In this document: positions 1 through 64,000 of the stretch, piece by piece
How positions within the stretch are numbered: the stretch's first letter is position 1
Layout of the letters: every line of letters starts with the position of its first letter
Assembly: GCA_947588675.1 (NCBI GenBank)
Contig: CANPYY010000001.1
Coordinates: 62,001 to 126,000, forward strand
Source: an uncultured Lachnospiraceae bacterium
Lineage (GTDB): Bacteria > Bacillota > Clostridia > Lachnospirales > Lachnospiraceae
DNA length: 64,000 bases
Direction of reading: 5' to 3'
Made by a program: the position numbers and the translations under genes
Notes under the pieces: model-generated
Told to the model about the DNA's origin: nothing
Databases searched by the model: none
Seen by the model: only the letters and a program-made list of their open reading frames with translations

Positions 1-1101
1 ATTTCAGGAAACACAAAAACATTAAGCCTGCTTTTACGCTCAGGAATAAATAACGCTATTGCGCTTCTGCTAAGGCGCAATAAAGTAAATCCCACACTTC
101 TGAAACAGGTTATTATTTCATGCAACAATACAATGCAGCATATACTTTTCGGTCTTGACTGCACTCCGCTTTCAGCATATCCTTTTAAATCGCAGAACAC
201 GGTATTTAAAACACGGCAATATAACAGTTTTTTCAATACAGATACTGCGCACGAATCTTTTATGGATAATTGTACGGCGACCATACATACAATAAGCTCT
301 TTTGCCTCATTTATAGGCGGCGACATAGTATCAGGGCTATACAGTCTCGAACCGTTTGAGCCGCAAAAAACTTTTCTGTTTCTGGACTTAGGCACAAATG
401 CGGAAATGGTTTTAGGAACCGGCGCACACATGATATGTACCTCTGCCGCCGCAGGCCCTGCATTTGAAGCAGCAAGCCTTTCCTGCGGATGCGCATATTC
501 TCCCGGAGCAATATACGATATTACCATAAACGCCGCCAAATCCGGAAATTACAATATAAAATACAAAACCATACAAAACAAAATCCCAACCGGAATATGC
601 GGAAGCGGTATATTAAAACTCATCTCACAGATGTTAAATACAGGTATCATTGATTCTTACGGTACCCTTTTGGAAGAATATTCACAGGATGGCTTTTTAG
701 TTGCAAAATCCTCCGGACATAATATCCGTATAACCCAGAAAGATATACGTGAAATCCAGCTTGCTATTTCGGCAATACGTACCGGAATTGACATATTGCT
801 GCAAAAAACAAGTCTTTCTGCCTCTGACATAGATACCGTATATATTTCCGGAAGCTTTGGCTCTGCTCTTAATTTCTATGACATACAAAACTTAAATATT
901 CTGAAACCGGAATGGCTAAACAATCCTGAAACAATAAAAATCTCCGGAAACACGTCTTTAAACGGCGCAATAAAATATTCATACGACAAATTTGCTGATT
1001 TTAAAATAAATAATCTTATATCACGGCTTGAAGAAATTATACTCGCAGGAGATGATTCCTTTAACAGTTTATTTATGGATAATATTAACTTTTCTATTTA
1101 A
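1..1101 (+). CDS. DUF4445 / RACo-like ASKHA-domain protein, 5' end outside window
   Basis: The reading frame is open from base 1, so the track start at 133 is internal; upstream codons give more family sequence before CNNTMQHILFGLD. The visible part resembles the C-terminal ASKHA ATPase domain of ferredoxin-like proteins that reductively reactivate corrinoid proteins (RACo/RamA, DUF4445). Supporting motifs are FLFLDLGTNAEMVL (nucleotide-binding loop), CTSAAAGPAFEAA, PTGICGSGIL and, near the end, VYISGSFGSALN. The usual N-terminal 2Fe-2S ferredoxin domain would lie outside the window, so whether it exists cannot be checked. The stop codon lies inside the convergent tad-locus gene, an 8-base overlap. 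The family is clear; the partner corrinoid enzyme is unknown. Confidence 0.8.
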   Translation: MSGNTKTLSLLLRSGINNAIALLLRRNKVNPTLLKQVIISCNNTMQHILFGLDCTPLSAYPFKSQNTVFKTRQYNSFFNTDTAHESFMDNCTATIHTISSFASFIGGDIVSGLYSLEPFEPQKTFLFLDLGTNAEMVLGTGAHMICTSAAAGPAFEAASLSCGCAYSPGAIYDITINAAKSGNYNIKYKTIQNKIPTGICGSGILKLISQMLNTGIIDSYGTLLEEYSQDGFLVAKSSGHNIRITQKDIREIQLAISAIRTGIDILLQKTSLSASDIDTVYISGSFGSALNFYDIQNLNILKPEWLNNPETIKISGNTSLNGAIKYSYDKFADFKINNLISRLEEIILAGDDSFNSLFMDNINFSI

Positions 1102-1555
1102 AAAAAGTTATTCCAGTCATTTTGTAATACAATACATTTGCAATTATTACACCTAAAACAAAAATCAAATCAGCCGCAAAAAAAGCTTTTTTATTATTCA
1201 TATTCTCCCCATATGACGTAATAATATTGTATATTCCATCTATTCCTTCATTATAAAAGGCGTCTTTTATATCTTTAACAAAATCATATACTTCCTTTTT
1301 TGCATATTTAAGCCTCGACGACAAAAAAATTATAAGCTCATAAATCTCCCTGTCGATATCCTTTTTGCATACGCCGTTTTTATTTTTTATAAAACGTATC
1401 TTTCTCCTGTCCGCATCATACTCAATATTTTCTATATTTACGGAAACTTCATTATTAGCATATCTGACGGCGCAGACAGCCTTAAATAATATGTATATAT
1501 CTTTTTCATCAGGCATATTCTGCATGATGAAATCACTAAAACACAGATAACTCAT
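1094..1555 (-). CDS. small C-terminally anchored membrane protein, last gene of tad operon
   Basis: A 153-residue protein of unrecognised family. The first 120 residues are soluble-looking, charged and partly helical. A single hydrophobic helix near the C-terminus (AADLIFVLGVIIANVLYY) is followed by a short tail, so it is probably membrane-tethered. Its ATG overlaps the stop of the upstream TadE-like gene by 4 bases, which implies translational coupling and a role linked to the Tad pilus. A DUF6382-like or other tad-associated protein is possible, but I cannot show that. Expression as part of the operon is an inference from the spacing. Confidence 0.65.
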   Translation of the reverse strand: MSYLCFSDFIMQNMPDEKDIYILFKAVCAVRYANNEVSVNIENIEYDADRRKIRFIKNKNGVCKKDIDREIYELIIFLSSRLKYAKKEVYDFVKDIKDAFYNEGIDGIYNIITSYGENMNNKKAFFAADLIFVLGVIIANVLYYKMTGITFFK

Positions 1556-1956
1556 TTTTCTGCTATTTTAATCCCCCTTATTATATTGCTGTAATCAGCA
1601 ATATAATATCTGCTTTCAATATTAAAGTCATCAAACATCTTTATACTGCATTTAAGCTTCGCATTGACAGTAATATTCATACTTCCGTACTTTACACGAA
1701 TACCTTCCATATTGCATACAAACAAATGATTTAAACACCTTTTTTCCAAAGCCGCTTCTGCTTTCTCCTCATATTCCTGCGCATTACATTTTACAGTATT
1801 ACCGCATTTTCTGCTTTCTTCTGCAATTTTACCTATCTCCATATACACATATGCCCTGTCATGCATGACAAACACCGTATATATAAGCACAATTATTATC
1901 ATTACACACATAGGAATAATCAATGCCGCCTCTACGGTAAGCGATGCCCTTTTCAT
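1552..1956 (-). CDS. TadE-like pseudopilin
   Basis: A 134-residue protein that begins MKRASLTVEAALIIP: a short basic leader followed by the SLTVEAA motif and one long hydrophobic helix (residues about 10-32), the standard TadE/prepilin-like arrangement with a processing site just before the helix. The rest is a small extracellular domain with three cysteines. A GGAGG ribosome site precedes the ATG. It sits 9 bases after the other TadE-like gene and overlaps the next gene by 4 bases. TadE/TadF-type pseudopilins are minor subunits needed for Tad pilus assembly; which of the two genes here is TadE and which TadF cannot be decided. Confidence 0.85.
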   Translation of the reverse strand: MKRASLTVEAALIIPMCVMIIIVLIYTVFVMHDRAYVYMEIGKIAEESRKCGNTVKCNAQEYEEKAEAALEKRCLNHLFVCNMEGIRVKYGSMNITVNAKLKCSIKMFDDFNIESRYYIADYSNIIRGIKIAEK

Positions 1957-1965
1957 AAAAACCTC

Positions 1966-2604
1966 CTAACCACACTTACTGCATACTCTCCTGTCATATA
2001 CCTCGTTTAACTTTACAGCCATTACATTCCTGGATATGGCTGTACATGTATCGGTAATATGATAGTGATTACCATATCGCGATATATACACCACCTTATC
2101 CGGTCCGGTAATATCATAATTTTTTCCAATACATTTCGTACACCTTCTGTACTTACTCCCGCTTTTATTTCTTTTATACCCGATATCCGAATATAAAACC
2201 TTTTCTGTGCTCACCTTAATATATGTACATGCGCTGTTTCTGTGGTATACGCTTCCATTTGCAGTTATATATACAATCTCCGAATCTTCTTCATCCGATA
2301 TATAATCCACTCCGGTAAAACGCCTCATATATACGCCCTGTTTTAACTTCAACTTAACAAGCGACAGCACCGGACATTCCATTTTCATAAAATAATTTCT
2401 ATAAAGCGTTATTTCTTCTTCATCGTTTTCTTCATGCAAATGCGTATATGATAAAGCAGCCACAGTCCTTGCTTCATTAACAAGTCCCTTTTGTATATTT
2501 TCCGCCGTCGAAAACCACATAATCATATATATAAGCGCAACTACAGAAAAGAAAAACAACGGAAATACAATTGCCGTTTCTACGGTAAGCGACGCTTTTT
2601 TCAA
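1966..2604 (-). CDS. TadE-like pseudopilin with two tandem Cys/His modules
   Basis: The track ORF starts at 2676 (GTG, poor ribosome site). I prefer the TTG at 2604, which lies 10 bases after AGGGG and gives a product starting LKKASLTVETAIVFP, matching the leader of the sister pseudopilin. Residues about 12-35 form the pilin-like helix. The C-terminal half holds two copies of one pattern: VYIT..GSVYHRNSACTYIK ... RRCTKC and VYIS..GNHYHITDTCTAIS ... RRVCSKC. Each is a beta-like start, YH, a lone Cys, then CxxC, which suggests a metal site or disulfide knot. Similar YHxxxC...CxxC elements occur at the C-termini of some secreted nucleases. Binding of zinc or of a surface ligand is inference. Length is 212 residues with the chosen start. 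Confidence 0.82.
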   Translation of the reverse strand: MKKASLTVETAIVFPLFFFSVVALIYMIMWFSTAENIQKGLVNEARTVAALSYTHLHEENDEEEITLYRNYFMKMECPVLSLVKLKLKQGVYMRRFTGVDYISDEEDSEIVYITANGSVYHRNSACTYIKVSTEKVLYSDIGYKRNKSGSKYRRCTKCIGKNYDITGPDKVVYISRYGNHYHITDTCTAISRNVMAVKLNEVYDRRVCSKCG

Positions 2605-2733
2605 TAGTCTGACACCCCTTTTATATATACGGATAAGCAGGTCTGCTGTTCGTTTTCCGTCGGCAAACACATCCACCTAAAGATATAAATATTAATAATC
2701 TCCTGCTTATCCGCATAAATCTGCATATATTAT

Positions 2734-4695
2734 TTATCTGTAATAATACTCTGTTTCTGACTCACAATAATATGGATAATTACACTCTATATACAGCTTT
2801 GCGCCATATGCTGCATTTTGAAACGAGAATAGATTTGAATATGCAAGCTTCATATTATACTGTATAATATCCATGCTTCTGCAAAGACATTTTTTCTTTC
2901 CCGACATACTCAAAAACAAATTCAGAAAATCAGAATACTTTGCGCCGGATTTATAGTTAATCCTTTCTGCCTTTTCGCTTATAAGTTTTTTATTAAACAG
3001 CGGTATTTCATGATATTCTATGTTCAGATTATCTTTCTTTTTTAAATAAGGTATTTTCTTTCCATTAAGCAGCGCGCTTACATCGACACAGGCATCTTCA
3101 TATGCCCAGCCTGCAAGTATAATATACTGGGTGCATCTTACCAGCGCATCCATCCCGGTAAACCCTACAATGGCTGCTGCCGAAGCATAGGCAAGATTTC
3201 TTTTTTCCCTGTCTGAAATAAGATATGCAAAAGACTCTCCCGTCCTTATAAGAATAATCTTATTTACTACTGACTCAATATTTTCCCTGTCGCTTTTTTT
3301 GCCGCTTATTATGTACTCCTTTTCATACGACAGAGCCTTTTTTGTGTCCGCCTGTTCGCCTGCATTCGTAAAATCGCTGAAATACTCGTTTATGTATAAC
3401 TCAAGGCGTATAATATCGTTAAGATTGGAGAACGAAATATCCGCTTTACATAAGTCCACATAATCGGACAGCTCCTCAGCTTTTTTAAAATCGGGATATA
3501 CGTTATCCTCTTTATCCTCCTCAGATATACCTTCATATATACGCGCCTCGCTTATACATGCTGACGATATTTCACTATCACCTGTAGGGAAAGATACAAT
3601 ACCGGAAGGATTGTTATCCAGATTTTCCACGGGATTATCTTCAGATTTTAAAGATAGCGTACTATAATCAAAATACAAATCCTTTATATGATATCCTTTT
3701 AACGCCGTCATGCACTCCAAAATATTATTTTCTGCATTTTTAAATCCATTAAGTATATCCAGATTTTCACCAAGTTTTTCTTTTATTCCCTTTACATCGC
3801 ATATACAGCTTTTCCGCATTTCATCCGATATATCTCCGTCAATATCCTCTGCAAGTTCATATGCCTGCTTTGTAACCCCGTAAAGTCCATCAACTTTTTT
3901 AAGGAACTTATCAAAGCCCTTATCAGAAATTTCTCCGCTGTCTTTACTCATTTTTTCCAGCTCGGCTGATATATTCCACTTACTGTCTTTTACTGCTTTC
4001 CAGACCTGCGGTGAATCTATCCCTGAAGATGCCTCTGAAATATTTTCCGTAACGCCCGACTTTACATATACTGTTTCGCACTTTATTTTTCCGTTTTTAA
4101 TATATATACCCTCGACCAGCCTGAGAAGTTTAAGTATACGCTCCTGTATATATGCATCCTCCGTTATATTTTCGGTTTCTGAAACCACATCGTCAAGAAT
4201 ACTGTCGCTCTCTGCGTATCCCGAAAATCCTTCGTTTATTTTCTGATACAGCGTATCGGCTGCTTTTTCACCAAGTGTATATACTATTCCATCCGTCATC
4301 TGCTCCATAACATTACCGTATCCGTTATCTGACGCATAATACTTTTCCACTACATCAAACCCGGATGGTTTTAGTTTTAAAAGCCCCGGCATATCTTTCT
4401 GGTTCTTAATAAAATACGAAAGAATATTGGCATCCATCGCATTATTATCACTATCCATGTAATATAAAAGCCTGTAATCCTCAAACAACGGCCTGTAAAA
4501 CTTTCCAAACTCTGACTCCGTTGAAATATCAAGACACCTCTTAATATTTGTCTTTTCCGCCTGATAACAAAGTATAGCGCATACCGCCATAAACAACATC
4601 ATTACAACCATAAATATAAGCGCCAAAAAAACTGTACTGCTGCCCTTTTTTACACATTTATAACCCTTTGCCCTTTTATTCAATAATCTCACCAC
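2734..4695 (-). CDS. DUF5702 protein of the tad locus (TadG-like)
   Basis: A 653-residue protein with one N-terminal membrane helix (residues about 19-47) preceded by the pilin-like stretch KKGSSTVFLALIF, then a long, acidic, lysine-rich extracellular domain with predicted coiled-coil stretches. The SSTVFLALIFMVVM opening and the position in the locus match the DUF5702 family found in clostridial Tad loci, where it appears to replace TadG. The track start is GTG at 4695, which overlaps the Flp gene by 20 bases. A TTG at 4683 preceded by GGTGAG is an equally good start. The role in pilus assembly is inferred from location. Confidence 0.75.
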   Translation of the reverse strand: MVRLLNKRAKGYKCVKKGSSTVFLALIFMVVMMLFMAVCAILCYQAEKTNIKRCLDISTESEFGKFYRPLFEDYRLLYYMDSDNNAMDANILSYFIKNQKDMPGLLKLKPSGFDVVEKYYASDNGYGNVMEQMTDGIVYTLGEKAADTLYQKINEGFSGYAESDSILDDVVSETENITEDAYIQERILKLLRLVEGIYIKNGKIKCETVYVKSGVTENISEASSGIDSPQVWKAVKDSKWNISAELEKMSKDSGEISDKGFDKFLKKVDGLYGVTKQAYELAEDIDGDISDEMRKSCICDVKGIKEKLGENLDILNGFKNAENNILECMTALKGYHIKDLYFDYSTLSLKSEDNPVENLDNNPSGIVSFPTGDSEISSACISEARIYEGISEEDKEDNVYPDFKKAEELSDYVDLCKADISFSNLNDIIRLELYINEYFSDFTNAGEQADTKKALSYEKEYIISGKKSDRENIESVVNKIILIRTGESFAYLISDREKRNLAYASAAAIVGFTGMDALVRCTQYIILAGWAYEDACVDVSALLNGKKIPYLKKKDNLNIEYHEIPLFNKKLISEKAERINYKSGAKYSDFLNLFLSMSGKKKCLCRSMDIIQYNMKLAYSNLFSFQNAAYGAKLYIECNYPYYCESETEYYYR

Positions 4696-4843
4696 TATTT
4701 ACGTCTATATTATTTAAAGCATTATTTACAATAGTGGTTATCTTATCTTTGAATATAAGCACAAGCGCTATAAGTATAACAAGTATCAATATAATTTCCA
4801 CAACACCTATTGCATCCTCATTACTCCAAAATTCTTTTAACAT
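4676..4843 (-). CDS. flp: Flp1-type Tad major pilin (missed by the ORF track)
   Basis: This is a 55-residue reading frame, below the track cutoff, read from the ATG at 4843. It begins MLKEFWSNEDAIGVVEIILI, then a continuous hydrophobic helix (about residues 12-31) and a short tail FKDKITTIVNNALNN. A charged short leader, Gly-Val-Val-Glu at the start of the helix (Glu5-type position) and small size are the marks of Flp1-like type IVb pilins. AGAAGGAAGGGG precedes the ATG. It lies between the tadB/C fusion and the DUF5702 gene, the expected place. Cleavage by the prepilin peptidase of this locus would probably occur at or near the Gly in the AIGVVE region. It should be the structural subunit of the pilus. 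Confidence 0.9.
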   Translation of the reverse strand: MLKEFWSNEDAIGVVEIILILVILIALVLIFKDKITTIVNNALNNIDVNSGEIIE

Positions 4844-4859
4844 AATTACCCCTTCCTTC

Positions 4860-6416
4860 TCATAAAGATATAATCGCCGGATACATTATAATTATTAACA
4901 CCAGTATAAACTGTAATATTATCGGGAAAAGAAGTTTGGACGAAGCTTCCTCACCCATACGTTTTATACTTTCCTTTCTCTGACCATAAGCATCAAGCGA
5001 ACTCATATTCAACTGCTCCAATATATATCTGTTTCCCTTTTTCAGATTGTGTACAAGTATTGCGCTAAGCTTCATATATGGTATAAGCCTTATACGCTGC
5101 CCGAATCTTTCATACACTACCGATTCCGGCGTTCCGCTTTTCAATTCCAAAAGCGACTTTTTCATTTCTTCATAAACATAATGCAAACCCGCTTTATTAC
5201 TGCTATTATTTTCCGTATAGTCATTCACAATCTTTTCCCATGCTCTTTTCATACTGCTGCCTGCTCCAATAAGAAGGCATATCCTGTTAATAACATCCGG
5301 ATAATCCAAAATCAACTGTTCATCCCTGTACTTTAATTTTCTATCTACTTCCTTTAATTTCATATACGGTATGGAAACTGCAACCGCTGCCGCAAAAAGC
5401 AATACATAAACAATATTTTTACCGCCGGACAACACGTCTGCCATAACAATTACGCCGGCTGCCGCAAGACCTGTCTTTGCATATGCAAACCATTCATTCC
5501 AGAATCTCCTGCACGCCTCATTCTGCGGAATATCAATGTATACTTTGGCAGCCTTTTTTGATATTTTATCAATAGTCCCGCCAAACCTGCCTTTTTTCAA
5601 TATCCTGTACAATCTGCAGAAATCTCCTGAAAAATGCTTTTTACCTGATGTTTTAATTTCTTTACTGCTTTCAAAGCTCATTATCTTTTTCGCAATATAA
5701 TATGATACTGCATAAATAACCAGACATATTGTCATTACAGCCTGACCGGCAATATTGCCATACATTACATCCATATATCCGGGAGAACATATTCCAAGAT
5801 ATATAAGCATCCCTACAGGCATTATGCACATAATCCTGTATTCCAGCTTTTTTCCTGAAATAAGCGTCCTTATTTCACCCTCTATTTCCCTTCTGTCGTG
5901 TATATTTTCCGCCGTCTGTTTTACTATTGAAATAATATTTCCCCCGCTTTTTCTTGCTACAATAATAATTTCCGAAAATGTATGAATATCGTCAATTCCG
6001 CTCCTTTTAGCAAAATCCATCAGTATACTCTCTATTTTACAGTTAAACTTAATTTTCCTGCATATATTACCTAATTCACAAAGTATATCCCTTTTATCAT
6101 CATAAAGCACAGACAGCTCCTTCTTAGCCTCGTAAAAAGAATTTTCCAGTGAATAACCTGTTATAAGCGCATTGGAAACACTTTCAAGCATTTCTTCAAA
6201 CCCGCACTCCAGCGCCCATTTTCTCTTTTCAATCCTGTTTCTTTTATAACCTTTCACAAATAATACCGACATGGGTACAATAATTGCAACAAATACAAAA
6301 ATGCTCCTGTAAAACAGAAATGATACAATGCCATCTGCAATTGCCGACATAACCAGTACCGCAATAAGTTCATATAACGACATGTTATATCTGTTATAAT
6401 CTACTTCACTGCCCAC
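4860..6416 (-). CDS. TadB-TadC fusion, Tad pilus inner-membrane platform
   Basis: The track ORF starts at 6440, but the GTG at 6416 has an AGAAAGGAAG ribosome site 6 bases upstream and gives a 518-residue protein; an ATG at 6383 is also possible. Two type II secretion F (T2SSF) domains are present in one chain. The first includes ECGFEEMLESVSNALITGYS and SGIDDIHTFSEIIIVARKSGGN. The second includes LDYPDVINRICLLIGAGSSM and the terminal membrane helices (ILQFILVLIIIMYP). Standard tad loci encode these as separate TadB and TadC proteins of about 300 residues each. The frame starts inside the tadA end, so translation is probably coupled. It should form the membrane platform on which TadA drives pilus assembly. 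Confidence 0.85.
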   Translation of the reverse strand: MGSEVDYNRYNMSLYELIAVLVMSAIADGIVSFLFYRSIFVFVAIIVPMSVLFVKGYKRNRIEKRKWALECGFEEMLESVSNALITGYSLENSFYEAKKELSVLYDDKRDILCELGNICRKIKFNCKIESILMDFAKRSGIDDIHTFSEIIIVARKSGGNIISIVKQTAENIHDRREIEGEIRTLISGKKLEYRIMCIMPVGMLIYLGICSPGYMDVMYGNIAGQAVMTICLVIYAVSYYIAKKIMSFESSKEIKTSGKKHFSGDFCRLYRILKKGRFGGTIDKISKKAAKVYIDIPQNEACRRFWNEWFAYAKTGLAAAGVIVMADVLSGGKNIVYVLLFAAAVAVSIPYMKLKEVDRKLKYRDEQLILDYPDVINRICLLIGAGSSMKRAWEKIVNDYTENNSSNKAGLHYVYEEMKKSLLELKSGTPESVVYERFGQRIRLIPYMKLSAILVHNLKKGNRYILEQLNMSSLDAYGQRKESIKRMGEEASSKLLFPIILQFILVLIIIMYPAIISL

Positions 6417-7648
6417 AAAACACTTCCTTTCTGCGCACATCCCGCCATCTGCCTTTCATACAGCTTATATGTTTTTTCCATAGCATTATCCGTCCTTACA
6501 AGCATTCCTGACTTATGCTCTTTTACGTCATTCCTATATCTGTACAACTGATTAAGCTGCAGGTCATTTTCTTTGTATATTACTTCCGATATATCAAACA
6601 CCTTTCGTGTTCCGTCGGATAGCCTGCCCAGATGAATCAGAATATCTAACGCTGAGCCTATTTGCCGTCTTACTGCTCCTGCAGGTATATCGCTTGCAAT
6701 AAGCACAAGCGTTTCAAGCCTGCTTATCATATCCTTCGGACTATTCGCATGTCCCGTGGAAATACTTCCGTCATGTCCTGTATTCATTGCCTGAAGCATA
6801 TCAAGCGCCTCCGCGCCTCTTACTTCGCCAACAATTATCCTGTCCGGTCTCATCCTCAAACTTGTTTTTATAAGTTCTCTTATAGTAACTTCATTTCTGC
6901 CTTCAAAATTAGCATTACGCGTTTCAAGCCTTACAAGATTTTCAATTCCCTGTATTTTAAGCTCCGCAGAATCTTCTATCGTAACCACTCTTTCACGTTT
7001 CGGTATATAATTTGAAAGCGCATTTAAAAAAGTTGTCTTTCCGCTCCCGGTTCCTCCGGATATGAAAATATTGTATCTGGCTTTAACAATATTTTTCAGA
7101 AAATCTGCAGCATCCTTAGTAAGCGTATTTAATCTGACCAGCTTTTCCAGAGTATAATCCTGTTTCGGAAACTTCCTTATTGTAACTATTGGTCCGTCTA
7201 TCGCTACAGGCGGCATGACAACATTTACACGCGAGCCGTCCGGCAGTCTTACGTCAACAATTGGAACAGACTCATTCACAATCCTGTTGTGCCCTGACAC
7301 AATATGCTGTATAACATCGGTCAGTTTTTCAACGGATTCAAATACTTTTTTATATCTGTACATCTCGTTATTTTTCTCGTAAAATATGTCGCACGCCCCA
7401 TTAATCATAATATCGGTAATGTCATCGTCCTCCAGAAGTTCAGATAAAATATCATAACCTGTAAGGGAATGTATAATATTACGTTTTAACCTGAGCTTTT
7501 CCTGAACGGGTACATAGTACGGATAATTTATAATTTCATCATCAATACATTCCAGAAGCCCTGCATCGTCATACGCCTCTTTTTCCCCAATGTCCTTTAA
7601 CACACGTTCGCTTATGACATTTTTAAGTAACAATATTTCATTTTTCAT
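6401..7648 (-). CDS. tadA: TadA/CpaF secretion ATPase of the Tad pilus
   Basis: A 415-residue hexameric secretion ATPase of the VirB11/CpaF type that powers pilus assembly at the inner face of the membrane. Visible elements are the N-terminal all-alpha region, ITDIMINGACDIFYE (typical CpaF entry motif), VNVVMPPVAIDGPIVTIRKF, Walker A ISGGTGSGKTTF, the Asp box VVTIEDSAEL, Walker B RIIVGEVRGAEAL and the His box TGHDGSISTGHANSP. All catalytic motifs appear intact. The gene starts 11 bases inside tadZ and ends inside tadB/C, so the block is translationally coupled. Length is normal for CpaF. Confidence 0.95.
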   Translation of the reverse strand: MKNEILLLKNVISERVLKDIGEKEAYDDAGLLECIDDEIINYPYYVPVQEKLRLKRNIIHSLTGYDILSELLEDDDITDIMINGACDIFYEKNNEMYRYKKVFESVEKLTDVIQHIVSGHNRIVNESVPIVDVRLPDGSRVNVVMPPVAIDGPIVTIRKFPKQDYTLEKLVRLNTLTKDAADFLKNIVKARYNIFISGGTGSGKTTFLNALSNYIPKRERVVTIEDSAELKIQGIENLVRLETRNANFEGRNEVTIRELIKTSLRMRPDRIIVGEVRGAEALDMLQAMNTGHDGSISTGHANSPKDMISRLETLVLIASDIPAGAVRRQIGSALDILIHLGRLSDGTRKVFDISEVIYKENDLQLNQLYRYRNDVKEHKSGMLVRTDNAMEKTYKLYERQMAGCAQKGSVLWAVK

Positions 7649-8579
7649 AACTTACCCATTTACTTCTCATATCCTGTCTTTCACTCCACCAGGCGGGAAG
7701 CTGTATTACCTTAATATCATTAATAAGCTGCTCACGTCCGTATACAGCCATGTCATGCCAAAGATGCTTTATTCTCATACTTCTTTCATCCATTACAGGC
7801 ATATGTATATCATTGCAATGCGCAAGAACGTCATAAACCGAATCACCCATAAACCCGGCATCAATAACAATCATGTCAAACTCATCAATAGCATCTATAC
7901 ATTCAAACAGCCTGTCCACATCATCCGATGAAATATCATACAAATCCCTGTAATGCTTTACTCCTGAAACAGATTTGTAACCCTCCTCATCATTAAGCAT
8001 TGCAAGAAGCCTGTATGAAGCAGATTTACTGCTTTCATGAATATAGTATATAAGCTCGCTTATCCCTTCCTTTATTTCACAGTCATGCTCTGTAAGCTCT
8101 GCCAGATTAATATAAAGTACCTTTTTCGTTCTTCCATATACTGCTGCAAGTTCACGCGCATACTGTTCCCTCTGTTCAGAAAAACAAGGTGAAAATATCC
8201 CCAGTACATAAAGGTTTTTATTGCCCGAACATTTATATAACTTACCCTCATCTTCTTCCGCAAATATGCCGTATATCTGTTTAATAATAGTATCTATACG
8301 CTGAAATTTATATACATAGGTATATTCGCTTTCTCCAACGTACTTTTCTTCTGAAAGTATTGCAACCTTTGATTTGTACAATAATTTTTCATGACCTGCA
8401 AACGCCGCATCTAACAATATTAAATCCACATGATTGTTTTTTTCATACCTGTCAAGCGCTTCCTTAGTATCAAATGTCTTTACCAGCATCCGTCCGCCTT
8501 CATTTCTAATGCAATAATCAGAAAACGCAGTAAGATAACGCTTGTCCTTTATACACAGAGAAACTATTCTTCTGCCCAT
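7638..8579 (-). CDS. tadZ: TadZ/CpaE-like pilus localisation protein with degenerate P-loop
   Basis: A 313-residue protein with a response-regulator-like N-terminal half (DLILLDAAFAGHE) and a MinD/ParA-like C-terminal half (VLYINLAEL, FDMIVIDAGFMGDSVYDVL), the TadZ/CpaE arrangement. These proteins mark the polar or surface site of the Tad machine. The position where Walker A should lie reads VLGIFSPCFSEQREQYA, with no GK[ST], so ATP binding in the usual way looks lost; the Walker B-like Asp remains. The assignment rests on fold pattern and position directly upstream of tadA. A strong GGAGAAGGAG site precedes the ATG. Confidence 0.8.
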   Translation of the reverse strand: MGRRIVSLCIKDKRYLTAFSDYCIRNEGGRMLVKTFDTKEALDRYEKNNHVDLILLDAAFAGHEKLLYKSKVAILSEEKYVGESEYTYVYKFQRIDTIIKQIYGIFAEEDEGKLYKCSGNKNLYVLGIFSPCFSEQREQYARELAAVYGRTKKVLYINLAELTEHDCEIKEGISELIYYIHESSKSASYRLLAMLNDEEGYKSVSGVKHYRDLYDISSDDVDRLFECIDAIDEFDMIVIDAGFMGDSVYDVLAHCNDIHMPVMDERSMRIKHLWHDMAVYGREQLINDIKVIQLPAWWSERQDMRSKWVSYEK

Positions 8580-8610
8580 AAATCACACTCCTTCTCCAAT
8601 TAAACCAACT

Positions 8611-9135
8611 TCAGATAAACCATCCGCAATAAACAGTAAAAAAACTTAAACCAATTGCTGCAGTAAAAGGAATTGCCGCATCTTTACCGTCACGTTCCCT
8701 GATATAATATGCTCCTATTGTTCCTGTCTTTATAATATTTCTGATATATTCAGCGAAATACTTCATACGATTTTTCAGATATCCAAAACGGATACAACGA
8801 ATAACAGATAATATACCACCGATAAATAGTGCCATAATAAATACTTTTATACTATAAACAGCACCGTAAAAGCCTCCTATAACCGATATAATCTTAATGT
8901 CTGCGGCTCCAATCATTTTAAAATAAAATAATATAAACAATAGAATTAAAGGAACAGATGCTCCAAAAATCCAGTACACAACCCCATATATACCGGAAAC
9001 CCTGATTCGTAAAAGCAGCCCTATGCACCAGCCCAATACAATTAACCTGTTTTCAACTTTAAGATGCATAATATCCTCAAACGCTGCAACTGCCAAAATT
9101 ATAGTAATGCAGCATATACCAAATAATTCTTTCAC
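8611..9135 (-). CDS. A24-family prepilin peptidase (TadV/CpaA)
   Basis: A 174-residue polytopic membrane aspartyl protease, first gene of the tad operon. The two catalytic aspartates are in AAFEDIMHLKVENRL (first) and KMIGAADIKIISVIGG, the second a GxGD-like motif in which Ala replaces the second Gly. The short length without an N-methylation domain fits the TadV/CpaA class rather than PilD. It should cleave the leaders of the Flp pilin and the two TadE-like proteins downstream. The start is GTG with a poorly spaced AGAAGG, so the first residues are uncertain. Confidence 0.88.
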   Translation of the reverse strand: MKELFGICCITIILAVAAFEDIMHLKVENRLIVLGWCIGLLLRIRVSGIYGVVYWIFGASVPLILLFILFYFKMIGAADIKIISVIGGFYGAVYSIKVFIMALFIGGILSVIRCIRFGYLKNRMKYFAEYIRNIIKTGTIGAYYIRERDGKDAAIPFTAAIGLSFFTVYCGWFI

Positions 9136-9154
9136 CTTCTTTCATACACATTTC

Positions 9155-9190
9155 ATATTGTATTACATATGATAGCATGTATTACAATAT
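9155..9190. promoter_or_regulatory. inverted repeat over the tad promoter, candidate operator
   Basis: Two 14-base arms, ATATTGTATTACAT (9155-9168) and ATGTATTACAATAT (9177-9190), are reverse complements at 13 of 14 positions and separated by 8 bases. They cover the spacer, the -10 box and the start region of the tad promoter, so a bound dimer would block RNA polymerase. No neighbouring regulator gene suggests itself. Confidence 0.6.
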
Positions 9191-9197
9191 GTGTCAA
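9169..9197 (-). promoter_or_regulatory. tad operon promoter
   Basis: On the minus strand a consensus -35 TTGACA (9192-9197) is followed after exactly 17 bases by TATCAT (9169-9174), about 34 bases before the first tad gene. It is the only good promoter seen for the locus, so the nine genes are probably one transcript. Confidence 0.75.
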
Positions 9198-9200
9198 GCA

Positions 9201-9419
9201 TTATTTTAAAATATTTGCAATTGCAAATAACGAAGCCACACCCGGTATTCCTAAAACTCCTGAAACAACTGCCGTTACAGGGTTAATTCCAACATATATA
9301 TTATAATCATACATTGCAAAAAGCTTATCGGCTATATATATTAGCAGACATCCTGCCATAAACTGTACACATAAAACCCATATGAATTTTTTTAAAATAT
9401 TAACCGCTTTATTTACCAA
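9201..9419 (-). CDS. bofA: BofA-family protein (SigmaK-processing regulator), TTG start
   Basis: The track shows a 147-residue frame, but its first 75 residues are antisense to yaaL. A TTG at 9419 preceded by AGGGGTG gives a 72-residue protein: two membrane helices and the family block NIYVGINPVTAVVSGVLGIPG. In Bacillus, BofA holds the SpoIVFB protease inactive in the forespore outer membrane and so delays pro-sigmaK processing. Its pairing with yaaL is conserved in Firmicutes, although there the two are codirectional and here they diverge. Whether the strain sporulates is not shown. Confidence 0.85.
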   Translation of the reverse strand: MVNKAVNILKKFIWVLCVQFMAGCLLIYIADKLFAMYDYNIYVGINPVTAVVSGVLGIPGVASLFAIANILK

Positions 9420-9549
9420 ATAATCACCCCTGCATTTTAAACATGTTTCTGCTATAAATATAATTATTACGCTTTTTTTGAATTTATGTATAAATCTAGC
9501 AAACATTGGGAATTTTATAAGTATATCAAATATATTGCGGAGGATATAT

Positions 9550-9771
9550 ATGAGAAAGAAAAAAAATGACCTTGCCAAAAAAAGACGGCTTCTTATGGAT
9601 GATATAACAAAGACCCGACAGGCGCGGGAAATTGCATATATCAATTTCCAGAACGTGTCGGACCCCGATTTGATAGACTGTTATATATATGAAATAAATT
9701 CCGTAGACCTCAGGTACAAATACCTTATAAACCAGATAAGAAAACTTAGCGTTACCGAAACAACCAATTAA
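9550..9771 (+). CDS. yaaL: YaaL-family protein (DUF2508)
   Basis: A 73-residue, highly charged helical protein that begins MRKKKNDLAKKRRLLMDDI at the ATG 9550, preceded by GCGGAGG with ideal spacing; the track start at 9478 has no ribosome site. The DUF2508 pattern of a basic N-terminus, a YINFQNVSDPDLIDCYIYEI core and a YKYLINQIRKL tail is present. Function is unknown in all species. In Bacillus it lies between recR and bofA; here bofA is divergent and recR is not in the window. Its stop is 2 bases from the stop of the convergent malQ. Confidence 0.8.
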   Translation: MRKKKNDLAKKRRLLMDDITKTRQAREIAYINFQNVSDPDLIDCYIYEINSVDLRYKYLINQIRKLSVTETTN

Positions 9772-9773
9772 TA

Positions 9774-11270
9774 CTATAATAAACGGCCGTATATACCGGC
9801 ATATTTTCTTAACCAGCCGGCATCTTCATGATTAATCTGTCCGCTTAACGCACGCCACTGCCAGTTAGCTCCAATAGTAGAAGGCGTATTCATTCTTGCC
9901 TCCGTACCCAGTTCAAGCACATCCTGCATCTGTATTATAACTACATCTGCAATACTCATATATGCAGCCTGTATCATACGCCGCGGTATTTCTGAAACAT
10001 CTCCCGCACCAATATAGTCCATAACCTGAGTTCTCTGATAATCATATGATTTATCAACAAATCCTTTTATCGTATCATTATCATGCGTACCCGCATATAA
10101 TACACAGTTAGAATTTTTGTAATTATGGGGCAGATATTCATTGTGCGGCTGTCCGTCAAATGCAAATTCAAAAATTTTCATACCCGGCCATCCTGTTTCT
10201 TCAATCAGTTCTCTTACAGGCGGCACTATAACTCCGAGATCCTCCGCAATTATCGAAGCGTCTCCTACCGAGTCTGATATTATATCCGTAAGTTTTCTTC
10301 CCGGTCCGGTACGCCATTCTCCTGTCTTCGCATTAACGCTATCCGCAGGAATCGCATAATATCTTACTATCCCTATAAAATGGTCGATTCTTATAACATC
10401 ATAGAGATCTGCACAGGCATTCATACGTTTACGCCACCAGTCAAAGCGCTCTTTTTCCATTACCTCCCAGTTATATATAGGATTACCCCAAAGCTGACCG
10501 TCTTCTGAAAAACAATCAGGCGGTACTCCCGCAACAGATACGGGCCTTCTCTTTTCATCCATTTCAAACAGGTGGTTGTATGCCCACACATCTGCGCTGT
10601 CCAGCGATACATAAAGAGGTATATCGCCTATTATTTTTATTCCGCGCTCATTTACATATTTTTTTAGTCTGCCCCACTGTTCAAAAAACTTATACTGGCA
10701 GAAACGCCAGAAGTCAATTTCGTAAGCAAGGCTGTCCTTGTAAAATTCCACTCTGTCGGCACGTCTGAACCGTATATCTTCATCCCATTCTATCCAGGAG
10801 CGGTTATCAAAATGCTCTTTAAGCGCCATAAACAGCGCATAGTCGTCCAGCCAGAAAGAATTATCATGACAGAAATCAATATATTCTCTTTCATTCTGAT
10901 GGCCGCTGTTTTTATATGCCGTCTTCAATATCTCAAATCTGTTATCAAATAAATAACTGTAATTAACCCTGTCGTCCCTCTCATTCCATGTAATCTCCGA
11001 TAAAATACCGCAGGGAATAAGACCTTCTTCGGCAAGTGTATCAAGGTCTATGAAATAAGGATTACCTGCAAATGCAGAAAACGACTGATACGGACTATCT
11101 CCAAAACTCGTCGGTCCTACAGGAAGTACCTGCCAGTACCTCTGTCCTGCTTCACACAGCCAGTCTGCAAACCTATAGGCCTCCTTTCCAAGAGTTCCTA
11201 TTCCATACGGTGATGGCAGACTGCTCACCGGCATAAGTATTCCTGCTCCTCTTATCAACTTACTGCTCAT
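9774..11270 (-). CDS. malQ: 4-alpha-glucanotransferase (amylomaltase, GH77)
   Basis: A 498-residue cytoplasmic enzyme that transfers alpha-1,4-glucan segments and releases glucose during maltodextrin and glycogen use. GH77 landmarks are RGAGILMPVSSLPSPYGIGT at the start, DIPLYVSLDSADVWA, VAGVPPDCFSEDGQLWGNP (mobile-loop motif), DVIRIDHFIGIVRYY with the nucleophile Asp, IIAEDLGVIVPPV with the acid/base Glu, and YAGTHDNDTIKGF with the third catalytic Asp. The length is typical. It lies 23 bases downstream of the secreted esterase, so it may be read from the same transcript. No sign of truncation. Confidence 0.97.
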   Translation of the reverse strand: MSSKLIRGAGILMPVSSLPSPYGIGTLGKEAYRFADWLCEAGQRYWQVLPVGPTSFGDSPYQSFSAFAGNPYFIDLDTLAEEGLIPCGILSEITWNERDDRVNYSYLFDNRFEILKTAYKNSGHQNEREYIDFCHDNSFWLDDYALFMALKEHFDNRSWIEWDEDIRFRRADRVEFYKDSLAYEIDFWRFCQYKFFEQWGRLKKYVNERGIKIIGDIPLYVSLDSADVWAYNHLFEMDEKRRPVSVAGVPPDCFSEDGQLWGNPIYNWEVMEKERFDWWRKRMNACADLYDVIRIDHFIGIVRYYAIPADSVNAKTGEWRTGPGRKLTDIISDSVGDASIIAEDLGVIVPPVRELIEETGWPGMKIFEFAFDGQPHNEYLPHNYKNSNCVLYAGTHDNDTIKGFVDKSYDYQRTQVMDYIGAGDVSEIPRRMIQAAYMSIADVVIIQMQDVLELGTEARMNTPSTIGANWQWRALSGQINHEDAGWLRKYAGIYGRLL

Positions 11271-11293
11271 TATTTCCTCCCGGTAATCTTCAA

Positions 11294-12832
11294 TTACTTA
11301 AAAGCATATTTCATAAACTTATACAGGTTTCTGTTCCAGCATTCATCTTCATGCTCAAGACCCTGTTCTTCAATAAACATGTAATTTAACTCATATTCTG
11401 TACAAACCTTTGCCATTGCTTTGGATTTGCTTGATGTCTTATCATTTGCAAGACCATCCTCCGTACCTACCATAATTGCAAAAAACCTGAGATTATCATT
11501 AAGCCTTGCGGCATCTTCTTTACAGGTAACAAGCGTCTGGTCATCTCCTGCAAACGGCGATGATGAAAATGCTCCGACATATGCAAATTTATCCGAATTT
11601 TTAAGCCCTATGTCAAAAGTCTGTCCTCCGCCCATTGACAGCCCGCATATTGCAGTATGCTCCTTGCCCTCTGCAACGCTGTAATGCTCGCTTATATATG
11701 GCATAAGATTATATAATATCTCATATTCAAGCAGGAAACAGTCTCTTCCCCAATCTGTTATTACAGCATCTTCCGGCACATTGGGATAAACCCTTGACGA
11801 GTCATATGGTATCGTTCCATTTGGAAATACAACAATACACGGCTCAATCATTCCTGCGGCATACATATTATCAAGTATTTTATCCGCATTGCATCCGTCA
11901 TTTTTCTGTCCCTTGTCGTTTGTCCAGTACCATTCGTCACCTCCGCCGCCATGCAGACAGTACAGAACATTGTACTCAGTATCTTCCGAATAATCGGCAG
12001 GAGTCCATACCCTTGCCGTTATCGTCTGGCTGTCACGGTAATCCGTATGATATGATATCTGCGTCACTTTCCCGTGAGGAATATCGGCGTTATATTCTTT
12101 ATAGGAATCATCAGGGACTTCCGTATCAACCACGTTTACATGAATACTTGCGCTTATTGAATCATCGACACCGGCCACGGATGAAAGCGTAATAATTGTC
12201 ATACCGGGATATTTTGCCTCAATATTACCGGCTTTATCTACAGAAGCTACCCAGTCCCTTAAACTCGTATACGTAACGCTGTCCTTATCCGCGTCGGGAG
12301 GAGTAAGCTTTGTATTAAGCGTATATGTACTGCCGACTTCAAGAGTGATATAATCATTCTCTGCAATTTCCACCCCTTTTACAGGATTATCAAAATATAT
12401 TATATCCTGTGTAGGCGCAGGCTGGGTCTGTTGTGCCTGCTGTGTAGGCTGGACAGGCACAACCTGAGTTTCAGGCGGCGTTACAGAACCTTTATCAGAT
12501 TCCTGTTTATTTTTAACCGTTACCGTACACTTTGCTTTTGCACCTTTTATTTTTGCCATAATTATTGTCTTTCCTTTTGCCTTTGCAGTAACTTTTCCTT
12601 TTTTATTTACCGATGCAACCCTCTTTTTTGAAGAAGTCCATTTTACCGAAACTTTTGAAGATTTTTTCTTTATCTTTGCTTTAAGTTTAAAACTTTCGCC
12701 AACGTTAAGGCTGAGCTTTGTCTTATTAAGAGTAATCTTCTTTGCCGCCGCAACACTTCCTGTCGCCCCGGTTGCAGCAATTGACGCAGTCAATAAACCC
12801 GCAGCTAAAGCTAATGAAATAAATTTTTTCAT
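11294..12832 (-). CDS. secreted CE1-type carbohydrate esterase with two Big2 domains
   Basis: A 512-residue exported protein. Residues 1-29 are a signal peptide (LALAAGLLTASIAATGATGSVAAA). Residues about 31-107 are a very lysine-rich Big2 domain (VKWTSSKKRVASVNKKGKVTAKAKG). A Pro/Thr/Gln linker follows, then a second Big2 at about 150-233. The C-terminal half is an alpha/beta hydrolase of the esterase D/feruloyl-acetylxylan esterase type: LYCLHGGGGDEWYW, nucleophile Ser399 in GLSMGGGQ, an Asp in VGTEDGLAND, and a His in LEHEDECWNRNL. It probably removes acetyl or feruloyl groups from plant polysaccharide outside the cell. No LPXTG, SLH or dockerin is visible. Confidence 0.88.
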   Translation of the reverse strand: MKKFISLALAAGLLTASIAATGATGSVAAAKKITLNKTKLSLNVGESFKLKAKIKKKSSKVSVKWTSSKKRVASVNKKGKVTAKAKGKTIIMAKIKGAKAKCTVTVKNKQESDKGSVTPPETQVVPVQPTQQAQQTQPAPTQDIIYFDNPVKGVEIAENDYITLEVGSTYTLNTKLTPPDADKDSVTYTSLRDWVASVDKAGNIEAKYPGMTIITLSSVAGVDDSISASIHVNVVDTEVPDDSYKEYNADIPHGKVTQISYHTDYRDSQTITARVWTPADYSEDTEYNVLYCLHGGGGDEWYWTNDKGQKNDGCNADKILDNMYAAGMIEPCIVVFPNGTIPYDSSRVYPNVPEDAVITDWGRDCFLLEYEILYNLMPYISEHYSVAEGKEHTAICGLSMGGGQTFDIGLKNSDKFAYVGAFSSSPFAGDDQTLVTCKEDAARLNDNLRFFAIMVGTEDGLANDKTSSKSKAMAKVCTEYELNYMFIEEQGLEHEDECWNRNLYKFMKYAFK

Positions 12833-12883
12833 TATATGTAATACCTCCCCCTCTTAAATTTTCATATATTAAGTATATCATCT

Positions 12884-12911
12884 TTGAATTAGTAAAACAA
12901 TATGTTATAAT
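12884..12911 (+). promoter_or_regulatory. promoter of the MBOAT/DHHW operon
   Basis: TTGAAT (12884-12889), a 16-base spacer and TATAAT (12906-12911), ending 35 bases before the MBOAT start. The intergenic segment also holds the divergent esterase leader. Confidence 0.6.
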
Positions 12912-12946
12912 CCAAATATATTATTTTATGAAAGAGGAATATTATA

Positions 12947-14353
12947 ATGGTGTTTTCATCTTCGGTCTTTTTGTGTTTTTTTCTTCCTGCATGTCTGCTG
13001 TTTTATTACATTTCACCTGCAGGTTTCAAAAATACCGTACTTCTTTTATTCAGCCTTTTATTTTACTGGTGGAATAAACCTGAATATGTTTTTCTCATAC
13101 TTTTTTCAATAACGCTCAATTATTTTGGCGGCGTATTAATTGATAATCTTACACGCAGCGTGTCCAGAAAAATTGCATTTATTTCTGTACTCATAATTAA
13201 TATCCTTTTATTAGTTATATTCAAATACACGGATTTTATTATTACCAATATAAATCAAATATCCGGCAGTTCATTTCCACTTCCCAACATCATACTGCCA
13301 ATAGGTATATCCTTTTTTACATTTCAGGGAATTTCATATATATGCGATATTTACATGGGAAAATGCACCTGCTGTAAAAATCCGCTCGATGCGGCTCTTT
13401 ATATTTCGCTTTTTCCACAGCTCGTTGCGGGTCCTATTGTAAAATACAATGAAATAAGCTCACAGCTTAAAAAAAGATATGTAACCTTACATGTTTTTTC
13501 AGAAGGAATAATGAGATTTATTGCAGGTCTTGCCAAAAAGGTACTCATTGCAAACGTCCTCGGTGAAACCGCCGACAATATTTTTAATCAGATTGAAAGC
13601 GGTATTGACCCGATTACCGCATGGCTTGGAATAATATGTTACACATTACAGATATATTTCGATTTTTCAGGTTACTCTGATATGGCGATTGGTCTGGGCA
13701 AATTATTTGGTTTTTCCTTTCCTGAAAATTTTAATTATCCTTATATATCAAAATCAATTACGGAATTTTGGCGCAGATGGCATATTTCATTATCTACATG
13801 GTTTCGCGACTATATTTACATACCGCTTGGCGGCAGCAGAAGCGGAAACAGAAGCCTTAACCTGTTGATTGTATTTTTTATTACGGGACTTTGGCACGGC
13901 GCATCATGGAATTTTATTTTATGGGGCGGAATGTACGGTATACTGCTCGTTCTTGAAAAACCGTTTATAAGCCGTAATATATATAAGAAAATACCTTCAT
14001 TTTTCAAATGGGCAGTTACTATTATTATCGTAATGACGGGATGGGTATTATTCCGGGCTCCCGACTTAAAAAGCGCAATAAGCTACATGTCCGCCATGTA
14101 TAATATACATTCAATTCCTGCAGCAGAGACACATTTTTCATATGTATATTATCTGAACAAAAGACTTATATTTACATTGCTTGCCGCTGTCATTGCAAGC
14201 ACGCCTTTCCTTACCAGAAAGTTTAATTACCTGAAGCGTAAATATGCCTGCATACGCGCCGTACAGATAATACCCGCCTTTATACTGTTTATGATATGTA
14301 TCATCTGCATTGCAAACAGCGCATACAACCCATTCATTTATTTTCAGTTTTAA
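12947..14353 (+). CDS. MBOAT-family membrane O-acyltransferase (AlgI/DltB type)
   Basis: A 468-residue polytopic membrane protein. Family landmarks are SSVFLCFFLPACLLFYY at the start, PIGISFFTFQGISYICDIY, FPQLVAGPIVKYNEI, FSGYSDMAIGLGKLFGF, FWRRWHISLSTWFRDYIYIPLGGS, and FFITGLWHGASWNFILWG with the catalytic His. It should carry acyl groups across the membrane to a surface polymer. The next gene, 20 bases on, encodes a DHHW/AlgJ-like partner, so this is a two-protein acylation system rather than Dlt, since no dltA or dltC is near. The substrate polymer is unknown. Ribosome site AAAGAGGAA upstream of the ATG. Confidence 0.92.
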   Translation: MVFSSSVFLCFFLPACLLFYYISPAGFKNTVLLLFSLLFYWWNKPEYVFLILFSITLNYFGGVLIDNLTRSVSRKIAFISVLIINILLLVIFKYTDFIITNINQISGSSFPLPNIILPIGISFFTFQGISYICDIYMGKCTCCKNPLDAALYISLFPQLVAGPIVKYNEISSQLKKRYVTLHVFSEGIMRFIAGLAKKVLIANVLGETADNIFNQIESGIDPITAWLGIICYTLQIYFDFSGYSDMAIGLGKLFGFSFPENFNYPYISKSITEFWRRWHISLSTWFRDYIYIPLGGSRSGNRSLNLLIVFFITGLWHGASWNFILWGGMYGILLVLEKPFISRNIYKKIPSFFKWAVTIIIVMTGWVLFRAPDLKSAISYMSAMYNIHSIPAAETHFSYVYYLNKRLIFTLLAAVIASTPFLTRKFNYLKRKYACIRAVQIIPAFILFMICIICIANSAYNPFIYFQF

Positions 14354-14373
14354 TCATAAGAAAGGATTGCGAT

Positions 14374-15474
14374 ATGAAAAAATCAATTAAGATTACCGAT
14401 ACGATTATTGTAATTTTGTTTCTGTTGTTTATTACTGTTCCGGCAGTTTTTATGAACATCAAACCGGACCAGATATCAGAAATAGATAACACTTCCCTTA
14501 TCGATATAGAAGATATAGGGAGTATAACCTCTATCCCTGAGGACACCGAAACATATATTTCACAAAGATTAGGATTTCGTACAGAAATGATTAACGCTTA
14601 CCTGTATGGAAACGACCGGTTATTTGATGTCCTTCTGCACCCTAATTATACTTATGGAAAAGACGGTTATGTATTTTTTCATATGCCTGACGAAAAAAAA
14701 GATAACGTATGGCTCGATTTATTTGCACGCTACATTTTATATATGCAGAATTACTGCAAAAATAAAGATATAGATTTTCTGTATTGCATAAATCCAAATA
14801 AAACTCAGATATACAGCGAATATCTTCCCGACGGCGTACATCTGAATTTTTACCGTCAGAAACATCTCCTCTCATTACTTGACAAATACGGCATTAATTA
14901 TATGGATAATACTCCAATATTAAAAGAAGCCTCCAAAACCACTCAGGTCTTTGACAAAAAATATGATGCCGGACACTGGAATGAAACGGGAGCATATATA
15001 GGAATAAGCAATATACTCGAAACACTGCATAAAACGCATACAAACATTCCTCTTAATAGCGAAAAAGATTATACCAGCATAGACATAACCCATCAATATC
15101 TTCCGCTGTCATACTTTGAAATAAACGAGCCTTCAGTGGCATACGAACGCAACAATCCAACGGCTGTCAACGTGACCGATAATGACACCGACATATTACT
15201 TGACGAAACCTACAGGGATTATTCGCATTTTATCAATACTACACATCCCGAATATCCTAAAATACTTGTATTCCGTGGAAGTTATTTCCTTGGTAAAGAG
15301 AAATTTATGAACGAAAGTTTTTCAGAAAGCGTGTTTGTACACAGCTATTATAATATATTTAATATTGAATATTATGTAGAAAAATTTAATCCTGATATCG
15401 TCTTGTTTGAGTCAGTAGAATATGCTACAAAAAATAAATACTTCCCAAAAGACAAGCTTAGAAAACATATTTAG
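14374..15474 (+). CDS. DHHW-family (AlgJ/AlgX-like) acylation partner protein
   Basis: The true start is the ATG at 14374, with AAAGGA upstream; the track start at 14296 lies inside the MBOAT gene. The 366-residue product has one N-terminal membrane helix (TDTIIVILFLLFITVPAVF) and an extracytoplasmic SGNH-like domain. YINP-type NPNKTQIYSEYLP and the DAGHWNETGAYIG motif, with its Asp-His pair, match the DHHW family paired with MBOAT proteins. The conserved Ser appears to sit in VFRGSYFLG. It probably completes transfer of acetyl from the MBOAT protein to an extracellular glycan. It closes the operon, just before a strong terminator. Confidence 0.85.
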   Translation: MKKSIKITDTIIVILFLLFITVPAVFMNIKPDQISEIDNTSLIDIEDIGSITSIPEDTETYISQRLGFRTEMINAYLYGNDRLFDVLLHPNYTYGKDGYVFFHMPDEKKDNVWLDLFARYILYMQNYCKNKDIDFLYCINPNKTQIYSEYLPDGVHLNFYRQKHLLSLLDKYGINYMDNTPILKEASKTTQVFDKKYDAGHWNETGAYIGISNILETLHKTHTNIPLNSEKDYTSIDITHQYLPLSYFEINEPSVAYERNNPTAVNVTDNDTDILLDETYRDYSHFINTTHPEYPKILVFRGSYFLGKEKFMNESFSESVFVHSYYNIFNIEYYVEKFNPDIVLFESVEYATKNKYFPKDKLRKHI

Positions 15475-15510
15475 AAAATAAAAATACTGTCTGCAACAAT
15501 ATGTAAAACT

Positions 15511-15545
15511 AAAAAACCGGTGCGGCTTTCGTCGCACCGGTTTTT
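15511..15545. terminator. bidirectional intrinsic terminator
   Basis: AAAAACCGGTGCG / CGCACCGGTTTTT hairpin with a short GCTTTCGT loop between the converging DHHW and CBM9 genes. Both strands have the A-stem-T layout, so it can end transcription from either side. Confidence 0.9.
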
Positions 15546-15564
15546 GGAAATATCTTATAATTGA

Positions 15565-17538
15565 TTACTGAAGTTTAATTCTTCCGAAACAATTCGGATA
15601 CTGATATGCATTGTTTGTCTGATCATAAGCTGTAAGAGTTGTTGCTCTTGCAGGCTGTGGTTCTACTGTTGTTTCACCTGACTCTGTATCTGTAGTTTCT
15701 ACTTCAGTTGTATAGCAGTCATTAATCTGAAGATCCATACCCATCGTATCGCCAACTTTATGTGGTCCTTTTAACTTAATGATCATCTCAACCATATATC
15801 CTGTAGCATCTGTAATATCATCACTGACTGTTCCATCAGCATGTTTGTAGTTTACAGCATATGCTATCATATCATATGGAGCTGTTCCCTCTGTAGATTC
15901 TGCTCCTTCAGCATCATTCTTACATGTAAATGCGCTGTTTGCAGCGTCTACACGAATCTGAACTTCATCGCCTACATAGGTTTCATTCATTGCATAATCC
16001 TCATCAAAGAAAAACTCAACTGAATCTGTAGCAAAGTGTGCCCACTGGCTTGTAGCACTATCATAGATAGCTGCAGGAGAGATATCCTTATCAGTTATAT
16101 CATACAGTACATACAGATAATTCTCACTCCAGATTGTATAAGCCTGTGCAGATTCTCTATTATTAGCCTGAAGTCCCCATGTACTCTCATCTGCATTGCC
16201 CATATATTCAGGTACATTCTGTTTTGTAAAGACGATAGAAGGACTCTGAGCGTCCTCATATACTTTTGTCCAGTATGTCGGATCAACGAAATTCATCGTA
16301 TGAGCGCCCGGATATAATTCATTTGCCTGTTCAGTATCGCTATCTGCATATACAGGGTCAGCTTTCTTTACTGCTGCTGCTGCAAGAATTGCTTCTTCTT
16401 CATCAGTATGGTAAGCCGTTGTAGGCTGTTCCATTGCTGCTAAAAGTTCAACAGCGCCAAGAACTGAAGCGTCCTTGTCTGCTGACAGTTCTGACTGAAC
16501 AAGACTCCATTCATCCTTGTCTGCATCATACTTCATCTCTGTCCACGTATCAAAGTAATTTACTGTTGTATTTCCTTCATTAATCTGGATATCAACTGCA
16601 ACGCTTCCTCCTACTTCCTTAGCCGAAATAGGAACGCTTACTTCTGCCGTGTATCCCGTGTCTGTAGTTACAACCTTATCAGATGTTGCTTTCTTAATAT
16701 CTGTTGCTTTAGCATCATCTGCAGCATAAACCGTTACTGAATCTCCATCTCCGGCGTTTGGCTTAGTTACGTTAACAAGCGCATAAAGATTTGCATCATC
16801 CCACATAAGTTTAACAGTTGCGCCTGTAATTGTTGTTTCTCCGCCTCTTACGCCATATTCCAATGTCTTCTTGTCAGTAATGAGGTCCTGTGGGAAAGCA
16901 TCTTCCCATGCTTCTCCTGCTGCCTGTGTTCCATCAGTAACATCAATTGCTGTTCCGTCAGCAACCTTAGTTGCGGTAAGTGAACCGTTCTTAGGTACGT
17001 TTGATGGTGTTGGGCTTGGCTTTGGAGTAGCTGTAGGTCCCTTTGTCGGTGTAGGACCGGCAGGATTATCCGAAGCATCCGGGCCATTAGGATTATCCGG
17101 ATTGTTAGGATTATTCTGACCATTAGAATTCGTTCCCTGGGTAGGAGCTACAGTCTGTCCTGTCTGCTGTCCGCCATTATTAGCCTTTTCGTTACTTACA
17201 GTTACCTTACAAACAAGTTTTTTCTTTGTCTTACCTGCTTTGTATGTAGCTGTAATCTTTGCCTTTCCTTCTTTCTTACCTGTAACTGTTGCTGTAGGCT
17301 TCTTAGCCTTTTTCTTTGCGACAACCTTTGCTACGGCTTTCTTACTTGACTTCCAAGTAACCTTAGCTTTCTTGGCGCCATTTTTAACCGTAAGCTTAAC
17401 TTTACCGCCAACTGCTATAGTAGTTTTAGGTTTATTAAGCTTAGGTTTTTTAGCTGCATCAGCAGAACCTGCCGGTGCAACAGTGATTACCATTGCCGCA
17501 CAAAGAGCAATAGCAATACCTTTTCTTAATGCTCGCAT
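15565..17538 (-). CDS. secreted lysine-rich Big2 protein with CBM9-like domains
   Basis: The start is moved to the ATG at 17538, which has GGAGGG 7 bases upstream and opens a signal peptide (MRALRKGIAIALCAAMVITV). The 657-residue protein then has a strongly basic Big2-like domain (residues about 30-130, VKLTVKNGAKKAKVTWKSSK), a Pro/Thr/Asn linker, and two regions like CBM9 (DOMON-type) sugar-binding modules. The first runs from about residue 185 (VKLMWDDANLYALVNVTKP), the second from about 415 (AYTIWSENYLYVLYDITDKD, DSVEFFFDED). No catalytic domain is recognisable. CBM9 modules commonly bind reducing ends of xylan or cellulose, so it may be a surface glycan-capture protein. Expression looks strong given its promoter. 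Confidence 0.8.
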   Translation of the reverse strand: MRALRKGIAIALCAAMVITVAPAGSADAAKKPKLNKPKTTIAVGGKVKLTVKNGAKKAKVTWKSSKKAVAKVVAKKKAKKPTATVTGKKEGKAKITATYKAGKTKKKLVCKVTVSNEKANNGGQQTGQTVAPTQGTNSNGQNNPNNPDNPNGPDASDNPAGPTPTKGPTATPKPSPTPSNVPKNGSLTATKVADGTAIDVTDGTQAAGEAWEDAFPQDLITDKKTLEYGVRGGETTITGATVKLMWDDANLYALVNVTKPNAGDGDSVTVYAADDAKATDIKKATSDKVVTTDTGYTAEVSVPISAKEVGGSVAVDIQINEGNTTVNYFDTWTEMKYDADKDEWSLVQSELSADKDASVLGAVELLAAMEQPTTAYHTDEEEAILAAAAVKKADPVYADSDTEQANELYPGAHTMNFVDPTYWTKVYEDAQSPSIVFTKQNVPEYMGNADESTWGLQANNRESAQAYTIWSENYLYVLYDITDKDISPAAIYDSATSQWAHFATDSVEFFFDEDYAMNETYVGDEVQIRVDAANSAFTCKNDAEGAESTEGTAPYDMIAYAVNYKHADGTVSDDITDATGYMVEMIIKLKGPHKVGDTMGMDLQINDCYTTEVETTDTESGETTVEPQPARATTLTAYDQTNNAYQYPNCFGRIKLQ

Positions 17539-17592
17539 AGTATTCCCTCCTAGAAATATAATAATAATAGCTATTAGTTCGCTAGTATTATC

Positions 17593-17621
17593 ATTATCGT
17601 ACATTTTTTGCAATATGTCAA
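17593..17621 (-). promoter_or_regulatory. promoter of the CBM9 protein gene
   Basis: Minus-strand TTGACA (17616-17621), a 17-base spacer and GATAAT (17593-17598), about 55 bases before the chosen ATG. It confirms that the track start at 17613 lies upstream of or within the promoter and cannot be used. Confidence 0.7.
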
Positions 17622-17693
17622 TGTTTTTTCACAATGTATTTAAATTTTCTTTAAAAATTTGTAAAAAATTCCACTGTCAGAGCCTGTAAAATC

Positions 17694-20600
17694 TCACCTC
17701 AGTCCCGCATTTTTTAACAATCTGTCATATTGTTTCCTCTTTCCGGCAGGTCCGGTTATTCTGTAATTTTTTGCCGTTTTTGCAAATGCCTGTTTTGATA
17801 CGCTTTTCAGCTTTTTAGTTTTAAATACGATAGTCTTTAATTTATGGCAGTTTTTAAATGCGGCAGTTTTAATTGAAGTTACGTTTTTTCCTATAGTAAC
17901 TTTAATAAGTTTACTATATTTACAAAAAGCTTTTTTCCCAATTGATGTGACCTTATATTTTATACCGCCGTTTTTTACTACGGCAGGAATGTTTACTGAC
18001 TTAACATTTTTCTTTGTACATCCGCTTACCGAAACAGTTTTCTTCAGGGAATCAGTCACCTTATATATATATTTCCCCTTCTTGAAACTCTTTACCTCCT
18101 CTTTCTTTATAACGGTATCTTTATCTGAATTATCGTTTATGCTGACAACAGACTGATTTTTATTTTCATCACTTCCCGCGGAAGCCTCCGGTGCAGAATC
18201 CTCCGGCTTTTCTCCGGTATCTTTCCTGTCAGCAATGTCGTCTGATATATTGGCTTTCTCCGGTACCGTCTGTACTGTTACGGAAGCCGGAGCAAGTCCG
18301 TCAGAAGATGCCGTAACCGTAAAACTTCCTTCATTATTAAGAGATTTTACTATCACAAGCGCCTTTCCGTTAAACGCCTGACGCAGCCATTTTCCATTCG
18401 TATCCTTATATCTTTCTTTTGATACGGGATTCCCGTTATCTACGCCTACAATTTCGCCGTCCCCTTCAATATTAAATTCTATCTGATTTGATGCAATAGG
18501 CATAAAATTACCGTCTTTATCCAGTACATCTACCGTAATATAACTAAGGTCTGTTCCATTGCACGTTATAGTTTCCCTGTCGGCAGATGCTGAAAGGGAA
18601 GCAGGCTGTCCGGCAGTAACTACCTCATCCCGCGCTATCTCTGCTCCCGATTCATCATATGCCACTGCTTCAATCTTAGTCCCGATTTTATATTCCCACG
18701 GAAGCGCCCATTCAAGATACAGGCGGTCGCTGTTTTCTGACTGCTGTCTGTACTCCTTCCCATAATCCGTCGTCATTTGTGCAAAATTTTTTTTACCCTG
18801 TGACACGCCGTCTACAAACAACTCGACGGCAGGAGCGTTAGAATATATTCTTACCGGAATTTTTCCAACTGCATCATCACCGTAATTTACAATTTCCGCC
18901 TCATCCAGATATTCAAGCACTGTCTTGTCCGGATAAGTCACTTTTTTACGCATTGCATCATCTTCCCAGTTCCAGTGCGGCATTATATGTACCATTGGAT
19001 TGTCCTTTACATCCGTCCACTGGCTCTGATACAGATAGTATCTGTCTTTTGCGAAACCACACGTATCAACAATACCGCAATAAGAACTTTTAGCAGTGCC
19101 GTAAAAGGGTTCCGGTTCTCCTATATAATCAAAACCCGTCCATACAAACTGACCGGCAATAAACTGTCTGTCCCTGTCAAAAATAAGCGCTTCCGTAACA
19201 TTCCTTCCATATCTTGACGTACGGTTATCATACTCAGAAGCATGTTTTCCTGATACCGCATCATCTGCAAGATTGCCATCTACATTATCTACGGCATGAT
19301 TACCGGAAATCCATGGACTTGCATAATATCCTCTCGAACTTACCGTCATAGTAGTTTCCGATGCAAATATTTTCCAGTCGGGATTTTGTTCATGAAGCGA
19401 ATCATAATATGCCTCTCCGTAATTAAGCCCTACTATATCAAGTTCATCATCCACCTGTTTAATTATTGCAGGATTTGACCAATCAACCTTATACTTGTTT
19501 TCACCCATGGACACCGGATGGTCTTCGTCCACATCTTTAACCCACTCTACCATTTCCTTAACATATTCTATGCCCTCATTATATGTTGTTTCCGTACATT
19601 CATTACCTATTCCCCATATAATGATACATGGACTGTTACGGTCCTTTTTCACTATCTGCTGCAAATCATATTTGCCCCATGTTATTCCTTCCTGCGCATC
19701 AGGGTGAGTACAGGAAGTCATAAAGAACTGTTTACCATAATCAGAATCATTTTTTCCGTCCCACCATGTATCAAATGATTCCTCAAATACCATTATCCCC
19801 ATTTCATTACAAAGTTTTATAAACTTTGGAGATGCCGCATTGTGTGAAGTCCTGACAGCATTTGCTCCCATTTCTTTCATAATCGTAAGCTGGCGCCTGA
19901 AAGCCGCCTCATTACCACACGCTCCAAGCGCTCCCTGATCATGGTGCAGGCATACTCCCTGTATTTTCATATATTTTCCATTAAGGGAAAATCCTTTTTC
20001 CGCATCAAAAGTAAAATACTTAAATCCAAATGTATTTTCATATGTATCAATAACTTCACCATCTTTAAGTATTTCCGTTTTCATAACATACAGCTTAGGC
20101 TCATCAGGAGTCCAAAGTTTTGGATTTTCTACCGTCATTTTCTGCATTAATGAAAATGTACCTGACGGCTCTACTGTTTCCTGTGAACTTAACACCGGTT
20201 TTGAACCTGAATAAGCATTAACCCCGTAATAATTCATCACTGTATTCCTGACGCATATACCGGCAGCTTTATCTGTTTCATTTTCCACGGTTGTAACTAC
20301 TTCTACCGTAACTTTACCTGAACTGTATTCTTTTTCAAGGTCAGGCGTACGTATCACCACCCCATATTTTTCTATATGTACCGGATTCGTAACAGTTAAA
20401 TATACGTCCCGGTATATTCCGCTGCCGCTGTACCATCTGCTTGTATAACCTGAGCCGTTTTCATTTGTGGCGTTCGTTACACTCACCGCAATTACATTCT
20501 GTGTTTTTCCATCACATACAACATAATCCGTTATATCAAATGAAAATGGCACATATCCATTTGGATAATTACCAACCAACTGCCCGTTCACATATATATA

Positions 20601-20993
20601 ACTGTCCTGATATACTCCATCAAAATCAATATTAATTCTTTTGCCTGCATAACTTTCGGGTAAAGTAAAATGTTTTCTGTACCAGCCGTTTCCTCCGCGA
20701 AGCGAACCTACCGTCGAGCTTATCTGACTTTCAAAGTCCCTGTATATGCTCCAGTCATATGGCAAAGTAACCACGCTCCAGGCCGCATCGTCATAATCTG
20801 CTTCATGAGGTTCCCCCGCCGGCTCCAGGCAAAACAACCAGTCATCATCAAAGTTCACTGTATTTTCATTTTTTCCATCCTCTGTTTCCGACACATATAC
20901 ATCATTTTGCGCACTCACCTCATACATTGGAACAATTCCGCATATAAGGGCCAATACAAGCAATATAACTGCCATTTTCCTAAATCTGTACAT
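17694..20993 (-). CDS. secreted GH2 glycosidase (beta-galactosidase-like) with basic LRR tail
   Basis: A 1099-residue exported enzyme. It has a signal peptide (residues 1-28), an N-terminal jelly-roll sugar-binding domain (VTLPYDWSIYRDFE, GGNGWYRKHFTLP), an Ig-like domain, and a TIM barrel with IQGVCLHHDQGALG, ANAVRTSHNAASP, acid/base Glu465 in IGNECTE and nucleophile Glu546 in FASETTM. After it come FVWTGFDYIGEP and DUF4982/invasin-like Ig domains. An acidic linker leads to a lysine-rich BspA-like leucine-rich repeat block (residues about 1000-1075, TSIGKKAFCKYSKLIKVTIG). The exact sugar (galactoside, glucuronide or other) cannot be told. The divergent AraC gene is its likely regulator. Confidence 0.88.
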   Translation of the reverse strand: MYRFRKMAVILLVLALICGIVPMYEVSAQNDVYVSETEDGKNENTVNFDDDWLFCLEPAGEPHEADYDDAAWSVVTLPYDWSIYRDFESQISSTVGSLRGGNGWYRKHFTLPESYAGKRINIDFDGVYQDSYIYVNGQLVGNYPNGYVPFSFDITDYVVCDGKTQNVIAVSVTNATNENGSGYTSRWYSGSGIYRDVYLTVTNPVHIEKYGVVIRTPDLEKEYSSGKVTVEVVTTVENETDKAAGICVRNTVMNYYGVNAYSGSKPVLSSQETVEPSGTFSLMQKMTVENPKLWTPDEPKLYVMKTEILKDGEVIDTYENTFGFKYFTFDAEKGFSLNGKYMKIQGVCLHHDQGALGACGNEAAFRRQLTIMKEMGANAVRTSHNAASPKFIKLCNEMGIMVFEESFDTWWDGKNDSDYGKQFFMTSCTHPDAQEGITWGKYDLQQIVKKDRNSPCIIIWGIGNECTETTYNEGIEYVKEMVEWVKDVDEDHPVSMGENKYKVDWSNPAIIKQVDDELDIVGLNYGEAYYDSLHEQNPDWKIFASETTMTVSSRGYYASPWISGNHAVDNVDGNLADDAVSGKHASEYDNRTSRYGRNVTEALIFDRDRQFIAGQFVWTGFDYIGEPEPFYGTAKSSYCGIVDTCGFAKDRYYLYQSQWTDVKDNPMVHIMPHWNWEDDAMRKKVTYPDKTVLEYLDEAEIVNYGDDAVGKIPVRIYSNAPAVELFVDGVSQGKKNFAQMTTDYGKEYRQQSENSDRLYLEWALPWEYKIGTKIEAVAYDESGAEIARDEVVTAGQPASLSASADRETITCNGTDLSYITVDVLDKDGNFMPIASNQIEFNIEGDGEIVGVDNGNPVSKERYKDTNGKWLRQAFNGKALVIVKSLNNEGSFTVTASSDGLAPASVTVQTVPEKANISDDIADRKDTGEKPEDSAPEASAGSDENKNQSVVSINDNSDKDTVIKKEEVKSFKKGKYIYKVTDSLKKTVSVSGCTKKNVKSVNIPAVVKNGGIKYKVTSIGKKAFCKYSKLIKVTIGKNVTSIKTAAFKNCHKLKTIVFKTKKLKSVSKQAFAKTAKNYRITGPAGKRKQYDRLLKNAGLR

Positions 20994-21137
20994 AAAAATA
21001 CCTCCTGTTAAAATATATCTTTCATAATTTATAGTATATATTTGCCTATTTTTCTATTCAATTACTATAATTAACTTATTTACTTATTTTGAATTTTTGA
21101 TATTATTAATAAATCAGGGATTTTTTGCATTTTATAG

Positions 21138-21166
21138 ATGACATTCTTACATATATATAATATAAT
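21138..21166 (+). promoter_or_regulatory. promoter of the AraC regulator gene
   Basis: ATGACA (21138-21143), a 17-base spacer and a perfect TATAAT (21161-21166), 34 bases before the AraC start. It lies in the 207-base AT-rich gap shared with the divergent GH2 gene. I see no clear operator in the gap. Confidence 0.6.
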
Positions 21167-21200
21167 ATCATTATATTAACATAATTTTTGGAGGTCTTTT

Positions 21201-22046
21201 ATGCCTGATTATATTAATTCATTTGCAAACCTTAATGTTGAACTTGAACTCCCGTTTTACCTTCGCTCTACAGGTTATAATGCACAAACCCATCCAATAG
21301 AATATCGCGAGGGTTATATGCGTCATTATATATGTATTGTGCTTGAAGGCGAGGTTTCCCTTAAAGCAGACTTATATTACTATAATTTAAAAAAGAACGA
21401 TGGATTTTTTATACGCGCGCACGTACCGTTTTCATACCATGCGCTTTCTGAAAAATGCCGTACACAATGGATTACATTTGACGGTTATGCAACTATACCG
21501 CTGTTTGCAAGGCTTGGATTGGAAAATTATATGATATTCCATAATCTTGACAGCATAAGCCTGTCGTATTTAATGTCGCAGATGTACTATCTTGCAATAA
21601 ATGATGACTTGACAAGCAAGCTTAACAATTCTGCGCTTACTTACCGTTTTCTTATTGATATATATACAATGTCTGAACAGGGGATAATTTCTTCCAAAAA
21701 TGCTTATACCAACAACGCCTTTTTATACGCAAAAAGATATATAGACCAGTTCTACATGAACGAACTGTCCCAGACAGAAATAGCAAAAGCTGCAGGAATT
21801 ACCCCGCAGCATTTATGCCGTCTTTTTAAAAACAATATACATATAACGCCCATACGTTATCTCAATGAGGTACGTATAAAACAGGCTCAGATATTATTAA
21901 ACAAAACTTCCCTTTCTATACTTACTATCGGTGAAAAGGTTGGTTTTACAACCCCGCATTACTTCTCCCAGACCTTTCATAAAATCACCGGAAAAACTCC
22001 TTCCGAATACCGTGAAATAGCCCGGATTGCGGCCAACAGCAATTAA
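21201..22046 (+). CDS. AraC-family transcriptional regulator
   Basis: A 281-residue protein with an N-terminal cupin-like sugar-sensing domain (HYICIVLEGEVSLKADLYYYNLKKNDGFF) and a C-terminal pair of helix-turn-helix motifs (residues about 180-275: ELSQTEIAKAAGITPQHLCRLFK and ILTIGEKVGFTTPHYFSQTFHKITGKTPSEYR). GGAGG precedes the ATG. The gene diverges from the GH2 glycosidase gene, the usual arrangement for an activator of a local sugar-use gene. The inducer is unknown. Its stop overlaps that of the convergent FNT gene by 4 bases. Confidence 0.93.
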   Translation: MPDYINSFANLNVELELPFYLRSTGYNAQTHPIEYREGYMRHYICIVLEGEVSLKADLYYYNLKKNDGFFIRAHVPFSYHALSEKCRTQWITFDGYATIPLFARLGLENYMIFHNLDSISLSYLMSQMYYLAINDDLTSKLNNSALTYRFLIDIYTMSEQGIISSKNAYTNNAFLYAKRYIDQFYMNELSQTEIAKAAGITPQHLCRLFKNNIHITPIRYLNEVRIKQAQILLNKTSLSILTIGEKVGFTTPHYFSQTFHKITGKTPSEYREIARIAANSN

Positions 22047-22873
22047 CGTTTCCTATGCGCGTAATAATACACCGTACCAATACACAGCATACCGCCAATA
22101 ATATTACCGGCGGTTACGAATATAAGGCTCCTTACCGGCATACCTGAACATAACCGGCTGCACTGTTCGGCGGTTATGCCATAAAGTTCTTCCGCCTTTG
22201 ATACATAATCAGGATTAACCGCTGCAAGCATACCTGCCGGAAGATAAAACATATTGGCAACACAGTGTTCAAACCCGCATATTACAAACGCAGATATCGG
22301 GAAAAATATCGCAAGCAGCTTACCGCATACATCCTTGGCTGCTCCTGCCATAAGTATTGCAAGACATACAAGAATATTACATAAAATTCCGCTTATAACA
22401 GCAGTCTGCGGCGGTATCGTTGATTTTGCAATGGCAACTTTAATTGTATATGCTCCAAGTCCGCCCTGTGAATAGTCAAACTGTCCCGAGTAAAATACCA
22501 GAACTGATATTAATACCGCTCCAACAAGATTGGATATATATACCGTAATAAGATTGCAAAGCATTTTTTTAGCGCTTATTTTCCTATCCAGAAATGCCAT
22601 TATCATAAGATTATTACCTGTGAAAAGTTCGGAACCGGTAAGCACTACCATCATAAGTCCTACAGGAAATACCATTCCGGTAACAAATCTTGCAAGCCCG
22701 ACATTAGTTATGCCGTGCGCCGCAACGCTGCTTGCCGCTCCGCCGAATGCAATAAATGCGCCCGCAAATATTCCAAGCATAATCATTTTTGCAATTCCAA
22801 GCTTAGACTTTGCAATACCTCCATTTATATTATTTTCAAGCACTTCCGCAGGGGAATAAAACTGCTTATCCAT
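22043..22873 (-). CDS. formate/nitrite transporter family channel (FNT)
   Basis: A 276-residue membrane channel of the FocA/NirC/HSC family, with six predicted helices. Family landmarks are FAGAFIAFGGAASSVA near the start, GMVFPVGLMMVVLTGSELFTGN (the omega-loop signature) and FVICGFEHCVANMFYLPAG, which contains the pore His. It moves formate, nitrite or hydrosulfide together with protons. In an anaerobic fermenter formate export or import is most likely, but no formate lyase is nearby to support that. Single gene, own promoter, convergent with the AraC gene. Confidence 0.93.
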   Translation of the reverse strand: MDKQFYSPAEVLENNINGGIAKSKLGIAKMIMLGIFAGAFIAFGGAASSVAAHGITNVGLARFVTGMVFPVGLMMVVLTGSELFTGNNLMIMAFLDRKISAKKMLCNLITVYISNLVGAVLISVLVFYSGQFDYSQGGLGAYTIKVAIAKSTIPPQTAVISGILCNILVCLAILMAGAAKDVCGKLLAIFFPISAFVICGFEHCVANMFYLPAGMLAAVNPDYVSKAEELYGITAEQCSRLCSGMPVRSLIFVTAGNIIGGMLCIGTVYYYAHRKR

Positions 22874-22929
22874 ATATATCTCTCCATTCCATCCGTATTA
22901 CAACGAAATTATATGTCCGTAATATGGTA

Positions 22930-22958
22930 ATAATAGCAAGGCCTCCCCGTATTGTCAA
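22930..22958 (-). promoter_or_regulatory. promoter of the FNT channel gene
   Basis: Minus-strand TTGACA (22953-22958), an exact 17-base spacer and TATTAT (22930-22935), about 57 bases before the ATG at 22873. Confidence 0.7.
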
Positions 22959-23052
22959 ATACTGCTTTATATAAAATATTTCTGTCGGAAAAAGCAACAT
23001 TTTCTTATTTTCTGCATAAAATATATCAATTAGTTTATTATGGGGTAACTAT

Positions 23053-23952
23053 ATGTATTTTATTATTTTACCTGTATTCTTTATCGCAGTTATATTTCTT
23101 ATTATTTTTCATTTCAGGAAAAAGAAAATAATATGCCGTATAAAGTGTATGCCGCTTGCGGAAAAATGCTGTATATTAAATGAACTGGCCGCACCTTTAG
23201 GCTATCATTACGACCTCATCATGGATATATTTACAAGCAGGACAGACGCCTGGCAGAAAGATTACGGATATTCTGATATATACGACAAGGCGGCTCCGTT
23301 TTTCAATATGATATTTGACAACATGAAAGTATACTTTAATTATAACGGCAGAACATGGCTTATAGAACTGTGGAAAGGCCAGTACGGAATCAATACCGGA
23401 AGTGAAATCGGCGTATATTATTCCGATAAAATACTTACAGATGCGGAAAGGCAAACTGCCTTTTTCAATGCGGCGGAAGAAAACGCTTTTATTGATATGT
23501 CCGCTTCTCTTTACTGCAAAGACCATTGTATATCGCATATACGCAAGACGCACTGGTGGCTTACAATGTTCCTTCCGGGTATTTTTTCCAATCCCGGACA
23601 GCTTAAATTAAAAACTACGCTGCGCTTTCCCGATTATGAAATGATGTCCTCATTTGTATGCGCCCTCCGCCACTCAGAATACGATTTACAGATTCAGGAC
23701 TTATGTGTCAGCCTTTTGAACGTATCTTTCACCTTTTCCGGTACAAATAAAAAACCATACATTTTAAAACGTATTTTCAGACGGTATATACAATGTAAAA
23801 ACAAATTGTTCTGTATGTTATACCGTTTTGTTACAAGACCTTTTTGCAGTACGGCAGACAGGCTTTTATATCTGTACTATTATCTGCCTTTCGCTTTTAA
23901 ACGGACTATTCATATTAAACGTTATAAAAGGAGAGACTGGCATGGGATATAG
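23053..23952 (+). CDS. DUF4474 membrane-anchored protein
   Basis: A 299-residue protein with an N-terminal membrane helix (residues about 3-21) followed by basic residues, then a cytoplasmic domain with the DUF4474 pattern: LGYHYDLIMDIFTSRTDAWQ, IYDKAAPFFNMIFD and WLIELWKGQYGINTGSEIGVYY. The family is widespread in clostridia and has no known function. The C-terminal 60 residues are basic and cysteine-rich. Its 3' end overlaps the phosphoesterase gene by 11 bases, so the two are translationally coupled and probably act together. GGGGTAAC precedes the ATG at short distance. Confidence 0.8.
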   Translation: MYFIILPVFFIAVIFLIIFHFRKKKIICRIKCMPLAEKCCILNELAAPLGYHYDLIMDIFTSRTDAWQKDYGYSDIYDKAAPFFNMIFDNMKVYFNYNGRTWLIELWKGQYGINTGSEIGVYYSDKILTDAERQTAFFNAAEENAFIDMSASLYCKDHCISHIRKTHWWLTMFLPGIFSNPGQLKLKTTLRFPDYEMMSSFVCALRHSEYDLQIQDLCVSLLNVSFTFSGTNKKPYILKRIFRRYIQCKNKLFCMLYRFVTRPFCSTADRLLYLYYYLPFAFKRTIHIKRYKRRDWHGI

Positions 23953-24817
23953 AGGACGCATAAACAGGGCGTTTAAAAATGCGCCGGTTATTACGGCAGA
24001 TGAAAATTCACGCTTCGTTTTATTTTCCGACTGCCACAGAGGCAACGGAACGCACAACGATAATTTCTTAAAGACACAGCATCTTTATTTTGCCGCCCTA
24101 AAACACTACTACGATAATGGTTTCACCTATATAGAGCTTGGAGACGGCGACGAACTCTGGGAAAACAGAAGCATGGAACAGATTAAGGAAATACACAGCA
24201 ACGTATTCTGGCTTCTCTCATTATTTTATCGGGAAAACCGCCTCTACATGCTGTATGGTAACCACGACATGGAAAAAAAGTTTAATTCTTTTTCAAGAAA
24301 AAACTTTTCTACCTATTTTTGTACCTCAAGCCAGTCATTTACAGGACTATGCCCCGATATAAAATTCTATCCGGGAATTATACTAAAGGATATACGTACA
24401 GGCGCCAGTCTGTATATCACACACGGGCACCAATCGTCGCTTCTTAATTCAACGCTCTGGCGTCTGGGACGTTTTCTTGTCAGATACGTCTGGAAACCAC
24501 TTGAGCAGATTGGAATACTCGACCCTACTAACGCAGCAAAAAATTATACCGTCAAAAAACGTTCGGAACATAAGTTAAATACCTGGGCTGAAGAAAACAA
24601 TAAAATTCTTATTACCGGACATACGCACAGGCCCATGTTAAACCAGGCGCCTTCTCTATACATTAATACGGGAAGCTGCGTTCATCCAAGATGTATTACC
24701 TGTATTGAAGCGGAAAACGGAGAACTTAAACTTGTAAAATGGTTTATGGGCACACGCAGTAACGGTAATTTTTATCTTGAACGCGAGGTCCTTTCCACAA
24801 GAGCGCTAAACTGTTAA
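23942..24817 (+). CDS. calcineurin-like metallophosphoesterase
   Basis: The start is the ATG at 23942, preceded by AAAAGGAGA; the track start at 23828 lies deep in the preceding gene. The 291-residue protein carries the metallophosphoesterase metal-binding series: FVLFSDCHRGNG (D-x-H), YIELGDGDELWEN (GDxxE/D), YMLYGNHDMEKK (GNHD), YITHGHQS and ITGHTHRPML (GHTHxP). It is a cytoplasmic hydrolase of unknown substrate; nucleotide, phospholipid or pyrophosphate targets are all seen in the family. The coding overlap with the DUF4474 gene suggests a functional pair. Confidence 0.9.
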   Translation: MGYRGRINRAFKNAPVITADENSRFVLFSDCHRGNGTHNDNFLKTQHLYFAALKHYYDNGFTYIELGDGDELWENRSMEQIKEIHSNVFWLLSLFYRENRLYMLYGNHDMEKKFNSFSRKNFSTYFCTSSQSFTGLCPDIKFYPGIILKDIRTGASLYITHGHQSSLLNSTLWRLGRFLVRYVWKPLEQIGILDPTNAAKNYTVKKRSEHKLNTWAEENNKILITGHTHRPMLNQAPSLYINTGSCVHPRCITCIEAENGELKLVKWFMGTRSNGNFYLEREVLSTRALNC

Positions 24818-24886
24818 TATAAAACTCTTTAAAAATATTTTATATGTGCTATAATATCTGATAATTATAGCTATATGGAGGCTTAT

Positions 24887-26251
24887 ATGAACATTATTAT
24901 TGTCGGCTGTGGAAAAGTAGGCGATACGCTTGCAGAACAGCTAAGCGGTGAAGATAATGACGTAACTGTAATAGACAGGGATTATTCCGCGGTACAGGCT
25001 CTCGCGGAAAAATATGATATTATGGGAATTGTAGGCAGTGGAACCGACCACAATGTTTTAAAAGAAGCAGGCGTTGAAAATTCAGACCTTCTTATCGCCG
25101 TTACCGGTTCGGATGAAAGGAATCTTCTCTGCTGCCTTATTGCAAAAAAAGCCGGCAACTGCCAGACTATTGCCCGCGTCAGGAACCCGGAATTTAACAG
25201 GCAAATCAGATATATAAAGGAAGAACTAGGACTTGCCATGGTAATTAACCCTGAATACGCTGCCGCAAAGGAAATTTCAAGGATTCTTGGTTTCCCCTCT
25301 GCAATAAAAATTGAAACCTTTGCAAAAGGACGCGCTGAAGTATTAAAATTCCGCATTCCGCCCGATTCGCTGCTTGATAATCTCCGGGTAAGCGAAATTA
25401 CTACAAAGCTTCACTGCAACGAAGTACTGATATGCACTGTTGAACGGGGCGAACAGGTTATCATACCTGACGGTAATTTTACGCTTAAAGAAAAAGATAT
25501 AGTATCGATAGTAGCCTCTCCAAAAAAAGCGAAACAATTTTTCAAAGCAATAAAAATCCAGACAAACCAGGTAAAAGATGCTATAATCATAGGCGGCGGC
25601 AAAATTACCTTTTATCTTGCGCAGCAGCTTCTTGCCATGGGTATAGATGTTAAAATAATAGAAATAAACAGGACGCGCTGCGAGGAACTAAGCGAACTGC
25701 TTCCACAGGCGACCGTTATATGCGGCGACGGCGTAAATAAGGAGCTGCTTATGGAAGAAGGTCTTACAAGGGCAGATTCTTTTGTCACGCTTACAAATAT
25801 GGATGAAGAGAATATACTGCTCTCGCTGTTCGCAAAAAGCAAAAATGATAATATGAATATTATTACAAAAATCAACAGCATTGATTTTTACGAGGTAATA
25901 AACAATCTGGATTTAGACAGCATTATATATCCAAAACATGTAACCGCGGAAAATATTGTGCGTTTTGTACGCGCAATGAAAAATTCCATAGGAAGCAATG
26001 TGGAAACCCTGCACCACCTTGTAGACAACAAGGTAGAGGCGCTGGAATTCTGCATACGCGAAAACGCCCCCGTCCTCAATACGCCTCTTGAAAAATTAAG
26101 GCTTAAAAGCAACCTTCTGATTGGCTGCATTAACCGAAACGGAACCATTATTACTCCAAAAGGACAGGACATGCTTATCATGGGCGACACTGTAGTTGTT
26201 ATCACGACAAATAAAGGGCTTAATGATATCAAAGATATTTTGAAAGATTGA
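24887..26251 (+). CDS. trkA: TrkA, regulatory subunit of Trk potassium uptake
   Basis: The start is the ATG at 24887 (GGAGGCTTAT upstream), giving 454 residues that open directly with the NAD-binding fold MNIIIVGCGKVGDTLAEQL. There are two RCK-N/RCK-C pairs: the second Rossmann motif is DAIIIGGGKITFYLAQQLL at about residue 230, and each is followed by a TrkA-C domain (VLICTVERGEQVIIPDGNF; LLIGCINRNGTIITPKGQD). It binds nucleotides and gates the TrkH channel at the membrane. trkH starts 13 bases later. A TATAAT at 24850-24855 is the likely -10. Confidence 0.97.
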   Translation: MNIIIVGCGKVGDTLAEQLSGEDNDVTVIDRDYSAVQALAEKYDIMGIVGSGTDHNVLKEAGVENSDLLIAVTGSDERNLLCCLIAKKAGNCQTIARVRNPEFNRQIRYIKEELGLAMVINPEYAAAKEISRILGFPSAIKIETFAKGRAEVLKFRIPPDSLLDNLRVSEITTKLHCNEVLICTVERGEQVIIPDGNFTLKEKDIVSIVASPKKAKQFFKAIKIQTNQVKDAIIIGGGKITFYLAQQLLAMGIDVKIIEINRTRCEELSELLPQATVICGDGVNKELLMEEGLTRADSFVTLTNMDEENILLSLFAKSKNDNMNIITKINSIDFYEVINNLDLDSIIYPKHVTAENIVRFVRAMKNSIGSNVETLHHLVDNKVEALEFCIRENAPVLNTPLEKLRLKSNLLIGCINRNGTIITPKGQDMLIMGDTVVVITTNKGLNDIKDILKD

Positions 26252-26264
26252 GAGTACTTATATT

Positions 26265-27704
26265 ATGAACTACAAAATGATTATCCACATGTTGGGTCAG
26301 GTATGTTTATTTGAAGCATTATTTATGATACTTCCTCTTTTTGTATCATTAATTTACAGGGAAACGGATGGTTACGCCTATTTAATTACAATGGCTTTCT
26401 GCCTTCTTTTCGGATTTTTATCCTCACGAATAAAAGTTAAAAACAAAAAAATATACGGCAGGGAAGGTCTTGTAATAGTTGCATTCAGTTGGATTATATT
26501 AAGTCTGTTCGGCTGTCTGCCTTTTTTCCTGTCAGGCGATATACCTTATTTTACAAATGCGCTCTTTGAAACCGTTTCAGGCTTTACTACTACCGGTTCA
26601 AGTATACTTACGGATGTTGAGGCGCTTTCAAAAACAAACCTTTTCTGGAGAAGTTTTACACACTGGATTGGCGGCATGGGGGTACTTGTATTTATACTTG
26701 CGCTGCTTCCAATGAAAACCGGCGGAACCGGTATGCACATTATGCGCGCTGAGAGCCCCGGCCCAAGCGTAAGCAAACTTGTCCCAAAAGTTAAAACTAC
26801 CGCAATGATACTGTACGCTATTTATCTTTCAATTACGGTAATACAGATTATTGTAATGTTATGCGCAGGCACGCCTCTGTTTGATGCCATTACATTATCT
26901 TTTGGCTCTGCCGGCACCGGAGGTTTTTCAATTAAAAACGACGGTCTTGCAGGTTACTCTAACTTACAGCAGTCTATTGTAACCGTCGCCATGATATTAT
27001 TTGGCGTAAATTTCAGCCTGTACCATCTGCTCATCCGCAAAAAGTTTTCACAGGCTTTTAAAATGACGGAAGTATGGACATATCTCGCAATCATTGCCGT
27101 TTCAACCTTATTGATTACATTAAACGTTTCACACCTGTTTCCTTCATTATACGAAGCATTTCACCACACCGCATTTCAGGTAGCTTCAATAATTACTACT
27201 ACCGGCTATTCTACCACTGACTTTAATACATGGCCGCCGTTGGCGCAGACCATACTTGTTATAATAATGTTTATAGGCGCATGCGCCGGCAGCACCGGAG
27301 GAGGAATTAAAGTTTCACGAATCATTCTTCTGCTGAAGGGAGTAAGGAAGGAAATTCTTATGATATGCCATCCCAGAAGCGTAAAGAAAATTAAAATGGA
27401 CGGTCATACCGTAAGCCACGAGGTTATCCGTTCAATAAACGCTTTTATAATAGTATATGCCGTTATTTTCATAATATCGCTTCTAATCATATCTCTTGAT
27501 TCAAAAGATCTGGTAACTAATTTCACGGCTGTTGCCGCCACTCTGAACAATATAGGTCCCGGACTTAATATTGTAGGTCCTGCAGGTAATTTTAACAGTT
27601 TTTCCGACTTATCCAAATATGTCCTTATGTTTGATATGCTGGCGGGACGTCTTGAACTTATGCCAATGCTTATACTTTTCGTACCGTCAACCTGGAAAAA
27701 ATAA
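26265..27704 (+). CDS. trkH: TrkH/KtrB-type potassium channel subunit
   Basis: A 479-residue polytopic protein with the four-fold TrkH pore repeat. Pore-loop segments are ETVSGFTTTGSS, LSFGSAGTGGFS, ASIITTTGYSTTDF and AATLNNIGPGL, and the last membrane segments carry MLAGRLELMPMLILF. The region LPMKTGGTGMHIMRAESPGPS is also typical. It imports K+ under control of TrkA, encoded just upstream. The length matches TrkH rather than the shorter KtrB. A hairpin terminator follows within 10 bases. Confidence 0.97.
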   Translation: MNYKMIIHMLGQVCLFEALFMILPLFVSLIYRETDGYAYLITMAFCLLFGFLSSRIKVKNKKIYGREGLVIVAFSWIILSLFGCLPFFLSGDIPYFTNALFETVSGFTTTGSSILTDVEALSKTNLFWRSFTHWIGGMGVLVFILALLPMKTGGTGMHIMRAESPGPSVSKLVPKVKTTAMILYAIYLSITVIQIIVMLCAGTPLFDAITLSFGSAGTGGFSIKNDGLAGYSNLQQSIVTVAMILFGVNFSLYHLLIRKKFSQAFKMTEVWTYLAIIAVSTLLITLNVSHLFPSLYEAFHHTAFQVASIITTTGYSTTDFNTWPPLAQTILVIIMFIGACAGSTGGGIKVSRIILLLKGVRKEILMICHPRSVKKIKMDGHTVSHEVIRSINAFIIVYAVIFIISLLIISLDSKDLVTNFTAVAATLNNIGPGLNIVGPAGNFNSFSDLSKYVLMFDMLAGRLELMPMLILFVPSTWKK

Positions 27705-27710
27705 AAAGCT

Positions 27711-27733
27711 AAGGGGCATCTAAAATGCCCCTT
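27711..27733. terminator. hairpin terminator between trkH and the aroC-side operon
   Basis: AAGGGGCAT-CTAAA-ATGCCCCTT, a perfect 9-bp stem with a 5-base loop. On the minus strand it is followed by AGCTTTTTATTTTTT, a good U-tract; on the plus strand the tract is weaker. It probably serves both converging units. Confidence 0.8.
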
Positions 27734-27741
27734 ACCAATTT

Positions 27742-27921
27742 TCAGCTCCGTTTTTTCATTTTACGCTCATAGCAGTCCAAATCTATTTCATATATCGAAT
27801 TGTCATCTATTATAACCTTGGAGCGTGTTTCCCCCTGCGATGTTCCCGCACTATTTTTCACGTAGTCTTTATCGGATTTTCCTGTACAGGTATTGTTATA
27901 AAATCTCTGATAATTTCTCAT
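27742..27921 (-). CDS. short hypothetical protein downstream of aroC
   Basis: I chose the ATG at 27921, which has GGGAGAG 2 bases upstream, over the track GTG at 27990; the product is 59 residues. The sequence is hydrophilic, with a central Ser/Gly/Thr-rich stretch and a charged end (SIYEIDLDCYERKMKKR), and has no membrane segment. No family is recognised. It is the last gene before the terminator and would be cotranscribed with trpS and aroC. It could be a lineage-specific small protein; being spurious is less likely given the ribosome site. Confidence 0.5.
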   Translation of the reverse strand: MRNYQRFYNNTCTGKSDKDYVKNSAGTSQGETRSKVIIDDNSIYEIDLDCYERKMKKRS

Positions 27922-27993
27922 AACTCTCCCACATCTTTCTTTAATAAGGCTGTCTGTATTATTGTATGAAGCCTGTATCAGATTTGTCACCCG

Positions 27994-29091
27994 CTATTTG
28001 TAAAAATCCTTTATTTTGTTAATATCAGAGGTCATCGCTTTAAACAACAGGTCCGTAATTGTAATTGCCGCCATTGCCTCAACGACTACAACAGCCCGCG
28101 GAACTATTACCGGATCGTGTCTTCCTTTAATTTCTATATCTATCTGTTCTCCTGCCTTATTGACGCTTTTTTGTTTTGCCGCAACAGATGGCGTAGGTTT
28201 AAATGCCGCCCTGAATATAAAATCGCTTCCGTCGCTTATGCCTCCAAGTACACCGCCTGAATGATTTGACAACTTAACAATATTACCGTCCTTTATGGCA
28301 AACTCATCATTATTTTCAGTGCCGCATGACTGCGAAGCCCTGAAACCATCTCCTATCTCCATGCCTTTTACAGCGCCTATCGACATCACTGCCTTAGCTA
28401 TATTGGCGTCCAGCTTATCAAATACAGGCTCTCCTATCCCTGCAGGCAGCCCCTTCACTACACATTCTACAACCCCTCCGGCAGAATTTTTCTCCTGCGC
28501 ACATCTTTTCAGATATTCTTCCGCCTTAACCGATGCTTCCTTATCCGGCATATATACGGGACTGTCTTTTACATAATCCATATCTTTACCGTCATCAGAT
28601 ATACTTACGGGGCCTATGCTTTTCGTATATGCGTTTACGGTAATCCCAAGCTGTTCAAGAATAAGCATTGCCACTGCGCCGGCAGCAACCCTTCCTATGG
28701 TTTCCCTTCCTGAGGAACGTCCTCCGCCCCTGTAATCCCTGAAACCGTATTTCATATCAAATGTATAATCAGCATGCCCCGGTCTGTAATATGACGCTAT
28801 TTCAGAATAATCCGCAGACCTGTGATCTTTATTGACTACAAGCATGGATATAGGCATACCTGTCGTTTTTCCCTCAAATATTCCTGAAAGAATCTTTATT
28901 TCATCGTCTTCTTTACGCATGGTCGAATATTTTACAGCTCCGGGTTTCCTTCTATCCATATATTTCTGAATCATTTCTTCACTTATTTTTACTCCCGCCG
29001 GGCATCCGTCTATAACAACACCTACTGCCGTTCCATGTGATTCGCCCCACGTAGTAACCCTGAATATATCGCCTGATACTGAACCTGCCAT
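27994..29091 (-). CDS. aroC: chorismate synthase
   Basis: A 365-residue enzyme that converts 5-enolpyruvylshikimate 3-phosphate to chorismate with reduced flavin, the last step of the shikimate pathway. Signatures are GDIFRVTTWGESHG at the start (family signature 1), FDMKYGFRDYRGGGRSSGRET with the conserved RGGGRSSGRET, SNHSGGVLGGISDG, and FKPTPSVAAKQKSV near the end. It follows trpS by 20 bases. A chorismate mutase lies at 48.0 kb, so the two halves of the aromatic branch are unlinked. Intact, normal length. Confidence 0.98.
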   Translation of the reverse strand: MAGSVSGDIFRVTTWGESHGTAVGVVIDGCPAGVKISEEMIQKYMDRRKPGAVKYSTMRKEDDEIKILSGIFEGKTTGMPISMLVVNKDHRSADYSEIASYYRPGHADYTFDMKYGFRDYRGGGRSSGRETIGRVAAGAVAMLILEQLGITVNAYTKSIGPVSISDDGKDMDYVKDSPVYMPDKEASVKAEEYLKRCAQEKNSAGGVVECVVKGLPAGIGEPVFDKLDANIAKAVMSIGAVKGMEIGDGFRASQSCGTENNDEFAIKDGNIVKLSNHSGGVLGGISDGSDFIFRAAFKPTPSVAAKQKSVNKAGEQIDIEIKGRHDPVIVPRAVVVVEAMAAITITDLLFKAMTSDINKIKDFYK

Positions 29092-29111
29092 ACTAACCTC
29101 CTGTACTGTTA

Positions 29112-30119
29112 TTACCTTATCCTGTCAGTAAGACCTACTTTTTTCTTTACCTTACGCAGTGTCTTATTAGAAAAATAAAATGCTTTCTCATCGTTTGCGC
29201 TAATAACCTTATCCAGATACTCTTTATCATTTTTTATTTCTTCAAACCTCTCCTGCATAGGTGAAAGAAGTCCTGCAACCGCTTCTCCGACGGCAGATTT
29301 AAAATCGCCATAGCCGACGCCTGAAAATTCAGCTTCTATTTCCTTCATATCCTTACCTGTAACCGCACTGTATATATCCATAAGATTGGATATTCCCGGT
29401 TTTTCGGTAACATCATAGCGTACCTGCGTATCCGAATCAGTAACTGCCCTCCTGAATTTGCGCCGTATTGTATCCGCATCATCCATAAGATATATGCTTG
29501 CATTTGGGTTTTCATCAGACTTTGACATCTTTTTCTCAGGATTCTGCAGGCTTTTAACTCCCGCCCCTATCTTACCGGTATATGGTTCAGGTATAGTAAA
29601 CACATCGCCGTATATCCCGTTAAACCGCTGCGCAATATCCCTGGTTATCTCAAGGTGCTGAAGCTGGTCTTTGCCTACAGGAACCACATCCGCCTGATAT
29701 AACAGAATATCAGCAGCCATAAGCACCGGGTAAGTATATAATCCGGCGTTAATATTATCCGAATGTCTGGAAGCTTTATCTTTAAACTGTGTCATTCTGT
29801 TCAGCTCACCTATATAGGTATAACAGTTAAGTATCCAGCTCAGCTCGGCATGTGTTGATACATGCGACTGAAAATATATACAGTTCTTTTCCGGGTCAAG
29901 TCCCGCTGCAACATAAAGCGCAAACAGATTACGCGCCCGCTGCCTGAACTCTGCCGGATTTTGTCTTACCGTCAGCGAATGTAAATCCATTACTCCAAAA
30001 AAACAATCATATTCTTCATTAAGCGTCTTCCAGTTTCTTAACGCTCCGAGATAATTTCCAAGCGTAAGATTTCCGGTCGCCTGCATTCCGCTGTAAAGAA
30101 TCTTTTTCTTATCTTCCAT
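29112..30119 (-). CDS. trpS: tryptophanyl-tRNA synthetase
   Basis: A 335-residue class I synthetase. SGMQATGNLTLGNYLGAL contains the HIGH-like TGNLTLGNY motif; other marks are VMDLHSLTVRQ, MAADILLYQADVVPVGKDQLQHLE, and the KMSKS loop in PEKKMSKSDENPNAS. It charges tRNA-Trp. The leader upstream (about 60 bases) is too short for a T-box, so no tRNA-sensing regulation is visible here. It precedes aroC in the same direction. Normal length and no lesions. Confidence 0.98.
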   Translation of the reverse strand: MEDKKKILYSGMQATGNLTLGNYLGALRNWKTLNEEYDCFFGVMDLHSLTVRQNPAEFRQRARNLFALYVAAGLDPEKNCIYFQSHVSTHAELSWILNCYTYIGELNRMTQFKDKASRHSDNINAGLYTYPVLMAADILLYQADVVPVGKDQLQHLEITRDIAQRFNGIYGDVFTIPEPYTGKIGAGVKSLQNPEKKMSKSDENPNASIYLMDDADTIRRKFRRAVTDSDTQVRYDVTEKPGISNLMDIYSAVTGKDMKEIEAEFSGVGYGDFKSAVGEAVAGLLSPMQERFEEIKNDKEYLDKVISANDEKAFYFSNKTLRKVKKKVGLTDRIR

Positions 30120-30181
30120 TTTATTTTCCTCCCTGCGTGTCTTATCCGTGTATTACATTTGTATATACCGGCAGCTATATA

Positions 30182-30451
30182 TTATTTTTTATTTATAAAA
30201 TTTCTCATCATTTGAACCCTTGCTTTTTCTTCTGCGCTCATCCCGCTCGTCATTGCTTCTATAAGTATATCTGTTTCTTCCTGTGAAAAAGACATATTAT
30301 TCTTTTTCATACCTGACATTGTCGCCATTATAAGGGCTGCCAAATCATTAACCCCTTTTCCTGCGCTGTTTTTCAGAAGTTCCTCAATTATCGCCTTTTT
30401 ACCCGCATCCATATTCAGCCACATCGGATTATTCATCCACGAATTATTCAT
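30182..30451 (-). CDS. conserved-looking small helical protein
   Basis: An 89-residue protein, opening with Asn/Trp/Met-rich residues (MNNSWMNNPMWLNMDAGKK) and then helices such as EELLKNSAGKGVNDLAALIMATMSGM and QEETDILIEAMTSGMSAEEKARV. The repeated TSGM or MSGM-type turns suggest a helical hairpin bundle. There is no signal peptide or membrane helix and no recognised family. Its ATG overlaps the stop of the 137-residue gene upstream by 4 bases, so the two are almost certainly translated together. A YycC or SpoVS role cannot be argued from sequence. Confidence 0.7.
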   Translation of the reverse strand: MNNSWMNNPMWLNMDAGKKAIIEELLKNSAGKGVNDLAALIMATMSGMKKNNMSFSQEETDILIEAMTSGMSAEEKARVQMMRNFINKK

Positions 30452-30861
30452 ACTGCATCCTCCGAAGCCATACTGTTTATATGATTCATCTGATTAAACA
30501 TATCCCGCTGTTCAGGCGAAAGCTGTGACATAAGGAAATCCATCATTCCGGATTCACTGTTATTTTTATATGTTGATACATAATTTCTGTATCTTCTGTA
30601 AAGATTTTGCGCCCTCACAAAATTAAGTACCATATTTACGGTTTCCTGTTCAGGTTCATTACAGTATTCGCGCACACTCTCCATCATGCCTTCGATATCT
30701 CCGACTGTTTCCATATTACATGCTCTTATTTCTTCTTCCTCATCCTTTTGCATATACAACGCAAGTTCCTGCGCCTGAATAAGTATCTGCATAGGTTTCC
30801 TAAGCCTCGGCGCCGTATATGGCATTGCGGCTTTTAGCATATTTACCTGACGATTCTGCAT
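30448..30861 (-). CDS. small helical protein, coupled partner of the downstream gene
   Basis: A 137-residue soluble, helical, Met- and Gln-rich protein (LRKPMQILIQAQELALYMQKD, NMVLNFVRAQNLYRRYRNYV, MMDFLMSQLSPEQRDMFNQM). The C-terminal part, with QLSPEQRDMFNQM, resembles the SAEEKARVQMMR segment of its neighbour, as if the two form a complex or arose by duplication. No known domain is recognised. The pair sits between luxS and trpS. Its function is unknown. Confidence 0.7.
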   Translation of the reverse strand: MQNRQVNMLKAAMPYTAPRLRKPMQILIQAQELALYMQKDEEEEIRACNMETVGDIEGMMESVREYCNEPEQETVNMVLNFVRAQNLYRRYRNYVSTYKNNSESGMMDFLMSQLSPEQRDMFNQMNHINSMASEDAV

Positions 30862-30943
30862 ATTAAAACCATCTCATTTATAATAATATTTCATATTAAT
30901 TTATGCAATAGGCTAATTTAAGATTCATGTATTTACAAACAAT

Positions 30944-31423
30944 TTACTGCGGATAATGAAGTCTGTCAGGCGTAATTTTATAAAGCACTTCATTAAGATA
31001 TCTGTCCGCCAGATACTTTGCCATTGTAAGATTCATATCTCTATAATTACCACATTCCTGCGGCCGGGCTCCGGGAACGTCGCCGGTGTAATCGCGTATA
31101 AATTCATACATGCCGGTAACAAGCCCTGTAATATCCTCAGATTCATAATCCCCCGCAAGTATGAGATAAAATCCCGTACGGCAGCCCATAGGTCCGAAAT
31201 ATACTATCTTTTTGCCCCATATATCATGATTTCTCAGATATGTCGCGGCAAGATGCTCTATCGTATGGCACTCCGCCGTATTCATTACAGGCTCAAAATT
31301 CGGTCTTGTCATTCTGATATCAAATGTAGTAAGAACCTCTTTACCCACAGTATCTTTTCTTGACACATATAAACCCGGCAAAAGCCTCATGTGGTCAATC
31401 GTAAAACTTGCTATAAGTTCCAT
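30944..31423 (-). CDS. luxS: S-ribosylhomocysteine lyase
   Basis: A 159-residue metalloenzyme that cleaves S-ribosylhomocysteine to homocysteine and DPD, the precursor of autoinducer-2. The metal ligands are present as the two His of AECHTIEHLAATYLR and the Cys of RPQECGNYRDMNL; GPMGCRTGFYLIL holds the catalytic Cys. Length and motifs are standard. The gene starts 1 base after the O-antigen-ligase-like gene ends, with its AAAGGGGAG ribosome site inside that gene, so it is cotranscribed. Methyl-cycle genes (pfs, metE) are not in the window. Confidence 0.98.
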   Translation of the reverse strand: MELIASFTIDHMRLLPGLYVSRKDTVGKEVLTTFDIRMTRPNFEPVMNTAECHTIEHLAATYLRNHDIWGKKIVYFGPMGCRTGFYLILAGDYESEDITGLVTGMYEFIRDYTGDVPGARPQECGNYRDMNLTMAKYLADRYLNEVLYKITPDRLHYPQ

Positions 31424-31424
31424 T

Positions 31425-33164
31425 TCATGCTTTCTCCCCTTTTTTTATAATATTATTACAGCAATAGCCCGCTGCAAGCATCACCCAGAACAACGGCGTG
31501 GTACACACCGACGCATCGTTTGAAATTCCGCATATCATATATCCTGCAGTTCCTGCAAATACTGCAATACATACAATATTAATTCCCGAAATATTTTTCA
31601 TTTCCCTTATTATTTTTATACTGCCGATAAAATATACGGCATAAAGTATAATAATTGCAGCAAGTGACAGCAAACCCGTCTGCACAGCTATCTGCAAATA
31701 CATATTGTGCGGTCTTGTCACAACGGAGCCATTATAACCGTTATTTAAAAGCGACAGATAATCATTATTTGGAAATTCATATATAAAATTGTCAGGACCG
31801 CAGCCGATAAAAATATGACTTTTAATAAGCGGTATCGCAGCAGACCATATATATCCCCTGTGCGATGCAAAATCATCCTTAAACCTTAATACATTATCAT
31901 TCTTTATATTGCTTATATCGTCCGTATATTTACCATAGTAATTGCGGTAGTAATATTTACCCTGCGTATTATCATTTGAAAAAAACAGTCTTATATCCCC
32001 ATATATTACATAAAATCCCTTTAAGCCTTCTTCCGAAATCCCGGTTTCAAAATAAAGTCCTTCATACTCGGGCGTATCCTGTTTAAATTTGTATATATTT
32101 TCCGAATTATCAAGCTCCATCATATCCATATCGGCGTCATATACCTCTATTTCGGCAGACCCAGAACCCATATTGCTTTTTATAGTAAGATTTTGCCCTC
32201 TTATTCGTATATGCGCCCCGTCATCAGCCACATTCATATATTCAAACGGATATATGCTTTTTTCTGACAGATTGTTAACGCACGTAAATATTATTACCGC
32301 AGCCACAGATATTATCATGCCTGACAAAAGCACAACCCCCGCCATCCTTCTGTATATTATAACACATATAACGGCAACTGCCGCAACTGATACAATACAG
32401 ACGCAGGCGGCTGCTTCAGAGCCTGACCCTATAATACATATGATAAGCATTACCGCGGTTACCGCCGATACTATTTTAAACCATACGTCTTTTACCGCAG
32501 CCATTCCTGCCAGACATACCGGAAGCATAAGCACTGCATATACTCCCGCATAATCCGGATTATATAAAGTCATATATACCCTGCCCCCGCCAAACGAAGA
32601 CGATATCTGCGAGGGAGAAATACTGCTAAATAATGATATAAGCAGCTTTCCCCCATATGATGTAAAAAAATCCAGACCAATCCACTGCAGCACTCCTGTA
32701 AGCGCCATCACAAAAGCCCCTGAAACCGCTATTCTGACAAAGATAAGTACCGCCTTTTTATCATCGAATATATGGCATGTATAAATAAATATTATAACAT
32801 ACGAAACAAGTACCGTAACCGGCTCATGCTGCGCATATCCCCCAAAAAACGCATCTGTACGGCTGTGTGCGCATAATGCCGAAAGAATTGATAAAACAGC
32901 ATACAAAATCAGGCAGAAAAGTACGGTTTTCCCAATACGCACAGGTTTACAAAACCGAAATACCATCATCATAAGCATAATAAATGCGGTAATTATTATA
33001 CCATACATTTTATATATAAGGAAAAAATCATATTCCGTACCGTTTTCCGAAAACCATCCGTATCCCGACAGTCCGCAGTCAGTAACCGTAATCTGCACCA
33101 AAAGCGGAATAACACATAATGTTATAATTAATGGAACGTATTTTACCGCCCTTTTTTCATGCAA
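31425..33164 (-). CDS. O-antigen ligase-like (Wzy/WaaL) membrane protein
   Basis: A 579-residue polytopic protein, with about 11 hydrophobic segments and a large extracytoplasmic loop between about residues 310 and 450. The typical ligase/polymerase patch is present: GHIFIGCGPDNFIYEFP-like KSHIFIGCGPDNFIYEF, followed by RPHNMYLQIAVQTGLLSL. It probably joins or polymerises an undecaprenyl-linked surface glycan. The start is TTG with AAGGAGG 7 bases upstream. No glycosyltransferase cluster surrounds it, so the substrate is unknown. An ATG 4 bases downstream is out of frame. Confidence 0.85.
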   Translation of the reverse strand: MHEKRAVKYVPLIITLCVIPLLVQITVTDCGLSGYGWFSENGTEYDFFLIYKMYGIIITAFIMLMMMVFRFCKPVRIGKTVLFCLILYAVLSILSALCAHSRTDAFFGGYAQHEPVTVLVSYVIIFIYTCHIFDDKKAVLIFVRIAVSGAFVMALTGVLQWIGLDFFTSYGGKLLISLFSSISPSQISSSFGGGRVYMTLYNPDYAGVYAVLMLPVCLAGMAAVKDVWFKIVSAVTAVMLIICIIGSGSEAAACVCIVSVAAVAVICVIIYRRMAGVVLLSGMIISVAAVIIFTCVNNLSEKSIYPFEYMNVADDGAHIRIRGQNLTIKSNMGSGSAEIEVYDADMDMMELDNSENIYKFKQDTPEYEGLYFETGISEEGLKGFYVIYGDIRLFFSNDNTQGKYYYRNYYGKYTDDISNIKNDNVLRFKDDFASHRGYIWSAAIPLIKSHIFIGCGPDNFIYEFPNNDYLSLLNNGYNGSVVTRPHNMYLQIAVQTGLLSLAAIIILYAVYFIGSIKIIREMKNISGINIVCIAVFAGTAGYMICGISNDASVCTTPLFWVMLAAGYCCNNIIKKGEKA

Positions 33165-33257
33165 TATAGTTTTCCTCCTTCCGTCGTAATACGCATAATA
33201 TTATACAGTTACTGTCTTAAAATAACAATACCTTATGTTTTTTACACTATTTACATA

Positions 33258-33286
33258 TTGACAATTTGCCTAAAAATTAGTTTAAT
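33258..33286 (+). promoter_or_regulatory. promoter of the activase-cysS-sigH gene block
   Basis: TTGACA (33258-33263), an exact 17-base spacer and TTTAAT (33281-33286), about 32 bases before the ATG at 33318. Confidence 0.7.
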
Positions 33287-33317
33287 TAATTCAAATGGGT
33301 AAAATGAGGGGTACTAT

Positions 33318-34586
33318 ATGGACAACGGTGATAAATACACAAAAGTTGACTTTACCAAAGAAATGAAAAAAGAATACCAGATTCTTGCTCCGGACATTTT
33401 TCCAATGCACATGAAGCTTCTGAAAAGAGTGTTCAACCTTTACGGATATAATCTTACCGTTCTGCACTATCAGGGGAAAAAGGTCATAGACACGGGACTT
33501 AAATATGTACATAACGATATGTGCTATCCTGCAATCTGTTCAATAGGACAGCAGCTATATGCCCTGACATGCGGCGACTTTGACCCGCATAAGGTTGCAT
33601 TGATACAGTTTCAGACCGGCGGCGGATGCCGCGCTTCCAATTATATTAAGCTTCTCAGAAAAGCTTTGAAAAATATGGGAATGGAATATGTTCCGGTCAT
33701 ATCATTAAGTTTTTCAGGTATAGAAAAATTCAGCGGTTTTAAACTAACCATACCTATGTTATATAAAGGAATTATGTCGGTAGTCTACGGCGATATGCTC
33801 ATGCTTCTTAAAAATCAGGTGAAACCATATGAAAAAGAAGCCGGAGCCTCTGACAGGCTCGTAGATAAATGGGTAGACATACTTAAAGACCAGTTTGAAC
33901 ATAACCGCGGGCTTGGCACACGCGGAATGACACGCAACCTTAACAATATCGTTGCGGATTTCCATAACATACCGCGCAACAATGTAAAAAAGGTCAGGGT
34001 TGGGATAGTCGGCGAGATATATGTCAAGTATTCTCCTTTCGGCAACAATAATCTGGAAGATTTTCTTGCCACGCAGAATTGTGAAGTAATGGTTCCGGGC
34101 GTACTCGGATTCGTGCAATATACATTCAGCAACAGAATTACAGATTATGAATTGTACGGTGGAAGCCGCGCCGCGCTTTTTGCCGGAAGATTTCTTGAAA
34201 AAATGGCGCGTAAAGTAGAAACCCTGATGATAAACGCCCTGAAGGGATATGACGATTTTACCGTTCCTTCGAGTTTTGAAGAAATCAAAACTCTTGCGGA
34301 CAAAGTAATCAACCGCGGGGTCAAAATGGGAGAAGGCTGGCTTTTACCCGCTGAAATGGTAGAACTTATAGAAAAGGGGTATAACAACATAATATGCGCG
34401 CAGCCTTTCGGCTGTCTGCCTAACCATATAGTTGGGAAAGGGGTAATAAGAACGTTAAAAGAACTTTATCCTTATTCCAACGTATGCCCTATAGATTATG
34501 ACGCCGGCGCTACTGCCGTAAACCAGGAAAACAGAATTAAACTTATGCTTTCCGTTGCACGTGAACAGCTTGCAGACAACAACTAA
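33318..34586 (+). CDS. activase-associated protein, C-terminal part of the large 2-HAD activase family (COG3581-like)
   Basis: A 422-residue cytoplasmic protein related to the part that forms the C-terminus of the roughly 1400-residue activase-like proteins of clostridia. Cysteines sit in positions typical of a 2-hydroxyacyl-CoA dehydratase fold that could hold an Fe-S cluster: HNDMCYPAICSIGQQ, FQTGGGCRASNY, AQPFGCLPNHIVGKG and SNVCPIDYDAGA. It lies 24 bases upstream of the gene for the remaining domains, so in this genome the family is split and in reversed order. The substrate is unknown. Dehydratase alpha/beta genes are absent, so classical 2-HAD activity is not implied. Confidence 0.75.
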   Translation: MDNGDKYTKVDFTKEMKKEYQILAPDIFPMHMKLLKRVFNLYGYNLTVLHYQGKKVIDTGLKYVHNDMCYPAICSIGQQLYALTCGDFDPHKVALIQFQTGGGCRASNYIKLLRKALKNMGMEYVPVISLSFSGIEKFSGFKLTIPMLYKGIMSVVYGDMLMLLKNQVKPYEKEAGASDRLVDKWVDILKDQFEHNRGLGTRGMTRNLNNIVADFHNIPRNNVKKVRVGIVGEIYVKYSPFGNNNLEDFLATQNCEVMVPGVLGFVQYTFSNRITDYELYGGSRAALFAGRFLEKMARKVETLMINALKGYDDFTVPSSFEEIKTLADKVINRGVKMGEGWLLPAEMVELIEKGYNNIICAQPFGCLPNHIVGKGVIRTLKELYPYSNVCPIDYDAGATAVNQENRIKLMLSVAREQLADNN

Positions 34587-34610
34587 AATAATCGGTAAAG
34601 GAAGTTAACT

Positions 34611-37526
34611 GTGAAAAAGATAGGCCTTGACGTAGGAAGCACAACGATTAAATGCGTTGTACTTGATGAAAACAACGATATATTATATGCGACTTATGAA
34701 AGACACATGTCACGTATAATAGAAATGACACAATCATTAATAAATAAAATATCGGAAAAGTTCCCTGATGAAGAAATGTCGCTTGTTATATCCGGTTCTG
34801 CCGGAATGGGCATGGCAAACGGCCTTGGCATTACTTTTGCCCAGGAAGTATACGCCACAAGAACCGCCGTTAATACATATCTTCCGGGTACTGACACGGT
34901 AATAGAACTCGGCGGTGAAGACGCAAAAATACTGTTTCTTTCAAACGGGCTTGAAGTAAGGATGAACGGAAGCTGCGCCGGCGGAACCGGTGCATTTATA
35001 GATCAGATGGCTTCACTTCTGGATATTTCCATAGATGAACTCGATGGTCTTGCGGCACAGCACGATAAGATATATACTATCGCTTCAAGATGCGGCGTAT
35101 TTGCCAAAACCGACATACAACCGCTTATAAACCAGGGCGGACGTATTCCCGATATTGCCGCAAGTATTTTGTACGCAGTCGTAAACCAGACAATCGGAGG
35201 ACTTGCACAGGGACGTGAAATTTCAGGTAATATAGTATACCTGGGAGGCCCCCTTACATTTATTTCAGAGCTTAGAAAAAGCTTTGACGACGTACTTGGC
35301 ATAAAGGGAGTATGTCCAAAAAATTCCCTTTACTATGTTGCTATCGGAGCAGCATTGTCGCCTGACAACATTTCCTATAACCTTAAAGAACTTTCCGAGC
35401 GTATAAAAGGATATACGGTTACTTCGGGTTATGCAAGCTGCGAGCCGCTGTTTAGTTCCAAAAAAGAATATGCTGAATTTAAAGAACGCCACAGCCACGA
35501 TTCCGATAATATACATGAAATAGACGTACCTGCCAAAAATATGTATCTTGGCATAGACGCAGGTTCAACTACAATTAAAGCCGTATTATGTGATGAGGAC
35601 GGCAACTACTTCCACTCAAGCTATCAGCCTAATAACGGAAATCCCGTGCCCCATATAAAAGATTTCCTTACGGAACTCTACAGAAAATTTCCTGATATAA
35701 ATATTGTAGCTTCAGCAGTAACGGGATATGGCGAGGACATAATAAAAAATGCCTTTAAGGTTGATTACGGAATAGTAGAAACAATTGCGCATTATACCGC
35801 CGCCAAAAGATTTCGTCCAGATGTAGACTTTATCATTGATATCGGCGGACAGGATATAAAATGCTTTAAAATACATAACGGCGCCATTGACAACATCTTT
35901 CTTAACGAAGCATGTTCATCGGGATGCGGTTCATTTCTTCAGACTTTTGCAGGTGCGCTCGGTTACAGCATGGAAGAATTTACTTCGCTTGCAATAACCG
36001 CCGACAGGCCTGTGGACCTTGGGTCACGCTGTACCGTTTTTATGAACAGTTCCGTTAAACAGGCGCAAAAGGACGGAACATCCGTTAATAACATACTAGC
36101 CGGACTTTCAATCAGCGTTGTTAAAAACGCTTTATATAAAGTTATCCGCTGCGCAAACCCGGACAGTCTTGGAAAAAATATAGTAGTACAGGGCGGCACC
36201 TTTTTAAACGACGCCGTACTCCGCGCATTTGAACAGGAAATAGGACGAAATGTCATAAGACCCCATATCTCAGGAATAATGGGCGCATACGGGGCTGCGC
36301 TTTATGCGATGAAACGTTCTAAAAAAGAGGGACACAGCAAAATTCTTACCGCATCAGAACTTTCGGAGTTTACACATGATGTAAAAGCCATAGTGTGCAG
36401 GGGATGTAACAATCACTGCCGCCTTACGGTCAATACATTTGGCGGCCAGAGAAAATTCATTGCAGGAAACAGATGTGAAAAACCGCTTAATCTTCCTGTA
36501 AAAAATGTACATTATGATTTATATGATTATAAAAACGAACTTCTCATGAAGTACCGCACGGGTGAAATAAAGGACGGACGCCCTACTATCGGCATTCCAA
36601 TGGCGCTTAATATGTACGAACTGCTTCCGTTCTGGCACACAATGTTTACAAAGCTTGGATTTAATGTTATTGTATCACCGGTATCTACACGGAAGCTTTT
36701 TATAAACGGTCAGCAGACCATACCATCAGATACGGTCTGTTTTCCCGCCAAGCTTGTACACGGACACATCGACGCGCTTCTAAATACTGACTGCGACGCC
36801 ATATTCTATCCGTGCATGAGTTACAATGTGGATGAAAAGCTTGGCGATAACCATTACAACTGCCCTGTTGTGGCATATTATCCTGTTGTAATTAACGCCA
36901 ATGTAAAAAGCATTAAAAATAAAACTTTTATCAATGACTTTATAGGTATACACAGTAAGAAGAATTTTCCTCCGCATTTTAAGAAAATACTTGACCGTTA
37001 TGGTTACAGCTTTTCATTAAAACAAATTAAAGCCGCTGCTTCAGCAGCATATAAAGAATATGACGAACATATGGCTTCGCTTGAAAAGAAAGCGGATGAA
37101 TACATAGCCATTGCAAAGAGAGATAACCTTCCCGTTGTCGTACTTGCGGGCCGCCCATATCACATCGACCCTGAAGTAAACCACGGCATTAACCGTATTA
37201 TATGCAACCTTGGAGCCGTAGTGCTGACTGAAGACAGTATAAGCCGCAAAGAGCAAAAATTCCAAACCGGCGTACTTAACCAGTGGACTTACCACTCAAG
37301 ACTGTATGCAGCCGCAAAATATATTACAGAGCAAAAGGACGTAAATATGAACCTCGTACAGCTCGTATCCTTCGGATGCGGAGTTGACGCCGTTACTTCT
37401 GATGAAACCAGGTCCATAATTGAATCTTCCGGTAAAATATACACCCAGATTAAAATTGATGAAGTTACCAATACCGGAGCCGTAAAAATAAGGCTGAGAA
37501 GCCTGTTTGCATTACTTGACAACTGA
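34611..37526 (+). CDS. BadF/BcrA-type activase with two ASKHA domains and DUF2229
   Basis: A 971-residue protein starting at a GTG with AAAGGAAG upstream. Two ASKHA ATPase domains follow each other: residues about 1-265 (KKIGLDVGSTTIKCVVLDE, NGSCAGGTGAFIDQMA) and about 305-575 (MYLGIDAGSTTIKAVLCDE, NEACSSGCGSFLQTFAG). Each carries the Cys that in activases holds a bridging [4Fe-4S] cluster. The C-terminal third has a CRGCNNHCRL Cys motif, DUF2229-like SDTVCFPAKLVHGH and FYPCMSYNVDEK. Such proteins use ATP to push electrons to a low-potential Fe-S partner; the 422-residue neighbour is the obvious candidate. cysS follows 40 bases later. Confidence 0.85.
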   Translation: MKKIGLDVGSTTIKCVVLDENNDILYATYERHMSRIIEMTQSLINKISEKFPDEEMSLVISGSAGMGMANGLGITFAQEVYATRTAVNTYLPGTDTVIELGGEDAKILFLSNGLEVRMNGSCAGGTGAFIDQMASLLDISIDELDGLAAQHDKIYTIASRCGVFAKTDIQPLINQGGRIPDIAASILYAVVNQTIGGLAQGREISGNIVYLGGPLTFISELRKSFDDVLGIKGVCPKNSLYYVAIGAALSPDNISYNLKELSERIKGYTVTSGYASCEPLFSSKKEYAEFKERHSHDSDNIHEIDVPAKNMYLGIDAGSTTIKAVLCDEDGNYFHSSYQPNNGNPVPHIKDFLTELYRKFPDINIVASAVTGYGEDIIKNAFKVDYGIVETIAHYTAAKRFRPDVDFIIDIGGQDIKCFKIHNGAIDNIFLNEACSSGCGSFLQTFAGALGYSMEEFTSLAITADRPVDLGSRCTVFMNSSVKQAQKDGTSVNNILAGLSISVVKNALYKVIRCANPDSLGKNIVVQGGTFLNDAVLRAFEQEIGRNVIRPHISGIMGAYGAALYAMKRSKKEGHSKILTASELSEFTHDVKAIVCRGCNNHCRLTVNTFGGQRKFIAGNRCEKPLNLPVKNVHYDLYDYKNELLMKYRTGEIKDGRPTIGIPMALNMYELLPFWHTMFTKLGFNVIVSPVSTRKLFINGQQTIPSDTVCFPAKLVHGHIDALLNTDCDAIFYPCMSYNVDEKLGDNHYNCPVVAYYPVVINANVKSIKNKTFINDFIGIHSKKNFPPHFKKILDRYGYSFSLKQIKAAASAAYKEYDEHMASLEKKADEYIAIAKRDNLPVVVLAGRPYHIDPEVNHGINRIICNLGAVVLTEDSISRKEQKFQTGVLNQWTYHSRLYAAAKYITEQKDVNMNLVQLVSFGCGVDAVTSDETRSIIESSGKIYTQIKIDEVTNTGAVKIRLRSLFALLDN

Positions 37527-37566
37527 TAACCGTTAACTTTATATTTGTATCAAAAGGAGTATATAT

Positions 37567-38976
37567 ATGAAGATATTTAATACGCTCAACAACCGTAAAG
37601 AAGATTTTATACCAATTGAAGAAGGCAAGGTAAGAATGTATGTATGCGGACCAACCGTATATAATTATATTCATATAGGAAACGCCCGCCCGATGATTGT
37701 ATTTGATACCGTACGCCGCTATCTGGAATATAAGGGCTATGATGTCAATTACGTATCCAACTTTACCGACGTTGACGATAAAATTATCGCAAAGGCAAAT
37801 GAAGAAGGCGTATCTGCCGCTGAAATTGCAGAGCGTTATACCAAAGCGGCAATCGCTGATATGAACGCCCTTAACGTAATGCCTGCCACCATCCATCCTA
37901 AAGCTACAGAAGAAATAGACGGTATGATAGATATGATACAAACCCTTATTGATAAAGGATACGCCTACGAAAAAAACGGAACGGTATTTTATCGTACAAG
38001 AAAATTTGCAGGTTACGGCAAACTTTCAGGCAAAAACTTAGACGACCTGGAAGCCGGCGCACGTATTGCCGTAGATGATGATAAAGAAGATGCAATGGAT
38101 TTCGTGCTCTGGAAGCCCAAAAAGGAAGGCGAACCATACTGGGAATCCCCCTGGGGCGACGGAAGACCCGGGTGGCATATCGAATGTTCTGTTATGAGCA
38201 ACAAGTATCTCGGTAAACAGATAGATATACACGCCGGCGGCGAAGACCTTATTTTCCCTCACCATGAAAATGAAATTGCGCAAAGCGAAGCTGCAAACGG
38301 AACTACTTTTTCAAATTACTGGATGCACAATGCTTTTTTAAATATTAATAACCACAAAATGTCCAAATCAGCAGGCAACTTTTTTACAGTAAAAGATATA
38401 GCGGAAAAATATCCTCTGCAGGTTCTGCGGTTTTTCATGCTAAGCGCGCACTACAGGAGTCCGCTTAATTTTAGCGATGATTTAATGATGTCGGCAAAAA
38501 GCTCCCTTGAGAGAATACGCACCGCCGTGTTTAATCTTTCCTATCTTGAAAATTCTGCAGAAGAAACCGGATATTCGGCTGCCGACGAAGATTTCAGGGC
38601 GCAGCTTGTTTCGTTTAAGAACAGTTTTGAAGCTGCCATGGAGGATGATTTTAATACAGCGGACGCAATATCGGTTATATTTGAAATTGTACGCCTTTCA
38701 AACTCTTATCTTTCAGCGCAAAAACCCCTGTCGCTTATATCGGAAGCAAAGGATATGATAGTTTCGCTATGTGATATTCTTGGAATTATATGTGAACAGG
38801 ACGACAAACACGATGATTCACTTCCTGACGAAGATATTGAGAAGCTTATAAACGAACGCAATGAAGCCAGAAAAAGCCGTGATTTTGCGCGCGCTGACAG
38901 TATCCGCGATGAACTTGCAAAAATGGGTATTCAACTGGAAGACACAAGAGAGGGCGTAAGATGGAAAAGGATATAA
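37567..38976 (+). CDS. cysS: cysteinyl-tRNA synthetase
   Basis: A 469-residue class I synthetase. Marks are MYVCGPTVYNYIHIGNARP with the HIGH motif and zinc-site Cys, WHIECSVMSNKYLG, IDIHAGGEDLIFPHHENEIAQSEA, and the KMSKS loop HKMSKSAGNF. It charges tRNA-Cys. The last 16 bases overlap mrnC, a coupling common in Firmicutes, where cysS, mrnC and rlmB form a conserved block. AAAGGAG precedes the ATG. The 40-base leader leaves no room for a T-box. Confidence 0.98.
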   Translation: MKIFNTLNNRKEDFIPIEEGKVRMYVCGPTVYNYIHIGNARPMIVFDTVRRYLEYKGYDVNYVSNFTDVDDKIIAKANEEGVSAAEIAERYTKAAIADMNALNVMPATIHPKATEEIDGMIDMIQTLIDKGYAYEKNGTVFYRTRKFAGYGKLSGKNLDDLEAGARIAVDDDKEDAMDFVLWKPKKEGEPYWESPWGDGRPGWHIECSVMSNKYLGKQIDIHAGGEDLIFPHHENEIAQSEAANGTTFSNYWMHNAFLNINNHKMSKSAGNFFTVKDIAEKYPLQVLRFFMLSAHYRSPLNFSDDLMMSAKSSLERIRTAVFNLSYLENSAEETGYSAADEDFRAQLVSFKNSFEAAMEDDFNTADAISVIFEIVRLSNSYLSAQKPLSLISEAKDMIVSLCDILGIICEQDDKHDDSLPDEDIEKLINERNEARKSRDFARADSIRDELAKMGIQLEDTREGVRWKRI

Positions 38977-39407
38977 ATAATCTTCCTGAACTTATATGTG
39001 AAAATTATTCTTTCAAGCATCACGACCCGACCTTACTTTCACCGCTTACACTGGCGTTTATCGGCGATACCATTTTTGACCTTATTGTACGTACGCGTGT
39101 CATTGAATATGGCAACGCGCCTGTTAAAAACCTGCACCGTACAGCTTCCTCGCTGGTAAATGCGGGAACTCAGGCAAAAATGGCAAAAGAGCTTATGCCT
39201 CGTTTTACTGAAGAAGAAATGAATATATTCAAACGCGGACGCAACGCCAAACCGCATACTACAGCCAAAAACGCCAATATTTACGATTACAAAACCGCAA
39301 CCGGTCTTGAAGCGTTGCTCGGATGGCTTTATCTGAGCGGAAGAATGTCCAGAATATACGAACTGATATTTCCGGTACTTCCAAATTACGAAGTACGCTA
39401 TAAATAA
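38961..39407 (+). CDS. mrnC: Mini-ribonuclease III (23S rRNA maturation)
   Basis: A 148-residue protein made only of an RNase III-type catalytic domain without the dsRNA-binding domain, which defines Mini-III. The active-site helices are LAFIGDTIFDLIVRTRV and TGLEALLGWLYLSGR. It trims the 23S rRNA precursor ends in Bacillus and relatives. The start lies inside cysS (16-base overlap), with AGAGAGGGCG upstream, and rlmB follows in 25 bases, so all three are coordinated. Confidence 0.95.
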   Translation: MEKDINNLPELICENYSFKHHDPTLLSPLTLAFIGDTIFDLIVRTRVIEYGNAPVKNLHRTASSLVNAGTQAKMAKELMPRFTEEEMNIFKRGRNAKPHTTAKNANIYDYKTATGLEALLGWLYLSGRMSRIYELIFPVLPNYEVRYK

Positions 39408-39432
39408 CTATAACAATAATCAGGAGAAAAAA

Positions 39433-40173
39433 ATGAGATATGAAGAATCTGTATGCGAAGGCAGAAATCCGGTAATTGAAGCTTTCCGTTCCGGCAAAAC
39501 CATCGACCGGCTGTTTATTCTCAAAGGATGCTACGACGGTCCTATCCAGACTATAATAAGAGAAGCTAAAAAAAGAAATACCATGATAAATTATGTAAAC
39601 AGTACAAGGCTTGATAATATGTCCGAAACCGGAAAACATCAGGGTGTAATAGCATATATGGCAGCTTACGAATATGCGGACGTTTCAGATATACTTTCTG
39701 CCGCAAAAGACGCGGGCGAACCGCCCTTTATTATAATTCTTGACGGCATTGAAGACCCGCATAATCTCGGCGCGATTATCCGTACTGCAAACCTGTGCGG
39801 CGCACACGGCATTATTATTCCAAAACATTCCGCCTGCGGTCTTACGGCAACAGTTGCCAAAGCTTCCGCAGGAGCAATAAACTATACTCCTGTGGCAAAG
39901 GTTACAAATATAAGCAAAACTATTGAAGACCTTAAAGAAAAGGGCATCTGGTTTGTATGCGCCGATTCCGGCGGGGAAAGCATGTATACCCTCAACCTGA
40001 CAGGCGCAATAGGGCTTGTTATCGGAAACGAAGGAAAGGGCGTAAGCCGGCTCGTTAAAGATAACTGCGATTATATCGCCTCAATTCCAATGAAGGGAAA
40101 TATAGATTCCCTGAATGCCTCCGTAGCATGCGGCGTACTGGCCTACGAAATTGTCAGGCAGAGAAGTTATTAA
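39433..40173 (+). CDS. rlmB: 23S rRNA 2'-O-ribose methyltransferase RlmB (SpoU/TrmH family)
   Basis: A 246-residue SPOUT methyltransferase. The N-terminal RNA substrate-binding domain (CEGRNPVIEAFRSGKTIDRLF) is followed by the knotted catalytic domain: IILDGIEDPHNLGAIIRTA (motif 1), LVIGNEGKGVSRL (motif 2) and IPMKGNIDSLNASVACGVL (motif 3). It probably methylates G2251 of 23S rRNA. CAGGAGA precedes the ATG. Position between mrnC and sigH is the usual one in Firmicutes. Confidence 0.95.
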   Translation: MRYEESVCEGRNPVIEAFRSGKTIDRLFILKGCYDGPIQTIIREAKKRNTMINYVNSTRLDNMSETGKHQGVIAYMAAYEYADVSDILSAAKDAGEPPFIIILDGIEDPHNLGAIIRTANLCGAHGIIIPKHSACGLTATVAKASAGAINYTPVAKVTNISKTIEDLKEKGIWFVCADSGGESMYTLNLTGAIGLVIGNEGKGVSRLVKDNCDYIASIPMKGNIDSLNASVACGVLAYEIVRQRSY

Positions 40174-40186
40174 AGGAGTGTCTGCT

Positions 40187-40828
40187 ATGAAATCTGAAGA
40201 TTTAAAGCGTATGGATGATTCCGAAATCCTTGATATTATTCATTCGGATTCTCCTGATTCCGAAACGGCGCTTGATTTCTTTATGGAAAAATATAAGAGC
40301 CTTGTCCTCCACCAGGCGCGTTCACTTTTTCTGGTCGGAGCTGACAAAGACGACCTGCTCCAGGAAGGTATGATTGGGCTATACAAAGCAGTACGCGAAT
40401 ACAATACCGATAAATCTGCCTCCTTTTACAGTTTTGCCAAAACAACTGTATATCACCAGATGTGCAATGCAATAACTGCATCTACCAGACAGAAAAATCA
40501 GCCTCTTAATGAATATGTTTCATTTTACGCTCCGCTTCCCGCAGAGCCTTGGGATTCGGGAACCGCTTCCCTTATAGATACAATGGAGGCATCCGGAGTA
40601 TCCAATCCCGAAGATTTTATTATTGACAAAGAGAATGTATCTATGATAGAATACGGACTTGGGAAACTGCTTAGCCCTTTTGAAAAATCCGTATATAATT
40701 TATACGTTACCGGATTGGATTATAAGCAGATAGGAAATAAATTAAACCGTTCCCAAAAATCAATTGACAATGCGCTGCAGCGTATTCGCGGCAAACTTAC
40801 CAAATGGCTCAACCAGAATATGAAATAG
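40187..40828 (+). CDS. sigH: sporulation/stationary-phase sigma factor SigH
   Basis: The start is the ATG at 40187 with AAAGGAGTG upstream; the track start at 40151 overlaps rlmB. The 213-residue sigma-70 family protein has region 2 (YKSLVLHQARSLFLVGADKDDLLQEGMIGLYKAVREYN) and region 4 (LSPFEKSVYNLYVTGLDYKQIGNKLNRSQKSIDNALQRIRGKL). Both the NALQRIR end and the gene context (after cysS-mrnC-rlmB) are characteristic of SigH, which starts the sporulation cascade in clostridia. Together with bofA it suggests a sporulating or formerly sporulating lineage. Confidence 0.95.
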   Translation: MKSEDLKRMDDSEILDIIHSDSPDSETALDFFMEKYKSLVLHQARSLFLVGADKDDLLQEGMIGLYKAVREYNTDKSASFYSFAKTTVYHQMCNAITASTRQKNQPLNEYVSFYAPLPAEPWDSGTASLIDTMEASGVSNPEDFIIDKENVSMIEYGLGKLLSPFEKSVYNLYVTGLDYKQIGNKLNRSQKSIDNALQRIRGKLTKWLNQNMK

Positions 40829-40849
40829 CAGTAAAGAAAAGATAAATAT

Positions 40850-40922
40850 GCTCTCGTAGCTCAGTCGGTAGAGCGTCCGCTTGGTAAGCGGGAGGTCAGC
40901 AGTTCAAGTCTGCCCGAGAGCT
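40850..40922 (+). tRNA. tRNA-Thr (anticodon GGT)
   Basis: A 73-base cloverleaf without the encoded CCA. The acceptor stem GCTCTCG pairs with CGAGAGC, with T as discriminator. The D arm is GCTCAGTCGGTAGAGC, the anticodon arm TCCGC-TTGGTAA-GCGGG with anticodon GGT, and the T loop TTCAAGT. One A-C mismatch at the base of the T stem is visible. It lies 21 bases after sigH and directly before a terminator hairpin, so it may be transcribed with sigH. Confidence 0.95.
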
Positions 40923-40931
40923 TATAAAACA

Positions 40932-40961
40932 GGACGTTGTATCATGAATGATACAACGTCC
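40932..40961. terminator. bidirectional terminator after tRNA-Thr
   Basis: GGACGTTGTATCAT-GA-ATGATACAACGTCC, a perfect 14-bp stem with A-rich and T-rich flanks on both sides (AAAACA / CGTTTATTTTATTT). It ends the sigH/tRNA unit and the converging YhgE-like gene. Confidence 0.9.
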
Positions 40962-40969
40962 CGTTTATT

Positions 40970-42841
40970 TTATTTGAACTTAAACAGATTAAGGAATTTG
41001 GTAAATATAGACGTTTTTTCATTTTCCGCAGGCGTTTCTTTTTCCTCCGCAGGCATTTTAATCTCCGGCGTCTTTATTACAAAAAGCACGGAATTTACAT
41101 TTGTATTCTTATCTGAAACAAAGGATATTGTTTTGTCACTGCTTCCGGTCATATCGTCTATTTTTTTATCTATCTTATCTTCCATTTCAGAATCCATATC
41201 TTCCGTTTTTTCAAAAAACTCATCTGCTCCGGAAACCAGTTTGCCCGAACCCTTTTCAAGCTTTTTATATCCTCCCAGTATTTTATTTACGCCATCTGTA
41301 TATGAATTTATACCGGTATCAAGTTTTTCATATCCATTTACAAGTTCATTGATTCCCTTTTTAAGTTTAACCATATTTTTCTGAAGCGTATTTAACGTAC
41401 CTGTAAGTTTTTGTATCTTCTTATTAAAGACGGAGTAATTATCCCGCAGCGACACTGCTCCGGTCATAAGCGCTCCTGTATTACTATCAAGCTGTTCATC
41501 TATTCCCGAAATAAGCTTATCGCTTCCCTGAATATAACTTATATCCGCTTTAAGTAGATTTTCTACGCCTATAAGTTTTGCCATACCTGTTACATACTCC
41601 GATAACACGCTTATATCTCCCGACGCCTGATATCTCTGATACAAAGAAACAGCCTCAGAATCTCCGCCTTTGACAAGCTCTGTAAGCTTTGTTATAAGAC
41701 CTGTATTTCCGGCATCTGTATACGCCTGATACAGCTTTCTGCCCGTATCGGTAATACCAAGAGCCGATACAGCCTGATTGTGTTTATTTACAAAATCATC
41801 TATGCTGCCAAGTCCTGCCGATGAAAGCGACCGGTAATATCCGCCAATACTGTCATCCATACTGTTAAGCCCCTTTACAAGCGAACCTATACCTGAATTA
41901 ATGCTTTTTGAGGCTGCAGCAAGTTTTGTAATGCTGTCTTTATCCATTTTAACATCTGACAAAGCAGTTTTTATTTTTTTCAGATTCTGAAGTATTTTTT
42001 TTGAACCGTCCGTAAGTATATAAGATTTACTGTCAAGTTTAATCAGTGAACTCTCTACTTTTTCTATACCATCATCCAAATCTCCTACACCGTCGTCAAG
42101 CTCGGCTACCGCATCCTGTATTTCCTCTATCTTATCCGTAAGTTCATCGGTATCTATGTCTACATTCAGATTAAGCCGCACACCGTTTATCGCTATCTGC
42201 TGCATTTCAAATTCAGTAACATCCGCCGTAATTTCAATTGTATCGCCCTTTTTCGGCAGAATAATATACGATAATTGTTTATCCGAACCCACATTTGCCT
42301 GTGTTGCGCCCTCAGAAACGATATTCTTACATTTATTGGTATCTAAAAGAACCGTTGCCTGCAGCGCATAGTTTTTCCAAAATGAACTGTCGCAGTATTT
42401 ATTCCTGTTAATATCAATCGTTATTTTAAGAGCTCCCGTCATTCCTGCTATTTCATCGGAAGTATACTCCTTTCCATCCATAAAATACCGTATGCTTATA
42501 TCCCATGGAAGATTTGTCGCACCGGCGTCCAAATCTCCCTGATAATACAATTTATCCGCTTCTGTATGAATCGTTATTTTGCCATCTTCGTAACTAATAG
42601 CATCCGTCGTATTAAGATTTTTTACATTTATATAATTTCCGTAATCTACTATATCTTTATCCGTAAAGCTGTTGACAACATACGCTCCTTTTAAAGAGCC
42701 GTCGCCCGAAAGCATGGCGTATATTACTTCCTCTTTTCCTGCCTGTGTATCAGCCGCATACACAGCGGTATTCCCCTGATTCATTAACATTATTGCTGAT
42801 AAACAGATTGCAAGCATATTCATAGTTCTTTTTTTATTCAT
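40970..42841 (-). CDS. secreted YhgE/Pip-like coiled-coil protein, partner of the MMPL exporter
   Basis: A 623-residue exported protein with a signal peptide (residues 1-30, ICLSAIMLMNQGNTAVYAA). The first third is a beta-rich domain. From about residue 230 there are heptad-like L..G...L repeats (AELDDGVGDLDDGIEKVESS, LKKGINELVNGYEKLDTGIN, LGGYKKLEKGSGKLVSGADE), the signature of the extracellular coiled coil of YhgE/Pip proteins. The end has a short acid/Lys tail and a weak hydrophobic segment (FLNLFKFK). The start overlaps the MMPL gene by 8 bases. It probably sits outside the membrane as an accessory part of the exporter. The cargo is unknown. Confidence 0.75.
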   Translation of the reverse strand: MNKKRTMNMLAICLSAIMLMNQGNTAVYAADTQAGKEEVIYAMLSGDGSLKGAYVVNSFTDKDIVDYGNYINVKNLNTTDAISYEDGKITIHTEADKLYYQGDLDAGATNLPWDISIRYFMDGKEYTSDEIAGMTGALKITIDINRNKYCDSSFWKNYALQATVLLDTNKCKNIVSEGATQANVGSDKQLSYIILPKKGDTIEITADVTEFEMQQIAINGVRLNLNVDIDTDELTDKIEEIQDAVAELDDGVGDLDDGIEKVESSLIKLDSKSYILTDGSKKILQNLKKIKTALSDVKMDKDSITKLAAASKSINSGIGSLVKGLNSMDDSIGGYYRSLSSAGLGSIDDFVNKHNQAVSALGITDTGRKLYQAYTDAGNTGLITKLTELVKGGDSEAVSLYQRYQASGDISVLSEYVTGMAKLIGVENLLKADISYIQGSDKLISGIDEQLDSNTGALMTGAVSLRDNYSVFNKKIQKLTGTLNTLQKNMVKLKKGINELVNGYEKLDTGINSYTDGVNKILGGYKKLEKGSGKLVSGADEFFEKTEDMDSEMEDKIDKKIDDMTGSSDKTISFVSDKNTNVNSVLFVIKTPEIKMPAEEKETPAENEKTSIFTKFLNLFKFK

Positions 42842-44885
42842 TATTAATTCCTCCCTTTCTTTTTATCAAAAATCTGTCAAATAAATACAGGAATCCCGGT
42901 AAAATAAATAACACCGCAAACAGCGAGCAAACCGTTCCCCTGCCAAGAAGCATACCAAGCTGTGACAATAACCCATGCGTCGATATTTTTCCAAGAAGAA
43001 ATCCTACTATCGTAAGCACTGCTCCGGAAGTCAGTATAGATACCGTAACGTTTCTTAATGTTTCCACAGTTCCGTCTTTCTTGTTTAATATCTGCCTGTT
43101 TTCCTTATACCTTTCCGTAAGAAGTATTGCATAATCTACCGTAGCGCCAAGCTGTATTGAACTTATAATCAGATATGCAATATAAAACAGCGGCGTTCCG
43201 GCATAATAAGTCACCGACAGGTTTATCCATATTGCCGTTTCTATTGTAAGTACGAGGATAACCGGCAGCGCAAATGATTTCATTGTCAAAAGAAGCACAA
43301 TAAATACCGCTACTACTGCCGCCACATTTACTTTTGTCATATCTGCTGTAACCGTATCCATAAGGTCGTACGTACTTACTCCCTCACCTGCCAGATAATA
43401 TTTATCGGGATAATACTTATCTGCAGTTTTCCGTATATCATCAATCAACCGGAAGGTTTCATCGCCTTCATAATCAGCGTCAACGGAAATAACCATTCTG
43501 CTGTAATTTTCAGATTCCAGCTTACTTAACGTATCCTCATCCAGATATTCATATGGAACTTCGGCACCGGCCTGCTCTACAAATGCAATTACCCCTGACA
43601 CTAACGGAATTTTTTTAATATCGCTTACCATATCTGTTTCCGTGGCAGTATCACCTTTCGGAACCATAAGGACATAAGTATCGCTTTTACCAAATACCTC
43701 CTCTATTGCAGCCGTATCATCTCCCATCTGCGTCCCCTTTTCAAAAATATGCGACGCTCCATAATAGTATGAATTGTTAATACTGGCAAGATACGACGGA
43801 ACAATCATAACTGCAAATAAAATTGCCATTGGTCTTGCAATTTTACCGACTATCTTTCCAAACCAGCGGAAATCCGGTATAAATACCTTATGTCTTGTCT
43901 TATCCATATAAGGCGCAGTAAGCAAAATAAGACCCGGCATGAAAACAAAAACTACAATCAGGCTTATTGCAACCCCTTTTGCCAGCGCAAGACCCAAGTC
44001 AGGTCCTATCTTAAAGCGCATAAATGCCAGCGCCAAAAATCCTATAACTGTCGTAAGTCCGCTTGACATTATTGACGAAACCGATTTTACAAGCGCATCT
44101 TTCATTGCAATCTCAGGATTTTTCTGCTCCCCTTTACATTCTTCAAATCTGTGTATTAAAAATACCGAATAATCTAACGATACCGCTAACTGTAAAATAT
44201 TTCCGGCCGCATTCGTAACAAATGATATCTCGCCAAATATCAGGTTTGAACCCGCATTTATCATAACCGCAAGCCCAAGCCCCGCCATGACTACAAAAGG
44301 CTCTACAAATGAATTGGTTGTAAGGAACAATATAAAAAATACTAAAAGGATAGAAAAAATTGCAATCTTTCTAACCTCATCAACCGTACTGCTGGTCGCA
44401 AGAGCCGTATTTACCGCCGAGCCGGTCATCGAATTTTCATCTCCGATAATATCCCTTATGTCGGATACTGCCGTAAGGACTTTATCTTCCGTTATTGTAA
44501 TCTGATATAACGCCGTACCGTCTTTATAATAATTATCCACCACATCTGAATCTGCTGTTTCCAAAGGCACCGTAATATCTACCGAATCATCCAGCCATGT
44601 TACATCAGTTACCCCGGATACTTCAGAAATCTTTTCTTTATACTCCAGAGCCTCAGCAAGCGAAATATCTCTTATCATCACTCTCATATTTGGAATACCG
44701 CCGTCAAATTCATCTTCCATAACATCAAGCGCAACCGACGAGGGAACATCCTCAGGCAAATAATCGTTTATATCATAATTTACTGAAATAAATGGTTTGC
44801 ATATCGCCGCTATCACAAGCATTATTATGAAACAAACCAAAATCTTTTTCCGATGTTTAATAACTCCTCCGAAAAAACGTTCCAT
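42834..44885 (-). CDS. MMPL/RND-superfamily exporter
   Basis: The start is the ATG at 44885 with TTGGGAG upstream; the track's TTG at 44900 has no ribosome site. The 683-residue protein has two RND halves, each a helix, a large extracytoplasmic loop and five further helices: FFGGVIKHRKKILVCFII then SLDYSVFLIHRFEECKGE in the first half, and QLGATVDYAILLTERYKENR in the second. The Asp-Tyr pairs in helix 4-like segments fit proton-coupled transport of the MmpL type. Such pumps export lipids or large hydrophobic compounds. A divergent TetR gene points to inducible expression. Confidence 0.93.
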   Translation of the reverse strand: MERFFGGVIKHRKKILVCFIIMLVIAAICKPFISVNYDINDYLPEDVPSSVALDVMEDEFDGGIPNMRVMIRDISLAEALEYKEKISEVSGVTDVTWLDDSVDITVPLETADSDVVDNYYKDGTALYQITITEDKVLTAVSDIRDIIGDENSMTGSAVNTALATSSTVDEVRKIAIFSILLVFFILFLTTNSFVEPFVVMAGLGLAVMINAGSNLIFGEISFVTNAAGNILQLAVSLDYSVFLIHRFEECKGEQKNPEIAMKDALVKSVSSIMSSGLTTVIGFLALAFMRFKIGPDLGLALAKGVAISLIVVFVFMPGLILLTAPYMDKTRHKVFIPDFRWFGKIVGKIARPMAILFAVMIVPSYLASINNSYYYGASHIFEKGTQMGDDTAAIEEVFGKSDTYVLMVPKGDTATETDMVSDIKKIPLVSGVIAFVEQAGAEVPYEYLDEDTLSKLESENYSRMVISVDADYEGDETFRLIDDIRKTADKYYPDKYYLAGEGVSTYDLMDTVTADMTKVNVAAVVAVFIVLLLTMKSFALPVILVLTIETAIWINLSVTYYAGTPLFYIAYLIISSIQLGATVDYAILLTERYKENRQILNKKDGTVETLRNVTVSILTSGAVLTIVGFLLGKISTHGLLSQLGMLLGRGTVCSLFAVLFILPGFLYLFDRFLIKRKGGINNE

Positions 44886-44910
44886 GTTATCAGCTCCCAA
44901 TCATATAATG

Positions 44911-44937
44911 GACAAAATGTATTTAATTGACATTTGT
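44911..44937. promoter_or_regulatory. candidate TetR operator 1, over the tetR -35 box
   Basis: GACAAAATGTATTTAATTGACATTTGT is a partial dyad (ACAAAATGT against ACAAATGT from the other strand). It includes a TTGACA at 44927-44932 that is followed 15 bases later by TATAAT (44948-44953), a likely tetR promoter. It shares ATGTAT..AATTGACATT with operator 2. Confidence 0.55.
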
Positions 44938-44989
44938 ACCCTTTTGATATAATATTAGAAAAGAAGGCATTATGCAACATACAATTTAC

Positions 44990-45012
44990 TGTCAAATGTA
45001 TAATAATTGACA
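44990..45012. promoter_or_regulatory. candidate TetR operator 2, over the mmpL -35 box
   Basis: TGTCAAATGTATAATAATTGACA is a dyad with perfect 6-base outer arms (TGTCAA / TTGACA). On the minus strand its left arm reads TTGACA and is followed by CATAAT or TAATGC 15-17 bases on, a plausible mmpL promoter. Same core as operator 1, 79 bases away. Confidence 0.55.
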
Positions 45013-45061
45013 TTATAGCTAAAATGTTTCCTATTTTCTTTTTTGAAACGGGGTATGACGT

Positions 45062-45646
45062 ATGGAAGCTAAAACCGATTTGAGAATAATCAAGACACAT
45101 AAAGCTTTATGTGAATCATTTGCTGCGCTAATTGAAAAGAAAAAATTTGAAGACATTACGGTAGGCGAACTGTGCGACCTTGCAATGGTAAGGCGCGCTA
45201 CCTTTTATAAACACTTTGCCGACAAGTACGAATTTTTTGCCTTCTTTGTCCAGGAAATACAGGAATCAATTATAACACAATATACTATAGATACAAGCAA
45301 TCCGCCGGTCACAGACAGGGATTACTACCTTTTCATTTTTCATGGAGCAATCGAATTTCTGTCCACCCACATGCATCTGGTAAGCAATATACTCAAAAGC
45401 TCTGTTTTCCCAACTTTGCTTGATATAGTTTCCACGGAAATACAACAGAATATATTCCTGTATCTCACAAGCGAAAGCAAAAGTATACCAAATCCTTCCC
45501 CTTCCGTATCCCCTCATATTCTTTCTGCATTTTATGTTGGGGGAATCATTCAGATACTCAAATACTGGCTTACCAATCCGGATACCGTTTCAAAGGAAAT
45601 GGTGTGTGATGAATTTGACAAAATACTTTCTGACGTTTTTGAATAA
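45062..45646 (+). CDS. TetR/AcrR-family transcriptional repressor
   Basis: A 194-residue protein with the N-terminal HTH typical of TetR (residues about 10-55: KTHKALCESFAALIEKKKFEDITVGELCDLAMVRRATFYKHF, DKYEFF), then a helical ligand-binding domain that resembles the TetR_C type found in clostridial regulators next to MMPL pumps. It diverges from the MMPL and YhgE-like genes, and two similar inverted repeats lie in between. The most likely role is repression of the exporter and of itself. The ligand is unknown. Confidence 0.92.
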   Translation: MEAKTDLRIIKTHKALCESFAALIEKKKFEDITVGELCDLAMVRRATFYKHFADKYEFFAFFVQEIQESIITQYTIDTSNPPVTDRDYYLFIFHGAIEFLSTHMHLVSNILKSSVFPTLLDIVSTEIQQNIFLYLTSESKSIPNPSPSVSPHILSAFYVGGIIQILKYWLTNPDTVSKEMVCDEFDKILSDVFE

Positions 45647-45667
45647 TAACCGGTTTGTATATACAAA

Positions 45668-45718
45668 AATCTGTGCCCCGTTACATTTTCTGCTACGAAA
45701 CGTAACGGGGCACAGATT
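45668..45718. terminator. terminator between tetR and the xylanase gene
   Basis: A 17-bp perfect stem AATCTGTGCCCCGTTAC / GTAACGGGGCACAGATT, extended inside by TTTC/GAAA. The U-tract (GATTTTTGT) is on the minus strand, so it chiefly ends the xylanase transcript, with some function for tetR. Confidence 0.88.
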
Positions 45719-45739
45719 ATATATCATAGTACCATCATT

Positions 45740-47428
45740 CTACCATATCGACTGCGCCGCTGCATATACTGCATACAACGCTTTCTTAGGGTCGTTTATG
45801 CTTTGTCCGTAAAGAAGCGCCGACTGTCCGAACCGCCATGATACCGAATCAGAAAGTCCCCAGAATGTTACCCCGGTAATTTTACCGCCGTTATTTCTTT
45901 TATCTACAAGACCTTTCATGAAATCATACCAGTAATCACAGTGTCCGTCTTCAGACAGATTAAGTCCATTAATTATATCAAGCTCCGTAATCTGTACTTC
46001 AAATCCCGCATCCAGGAATTTCTGCACTGTTGCCAGTTGTTCTTCCACTGTTGGCCATTTCGTATCAAGATGGCTCTGCATTCCGACTCCTGCGCACAGC
46101 TTTTTACCTTCAGGATTGATATCATCGGCAGAATTTATATAATTAATCATTTCCACAATCTCATCCGCCACCTGACTTGTATTATAATCGTTATAGAAAA
46201 GAGGTACTTTATCCTGGAGGCCATACTGTGTAAGTACGTCATACGCCGTCTTAAATGCCAGCTTTACAAACGAAGGTTTTGTTGACAATATATTTGAACC
46301 GCTTACTATATCATAAACCTCCGACCAGTTTCTTTCCGAATTATCCGATAACTGATGGAAATATTCATTAGTTATATCCCATGTATAGACCACATCTGAG
46401 TATTCGCTTTCACATACATGTTTTACCACGTTAGTCACAAAATATATTATCCTCTGGTCCATCACTTCAGGCGTAACAAAATCGCCATTAGCCACATAGT
46501 TTACCCTGAAAAACTCTTTAGGCGTCTGACTGTGCCATATAAGCGTATGCGCGCGCATCCTTATTCCATTTTCAGCCGATACTTTAAGTATAGCGTCCAG
46601 ACGTTCATAATTAATTGACGGTACCCATGATTCGCTATATCCATCCGGTATCGTATAACCTTTCGACTGCGCCTCGCTTATACTCATAAGATTATTAAAC
46701 GGCGGATTAAAGAAATTTGCTTCTGCATCCGCAAGAAGATATGAAGGCTTCATTTCATTTTCAAGCGTAAAACTGTTATAGTTCTTACAAACAAAATCCA
46801 TTGTCGCTTTATCCTGAAGTTCCTTTTTACCTCCCATGCCGCTATAGGTAAGACACGTGCCTACATTTCCAAATATTTTTTCATATTCTTTTAAAAGACT
46901 GTCGTCATCTACCGGTATATATGACCATTTACCTGATTCTGAAACAACCGATGGCGATGGCACCGGCGACGGTACAGGCGTCGGCGTTCCTGTATACGGT
47001 TCTTCTGTAGGCGTTTTATTTACAGGCGGAGTCTGTGTATTATCCGGCCGGTTTGTCGGATTAACAATATTATTTTCCGCATTCTTATCATTTTTCTGTT
47101 CATTTTTCTTTACTGTAACTTTACAGGTAAGTTTTTTGCTTTTCCCCGCTAAAGTATACTTTGCGGATACTACAGCCTTTCCCGGCTTCTTTGCAGTAAG
47201 TTTAACCGATTTGCTTTTCTTTGCTGTCAAAGCTACAATCTTACTCCTGCTCGTACTCCATTTTACCTTCTTTACTCCCGATACTTTAAGCTTCGCGCTC
47301 TTTCCCTTACTGATTACCATTTTACTTTTGCTAAGCTTTGGTTTAGCTGCTGCATCTGCCTCCTGCCATGGCACTGCCGTAACTAAAAGCGCGGCAATAG
47401 TCAGAATCGTTAAACTCCTTTTTATCAT
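45740..47428 (-). CDS. secreted GH10 endo-1,4-beta-xylanase with basic Big2 domain
   Basis: The start is the ATG at 47428 with GGAGGGGAAAGT upstream, giving 562 residues. The signal peptide (MIKRSLTILTIAALLVTAV) is followed by a lysine-rich Big2-like domain (about 30-120, VSGVKKVKWSTSRSKIVALT), a Pro/Thr linker, and a GH10 barrel from about residue 175. Catalytic motifs are FTLENEMKPSY, RAHTLIWHSQTP, acid/base Glu355 in WDITNEYFH, nucleophile Glu482 in VQITELDI, and GVTFWGLSDSVSW. It cleaves xylan outside the cell. It fits with the CBM9 protein and CE1 esterase. No standard anchor motif is seen. Confidence 0.95.
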   Translation of the reverse strand: MIKRSLTILTIAALLVTAVPWQEADAAAKPKLSKSKMVISKGKSAKLKVSGVKKVKWSTSRSKIVALTAKKSKSVKLTAKKPGKAVVSAKYTLAGKSKKLTCKVTVKKNEQKNDKNAENNIVNPTNRPDNTQTPPVNKTPTEEPYTGTPTPVPSPVPSPSVVSESGKWSYIPVDDDSLLKEYEKIFGNVGTCLTYSGMGGKKELQDKATMDFVCKNYNSFTLENEMKPSYLLADAEANFFNPPFNNLMSISEAQSKGYTIPDGYSESWVPSINYERLDAILKVSAENGIRMRAHTLIWHSQTPKEFFRVNYVANGDFVTPEVMDQRIIYFVTNVVKHVCESEYSDVVYTWDITNEYFHQLSDNSERNWSEVYDIVSGSNILSTKPSFVKLAFKTAYDVLTQYGLQDKVPLFYNDYNTSQVADEIVEMINYINSADDINPEGKKLCAGVGMQSHLDTKWPTVEEQLATVQKFLDAGFEVQITELDIINGLNLSEDGHCDYWYDFMKGLVDKRNNGGKITGVTFWGLSDSVSWRFGQSALLYGQSINDPKKALYAVYAAAQSIW

Positions 47429-47457
47429 ACTTTCCCCTCCATATTTTATTTTAAAAT

Positions 47458-48006
47458 TTATTTCATACTGCATCCTTTACAAGTCAGACATTTATCCGGC
47501 ATTTCCGTATCGGTGCAGACACGGTAATTGTCCATCATATTATCAAGTATACACACTGCGTGCGCCGATATTCCTTCTTCCTTTCCGGTAAAACCAAGGC
47601 CTTCTTCAGTAGTAGCCTTAACATTTACACGTTCCTGTTCAATATCCAGCGCATCGGCAATATTTTTCCTCATTTCCTCAATATACGGTTTCATTTTAGG
47701 TTTCTGCGCTATTATAACGGCGTCAATATTCCCAACCATATACAGTTTATCTTCAAGCATCTTTGCCACACGTTCAAGCAGCATCACGCTCGACGCATCC
47801 TTATAAGCATCATCAGTATCAGGAAAACATGCTCCTATATCCGGAAGCCCTGCCGCACCAAGAAGCGCATCCATAACCGCATGTATAAGGACATCGGCGT
47901 CAGAATGTCCCAAAAGACCTTTTTCATAAGGGATATCTACTCCGCCTATTATAAGTTTTCGGTCTTTAGTAAGCCTGTGCACATCATATCCCGTACCGAT
48001 TCGCAT
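47458..48006 (-). CDS. ispF: 2-C-methyl-D-erythritol 2,4-cyclodiphosphate synthase with Cys-rich tail
   Basis: The enzyme of the MEP isoprenoid pathway that makes the cyclic diphosphate. The core (residues about 1-156) has [12 protein letters not shown] with metal ligands, [38 protein letters not shown] and [19 protein letters not shown]. The family usually ends near residue 158. Here a 26-residue extension ends in [12 protein letters not shown], a CxxCxxC cluster that could bind metal or form disulfides. No ispD is adjacent. The start ATG has GGAGGTATAAA upstream. It follows the chorismate mutase gene by 18 bases. Confidence 0.95.
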
Positions 48007-48024
48007 TTTATACCTCCAAACAAT

Positions 48025-48540
48025 TTACATTACGACGCACTTTTCCGTTTCGCATTTAAGCTGATATATAAGCGTCCTTATATCTTCTCTACTGCCATCT
48101 GCCGCAATGTCTATGTAAAAACTCCCATCGGCATCTGCCGAGTTTATTTTAAGCACCTTAATCCCATAATCAAAAATAATTGATAAAATTTCCGCTATAT
48201 TTCCTGTCTGTACAATAAGCTGCAGCCTGTCGCCCTCTTTTATATCTGAATCTGTATCATCCGGCTCTTGTCCAAGTTCAATAAGCCTCTTATACTGATA
48301 CTTTCTGCTTATCCTTACAACCGATTTCAAAAATGCGGCATATTCATCAACAATGTTTTCATCCACACCGCAAAGAAGCCTGCCTATCATATCTTCTTCA
48401 CGTTCCGGCTTATATATCCTGTCGCCACATTCCGCTTTTACCTGAACTACATGTTCTGAATAGTCCATTCTCTCCTTAAAGAGTTCTTTCAGCCTATCAT
48501 CAATTTTATCTATATTTTCTCGTATGCCTTCAAGCTCCAT
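48025..48540 (-). CDS. chorismate mutase with C-terminal ACT-like domain
   Basis: The start is set to the ATG at 48540, with GAGGT upstream; the track ATG at 48570 lies inside a hairpin arm and lacks a ribosome site. In the 171-residue protein, residues 1-90 are an AroQ-type chorismate mutase (LEGIRENIDKIDDRLKELFKERMDY, IYKPEREEDMI, YAAFLKSVVRISRKYQY). The rest resembles an ACT domain (DRLQLIVQTGNIAEILSIIFDYGIKVLKIN). Prephenate dehydratase is missing between them, so it may be a regulated, stand-alone mutase for Phe/Tyr synthesis. Confidence 0.82.
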   Translation of the reverse strand: MELEGIRENIDKIDDRLKELFKERMDYSEHVVQVKAECGDRIYKPEREEDMIGRLLCGVDENIVDEYAAFLKSVVRISRKYQYKRLIELGQEPDDTDSDIKEGDRLQLIVQTGNIAEILSIIFDYGIKVLKINSADADGSFYIDIAADGSREDIRTLIYQLKCETEKCVVM

Positions 48541-48562
48541 ACCGTATACCTCATTTTTTAAA

Positions 48563-48592
48563 GACTGCATAGCACAAATATACCATGCAGTC
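48563..48592 (-). terminator. weak hairpin terminator after trxA
   Basis: Minus strand GACTGCAT-N14-ATGCAGTC, 8-bp stem with a 14-base loop, followed by TTTAAAAAATG. The U-run is short, so termination is likely partial. The upstream ATG of the chorismate mutase track ORF is part of the right arm. Confidence 0.5.
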
Positions 48593-48604
48593 CTTTTGTT
48601 TTAA

Positions 48605-48916
48605 CTATAATCCAAGTTCTGAAAGAAGTTCTTCCTTCGACTGATAACCCACGCTGCGCTCTATTATATCGCCGTTCTCAAATAAAGCTACCGTAGGTAC
48701 TCCCGATACTCCGTACTGTATTGCAAGTCCCATCTGCTCATCAACGTTTATTTTGCCTACTACTATATCGTCGCGTTCCTTTGCAATCTCATCAATGACA
48801 GGAGCAAGCATCTTGCACGGACCGCACCATGAAGCCCAAAAATCTACAAGTACTTTCTTATCAGAGCAAACAACTGTTTCATCAAAATTATCCTCTGTTA
48901 TCTCAACTATTGCCAT
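48605..48916 (-). CDS. trxA: thioredoxin
   Basis: A 103-residue cytoplasmic redox protein with the active site WASWCGPCKMLAP and the classic cis-Pro motif YGVSGVPTVALFENG. It reduces protein disulfides and supplies electrons to ribonucleotide reductase and other enzymes. The ATG has GGAGGTTCG upstream and lies about 31 bases after the aspS stop, so it may be read from the aspS promoter. Confidence 0.98.
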   Translation of the reverse strand: MAIVEITEDNFDETVVCSDKKVLVDFWASWCGPCKMLAPVIDEIAKERDDIVVGKINVDEQMGLAIQYGVSGVPTVALFENGDIIERSVGYQSKEELLSELGL

Positions 48917-48946
48917 ATCGAACCTCCTTCCATATAATTAGCAGTT

Positions 48947-50698
48947 TTACTGCCTTACTTTAATATGAACTTCACGAAGCTGCTGCTCCGTAACCTCGCC
49001 CGGCGCGCCGCACATAAGGTCCTGCGCTGTAGCGCTCATCGGGAAAGGAATAACCTCGCGTATATTTTCTTCATTGCGCAAAAGCATTATCATACGGTCT
49101 ATTCCGGGCGCCATTCCCGCATGAGGCGGCGCTCCGAACTGGAATGCGTTATAAAGAGCCCCAAACTTCTGTTTAAGAACTTCTTCATCATATCCTGCAA
49201 TCTCAAACGCCTTTACCATAATATTCATGTCATGGTTTCTTACTGCGCCTGAAGACAACTCCGTACCATTACATACGATATCATACTGGTATGCCTTTAT
49301 GTCAAGGGGATCCATTTCATTAAGCGCTTTAAGTCCACCCTGCGGCATGGAAAACGGATTGTGCGTAAAACATATTTTCTTTTCTTCCTCGCTGTATTCA
49401 TACATAGGAAAGTCATTTATATAACAGAACCTGTAAGCATTTTTTTCTATAAGAGAAAGACGTTCCCCAAGCTCCGTTCTTATCTGTCCTGCATACAGAC
49501 TTGCAAGTTTTTCCCTGTCGGCTATAAAGAATATCGTATCTCCTGCCGCAAGACCTGCAAGTTCTGCAAGTTCGCTTTTCATATCATCAGGAATAAACTT
49601 ATCAATAGGTCCCTTATAGCTCATATCCTCTAATACTTCAAGGTATCCGAGTCCGCCCATTCCAATTGACTGCGCAAATTTAAGCATCTTTTCATGCTGT
49701 CCCTTGGAAAGTTTTGCATGTACATTGATTGCCCTTACCGTCTTATTGTGGAACGGCTTGAAAGTGCACCTCTGGAAAAATTCCGATACGTCGATTATTT
49801 TAAGCGGATTCCTGAGATCCGGTTTGTCCGTACCATACTCAAGCATAGCCTGTTTATAGCTTATTACAGGATACGGAGCTTCCGTAACCTTATAGCCTTC
49901 CGGCGCAAATTTTTTAAATGTATCAGTAAGAACCTGTTCTCCAACTCTGAAAACATCTTCTTCTGTTGCAAAACTCATCTCAAAATCAAGCTGATAAAAT
50001 TCTCCGGGCGACCTGTCCGCCCTCGCATCTTCATCCCTGAAACACGGCGCAATCTGAAAATACTTATCAAATCCCGACACCATAAGAAGCTGCTTATACT
50101 GCTGCGGCGCCTGCGGAAGGGCATAAAACTTGCCTTTATATTTTCTTGAAGGCACGATATAATCCCTTGCGCCCTCCGGCGATGATGCGCACAATATAGG
50201 CGTCTGTATTTCTAAAAATCCAAGTTCAGTCATCTTTCTGCGCAGAAAACTTATCACTTCGGACCTGAAAATCATATTGTCCTTAACTTTTCTGTTTCTA
50301 AGGTCTAAGAAACGATATTTAAGCCTCAAATCTTCCCTTATTTCTTTTGAAGTTGCAATCTCAAACGGAAGCTGGGTATATACCTTGCCGAGAATATCTA
50401 CTTTATGCGCTTCAAGTTCTATAGTTCCCGTAGGTATCTTGGGATTATATGTTTCTTCGTCCCTTTCGCATATAAGTCCCTCAATAGAAACACAATCTTC
50501 CTTATTTATCCCTGAAAGAAGCGACGTATCCCTCATAACAACCTGCATAACTCCATACATATCCCTTAAATCAATAAATGATACACCGCCATGATCTCTT
50601 ATATTCTCAACCCAGCCTGCTATTTTAAGTTCAGTACCTATATCACTTTCACTTATATTATTAAGCGTTCTGGTCCTGTATATACTTCCTGTTTCCAT
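48947..50698 (-). CDS. aspS: aspartyl-tRNA synthetase
   Basis: The start is the ATG at 50698, preceded by GGAGGGAAAAAG; the track start at 50782 is upstream of the promoter. The 583-residue class II enzyme has the N-terminal OB fold (AGWVENIRDHGGVSFIDLRD), PEGARDYIVPSR, the QAPQQYKQLLMVSGFDKYFQIAPCFRDED motif 2, the bacterial insertion GAD domain in the middle, and the motif 3 GMAPGIDRMIMLL. It charges tRNA-Asp. Its promoter carries an inverted repeat, see separate entry. Confidence 0.98.
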   Translation of the reverse strand: METGSIYRTRTLNNISESDIGTELKIAGWVENIRDHGGVSFIDLRDMYGVMQVVMRDTSLLSGINKEDCVSIEGLICERDEETYNPKIPTGTIELEAHKVDILGKVYTQLPFEIATSKEIREDLRLKYRFLDLRNRKVKDNMIFRSEVISFLRRKMTELGFLEIQTPILCASSPEGARDYIVPSRKYKGKFYALPQAPQQYKQLLMVSGFDKYFQIAPCFRDEDARADRSPGEFYQLDFEMSFATEEDVFRVGEQVLTDTFKKFAPEGYKVTEAPYPVISYKQAMLEYGTDKPDLRNPLKIIDVSEFFQRCTFKPFHNKTVRAINVHAKLSKGQHEKMLKFAQSIGMGGLGYLEVLEDMSYKGPIDKFIPDDMKSELAELAGLAAGDTIFFIADREKLASLYAGQIRTELGERLSLIEKNAYRFCYINDFPMYEYSEEEKKICFTHNPFSMPQGGLKALNEMDPLDIKAYQYDIVCNGTELSSGAVRNHDMNIMVKAFEIAGYDEEVLKQKFGALYNAFQFGAPPHAGMAPGIDRMIMLLRNEENIREVIPFPMSATAQDLMCGAPGEVTEQQLREVHIKVRQ

Positions 50699-50734
50699 TC
50701 TTTTTCCCTCCTGATAAAAACAGACAATTATATT

Positions 50735-50764
50735 AAGTATAGTATGAACGCTATACTTTGTCAA
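50735..50764 (-). promoter_or_regulatory. aspS promoter with an inverted repeat over the -10 box
   Basis: Minus-strand TTGACA (50759-50764), a 17-base spacer and TATACT (50736-50741), 37 bases before the ATG. AAGTATAG-N8-CTATACTT (50735-50758) is a perfect 8-base dyad that includes the -10 box and most of the spacer, so a dimeric regulator could occupy it. Confidence 0.65.
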
Positions 50765-50839
50765 TATGTGCATGTATGACATATCCCGAAAAATATGCCC
50801 TTAACGTATATTTATAACTTAATGCTTTCATAATTCCCC

Positions 50840-52240
50840 TTAAAATATATCCTTTATATTAATGCACCTTACATTTATCCACATCCTGTTTATACGCTCG
50901 TACGCTTCTTCATCAAAATTGTCCATTACGGCGCATCTCTTTATTGTATTAAGGTCAGGATATTGCGCGCCCAGACTGCCGTACTCACTTCCCTTTTTGG
51001 CCCTCACAGTATAATTTTTATCACTGCCGTCTTCTGCAAAAAAGTATGTAAGGTCATAATCTATCGTATCTTCTGTTTCATCTGTACCATAATGCCAGTC
51101 CATATAATCAAATACAGTGTCATCATCTCCGCCGGAAATAACCGACGTATAACCTATATAATACATATTACGCACCACATTATCAGGTCTTGAAATATAA
51201 TTTATAAATGCCTGCGCCGCATGTTTTTTCGCTGCATCGCCATCAATTCCATCTTTTAACATAACCCATCCGTCAAACCAGAGATTACCGCACTCATCCG
51301 GTACAATATAATTAAGGTTTACCGAATTTTCGCCCGCAACCTCCATTATATAAGATGCATCGCCTGACCACTGATAGCTTACATCCACCTTTCCCGCCGC
51401 CATATCAGCTTTTCCGCTGTCAGTTTCAAATGAATATGAATTGTCCTTAATATCCTGAAGAATATCTCCTACCCTGTCAACCACCTTTTCATCAGTATCA
51501 TTCATTTCCTCTGCAAGCCGCTCTGAATAATCAGGCGATGAAATAAATTTTTCAGACCTCAGCATATCTGCTTTAAGAATTGCAAGAGCGGCAAAATACG
51601 AATCCCTTACATCATTTTTAACAGTCACCGTCCTGTAATAATCGCGGTCCCTTAATATATCCCAGTGTCTTGCATCCTCCGCTTTTACCTTTGCGGTGTT
51701 AAACACAATACCTGTCGTTCCCCACATGTAACCTGCAAAATAACGGCTCCAGGGTTCGCCGCCTACTTTATTTTCCTCAAATACATTTTTAATATACGGC
51801 GAAAGACCTCGTGCATAATAATTATTCTCATCATAAACATCAAAAAATTCATCTGAAAATTCTTCAAGCTTACCTTCATTTTTAAGTTTCATCATCATAT
51901 ATTCCGAAGGGCATACAAGATCAAACTTATCCCCTATCGTAAGCTGGTTATACATATCCTCATTCGTACCAAAACAGGAATAATATACTTTTACTTTTAC
52001 ATTATATTTTTCATAATACCAGTCTTCAAATTCCTTATACATGGGTTCTTCGCCCATTATCACCTCATGCCCGTCAATATCTATTGCCTCGTCGTCATCC
52101 CAGTTTCCTTCGTCTATAAACTCCTCCCAGTTACAAACCCTTAAAATCACCTCATCCCCGTCTGAAGATGCGCATCCTGCAAGCAGACACGCTATGACGG
52201 CAACGGGAAACCACTTTAAAAATGTAATGAATCTATACAT
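50840..52240 (-). CDS. potD: spermidine/putrescine-binding lipoprotein PotD
   Basis: A 466-residue substrate-binding protein with a lipoprotein signal (VAVIACLLAGC, lipobox LAGC). The mature part starts with LRVCNWEEFIDEG and contains YSCFGTNEDMYNQL, DLVCPSEYMMMKL, GYMWGTTGIVFNT and ISYPDNVVRN-like YISRPDNVVRNM, typical of PotD/PotF-like proteins. It is about 110 residues longer than E. coli PotD; part of the extra length is an acidic N-terminal insertion (GNWDDDEAIDIDG). It overlaps potC by 8 bases. The exact polyamine is not known. Confidence 0.9.
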   Translation of the reverse strand: MYRFITFLKWFPVAVIACLLAGCASSDGDEVILRVCNWEEFIDEGNWDDDEAIDIDGHEVIMGEEPMYKEFEDWYYEKYNVKVKVYYSCFGTNEDMYNQLTIGDKFDLVCPSEYMMMKLKNEGKLEEFSDEFFDVYDENNYYARGLSPYIKNVFEENKVGGEPWSRYFAGYMWGTTGIVFNTAKVKAEDARHWDILRDRDYYRTVTVKNDVRDSYFAALAILKADMLRSEKFISSPDYSERLAEEMNDTDEKVVDRVGDILQDIKDNSYSFETDSGKADMAAGKVDVSYQWSGDASYIMEVAGENSVNLNYIVPDECGNLWFDGWVMLKDGIDGDAAKKHAAQAFINYISRPDNVVRNMYYIGYTSVISGGDDDTVFDYMDWHYGTDETEDTIDYDLTYFFAEDGSDKNYTVRAKKGSEYGSLGAQYPDLNTIKRCAVMDNFDEEAYERINRMWINVRCINIKDIF

Positions 52241-53024
52241 TTTTCCTCTCCTTTCCCGTACCTATATTCATACACAGTACAATCAGCGCAATTGCTATAA
52301 ATATAATCGTGGACAATGCCCATAAGGCAGTCTTTATCTCTGTCTGCGCCCCTCTGGTAGCATTTACAACATATGTGCTTATCGTATCAAAGGTCGCAGG
52401 CTTAGTATATGTCGTTATAAAATAATCATCAAGCGAAAGCGTCACGGCCATTGCAAATCCTGAAAGTATTCCGGACGCCAACTGCGGAAGCACAATCTTC
52501 CTTAATGCCGTAAACGGAGTCGCCCCCATATCTAAAGCAGCCTCATAAAGAGACTCATCCATCTGCTTCAGTTTAGGAATGACCGACATATATACAAACG
52601 GTACGGCCAGCACTACGTGTCCTATTATAAGAGGTACAAATGTTTCTTTTCTCATATTCATAACTACAATAAGACATATACAAACCGCAAATCCCGTAAC
52701 TACATCAGCATTTACCACAGGAATCTGGTTAGCTTCATCTATAAAGGTTTTTATTCCCCTCTTTGAATAAAATGCCCCAATGGCTCCGCTTGTACCAAGA
52801 ATAACGGATATCACGGCCGTTACAATGGCAAGTCCAAATGTTCCCGCAATCATGTTTCTAAGTTCCGGGGTAGTAAATAGCGTTTTATAATTGTCCAGTG
52901 AAAAGGCGCGTATTATACCCATGCTTTCTGAATCCGTAAAACTGTACACCGCGAGCAGAAATACAGGCATATACAAAAACATCAGAACTAATATAAGAAA
53001 AAAAACATAACTTATACGTTTCAT
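52233..53024 (-). CDS. potC: polyamine ABC transporter permease PotC
   Basis: A 263-residue membrane protein with six helices and the EAA loop YEAALDMGATPFTALRKIVLPQLASGI. The start FLILVLMFLYMPVFLLAVYSFTDSES is typical of PotC. It pairs with PotB to form the channel for polyamines. Its stop overlaps potD and its start overlaps potB by 4 bases. Confidence 0.95.
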   Translation of the reverse strand: MKRISYVFFLILVLMFLYMPVFLLAVYSFTDSESMGIIRAFSLDNYKTLFTTPELRNMIAGTFGLAIVTAVISVILGTSGAIGAFYSKRGIKTFIDEANQIPVVNADVVTGFAVCICLIVVMNMRKETFVPLIIGHVVLAVPFVYMSVIPKLKQMDESLYEAALDMGATPFTALRKIVLPQLASGILSGFAMAVTLSLDDYFITTYTKPATFDTISTYVVNATRGAQTEIKTALWALSTIIFIAIALIVLCMNIGTGKERKNV

Positions 53025-53818
53025 AATATTGCCCTCCCTTTTCCTGCGTTACCATCCGCAAATCTGTCGGTTACAAAATTCGCCGCCAATATGATAAATA
53101 GCAATATTATTGAAATCATTGAACCGTTATGCCAGTCATACGCGCTAAAATAACTGCCTATAAGACTGCCCATTATAAACGTGCTGTTATATAGCATATC
53201 CAATATAACATAGTTAGTCATTGCCGGAAGAAATACCATCATAACGCCGCTGATAATACCCGGTACAGACAACGGAAGCGTTATCCTGAAAAACACTTTC
53301 ACCGAATCTGCCCCAAGGTCCTGCGCCGCCTCTGAAAATGTATTGTCAATCTTGGTTATCGTAGTATATAACGGCAGTATCATAAACGGAAGGAAATCAT
53401 ATGTCATACCAATTATTGTATTTATAAACGGATAATATGCTATATTTCCCTCAATAGCGGTAAGTACCTCCTTTAACGCAGTAATCCTGAGCGTAAAATT
53501 AATCCACATAGGCGTGATAAACAGCAAAAGCAGCACATTGTTTTTTCTTATTCCGCCTTTGGCAAGTATATACGCTACGGGATACGCCAGCAAAAGACAC
53601 ACAACCGTAACGGTAAACGCTATAGCTATACTGTATAAAAGCGTTCCGATTGCATAACCTGACGAAAAAAACGCAGACAGGTTATTAAGCGTAAACTCTC
53701 CTTCGCCATTCGTTACTGCATAATAAAATATAACAATCACCGGCAGGACGACAAAAAATATAAGAAATATGCAATAGGGAATACAAAGGTACCGTCTTGA
53801 AAAATATTTTTTCATCAC
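53021..53818 (-). CDS. potB: polyamine ABC transporter permease PotB
   Basis: A 265-residue membrane protein with six helices. The EAA loop is [28 protein letters not shown]. It is the PotB-type partner, encoded between potA and potC with 4-base overlaps on both sides, so potA-B-C are translated in tight coupling. Confidence 0.95.
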
Positions 53819-55257
53819 TGCACCTCCGAATCCATGCGCATAAGCTTTATTAATTTCTTTGGAATAACAATACTTACATAGTCATTTTCATTCCACAGGT
53901 ATTCGTCATTAAGTATATATTCATACCCGTTTTTCGTCTTAATAATATAATTGTAATGGTCCCCCTTATAAATAAGCGAAAAAATGTTTCCGCGCACACC
54001 GCCTTCATTTTCGTCATCGCTCATTCTTATACCATTAAAAGGAATCTCAACTATTACCTCAGTTCCTGCATAATCTATATAATTACCTGATGAATCCATA
54101 AGGTTTCCATTATCATCAACAGACGAATCAGGATATAGCATTGTCAAATCGCACTCAAATTCACCATCAGCAAACATAACCGTACCCTTTTTCGTAAGCA
54201 CCCCTTTAAAACTGTTTACATTCTTTCCGCGCTTCATGCAATGTATTGAATCCGGGTCAAGGATTATACCTGCCTTATCACCTACCTTTGCCGCACGTGT
54301 ACGCTGCACGACAATCTCATTTTTACCTGACTGCAGCGTAATCTCATAGTGTATTCCTTTAAATATAACAGAAATTACTTCACCCTTTACCATACCATCA
54401 TCATAAGGAACCATAACAATATCCTCCGGCCTTACGACAACGTCTACCCTGGTTCCCTTCTCAATATCATCCAGACATTCAAACTCCGTCCCCAAAAACT
54501 CTACTTTCATATTTCCCTTCATGACGCCGTTAAACAAATTACTTTCTCCAATAAAATCTGCAACAAACGCATTGTTCGGCTCGTTATATATCTCCTCCGG
54601 GGTTCCTATCTGTTGTATAGTCCCATCTGCCATAACCACAACTTTATCGGACATCGTAAGAGCTTCTTCCTGGTCATGCGTAACATATATGAAGGTAATC
54701 CCTATATTCTCATGCATATGTTTAAGTTCTATCTGCATTTCTTTTCTCATTTTCATATCAAGCGCACCTAAAGGTTCGTCAAGCAGAAGTATTTCAGGTT
54801 CATTTACGATTGCCCGCGCAATTGCAATCCTCTGCTGCTGTCCTCCTGACAAAGTATGTATTTTTCTTTTTTCAAAGCCCTCCATATCTACTATATCAAG
54901 CACCCTTCCGACCTTTTCTTCAATCTCGGGTCTGGAAAGCTTTTTAAGGTTAAGCCCGAAAGCAATATTGTTATATACATTCAGATGCGGAAAAAGCGCA
55001 TATCGTTGAAATACTGTATTTACCGGTCTGAGATATGGCGGAACTTTACTGATATCCTTGCCTTTAAAAAGTATACTGCCCTCTGTAGGAGTCTCAAATC
55101 CTGCTATCATTCTCAGGGTAGTAGTTTTACCGCAGCCCGAAGGTCCCAGAAGTGTTACAAATTCTCCCTTCTTTACGGTCAGATTAATATCACGCACAAT
55201 ATAATCCCTGGCATTAAAACTTTTCCCTACCCCTTTAAGTTCTATAATATTATCCAT
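53815..55257 (-). CDS. potA: polyamine ABC transporter ATPase PotA with enlarged C-terminus
   Basis: A 480-residue ATP-binding subunit. Walker A is [13 protein letters not shown], the signature motif is [14 protein letters not shown], Walker B is [12 protein letters not shown] and the switch His is in [10 protein letters not shown]. Residues about 250-345 are the usual regulatory TOBE-like domain ([15 protein letters not shown]). A further 130 residues (from about 345) look like a second, partly degenerate TOBE-type barrel with an acidic loop ([19 protein letters not shown]), which standard 350-residue PotA lacks. It powers polyamine import. The gene begins 3 bases after the flippase stop. 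Confidence 0.93.
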
Positions 55258-55260
55258 ATC

Positions 55261-56304
55261 TTACACCTCGCATCGTTTATTTTTATAAGCGCTGATAATA
55301 TAATTGACTAAGACAACTCCTCCGCAAAGCAGCATACATGAGTAAAAAGAAATGCCCCTGCTAAGAAGCTCTATATTTACTATATCTCCGCTGTAAAGCG
55401 GCTTAAAACCGTCTATATACAGATAATCTGCCACGCCTACAGCTCCCGGTATGGGAACGGCATTGGAGCCCAACAGCACAAGCGACTGGGTTACTATCAC
55501 TGACAAAGCATTTCCTGCCTGTCCTCCCGCTCCCATATATACGCAAAGCGTAATGCAAACCTGTATAAACCTCTGCAGTATATTAAATAAAAATACTTTT
55601 AAAACAACATCTGCATGTCCTTTAACACTCTGACAGCACGCCTTATATTCCTTAGAAAGATTTTTAAGTTTATCCTGTTTTGCCTCAATATTTTTTATAA
55701 TGTGGAGCTTAGAAAGAAGCTTTAAAAAAGCATCAGATATTTTGTATAACACCTGTTCCATATATACAAGCATAAGAAAAACCGCAACACATATACTCTG
55801 TATCAACAGTCCTGTTATTATAAGAAGCTTTGAAAAATTATTAAAATCTGCAAAAACCCCGGGTTTTATCAAAATACATATTAAACATAAAGCAATAATT
55901 GATATAGTGTACATAGTAATATTTATCAAAAGCGCCATTGCAGTAACGGATGCTGAAATTCCATCTTTTATCATAAGATATGCCGAAGCCGGCTGTCCTC
56001 CCGTAGCGGAAGGCGTTATAGCGGAAAAATAAAGGTTTGCAGAGGAATATACAAAGCTCCTCCTTACACTCTTTCTATAACCCAAAAAAGCCGTTATATA
56101 GCGAATGCTCAAACCCTCAAGCATTATATAACATACCATACATAAAAAAGCTGCCGTTATCCATCTTATGTCGGCTTTACTGACATATGCAACAAATCCT
56201 CCAAAGGAAAAATTATCACTTTGGGCAGTCAACGCATACACCGTAAGTATTACAAGAAGTATAAATACTGCACACCATACCAGTTTTTTTCTATCCATTT
56301 TCAC
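55261..56304 (-). CDS. LPG-synthase-TM / UPF0104-family flippase-like protein
   Basis: A 347-residue polytopic protein of the MprF-like, catalytic-domain-free family. Family marks are YFSAITPSATGGQPASAYLM and, near the end, LLGSNAVPIPGAVGVADYLY. GTG at 56304 or ATG at 56298 are both possible starts; GGCGGTG precedes the ATG. Family members are thought to move lipids or isoprenoid-linked intermediates across the membrane. Location between mraY and potA hints at a cell-envelope task, yet the link to polyamine transport is unexplained. Confidence 0.85.
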   Translation of the reverse strand: MKMDRKKLVWCAVFILLVILTVYALTAQSDNFSFGGFVAYVSKADIRWITAAFLCMVCYIMLEGLSIRYITAFLGYRKSVRRSFVYSSANLYFSAITPSATGGQPASAYLMIKDGISASVTAMALLINITMYTISIIALCLICILIKPGVFADFNNFSKLLIITGLLIQSICVAVFLMLVYMEQVLYKISDAFLKLLSKLHIIKNIEAKQDKLKNLSKEYKACCQSVKGHADVVLKVFLFNILQRFIQVCITLCVYMGAGGQAGNALSVIVTQSLVLLGSNAVPIPGAVGVADYLYIDGFKPLYSGDIVNIELLSRGISFYSCMLLCGGVVLVNYIISAYKNKRCEV

Positions 56305-56314
56305 CGCCCAATTT

Positions 56315-57280
56315 CTATTTTATAAGCAGCAAATACACAATACCCATTGATATTACTATCTGGATAATAGCAAACCTGAAAACCGTCTGTGTATTTGACC
56401 AGCCCATAACCTTTCTTACATGGTCATGAAGCGGAGTTCTTATATTTTTAAGAATATGAATCTTACAAAATCTCAAAAGAGCCACCTTAATAAGTCCAAG
56501 TCCGCCGTCCAGAATAAGGACTAGCGCCGCCGGTATATACAGCAGCGGACTGTCAGATTTTAAAATCATAACGCCTATAAAAAGCCCCATTGCCCTCGAA
56601 CCGGCATCGCCCATAAGCAGTTTGCTGGGAGTTGCATTATACCAGAGATATCCAAGTATACATACCGAGAACATAAGTATCATATAGGATGTCTGTCCGC
56701 CCGTACCCGATATACGGTTAATAATATATATAGTAATAAGGGTAATTATCGTTAGCGTTCCCGACAAACCATCCACACCGTCAGAACAGTTGGTTACATT
56801 GATAGACGCCCATATAAGCACTACTATCAGTATTCCAAAAATCACTGCGGGAATAGTAACATCCATATGTAAAAGCGCAATCGTTATGGTATTATCGTTA
56901 TATTTCAAATATGTCAACGCTACTACAACGGCTATAATCAAATCCAGCAGTCCCTTTTTATATTCACCCCAGGGAGCCTTTGCGGCATCGTCCAGAAATC
57001 CTGTCATCATAGCCGCAAATAACAGAATAAGGTATACTGCTATTTCTGTATTTATTTCCGCAAATAAAAGCGCAGACGCCAGAAATACAAGTACAAATAT
57101 GAATCCTGCCCCTCTGGGTTTGCCGGCCGACAATTTTCCATCATGCGCATACTCCCGTCCTGCATCCTTAGGCAAAAACTGCTTAAATTTCCCGATAAAG
57201 AAACATGTAGCCAAAAATGCAAACATTATTCCTATAAACGCTACTAAAGGAATGGTTCCTCCTGAAATATAACTAAACAA
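56315..57280 (-). CDS. mraY: phospho-N-acetylmuramoyl-pentapeptide-transferase (MraY)
   Basis: A 321-residue membrane enzyme that makes lipid I from UDP-MurNAc-pentapeptide and undecaprenyl phosphate. The motifs are MMTGFLDDAAKA, NVTNCSDGVDGLSG, NATPSKLLMGDAGSRAMG, and PLHDHVRKVMGWSNTQT, the cytoplasmic HxxH-type loop. The length is typical for MraY. The start is TTG at 57280 with GAGAGGACC upstream. Unusually it lies away from any visible mur/fts genes and heads the mraY-flippase-pot unit; a second MraY elsewhere, or a WecA-like role, cannot be excluded, but the motifs favour MraY. Confidence 0.9.
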   Translation of the reverse strand: MFSYISGGTIPLVAFIGIMFAFLATCFFIGKFKQFLPKDAGREYAHDGKLSAGKPRGAGFIFVLVFLASALLFAEINTEIAVYLILLFAAMMTGFLDDAAKAPWGEYKKGLLDLIIAVVVALTYLKYNDNTITIALLHMDVTIPAVIFGILIVVLIWASINVTNCSDGVDGLSGTLTIITLITIYIINRISGTGGQTSYMILMFSVCILGYLWYNATPSKLLMGDAGSRAMGLFIGVMILKSDSPLLYIPAALVLILDGGLGLIKVALLRFCKIHILKNIRTPLHDHVRKVMGWSNTQTVFRFAIIQIVISMGIVYLLLIK

Positions 57281-57451
57281 TATCTTAGGTCCTCTCTCTT
57301 ATTTATTAGGTATCAATGCAATCCGTCTGCTGCGGCACGAGCTGTCTATCATTTTATATACCCTTATTTATACTATATCCTAATTGATTACTTGTAAATA
57401 TATTTTTTTATTTTTTCAAATATTACTTGTTTCAGAAAATTTCCTGACCAC

Positions 57452-57493
57452 AAAAACGGAACCTTCGCTGAATATTATCAGCAAAGGTTCCGT
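57452..57493 (-). terminator. terminator of the secreted Big2 gene
   Basis: Hairpin ACGGAACCTT.GCTGA / TCAGC.AAGGTTCCGT with one central mismatch, followed on the minus strand by TTTTTGTGG. It lies directly downstream of the 57525-59573 gene. The rest of the gap to mraY (57281-57451) holds only AT-rich sequence and I see no gene in it. Confidence 0.88.
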
Positions 57494-57524
57494 AAATCTT
57501 AAAGTTTTTCAATAAACTTTTTAA

Positions 57525-59573
57525 TTATTCCGCAACAGGATTCTCCTCAAAGAATTTTATTGACTTAATTTTAAGTGTTTTTGCAGCAGAATCATTAAAG
57601 TCAACATTTACAATCTTTATACCTTTAATGCAATTGCCGCTATAGTCAGCTCCGGCCTCATATGTAACAGTAGTTTCCTCTGTTGCTGCTGCAAGGTCGG
57701 TAGACTGATGCTGTCCTGTCGCATTCTGACCTTTTCCATCAGTCATCGTATCATCAAACAGATATGCCTGAAGTGCTTTAGCTCCTGTGTATGTAATCTG
57801 CGCATATTTATATGTCTTATCAGCAGGCGCCTTAAATACAATTCCACCAAACTGATTCAATGTAAGGTCAAGCGCATCGTCAGCATACGATGTTGAAACT
57901 CCACCCTGACTTTCATCCTTTATATAGGAATCCTCGCTGCTAAGATCAACTGCATCTCCTGCTACCTCAGCCCCCGGTTCATCCTTTGATACAACAACTT
58001 TCGTAACCGTAATATTAAGTGTATCTCCATAATTCAATCCTTTAATATGGAAACAGTTCGCTGTCGTTTCCGAACTATCTGCAGATTCGTTTGGTATATT
58101 TTTATTTGCAACAAACGTATATGTGGTTCCGAACAAAGCAGGATTCTGAATATCTGACCATCTCTTATTTGCTGTATCTGCAAGCCATATTCTCATTCCT
58201 GCGTCAGCTTCACCAAAAACGGTAACTTTTACTTCTTCACCGTCTGCAATGTCCATTCCAAGCGGAATTGCAATGATTTCACAACCTGTTCCGGTTACTG
58301 TTCCGTCTTCATTAGTCGTAACTTCTCCTGCGCCATATGGCTTTGTTGCTCCTGAAATATCAATTCCGGGAGTGTCAGGATCCATTGTAGGCGGAGTTTC
58401 AATTGCTTTATCAGTAATAAAGTAAATGTTTTTAATTGAAAGACCATTGATATATCCTACAGTACCGCCGCTAAAGATATATTTCAGAGTAAGGTGTGTA
58501 AATGTAGCGGCTACATCATCCTGACTTGTTCCTGCCTTAAACTTAAATTCAACATCAAATGCTTTTGTGTCAGGGTCTGCATTAATCGCCATCTGGTTAT
58601 ATGTTGCCTTAGACTGAATGGATTCACCATCCTGACCTTCCAGAACAGTACCATCTTCTTCTTTTACACAAGGATATCCAAGCGCGGGATCTATAGCCAG
58701 ATTTTCATCAATCTCATTCAGAAGCATAACAGGAGTACATCCGCCGCTGGTTGGAGTACCAAGCCAGAACCTGAATCCGCTGTCGCCGTAATTGTATCCC
58801 TGAACCCTGAATGTTACTATATCGCCTGTTTTGATACTTCCTGCAATCTCAGGTGGCAGAGCCCATGAACCCTGGCTGTTATCAGCAGAACTGGTGTCAT
58901 TTATCTCTACTCTCTGTTTCTCTGCATTGTATCCGCCTGAACCGCTTGCTGATACGTATGTAGATACATCAATTGCATAACCGTTTTCAGGTACTTCAAA
59001 GTTATATTCCTTATCATCCGGAAGCGGCGTAGGTGATGCCGTAGGCACCGGTGAAGGCGTACGTGTAGGTCTTACCGTAGGCGTTGCCGTAGGTTCACCC
59101 GGTGCGGCAGTATTGTCTGCATCACCGCCCGGCTGTGTTGGAGCAACTGTCTGCTGCGGTGCAGAACTTCCCTGTACTGCGCCGCCATTAGCTGTAGGCG
59201 ATGCAACAGGTGCCTGCTGACCTGCTGCTTTTACAGTTACCGTACATGTAAGCTTTTTCTTTGTCTTTCCAAGCTTATATACGGCTGTAATCTTTGCTTT
59301 ACCCTCTGAAACACCCTGTACTACAGCAGATGCCTTTTTACCTTTTGCAACCTTCTTAGTAATCTTTGCTACTGCTTTTTTACTCGTTTTCCAAGTAACT
59401 TTTGCTTTCTTTTTAGCATTTTTCACCTTAATGGTAACAGTTTTACCCACTTCAACTGAAGCTTTTTTCTTAAGCTTCGGTTTCTTTGCAGCATCGGCCG
59501 AACCTGCCGGTGCAAGAGTTACAACCATAGCTGCGCAGAGTATCGCTGCAATGCTTTTTTTAATAACTCGCAT
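57525..59573 (-). CDS. large secreted protein with basic Big2 domain, unknown function
   Basis: A 682-residue exported protein. The signal peptide (MRVIKKSIAAILCAAMVVTLAPAG) and the following basic Big2-like domain (residues about 30-120, VKNAKKKAKVTWKTSKKAVAKI) are closely similar to the CBM9 protein at 15.6 kb. A Pro/Thr linker (TPSPVPTASPTPLP) leads to two beta-rich domains of roughly 200 residues each (FRVQGYNYGDSGFRFWLGTP; KVTVFGEADAGMRIWLADT) and a third at the C-terminus. The paired R[FI]WL patterns suggest repeated carbohydrate-binding-like folds, but I know of no family that fits. No catalytic site is seen. GGAGGGAAAA precedes the ATG. Confidence 0.85.
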   Translation of the reverse strand: MRVIKKSIAAILCAAMVVTLAPAGSADAAKKPKLKKKASVEVGKTVTIKVKNAKKKAKVTWKTSKKAVAKITKKVAKGKKASAVVQGVSEGKAKITAVYKLGKTKKKLTCTVTVKAAGQQAPVASPTANGGAVQGSSAPQQTVAPTQPGGDADNTAAPGEPTATPTVRPTRTPSPVPTASPTPLPDDKEYNFEVPENGYAIDVSTYVSASGSGGYNAEKQRVEINDTSSADNSQGSWALPPEIAGSIKTGDIVTFRVQGYNYGDSGFRFWLGTPTSGGCTPVMLLNEIDENLAIDPALGYPCVKEEDGTVLEGQDGESIQSKATYNQMAINADPDTKAFDVEFKFKAGTSQDDVAATFTHLTLKYIFSGGTVGYINGLSIKNIYFITDKAIETPPTMDPDTPGIDISGATKPYGAGEVTTNEDGTVTGTGCEIIAIPLGMDIADGEEVKVTVFGEADAGMRIWLADTANKRWSDIQNPALFGTTYTFVANKNIPNESADSSETTANCFHIKGLNYGDTLNITVTKVVVSKDEPGAEVAGDAVDLSSEDSYIKDESQGGVSTSYADDALDLTLNQFGGIVFKAPADKTYKYAQITYTGAKALQAYLFDDTMTDGKGQNATGQHQSTDLAAATEETTVTYEAGADYSGNCIKGIKIVNVDFNDSAAKTLKIKSIKFFEENPVAE

Positions 59574-59675
59574 ATTTTTCCCTCCTAAAAAATAAAATTA
59601 AATTTTTTACGTTACACGTATTCTTATTATTTCACATTTTCTTTAATATTTCAAGTACTTTTTAATTTTTTATTA

Positions 59676-60557
59676 TTAATCTATTATTTTCCAAAACATA
59701 ATATTATCATTAAACTCAACTTCTAATTTGCCCATATCCCTGAGCCAGGAAAGATAAGAGCGGACCGTACTCCCCACAAGTACATTCTGTTCAAAATTCA
59801 TCGTAAGTTTATATTCTGAAAACAGTCTTTGCAAGAGCATATCAAAATTTACCGGTTTTCGGCATATATCCATAATTTTATCTGCCGTTTCAAACACCTT
59901 ATCCATATTATACTGTGCAAGCTCCGTTATATCTTCGCAAGCCGCCGCATGGGAAGGAATAAACATTTTTGCTTTCATTTCCTTTACCCTCTCAAGGGTT
60001 TTTATATATGCAGCCACATCATACAGAAAACTTATCTGATATTTTTCAAGCGTTTCGCGGCTTACAAGGCAGTCGGCAAGATACACTATATCATCCGGGG
60101 TCCTGAAACCTGCCATATCCAGAAAATGTCCCGGAAGTTCAATAATTTCAAACCCTTCAGGCAGAACCTCCCCGCTTAAATATTCCGCCCTGCTTTCCTG
60201 CGCAAGCAAAAATTTATGCCTTAAATCCTTACAGGGATATCCTCCATATAAAAATGACGGCGACAAAAACGTATGGTTTGTGAACCCGCAGTTAAGCGCG
60301 GGCGCATATATTCTGCAGCCTGTCTGTTCCTGAAGATATTTATTGCCTCCTATATGGTCGGCGTTGGAATGCGTATTGTATATCGCAATCAGTTTCCATC
60401 CTTTGCTATCCAGCGTCTTTTTTATTTTTTTACCTGCATCTCTGTTATTTCCACTGTCTATCAGACATACATCTGTATCATTCAACCTTACCAGCCCTAC
60501 TTTGGCAGGGCTCTGAAAATAATAACTTTTTTCCGACACCTGTATAAGTTCATACAT
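59676..60557 (-). CDS. MBL-fold metallo-hydrolase
   Basis: A 293-residue protein with the metallo-beta-lactamase fold: VCLIDSGNN, metal motif YNTHSNADHIGG (HxHxDH with Asn in the second position, THSNADH), LPGHFLDMAGF, YLADCLVS and FIPSHAAAC. The last 80 residues look like a small winged-helix extension (LQRLFSEYKLTMNFEQNVLVGSTVRSYLSWL). It hydrolyses an unknown thioester, lactone or phosphoester. It is monocistronic by spacing and diverges from the hybrid kinase gene. Confidence 0.88.
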   Translation of the reverse strand: MYELIQVSEKSYYFQSPAKVGLVRLNDTDVCLIDSGNNRDAGKKIKKTLDSKGWKLIAIYNTHSNADHIGGNKYLQEQTGCRIYAPALNCGFTNHTFLSPSFLYGGYPCKDLRHKFLLAQESRAEYLSGEVLPEGFEIIELPGHFLDMAGFRTPDDIVYLADCLVSRETLEKYQISFLYDVAAYIKTLERVKEMKAKMFIPSHAAACEDITELAQYNMDKVFETADKIMDICRKPVNFDMLLQRLFSEYKLTMNFEQNVLVGSTVRSYLSWLRDMGKLEVEFNDNIMFWKIID

Positions 60558-60735
60558 GATTTCCGTTCTCCTTATGTTGTTTTATTGGTTTACATGATTA
60601 TAACACATTTTTTAAATTTTCGTCATCTGCGTCAAAACCTTGTCGTAAACAGCACAAAACTCTATATACATTGATTTTTAATATTATATTATATAATATC
60701 ATTATATGTACTTTTACCGGTTAAGGAGAAATAGT

Positions 60736-63700
60736 ATGAAAAATCGTTCAAAACGCAACTATATAATAACTGCATTTCTGGCTTTAATAATTATTGTTAC
60801 TCTTGCGCTTAATATCTTTATCATGTATAAACTGACTTCAGAGCAGACTGAACAGATGGGAAGAATGAGAATCGAACTCGTCGCATCTGACCTTCAGAAA
60901 CGCCTTACCGAAAGTTCAGCTTCACTGGACCGCGCAGGCGCAAAACTTGAAAATCTGTTTTCCGATATTGACTCTTACGGATATACCGGCGACGGCAACA
61001 ATGCAATAAAAGACTTTCTTTCATCTGAAAAGAAAAGCATAATAGCCTCGTCCGGAAGGACCTGCCTCAATATGTTCTGCATAACGCGTAAAGGCGACGT
61101 TCTCATATCTGACATGGAAACGCCGCAGGACTATGTCGTTCAGGACAGAATATGGTACAAAGGCCTTATGGATATTCCAACCGGGGATACATATATCAGT
61201 TCAATATATCAGGACGCCTTTACCAATGATATGTGCTTTACGATTTCAAAAATATTATCTGACGGCGAGTCAATAATCGGTATAGACTATTCCATGTCAG
61301 AAATACAGTCCTATATAGAAAAAATGAATGCATCCAGTTATGGCGAAGCGATGATAGTAAACCGCGACGGTATTATCGTAGGCTTTTCTGACACAAGCTT
61401 AATAGGCGAAAGGCTGTCCGAACATCCCGATATATTTAACAACTATAATAACGCATATATACAGGCCAACTATAACGACGCCGACAGCACACATATAAAA
61501 ACATCCGAAGGCACCGTATTTTGTTCCAGAACAGAAAACGACTGGTATATTATGCTTTCCATCGGAAACTGGTCCCTCCATAAAAACAGTTACAGACAGC
61601 TTATTATAAGTTCCATAACGCTCATACTTATAGTACTTATAATATCCATGCTTTTAATTATAGGAATCAAGGAAAGATACCGCGCAGAAAACGCCCTGAA
61701 AGCGAAAGAAGAATTTTTATCCGGTCTTTCCGGCAAATTCCACAATCCGCTTCACAAAATATCCGAACTTGTATCGTCGGAACCTTTTAAAAACGAAAAC
61801 CTTCGGGATATATCTGACAGTATACATAATGAAATATCACAGCTTTCCGATATGATGGATAACCTTTTCAGCTATTCCAGCATAATGACTACGAACATAG
61901 AAGAAAAGAGCAGCCGCAAATCTTTACACATGACAACAAAAACACAGCACAAATTCAGATTCTGGATAGTAATAACATTTTTAATTACAATGCTGTTTAC
62001 CATATTTATATCTTCATCACTGCACCTCAGATGGGCAAAAGTCAAAATGACGGAAGAAGCTAACAAATACAGCTATCAGATATCCAGCTGGGTACTGGAG
62101 CAGAAAAACATACTCGAAATGTTTACTAATTATACCGAAAACGGTTACGCCTTTCTTGCCGATAAGGACGGTCAGATAATAAATCATCCGAACACCGCTT
62201 ATCAGGCGTATGACGGCAAATTTGTAAACATCAAAAACCTTGCATATAACAAAATTTATAAAAACCCCCGCGGGGAAATACATGCAATTAAAGACTATGA
62301 CGGTAAAATACGCGAATGCCTTATTATAAATGACAATGTTTCCAACTTCAATATAGTAGTAATGAAAGATATATGGAGCATGTATGGCGACGTATTGAGA
62401 TATATAATTATATATTTCGGTTTATTCAGCATATGTATTATAGGGGCAATCACTCTTATAAATAAGATGATACTGTGGCAGAAAGAAGCAAACGACAATC
62501 TCCGTCAGGCTGCCAAAGCCGCAAACGCAGCAGACAAGGCAAAATCCCTTTTCCTTGCCCAGATGAGCCATGAAATCAGAACCCCTATCAACGCAGTGCT
62601 GGGAATGAATGAAATGATTCTCCGCGAGAACAAATCTCCTGAAATAAAAGAATATTCCGAAAACATTAAAAGTTCAGGCAATACGCTCTTATCTTTAATA
62701 AATGACATTCTGGACTTTTCAAAAATAGAAAGCGGAAAAATGGAAATTTTCCCGGTCAAATATGACACAGTATCCGTTATAAACGACCTCGTAAATATGA
62801 TAAGCATCCGTGCTTCCAAGAAAGGTCTTGAGTTTCTTATTGAAATAGATGAAGATATACCGGCAGCCCTGTATGGCGACGACATAAGAATACGTCAGAT
62901 TATAACCAATCTTCTGACAAACGCCGTCAAATACACTGACCGCGGCTCCATACATCTGTCAATACAATCTACAAGATTAAATGCCGAACAGATAATGCTT
63001 CATGTAAAGGTTTCCGATACCGGAATAGGAATACGGGATGAAGATATACATAAGCTTTTTTCCTCTTTCCAGCGCATAGATGAACAACGCAACCGTTCTA
63101 TTGAAGGTACGGGTCTTGGAATACCCATAACCCACAATCTGCTTATAATGATGGGTTCAAAACTAAACGTTTCCAGTACATACGGCAAAGGTTCTACCTT
63201 CAGCTTTGATTTGGTACAGGGCATAAAATCATCAGATACTATAGGCGACTTTTCTTCACGCCGCATACAAAGCCTTGAAGATGCGGAAACAAAATATATA
63301 TACGCCCCTGAAGCCGACGTACTTATTGTAGACGACAACGCAATGAACCTGAAAGTGGCATCAAACCTTTTAAAGCGCAACGGCTTTGTTCCCGACACAG
63401 CTTTAAGCGGTCAAAAATGTATAGAAATGGTTCTTGCAAAACATTACGACATAATTTTCATGGACCACATGATGCCGGGAATGGATGGTATAGAAACACT
63501 AAACAACCTCATAGAGTCACATATTCTGCCCGGCGACACAGCCGTTGTAGCCATGACTGCAAACGCCGTGTCCGGCGCAAAAGAAATCTATTTAAGCCAG
63601 GGCTTTTCCGCATATTTAAGCAAACCTATAGTTATAAAGCAGCTTGAAGCCGTACTTGAAAAATATCTGCCGGCGGATAAAGTTTCCTATAAGGATATTG

Positions 63701-64000
63701 AAATTGCAGACAAACAGCCCGAACCTGTAAAAGAAGACAAAGCAGAGCCCGCAAGCCCCGATGATAATTCTTTTTGTGGCAGATTCAGTTTCCTGGATAC
63801 ATCAACCGGACTTTCTTACTGTGATAATGATGAAGAATTATATCTGGAAATAATAAAAACATATTTTGAAAATTCAAAACTGGATGCGCTTATTAAGTAT
63901 TTTGATGATGAAGATTGGAATAATTACCATATCCTTATACACTCATTAAAATCCACATCGCTTTCCATAGGCGCAACATCCCTTTCAGAACAGGCCAAAG
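60736..64000 (+). CDS. hybrid sensor histidine kinase with two sensor modules (3' end outside window)
   Basis: Not in the ORF track because it runs off the window. It reads from the ATG at 60736 (AAGGAGAAATAGT upstream) to base 64000 with no stop, 1088 codons. Order: membrane helix 1 (about 9-31), Cache-like sensor (32-290), helix 2, a degenerate DHp with FLSGLSGKFHNP at 327-338 where the phospho-acceptor His is Gly, helix 3 (408-430), a second extracellular sensor (435-550, FLADKDGQIINHP), helix 4, active HisKA with His612 (MSHEIRTP), HATPase (TNLLTNAVKYTD, GTGLGI), REC with Asp910 (MDHMMPGMDG), and an Hpt with His1069 (IHSLKSTS). It is a complete phosphorelay input protein. Signal and partner are unknown. 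Confidence 0.93.
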   Translation, partial: MKNRSKRNYIITAFLALIIIVTLALNIFIMYKLTSEQTEQMGRMRIELVASDLQKRLTESSASLDRAGAKLENLFSDIDSYGYTGDGNNAIKDFLSSEKKSIIASSGRTCLNMFCITRKGDVLISDMETPQDYVVQDRIWYKGLMDIPTGDTYISSIYQDAFTNDMCFTISKILSDGESIIGIDYSMSEIQSYIEKMNASSYGEAMIVNRDGIIVGFSDTSLIGERLSEHPDIFNNYNNAYIQANYNDADSTHIKTSEGTVFCSRTENDWYIMLSIGNWSLHKNSYRQLIISSITLILIVLIISMLLIIGIKERYRAENALKAKEEFLSGLSGKFHNPLHKISELVSSEPFKNENLRDISDSIHNEISQLSDMMDNLFSYSSIMTTNIEEKSSRKSLHMTTKTQHKFRFWIVITFLITMLFTIFISSSLHLRWAKVKMTEEANKYSYQISSWVLEQKNILEMFTNYTENGYAFLADKDGQIINHPNTAYQAYDGKFVNIKNLAYNKIYKNPRGEIHAIKDYDGKIRECLIINDNVSNFNIVVMKDIWSMYGDVLRYIIIYFGLFSICIIGAITLINKMILWQKEANDNLRQAAKAANAADKAKSLFLAQMSHEIRTPINAVLGMNEMILRENKSPEIKEYSENIKSSGNTLLSLINDILDFSKIESGKMEIFPVKYDTVSVINDLVNMISIRASKKGLEFLIEIDEDIPAALYGDDIRIRQIITNLLTNAVKYTDRGSIHLSIQSTRLNAEQIMLHVKVSDTGIGIRDEDIHKLFSSFQRIDEQRNRSIEGTGLGIPITHNLLIMMGSKLNVSSTYGKGSTFSFDLVQGIKSSDTIGDFSSRRIQSLEDAETKYIYAPEADVLIVDDNAMNLKVASNLLKRNGFVPDTALSGQKCIEMVLAKHYDIIFMDHMMPGMDGIETLNNLIESHILPGDTAVVAMTANAVSGAKEIYLSQGFSAYLSKPIVIKQLEAVLEKYLPADKVSYKDIEIADKQPEPVKEDKAEPASPDDNSFCGRFSFLDTSTGLSYCDNDEELYLEIIKTYFENSKLDALIKYFDDEDWNNYHILIHSLKSTSLSIGATSLSEQAK

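Follow-up and report, generated by a model that had tools for sequence, protein, structure and literature searches.

A TadE-like pseudopilin with two tandem, probably zinc-binding modules in a Tad operon of the Lachnospiraceae

Why should a small pilin end in two copies of a compact Cys/His module? This question is raised by a gene in the 64,000-nucleotide stretch of DNA from an uncultured Lachnospiraceae bacterium analysed here (the window), whose product a sequence-only reading had described as a TadE-like minor pilin with two YH-C-CxxC modules. By computation, we established the extent of the gene, its prepilin motif, the duplication of the module, the homology of both copies to a mobile module, their conservation and the composition of the locus. 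The interval assigned to the gene, 1966-2604, proved exact; it is located on the minus strand, starts with a TTG codon at 2604 that is preceded by a Shine-Dalgarno sequence (AAAAGGGG), stops at 1966, and encodes a protein of 212 amino acids. The closest orthologues begin with MKRASLTAE or MKRASFTVE, and match this start position.

The N-terminus of the 212-amino acid product reads LKKA followed by SLTVETAIVFPLFFF, and its leader and prepilin peptidase site (LKKA↓SLTVE, with Glu at position +5; 2578..2604, minus strand) are conserved: among 108 homologues, Gly or Ala is found at position −1 in 106 and Glu at position +5 in 107. A hydrophobic α-helix follows, which spans residues 8-52 in the AlphaFold2 model (2449..2583, minus strand). 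The profile PF07811 scores 18.4 bits against the window pseudopilin, below its curated cut-off of 22.9, and matches 12 of 14 homologues at E ≤ 1 (best 2.1e-5). Prepilin motif and genetic context together support the earlier assignment of the protein as a TadE-like pseudopilin, for which processing and a role in piliation are predicted.

The pseudopilin gene sits in a complete monoderm Tad operon that is read from right to left, with every gene on the minus strand. A candidate promoter, recognised by consensus match only (TTGACA-17-TATCAT, 11/12, extended TG; 9169..9197, minus strand), precedes the operon and its gene for an A24 prepilin peptidase (TadV-like; 8611..9135; PF01478, E 1.6e-11). 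There follow a TadZ-like protein (7638..8579; PF21194, E 4.4e-4, below the cut-off), the TadA ATPase (6401..7648; T2SSE, E 1.1e-58), a fused TadB/TadC platform protein (4860..6440), assigned from its two-domain length and context with a T2SSF match below the cut-off (E 0.0023), and, judged by its sequence, a candidate Flp-like major pilin of 55 amino acids (4676..4843). The locus thus encodes TadA, TadB/TadC and a prepilin peptidase. Immediately upstream of the pseudopilin gene, in a TadG-like position, lies a gene for a DUF5702 protein (2734..4695; E 5.7e-64), and this arrangement recurs in 76 of 79 loci; the DUF5702 protein is probably the TadG-like partner of the pseudopilin. A search of the literature for DUF5702 found no paper. 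Downstream are a second TadE-like pseudopilin of 134 amino acids without the module (TadE2; 1552..1956; weak match to PF07811) and, as the last gene of the operon, a membrane protein of 153 amino acids (1094..1555) that is present in only one of the 79 loci.

The same genome has a second tad-like locus (L230; G000:C33:10000-22000) with genes for TadA, TadB, TadC, TadZ, a TadE-like protein and a protein of 1078 amino acids with similarity to DUF5702. A search for the module at this second locus found none. As it adjoins integrase-like and DNA-modification-like genes, it may be carried on a mobile element.

The two tandem modules of the pseudopilin are real. Module 1 comprises residues 109-159 (2128..2280, minus strand) and has the pattern Hx4C-x28-CxxC (H121, C126, C155, C158), while module 2 comprises residues 170-212 (1969..2097, minus strand) and has the pattern Hx4C-x20-CxxC (H182, C187, C208, C211); both were delimited by homologue alignment, profile comparison and AlphaFold2. 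They share the sequence (V)VYI(T/S)..G..YHxxxxC ... CxxC. Alignment of the two halves, by which the sequence-only reading had proposed to check the repetition, gave 31% identity (BLASTP, E 6e-5), and comparison of the two module families by HHalign gave a probability of 98.9% with a score of 72, as against 10.7 ± 2.8 (maximum 18.2) when the columns other than Cys and His were shuffled. Shuffling the tail of the protein 200,000 times never produced two motifs, and none of the other reading frames of the window has two. The copies differ by an eight-residue RN-x-SGxKY insertion ahead of the CxxC motif of module 1 (residues 145-152; 2149-2172, minus strand), a loop that is nearly invariant. It is missing from one homologue (L201) and from those of another family of Clostridia (L202, L205). 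In L201, module 1 without the RNxSGGKY loop reads AKASGYTPCEFC and resembles the mobile form of the module, which suggests that the loop is a later addition.

This mobile form occurs as a single C-terminal copy elsewhere outside the cell: on SNase-type nucleases, on MBL-fold (ComEC-like) proteins and on lipoproteins, as well as on one peptidoglycan-binding and one choline-binding-like protein. Secreted MBL-fold (ComEC-like) proteins of Clostridia and other Firmicutes often end in one Ada-like HCCC module (L163, L165, L175, L180, L212, L214, L219 and L227 are examples). Both TadE modules are homologous to the mobile module at profile level, beyond the Cys and His positions of the YHx3-4C ... 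CxxC pattern: HHalign gave 99.0% (score 74) for module 2 and 98.4% (score 64) for module 1, and shuffles with Cys and His held fixed reached maxima of 25 and 18, respectively. The suggestion that similar modules are present on secreted nucleases is thereby borne out. The mobile copies share with the TadE modules the sequence VYIT.xG.xYHx3-4C ... CxxC and an extracellular, C-terminal position, but they are single and borne by soluble enzymes or lipoproteins, whereas the TadE modules form a tandem pair on a pilin; most of them have EAxxxGYxPCxxC where TadE module 1 has its RNxSGGKY insertion.

Some of the single-module proteins score above the Pfam cut-off for Ada_Zn_binding, and a chain of profile comparisons leads from the TadE modules to the N-terminal zinc domain of Ada (PF02805). 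The mobile module matches Ada-like domains with 97.8%, and these in turn match Ada with 98.7%, both far above shuffles with fixed Cys and His. Direct comparison of Ada with the two TadE modules gave 48% and 30%, which is not significant; the link to Ada hence rests on intermediates, and membership of the TadE modules in PF02805 is not claimed. PF02805 itself found no match in the window protein, in 14 homologues or in the whole genome. On these profile comparisons, each TadE module is of the mobile extracellular kind and, through the intermediates, a relative of the Ada zinc domain. Both have a four-ligand site ending in CxxC, built from a strand, a helix and then the CxxC motif. In Ada, the Cys at the first position is the methyl acceptor. 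The TadE modules, which are extracellular and pilin-borne, do not have the four-Cys ligand set with the reactive Cys38 of Ada: the first ligand is His in 108 of 108 homologues, so that methyl transfer is not expected, and we dropped this reading. Scans of the protein and its homologues with Pfam and NCBIfam models did not name the modules; matches to DUF6100 and other Pfam models were below the cut-off, occurred in few homologues and were set aside as chance. Sequence searches of the PDB with the protein and its profiles returned only chance zinc-finger and beta-propeller matches.

AlphaFold2 modelled the full protein (66 homologues) with a mean pLDDT of 88.4 and of about 90 in the modules, and arranged it as the helix (residues 8-52), a β-hairpin (residues 64-94) and the two modules, each of which consists of a strand, a short strand, a strand, a helix and the CxxC motif. 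The module pair modelled alone reached a pLDDT of 88.2 and a pTM of 0.65; with pTM values of 0.52-0.65, the placement of the modules is uncertain. Foldseek searches of the PDB with the full model and with the module pair gave no fold match. In the viral library, the best match, at a probability of 0.97 and an E-value of 0.5, is annotated 'Metal binding domain of Ada', as are two others of the top 13; the E-values to these domains are not significant by themselves.

How widely is the duplicated module kept? In a search of relatives, the pseudopilin gene was found in 10 of 10 members of the genus and in 25 of 27 other genera of the family; the genome of one of the two genera without it is 60% complete. 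Every homologue examined at full length has both modules. A scan of 84,980 species, made with an alignment of three sequences as one of 14 diverse sequences retained no conserved stretch, identified the 79 named loci, nearly all of them from Lachnospiraceae or Clostridia, including Eisenbergiella tayi, Robinsoniella peoriensis, [Ruminococcus] torques and Dorea phocaeensis. Both full HCCC motifs are kept in 106 of the 108 homologues, so that the C-terminal module recurs in other clostridial tad loci and its absence from orthologues, named beforehand as grounds for discarding the observation, did not come about: all clear orthologues have it. The eight putative ligand positions hardly vary, and their spacing is x28 in module 1 of 104 of 106 homologues and x19-22 in module 2. 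The two exceptions are L099, in which CSC stands in place of the first CxxC, and L111, a partial copy of 84 amino acids. The latter, from Suipraeoptans intestinalis, lies on a separate small contig. It covers the last part of module 1 together with module 2, and there its sequence is the same as that of the full gene of the genome from which L024 comes. A single-module profile matched 148 of 150 genomes (one per Lachnospiraceae genus; a count of profile matches, of which that in G016 is weak, E 0.0015), most of them with a gene of TadE length. Two genomes of another family of Clostridia have the same gene adjoining a DUF5702-like gene.

The reading that we consider probable on balance is that of a minor pilin of a monoderm Tad pilus whose head, displayed at the pilus tip, is rigid, basic and stabilised by zinc. 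The A24 peptidase would cut the pseudopilin at A↓SLTVE, and the N-terminal helix would anchor it in the membrane and then in the filament. Each module would fold round one zinc held by His-x4-Cys and Cys-x-x-Cys, and the pair would form a rigid, basic head that joins DUF5702 and TadE2 in a priming and tip complex. Module 2 would represent the generic form, while the RNxSGGKY loop of module 1 probably makes a family-specific contact. The net charge of the module pair, which lies beside or after an acidic linker region, is +11 in the window protein and has a median of +4 in the homologues. Zinc, a location at the tip and a role in binding to surfaces or polyanionic polymers are what we infer from these data. 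Duplication is also a feature of PilJ of Clostridioides difficile (PMC4471445). This Gram-positive minor pilin with its duplicated head belongs to a T4aP system, and it is the pilin fold that is present twice, not an Ada-like module. In the Tad (Kil) system of Myxococcus, TadE/F/G-like minor pilins have been proposed to prime the filament and to form its tip (PMC12075869), and the window protein shares with TadE, TadF and TadG the prepilin motif, the tad locus and, by analogy, this putative role; it differs from them in its zinc-type modules as the head and in its DUF5702 partner. In Micrococcus luteus, TadE/F were undetected in sheared pili (PMC4322843), so that a location at the base rather than the tip may apply.

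The sequence-only reading had left open whether metal or disulfides stabilise the modules. Each has three Cys and one invariant His, and total Cys counts among the homologues are variable and often odd, which favours one zinc per module over disulfides; the modules are probably zinc-binding, and disulfides as the sole explanation were dropped on Cys parity. CxxC motifs are frequent in thiol-redox proteins. Although the modules are extracellular, a function of the cysteines as disulfides or as a redox switch instead of metal ligands is very unlikely, given not only the ligand pattern and the odd Cys totals but also the anaerobic lifestyle of the family and the kinship of the modules with a zinc domain. 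With their HCCC ligand sets facing the outside of the cell, the modules might also be taken for a head that acquires or senses metal by scavenging extracellular zinc; the structural type of the motif, its near-fixed spacing and the lack of a zinc transporter in the operon make this extremely improbable.

A tentative possibility of more substance is a purely structural role, in which the modules would be folds nucleated by zinc that stand in for the usual β-head of a pilin and serve only assembly, priming the filament with DUF5702 and TadE2, with no external ligand. Near-fixed spacing, invariant ligands amid variable surface residues and the obligate DUF5702 neighbour agree with this, as does the priming of assembly by minor pilins in the Tad system of Myxococcus (PMC12075869). 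Single copies on unrelated secreted proteins suggest a portable property instead, conservation of the RNxSGGKY loop exceeds what folding needs, and the second tad locus of the genome apparently manages without the module. That the basic tandem modules hold extracellular DNA, with the Tad pilus serving DNA capture or uptake, is unlikely. The module is common to SNase-type nucleases and MBL-fold ComEC-like proteins, it is distantly akin to the DNA-contacting domain of Ada, and Flp pili are required for transformation in M. luteus (PMC4322843); relatives retain ComEC, some of them without a PilB-class ATPase match. Yet the module is also found on lipoproteins, on a peptidoglycan-binding protein and on a choline-binding-like protein without a link to DNA, the pair is not basic in a quarter of the homologues, and the window genome has PilB/PilT-type ATPases that could handle DNA uptake. 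Seven genomes (G006, G012, G014, G016, G017, G019 and G022) keep ComEC and gave no PilB-class ATPase match above the Tad type; they are possible candidates for Tad-dependent DNA uptake. The broader proposal that the tandem zinc head of a near-universal Lachnospiraceae Tad pilus has extracellular DNA or some other surface polymer rich in phosphate as its ligand, and so makes the pilus a family-wide organelle of DNA capture or contact, is decidedly doubtful.

TadE-like pilins and the mobile Ada-like zinc module were known as parts; what seems to be new is the duplicated module as the near-universal, putative head of the Tad pilus of one family. No paper on zinc modules in TadE proteins came up in literature searches, nor did a published function for the mobile zinc module of secreted nucleases. 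The Lachnospiraceae rank among the most common bacteria of the gut, and a match to the module is present in almost every genus sampled; since nearly all genera keep it, the module pilin is probably an important, hitherto undescribed part of their pili. If the pilus head is indeed zinc-stabilised, it would connect the tips of pili with a portable zinc module that secreted nucleases also carry, and would provide a sequence handle on the contacts that these pili make with host mucus, other cells or DNA.
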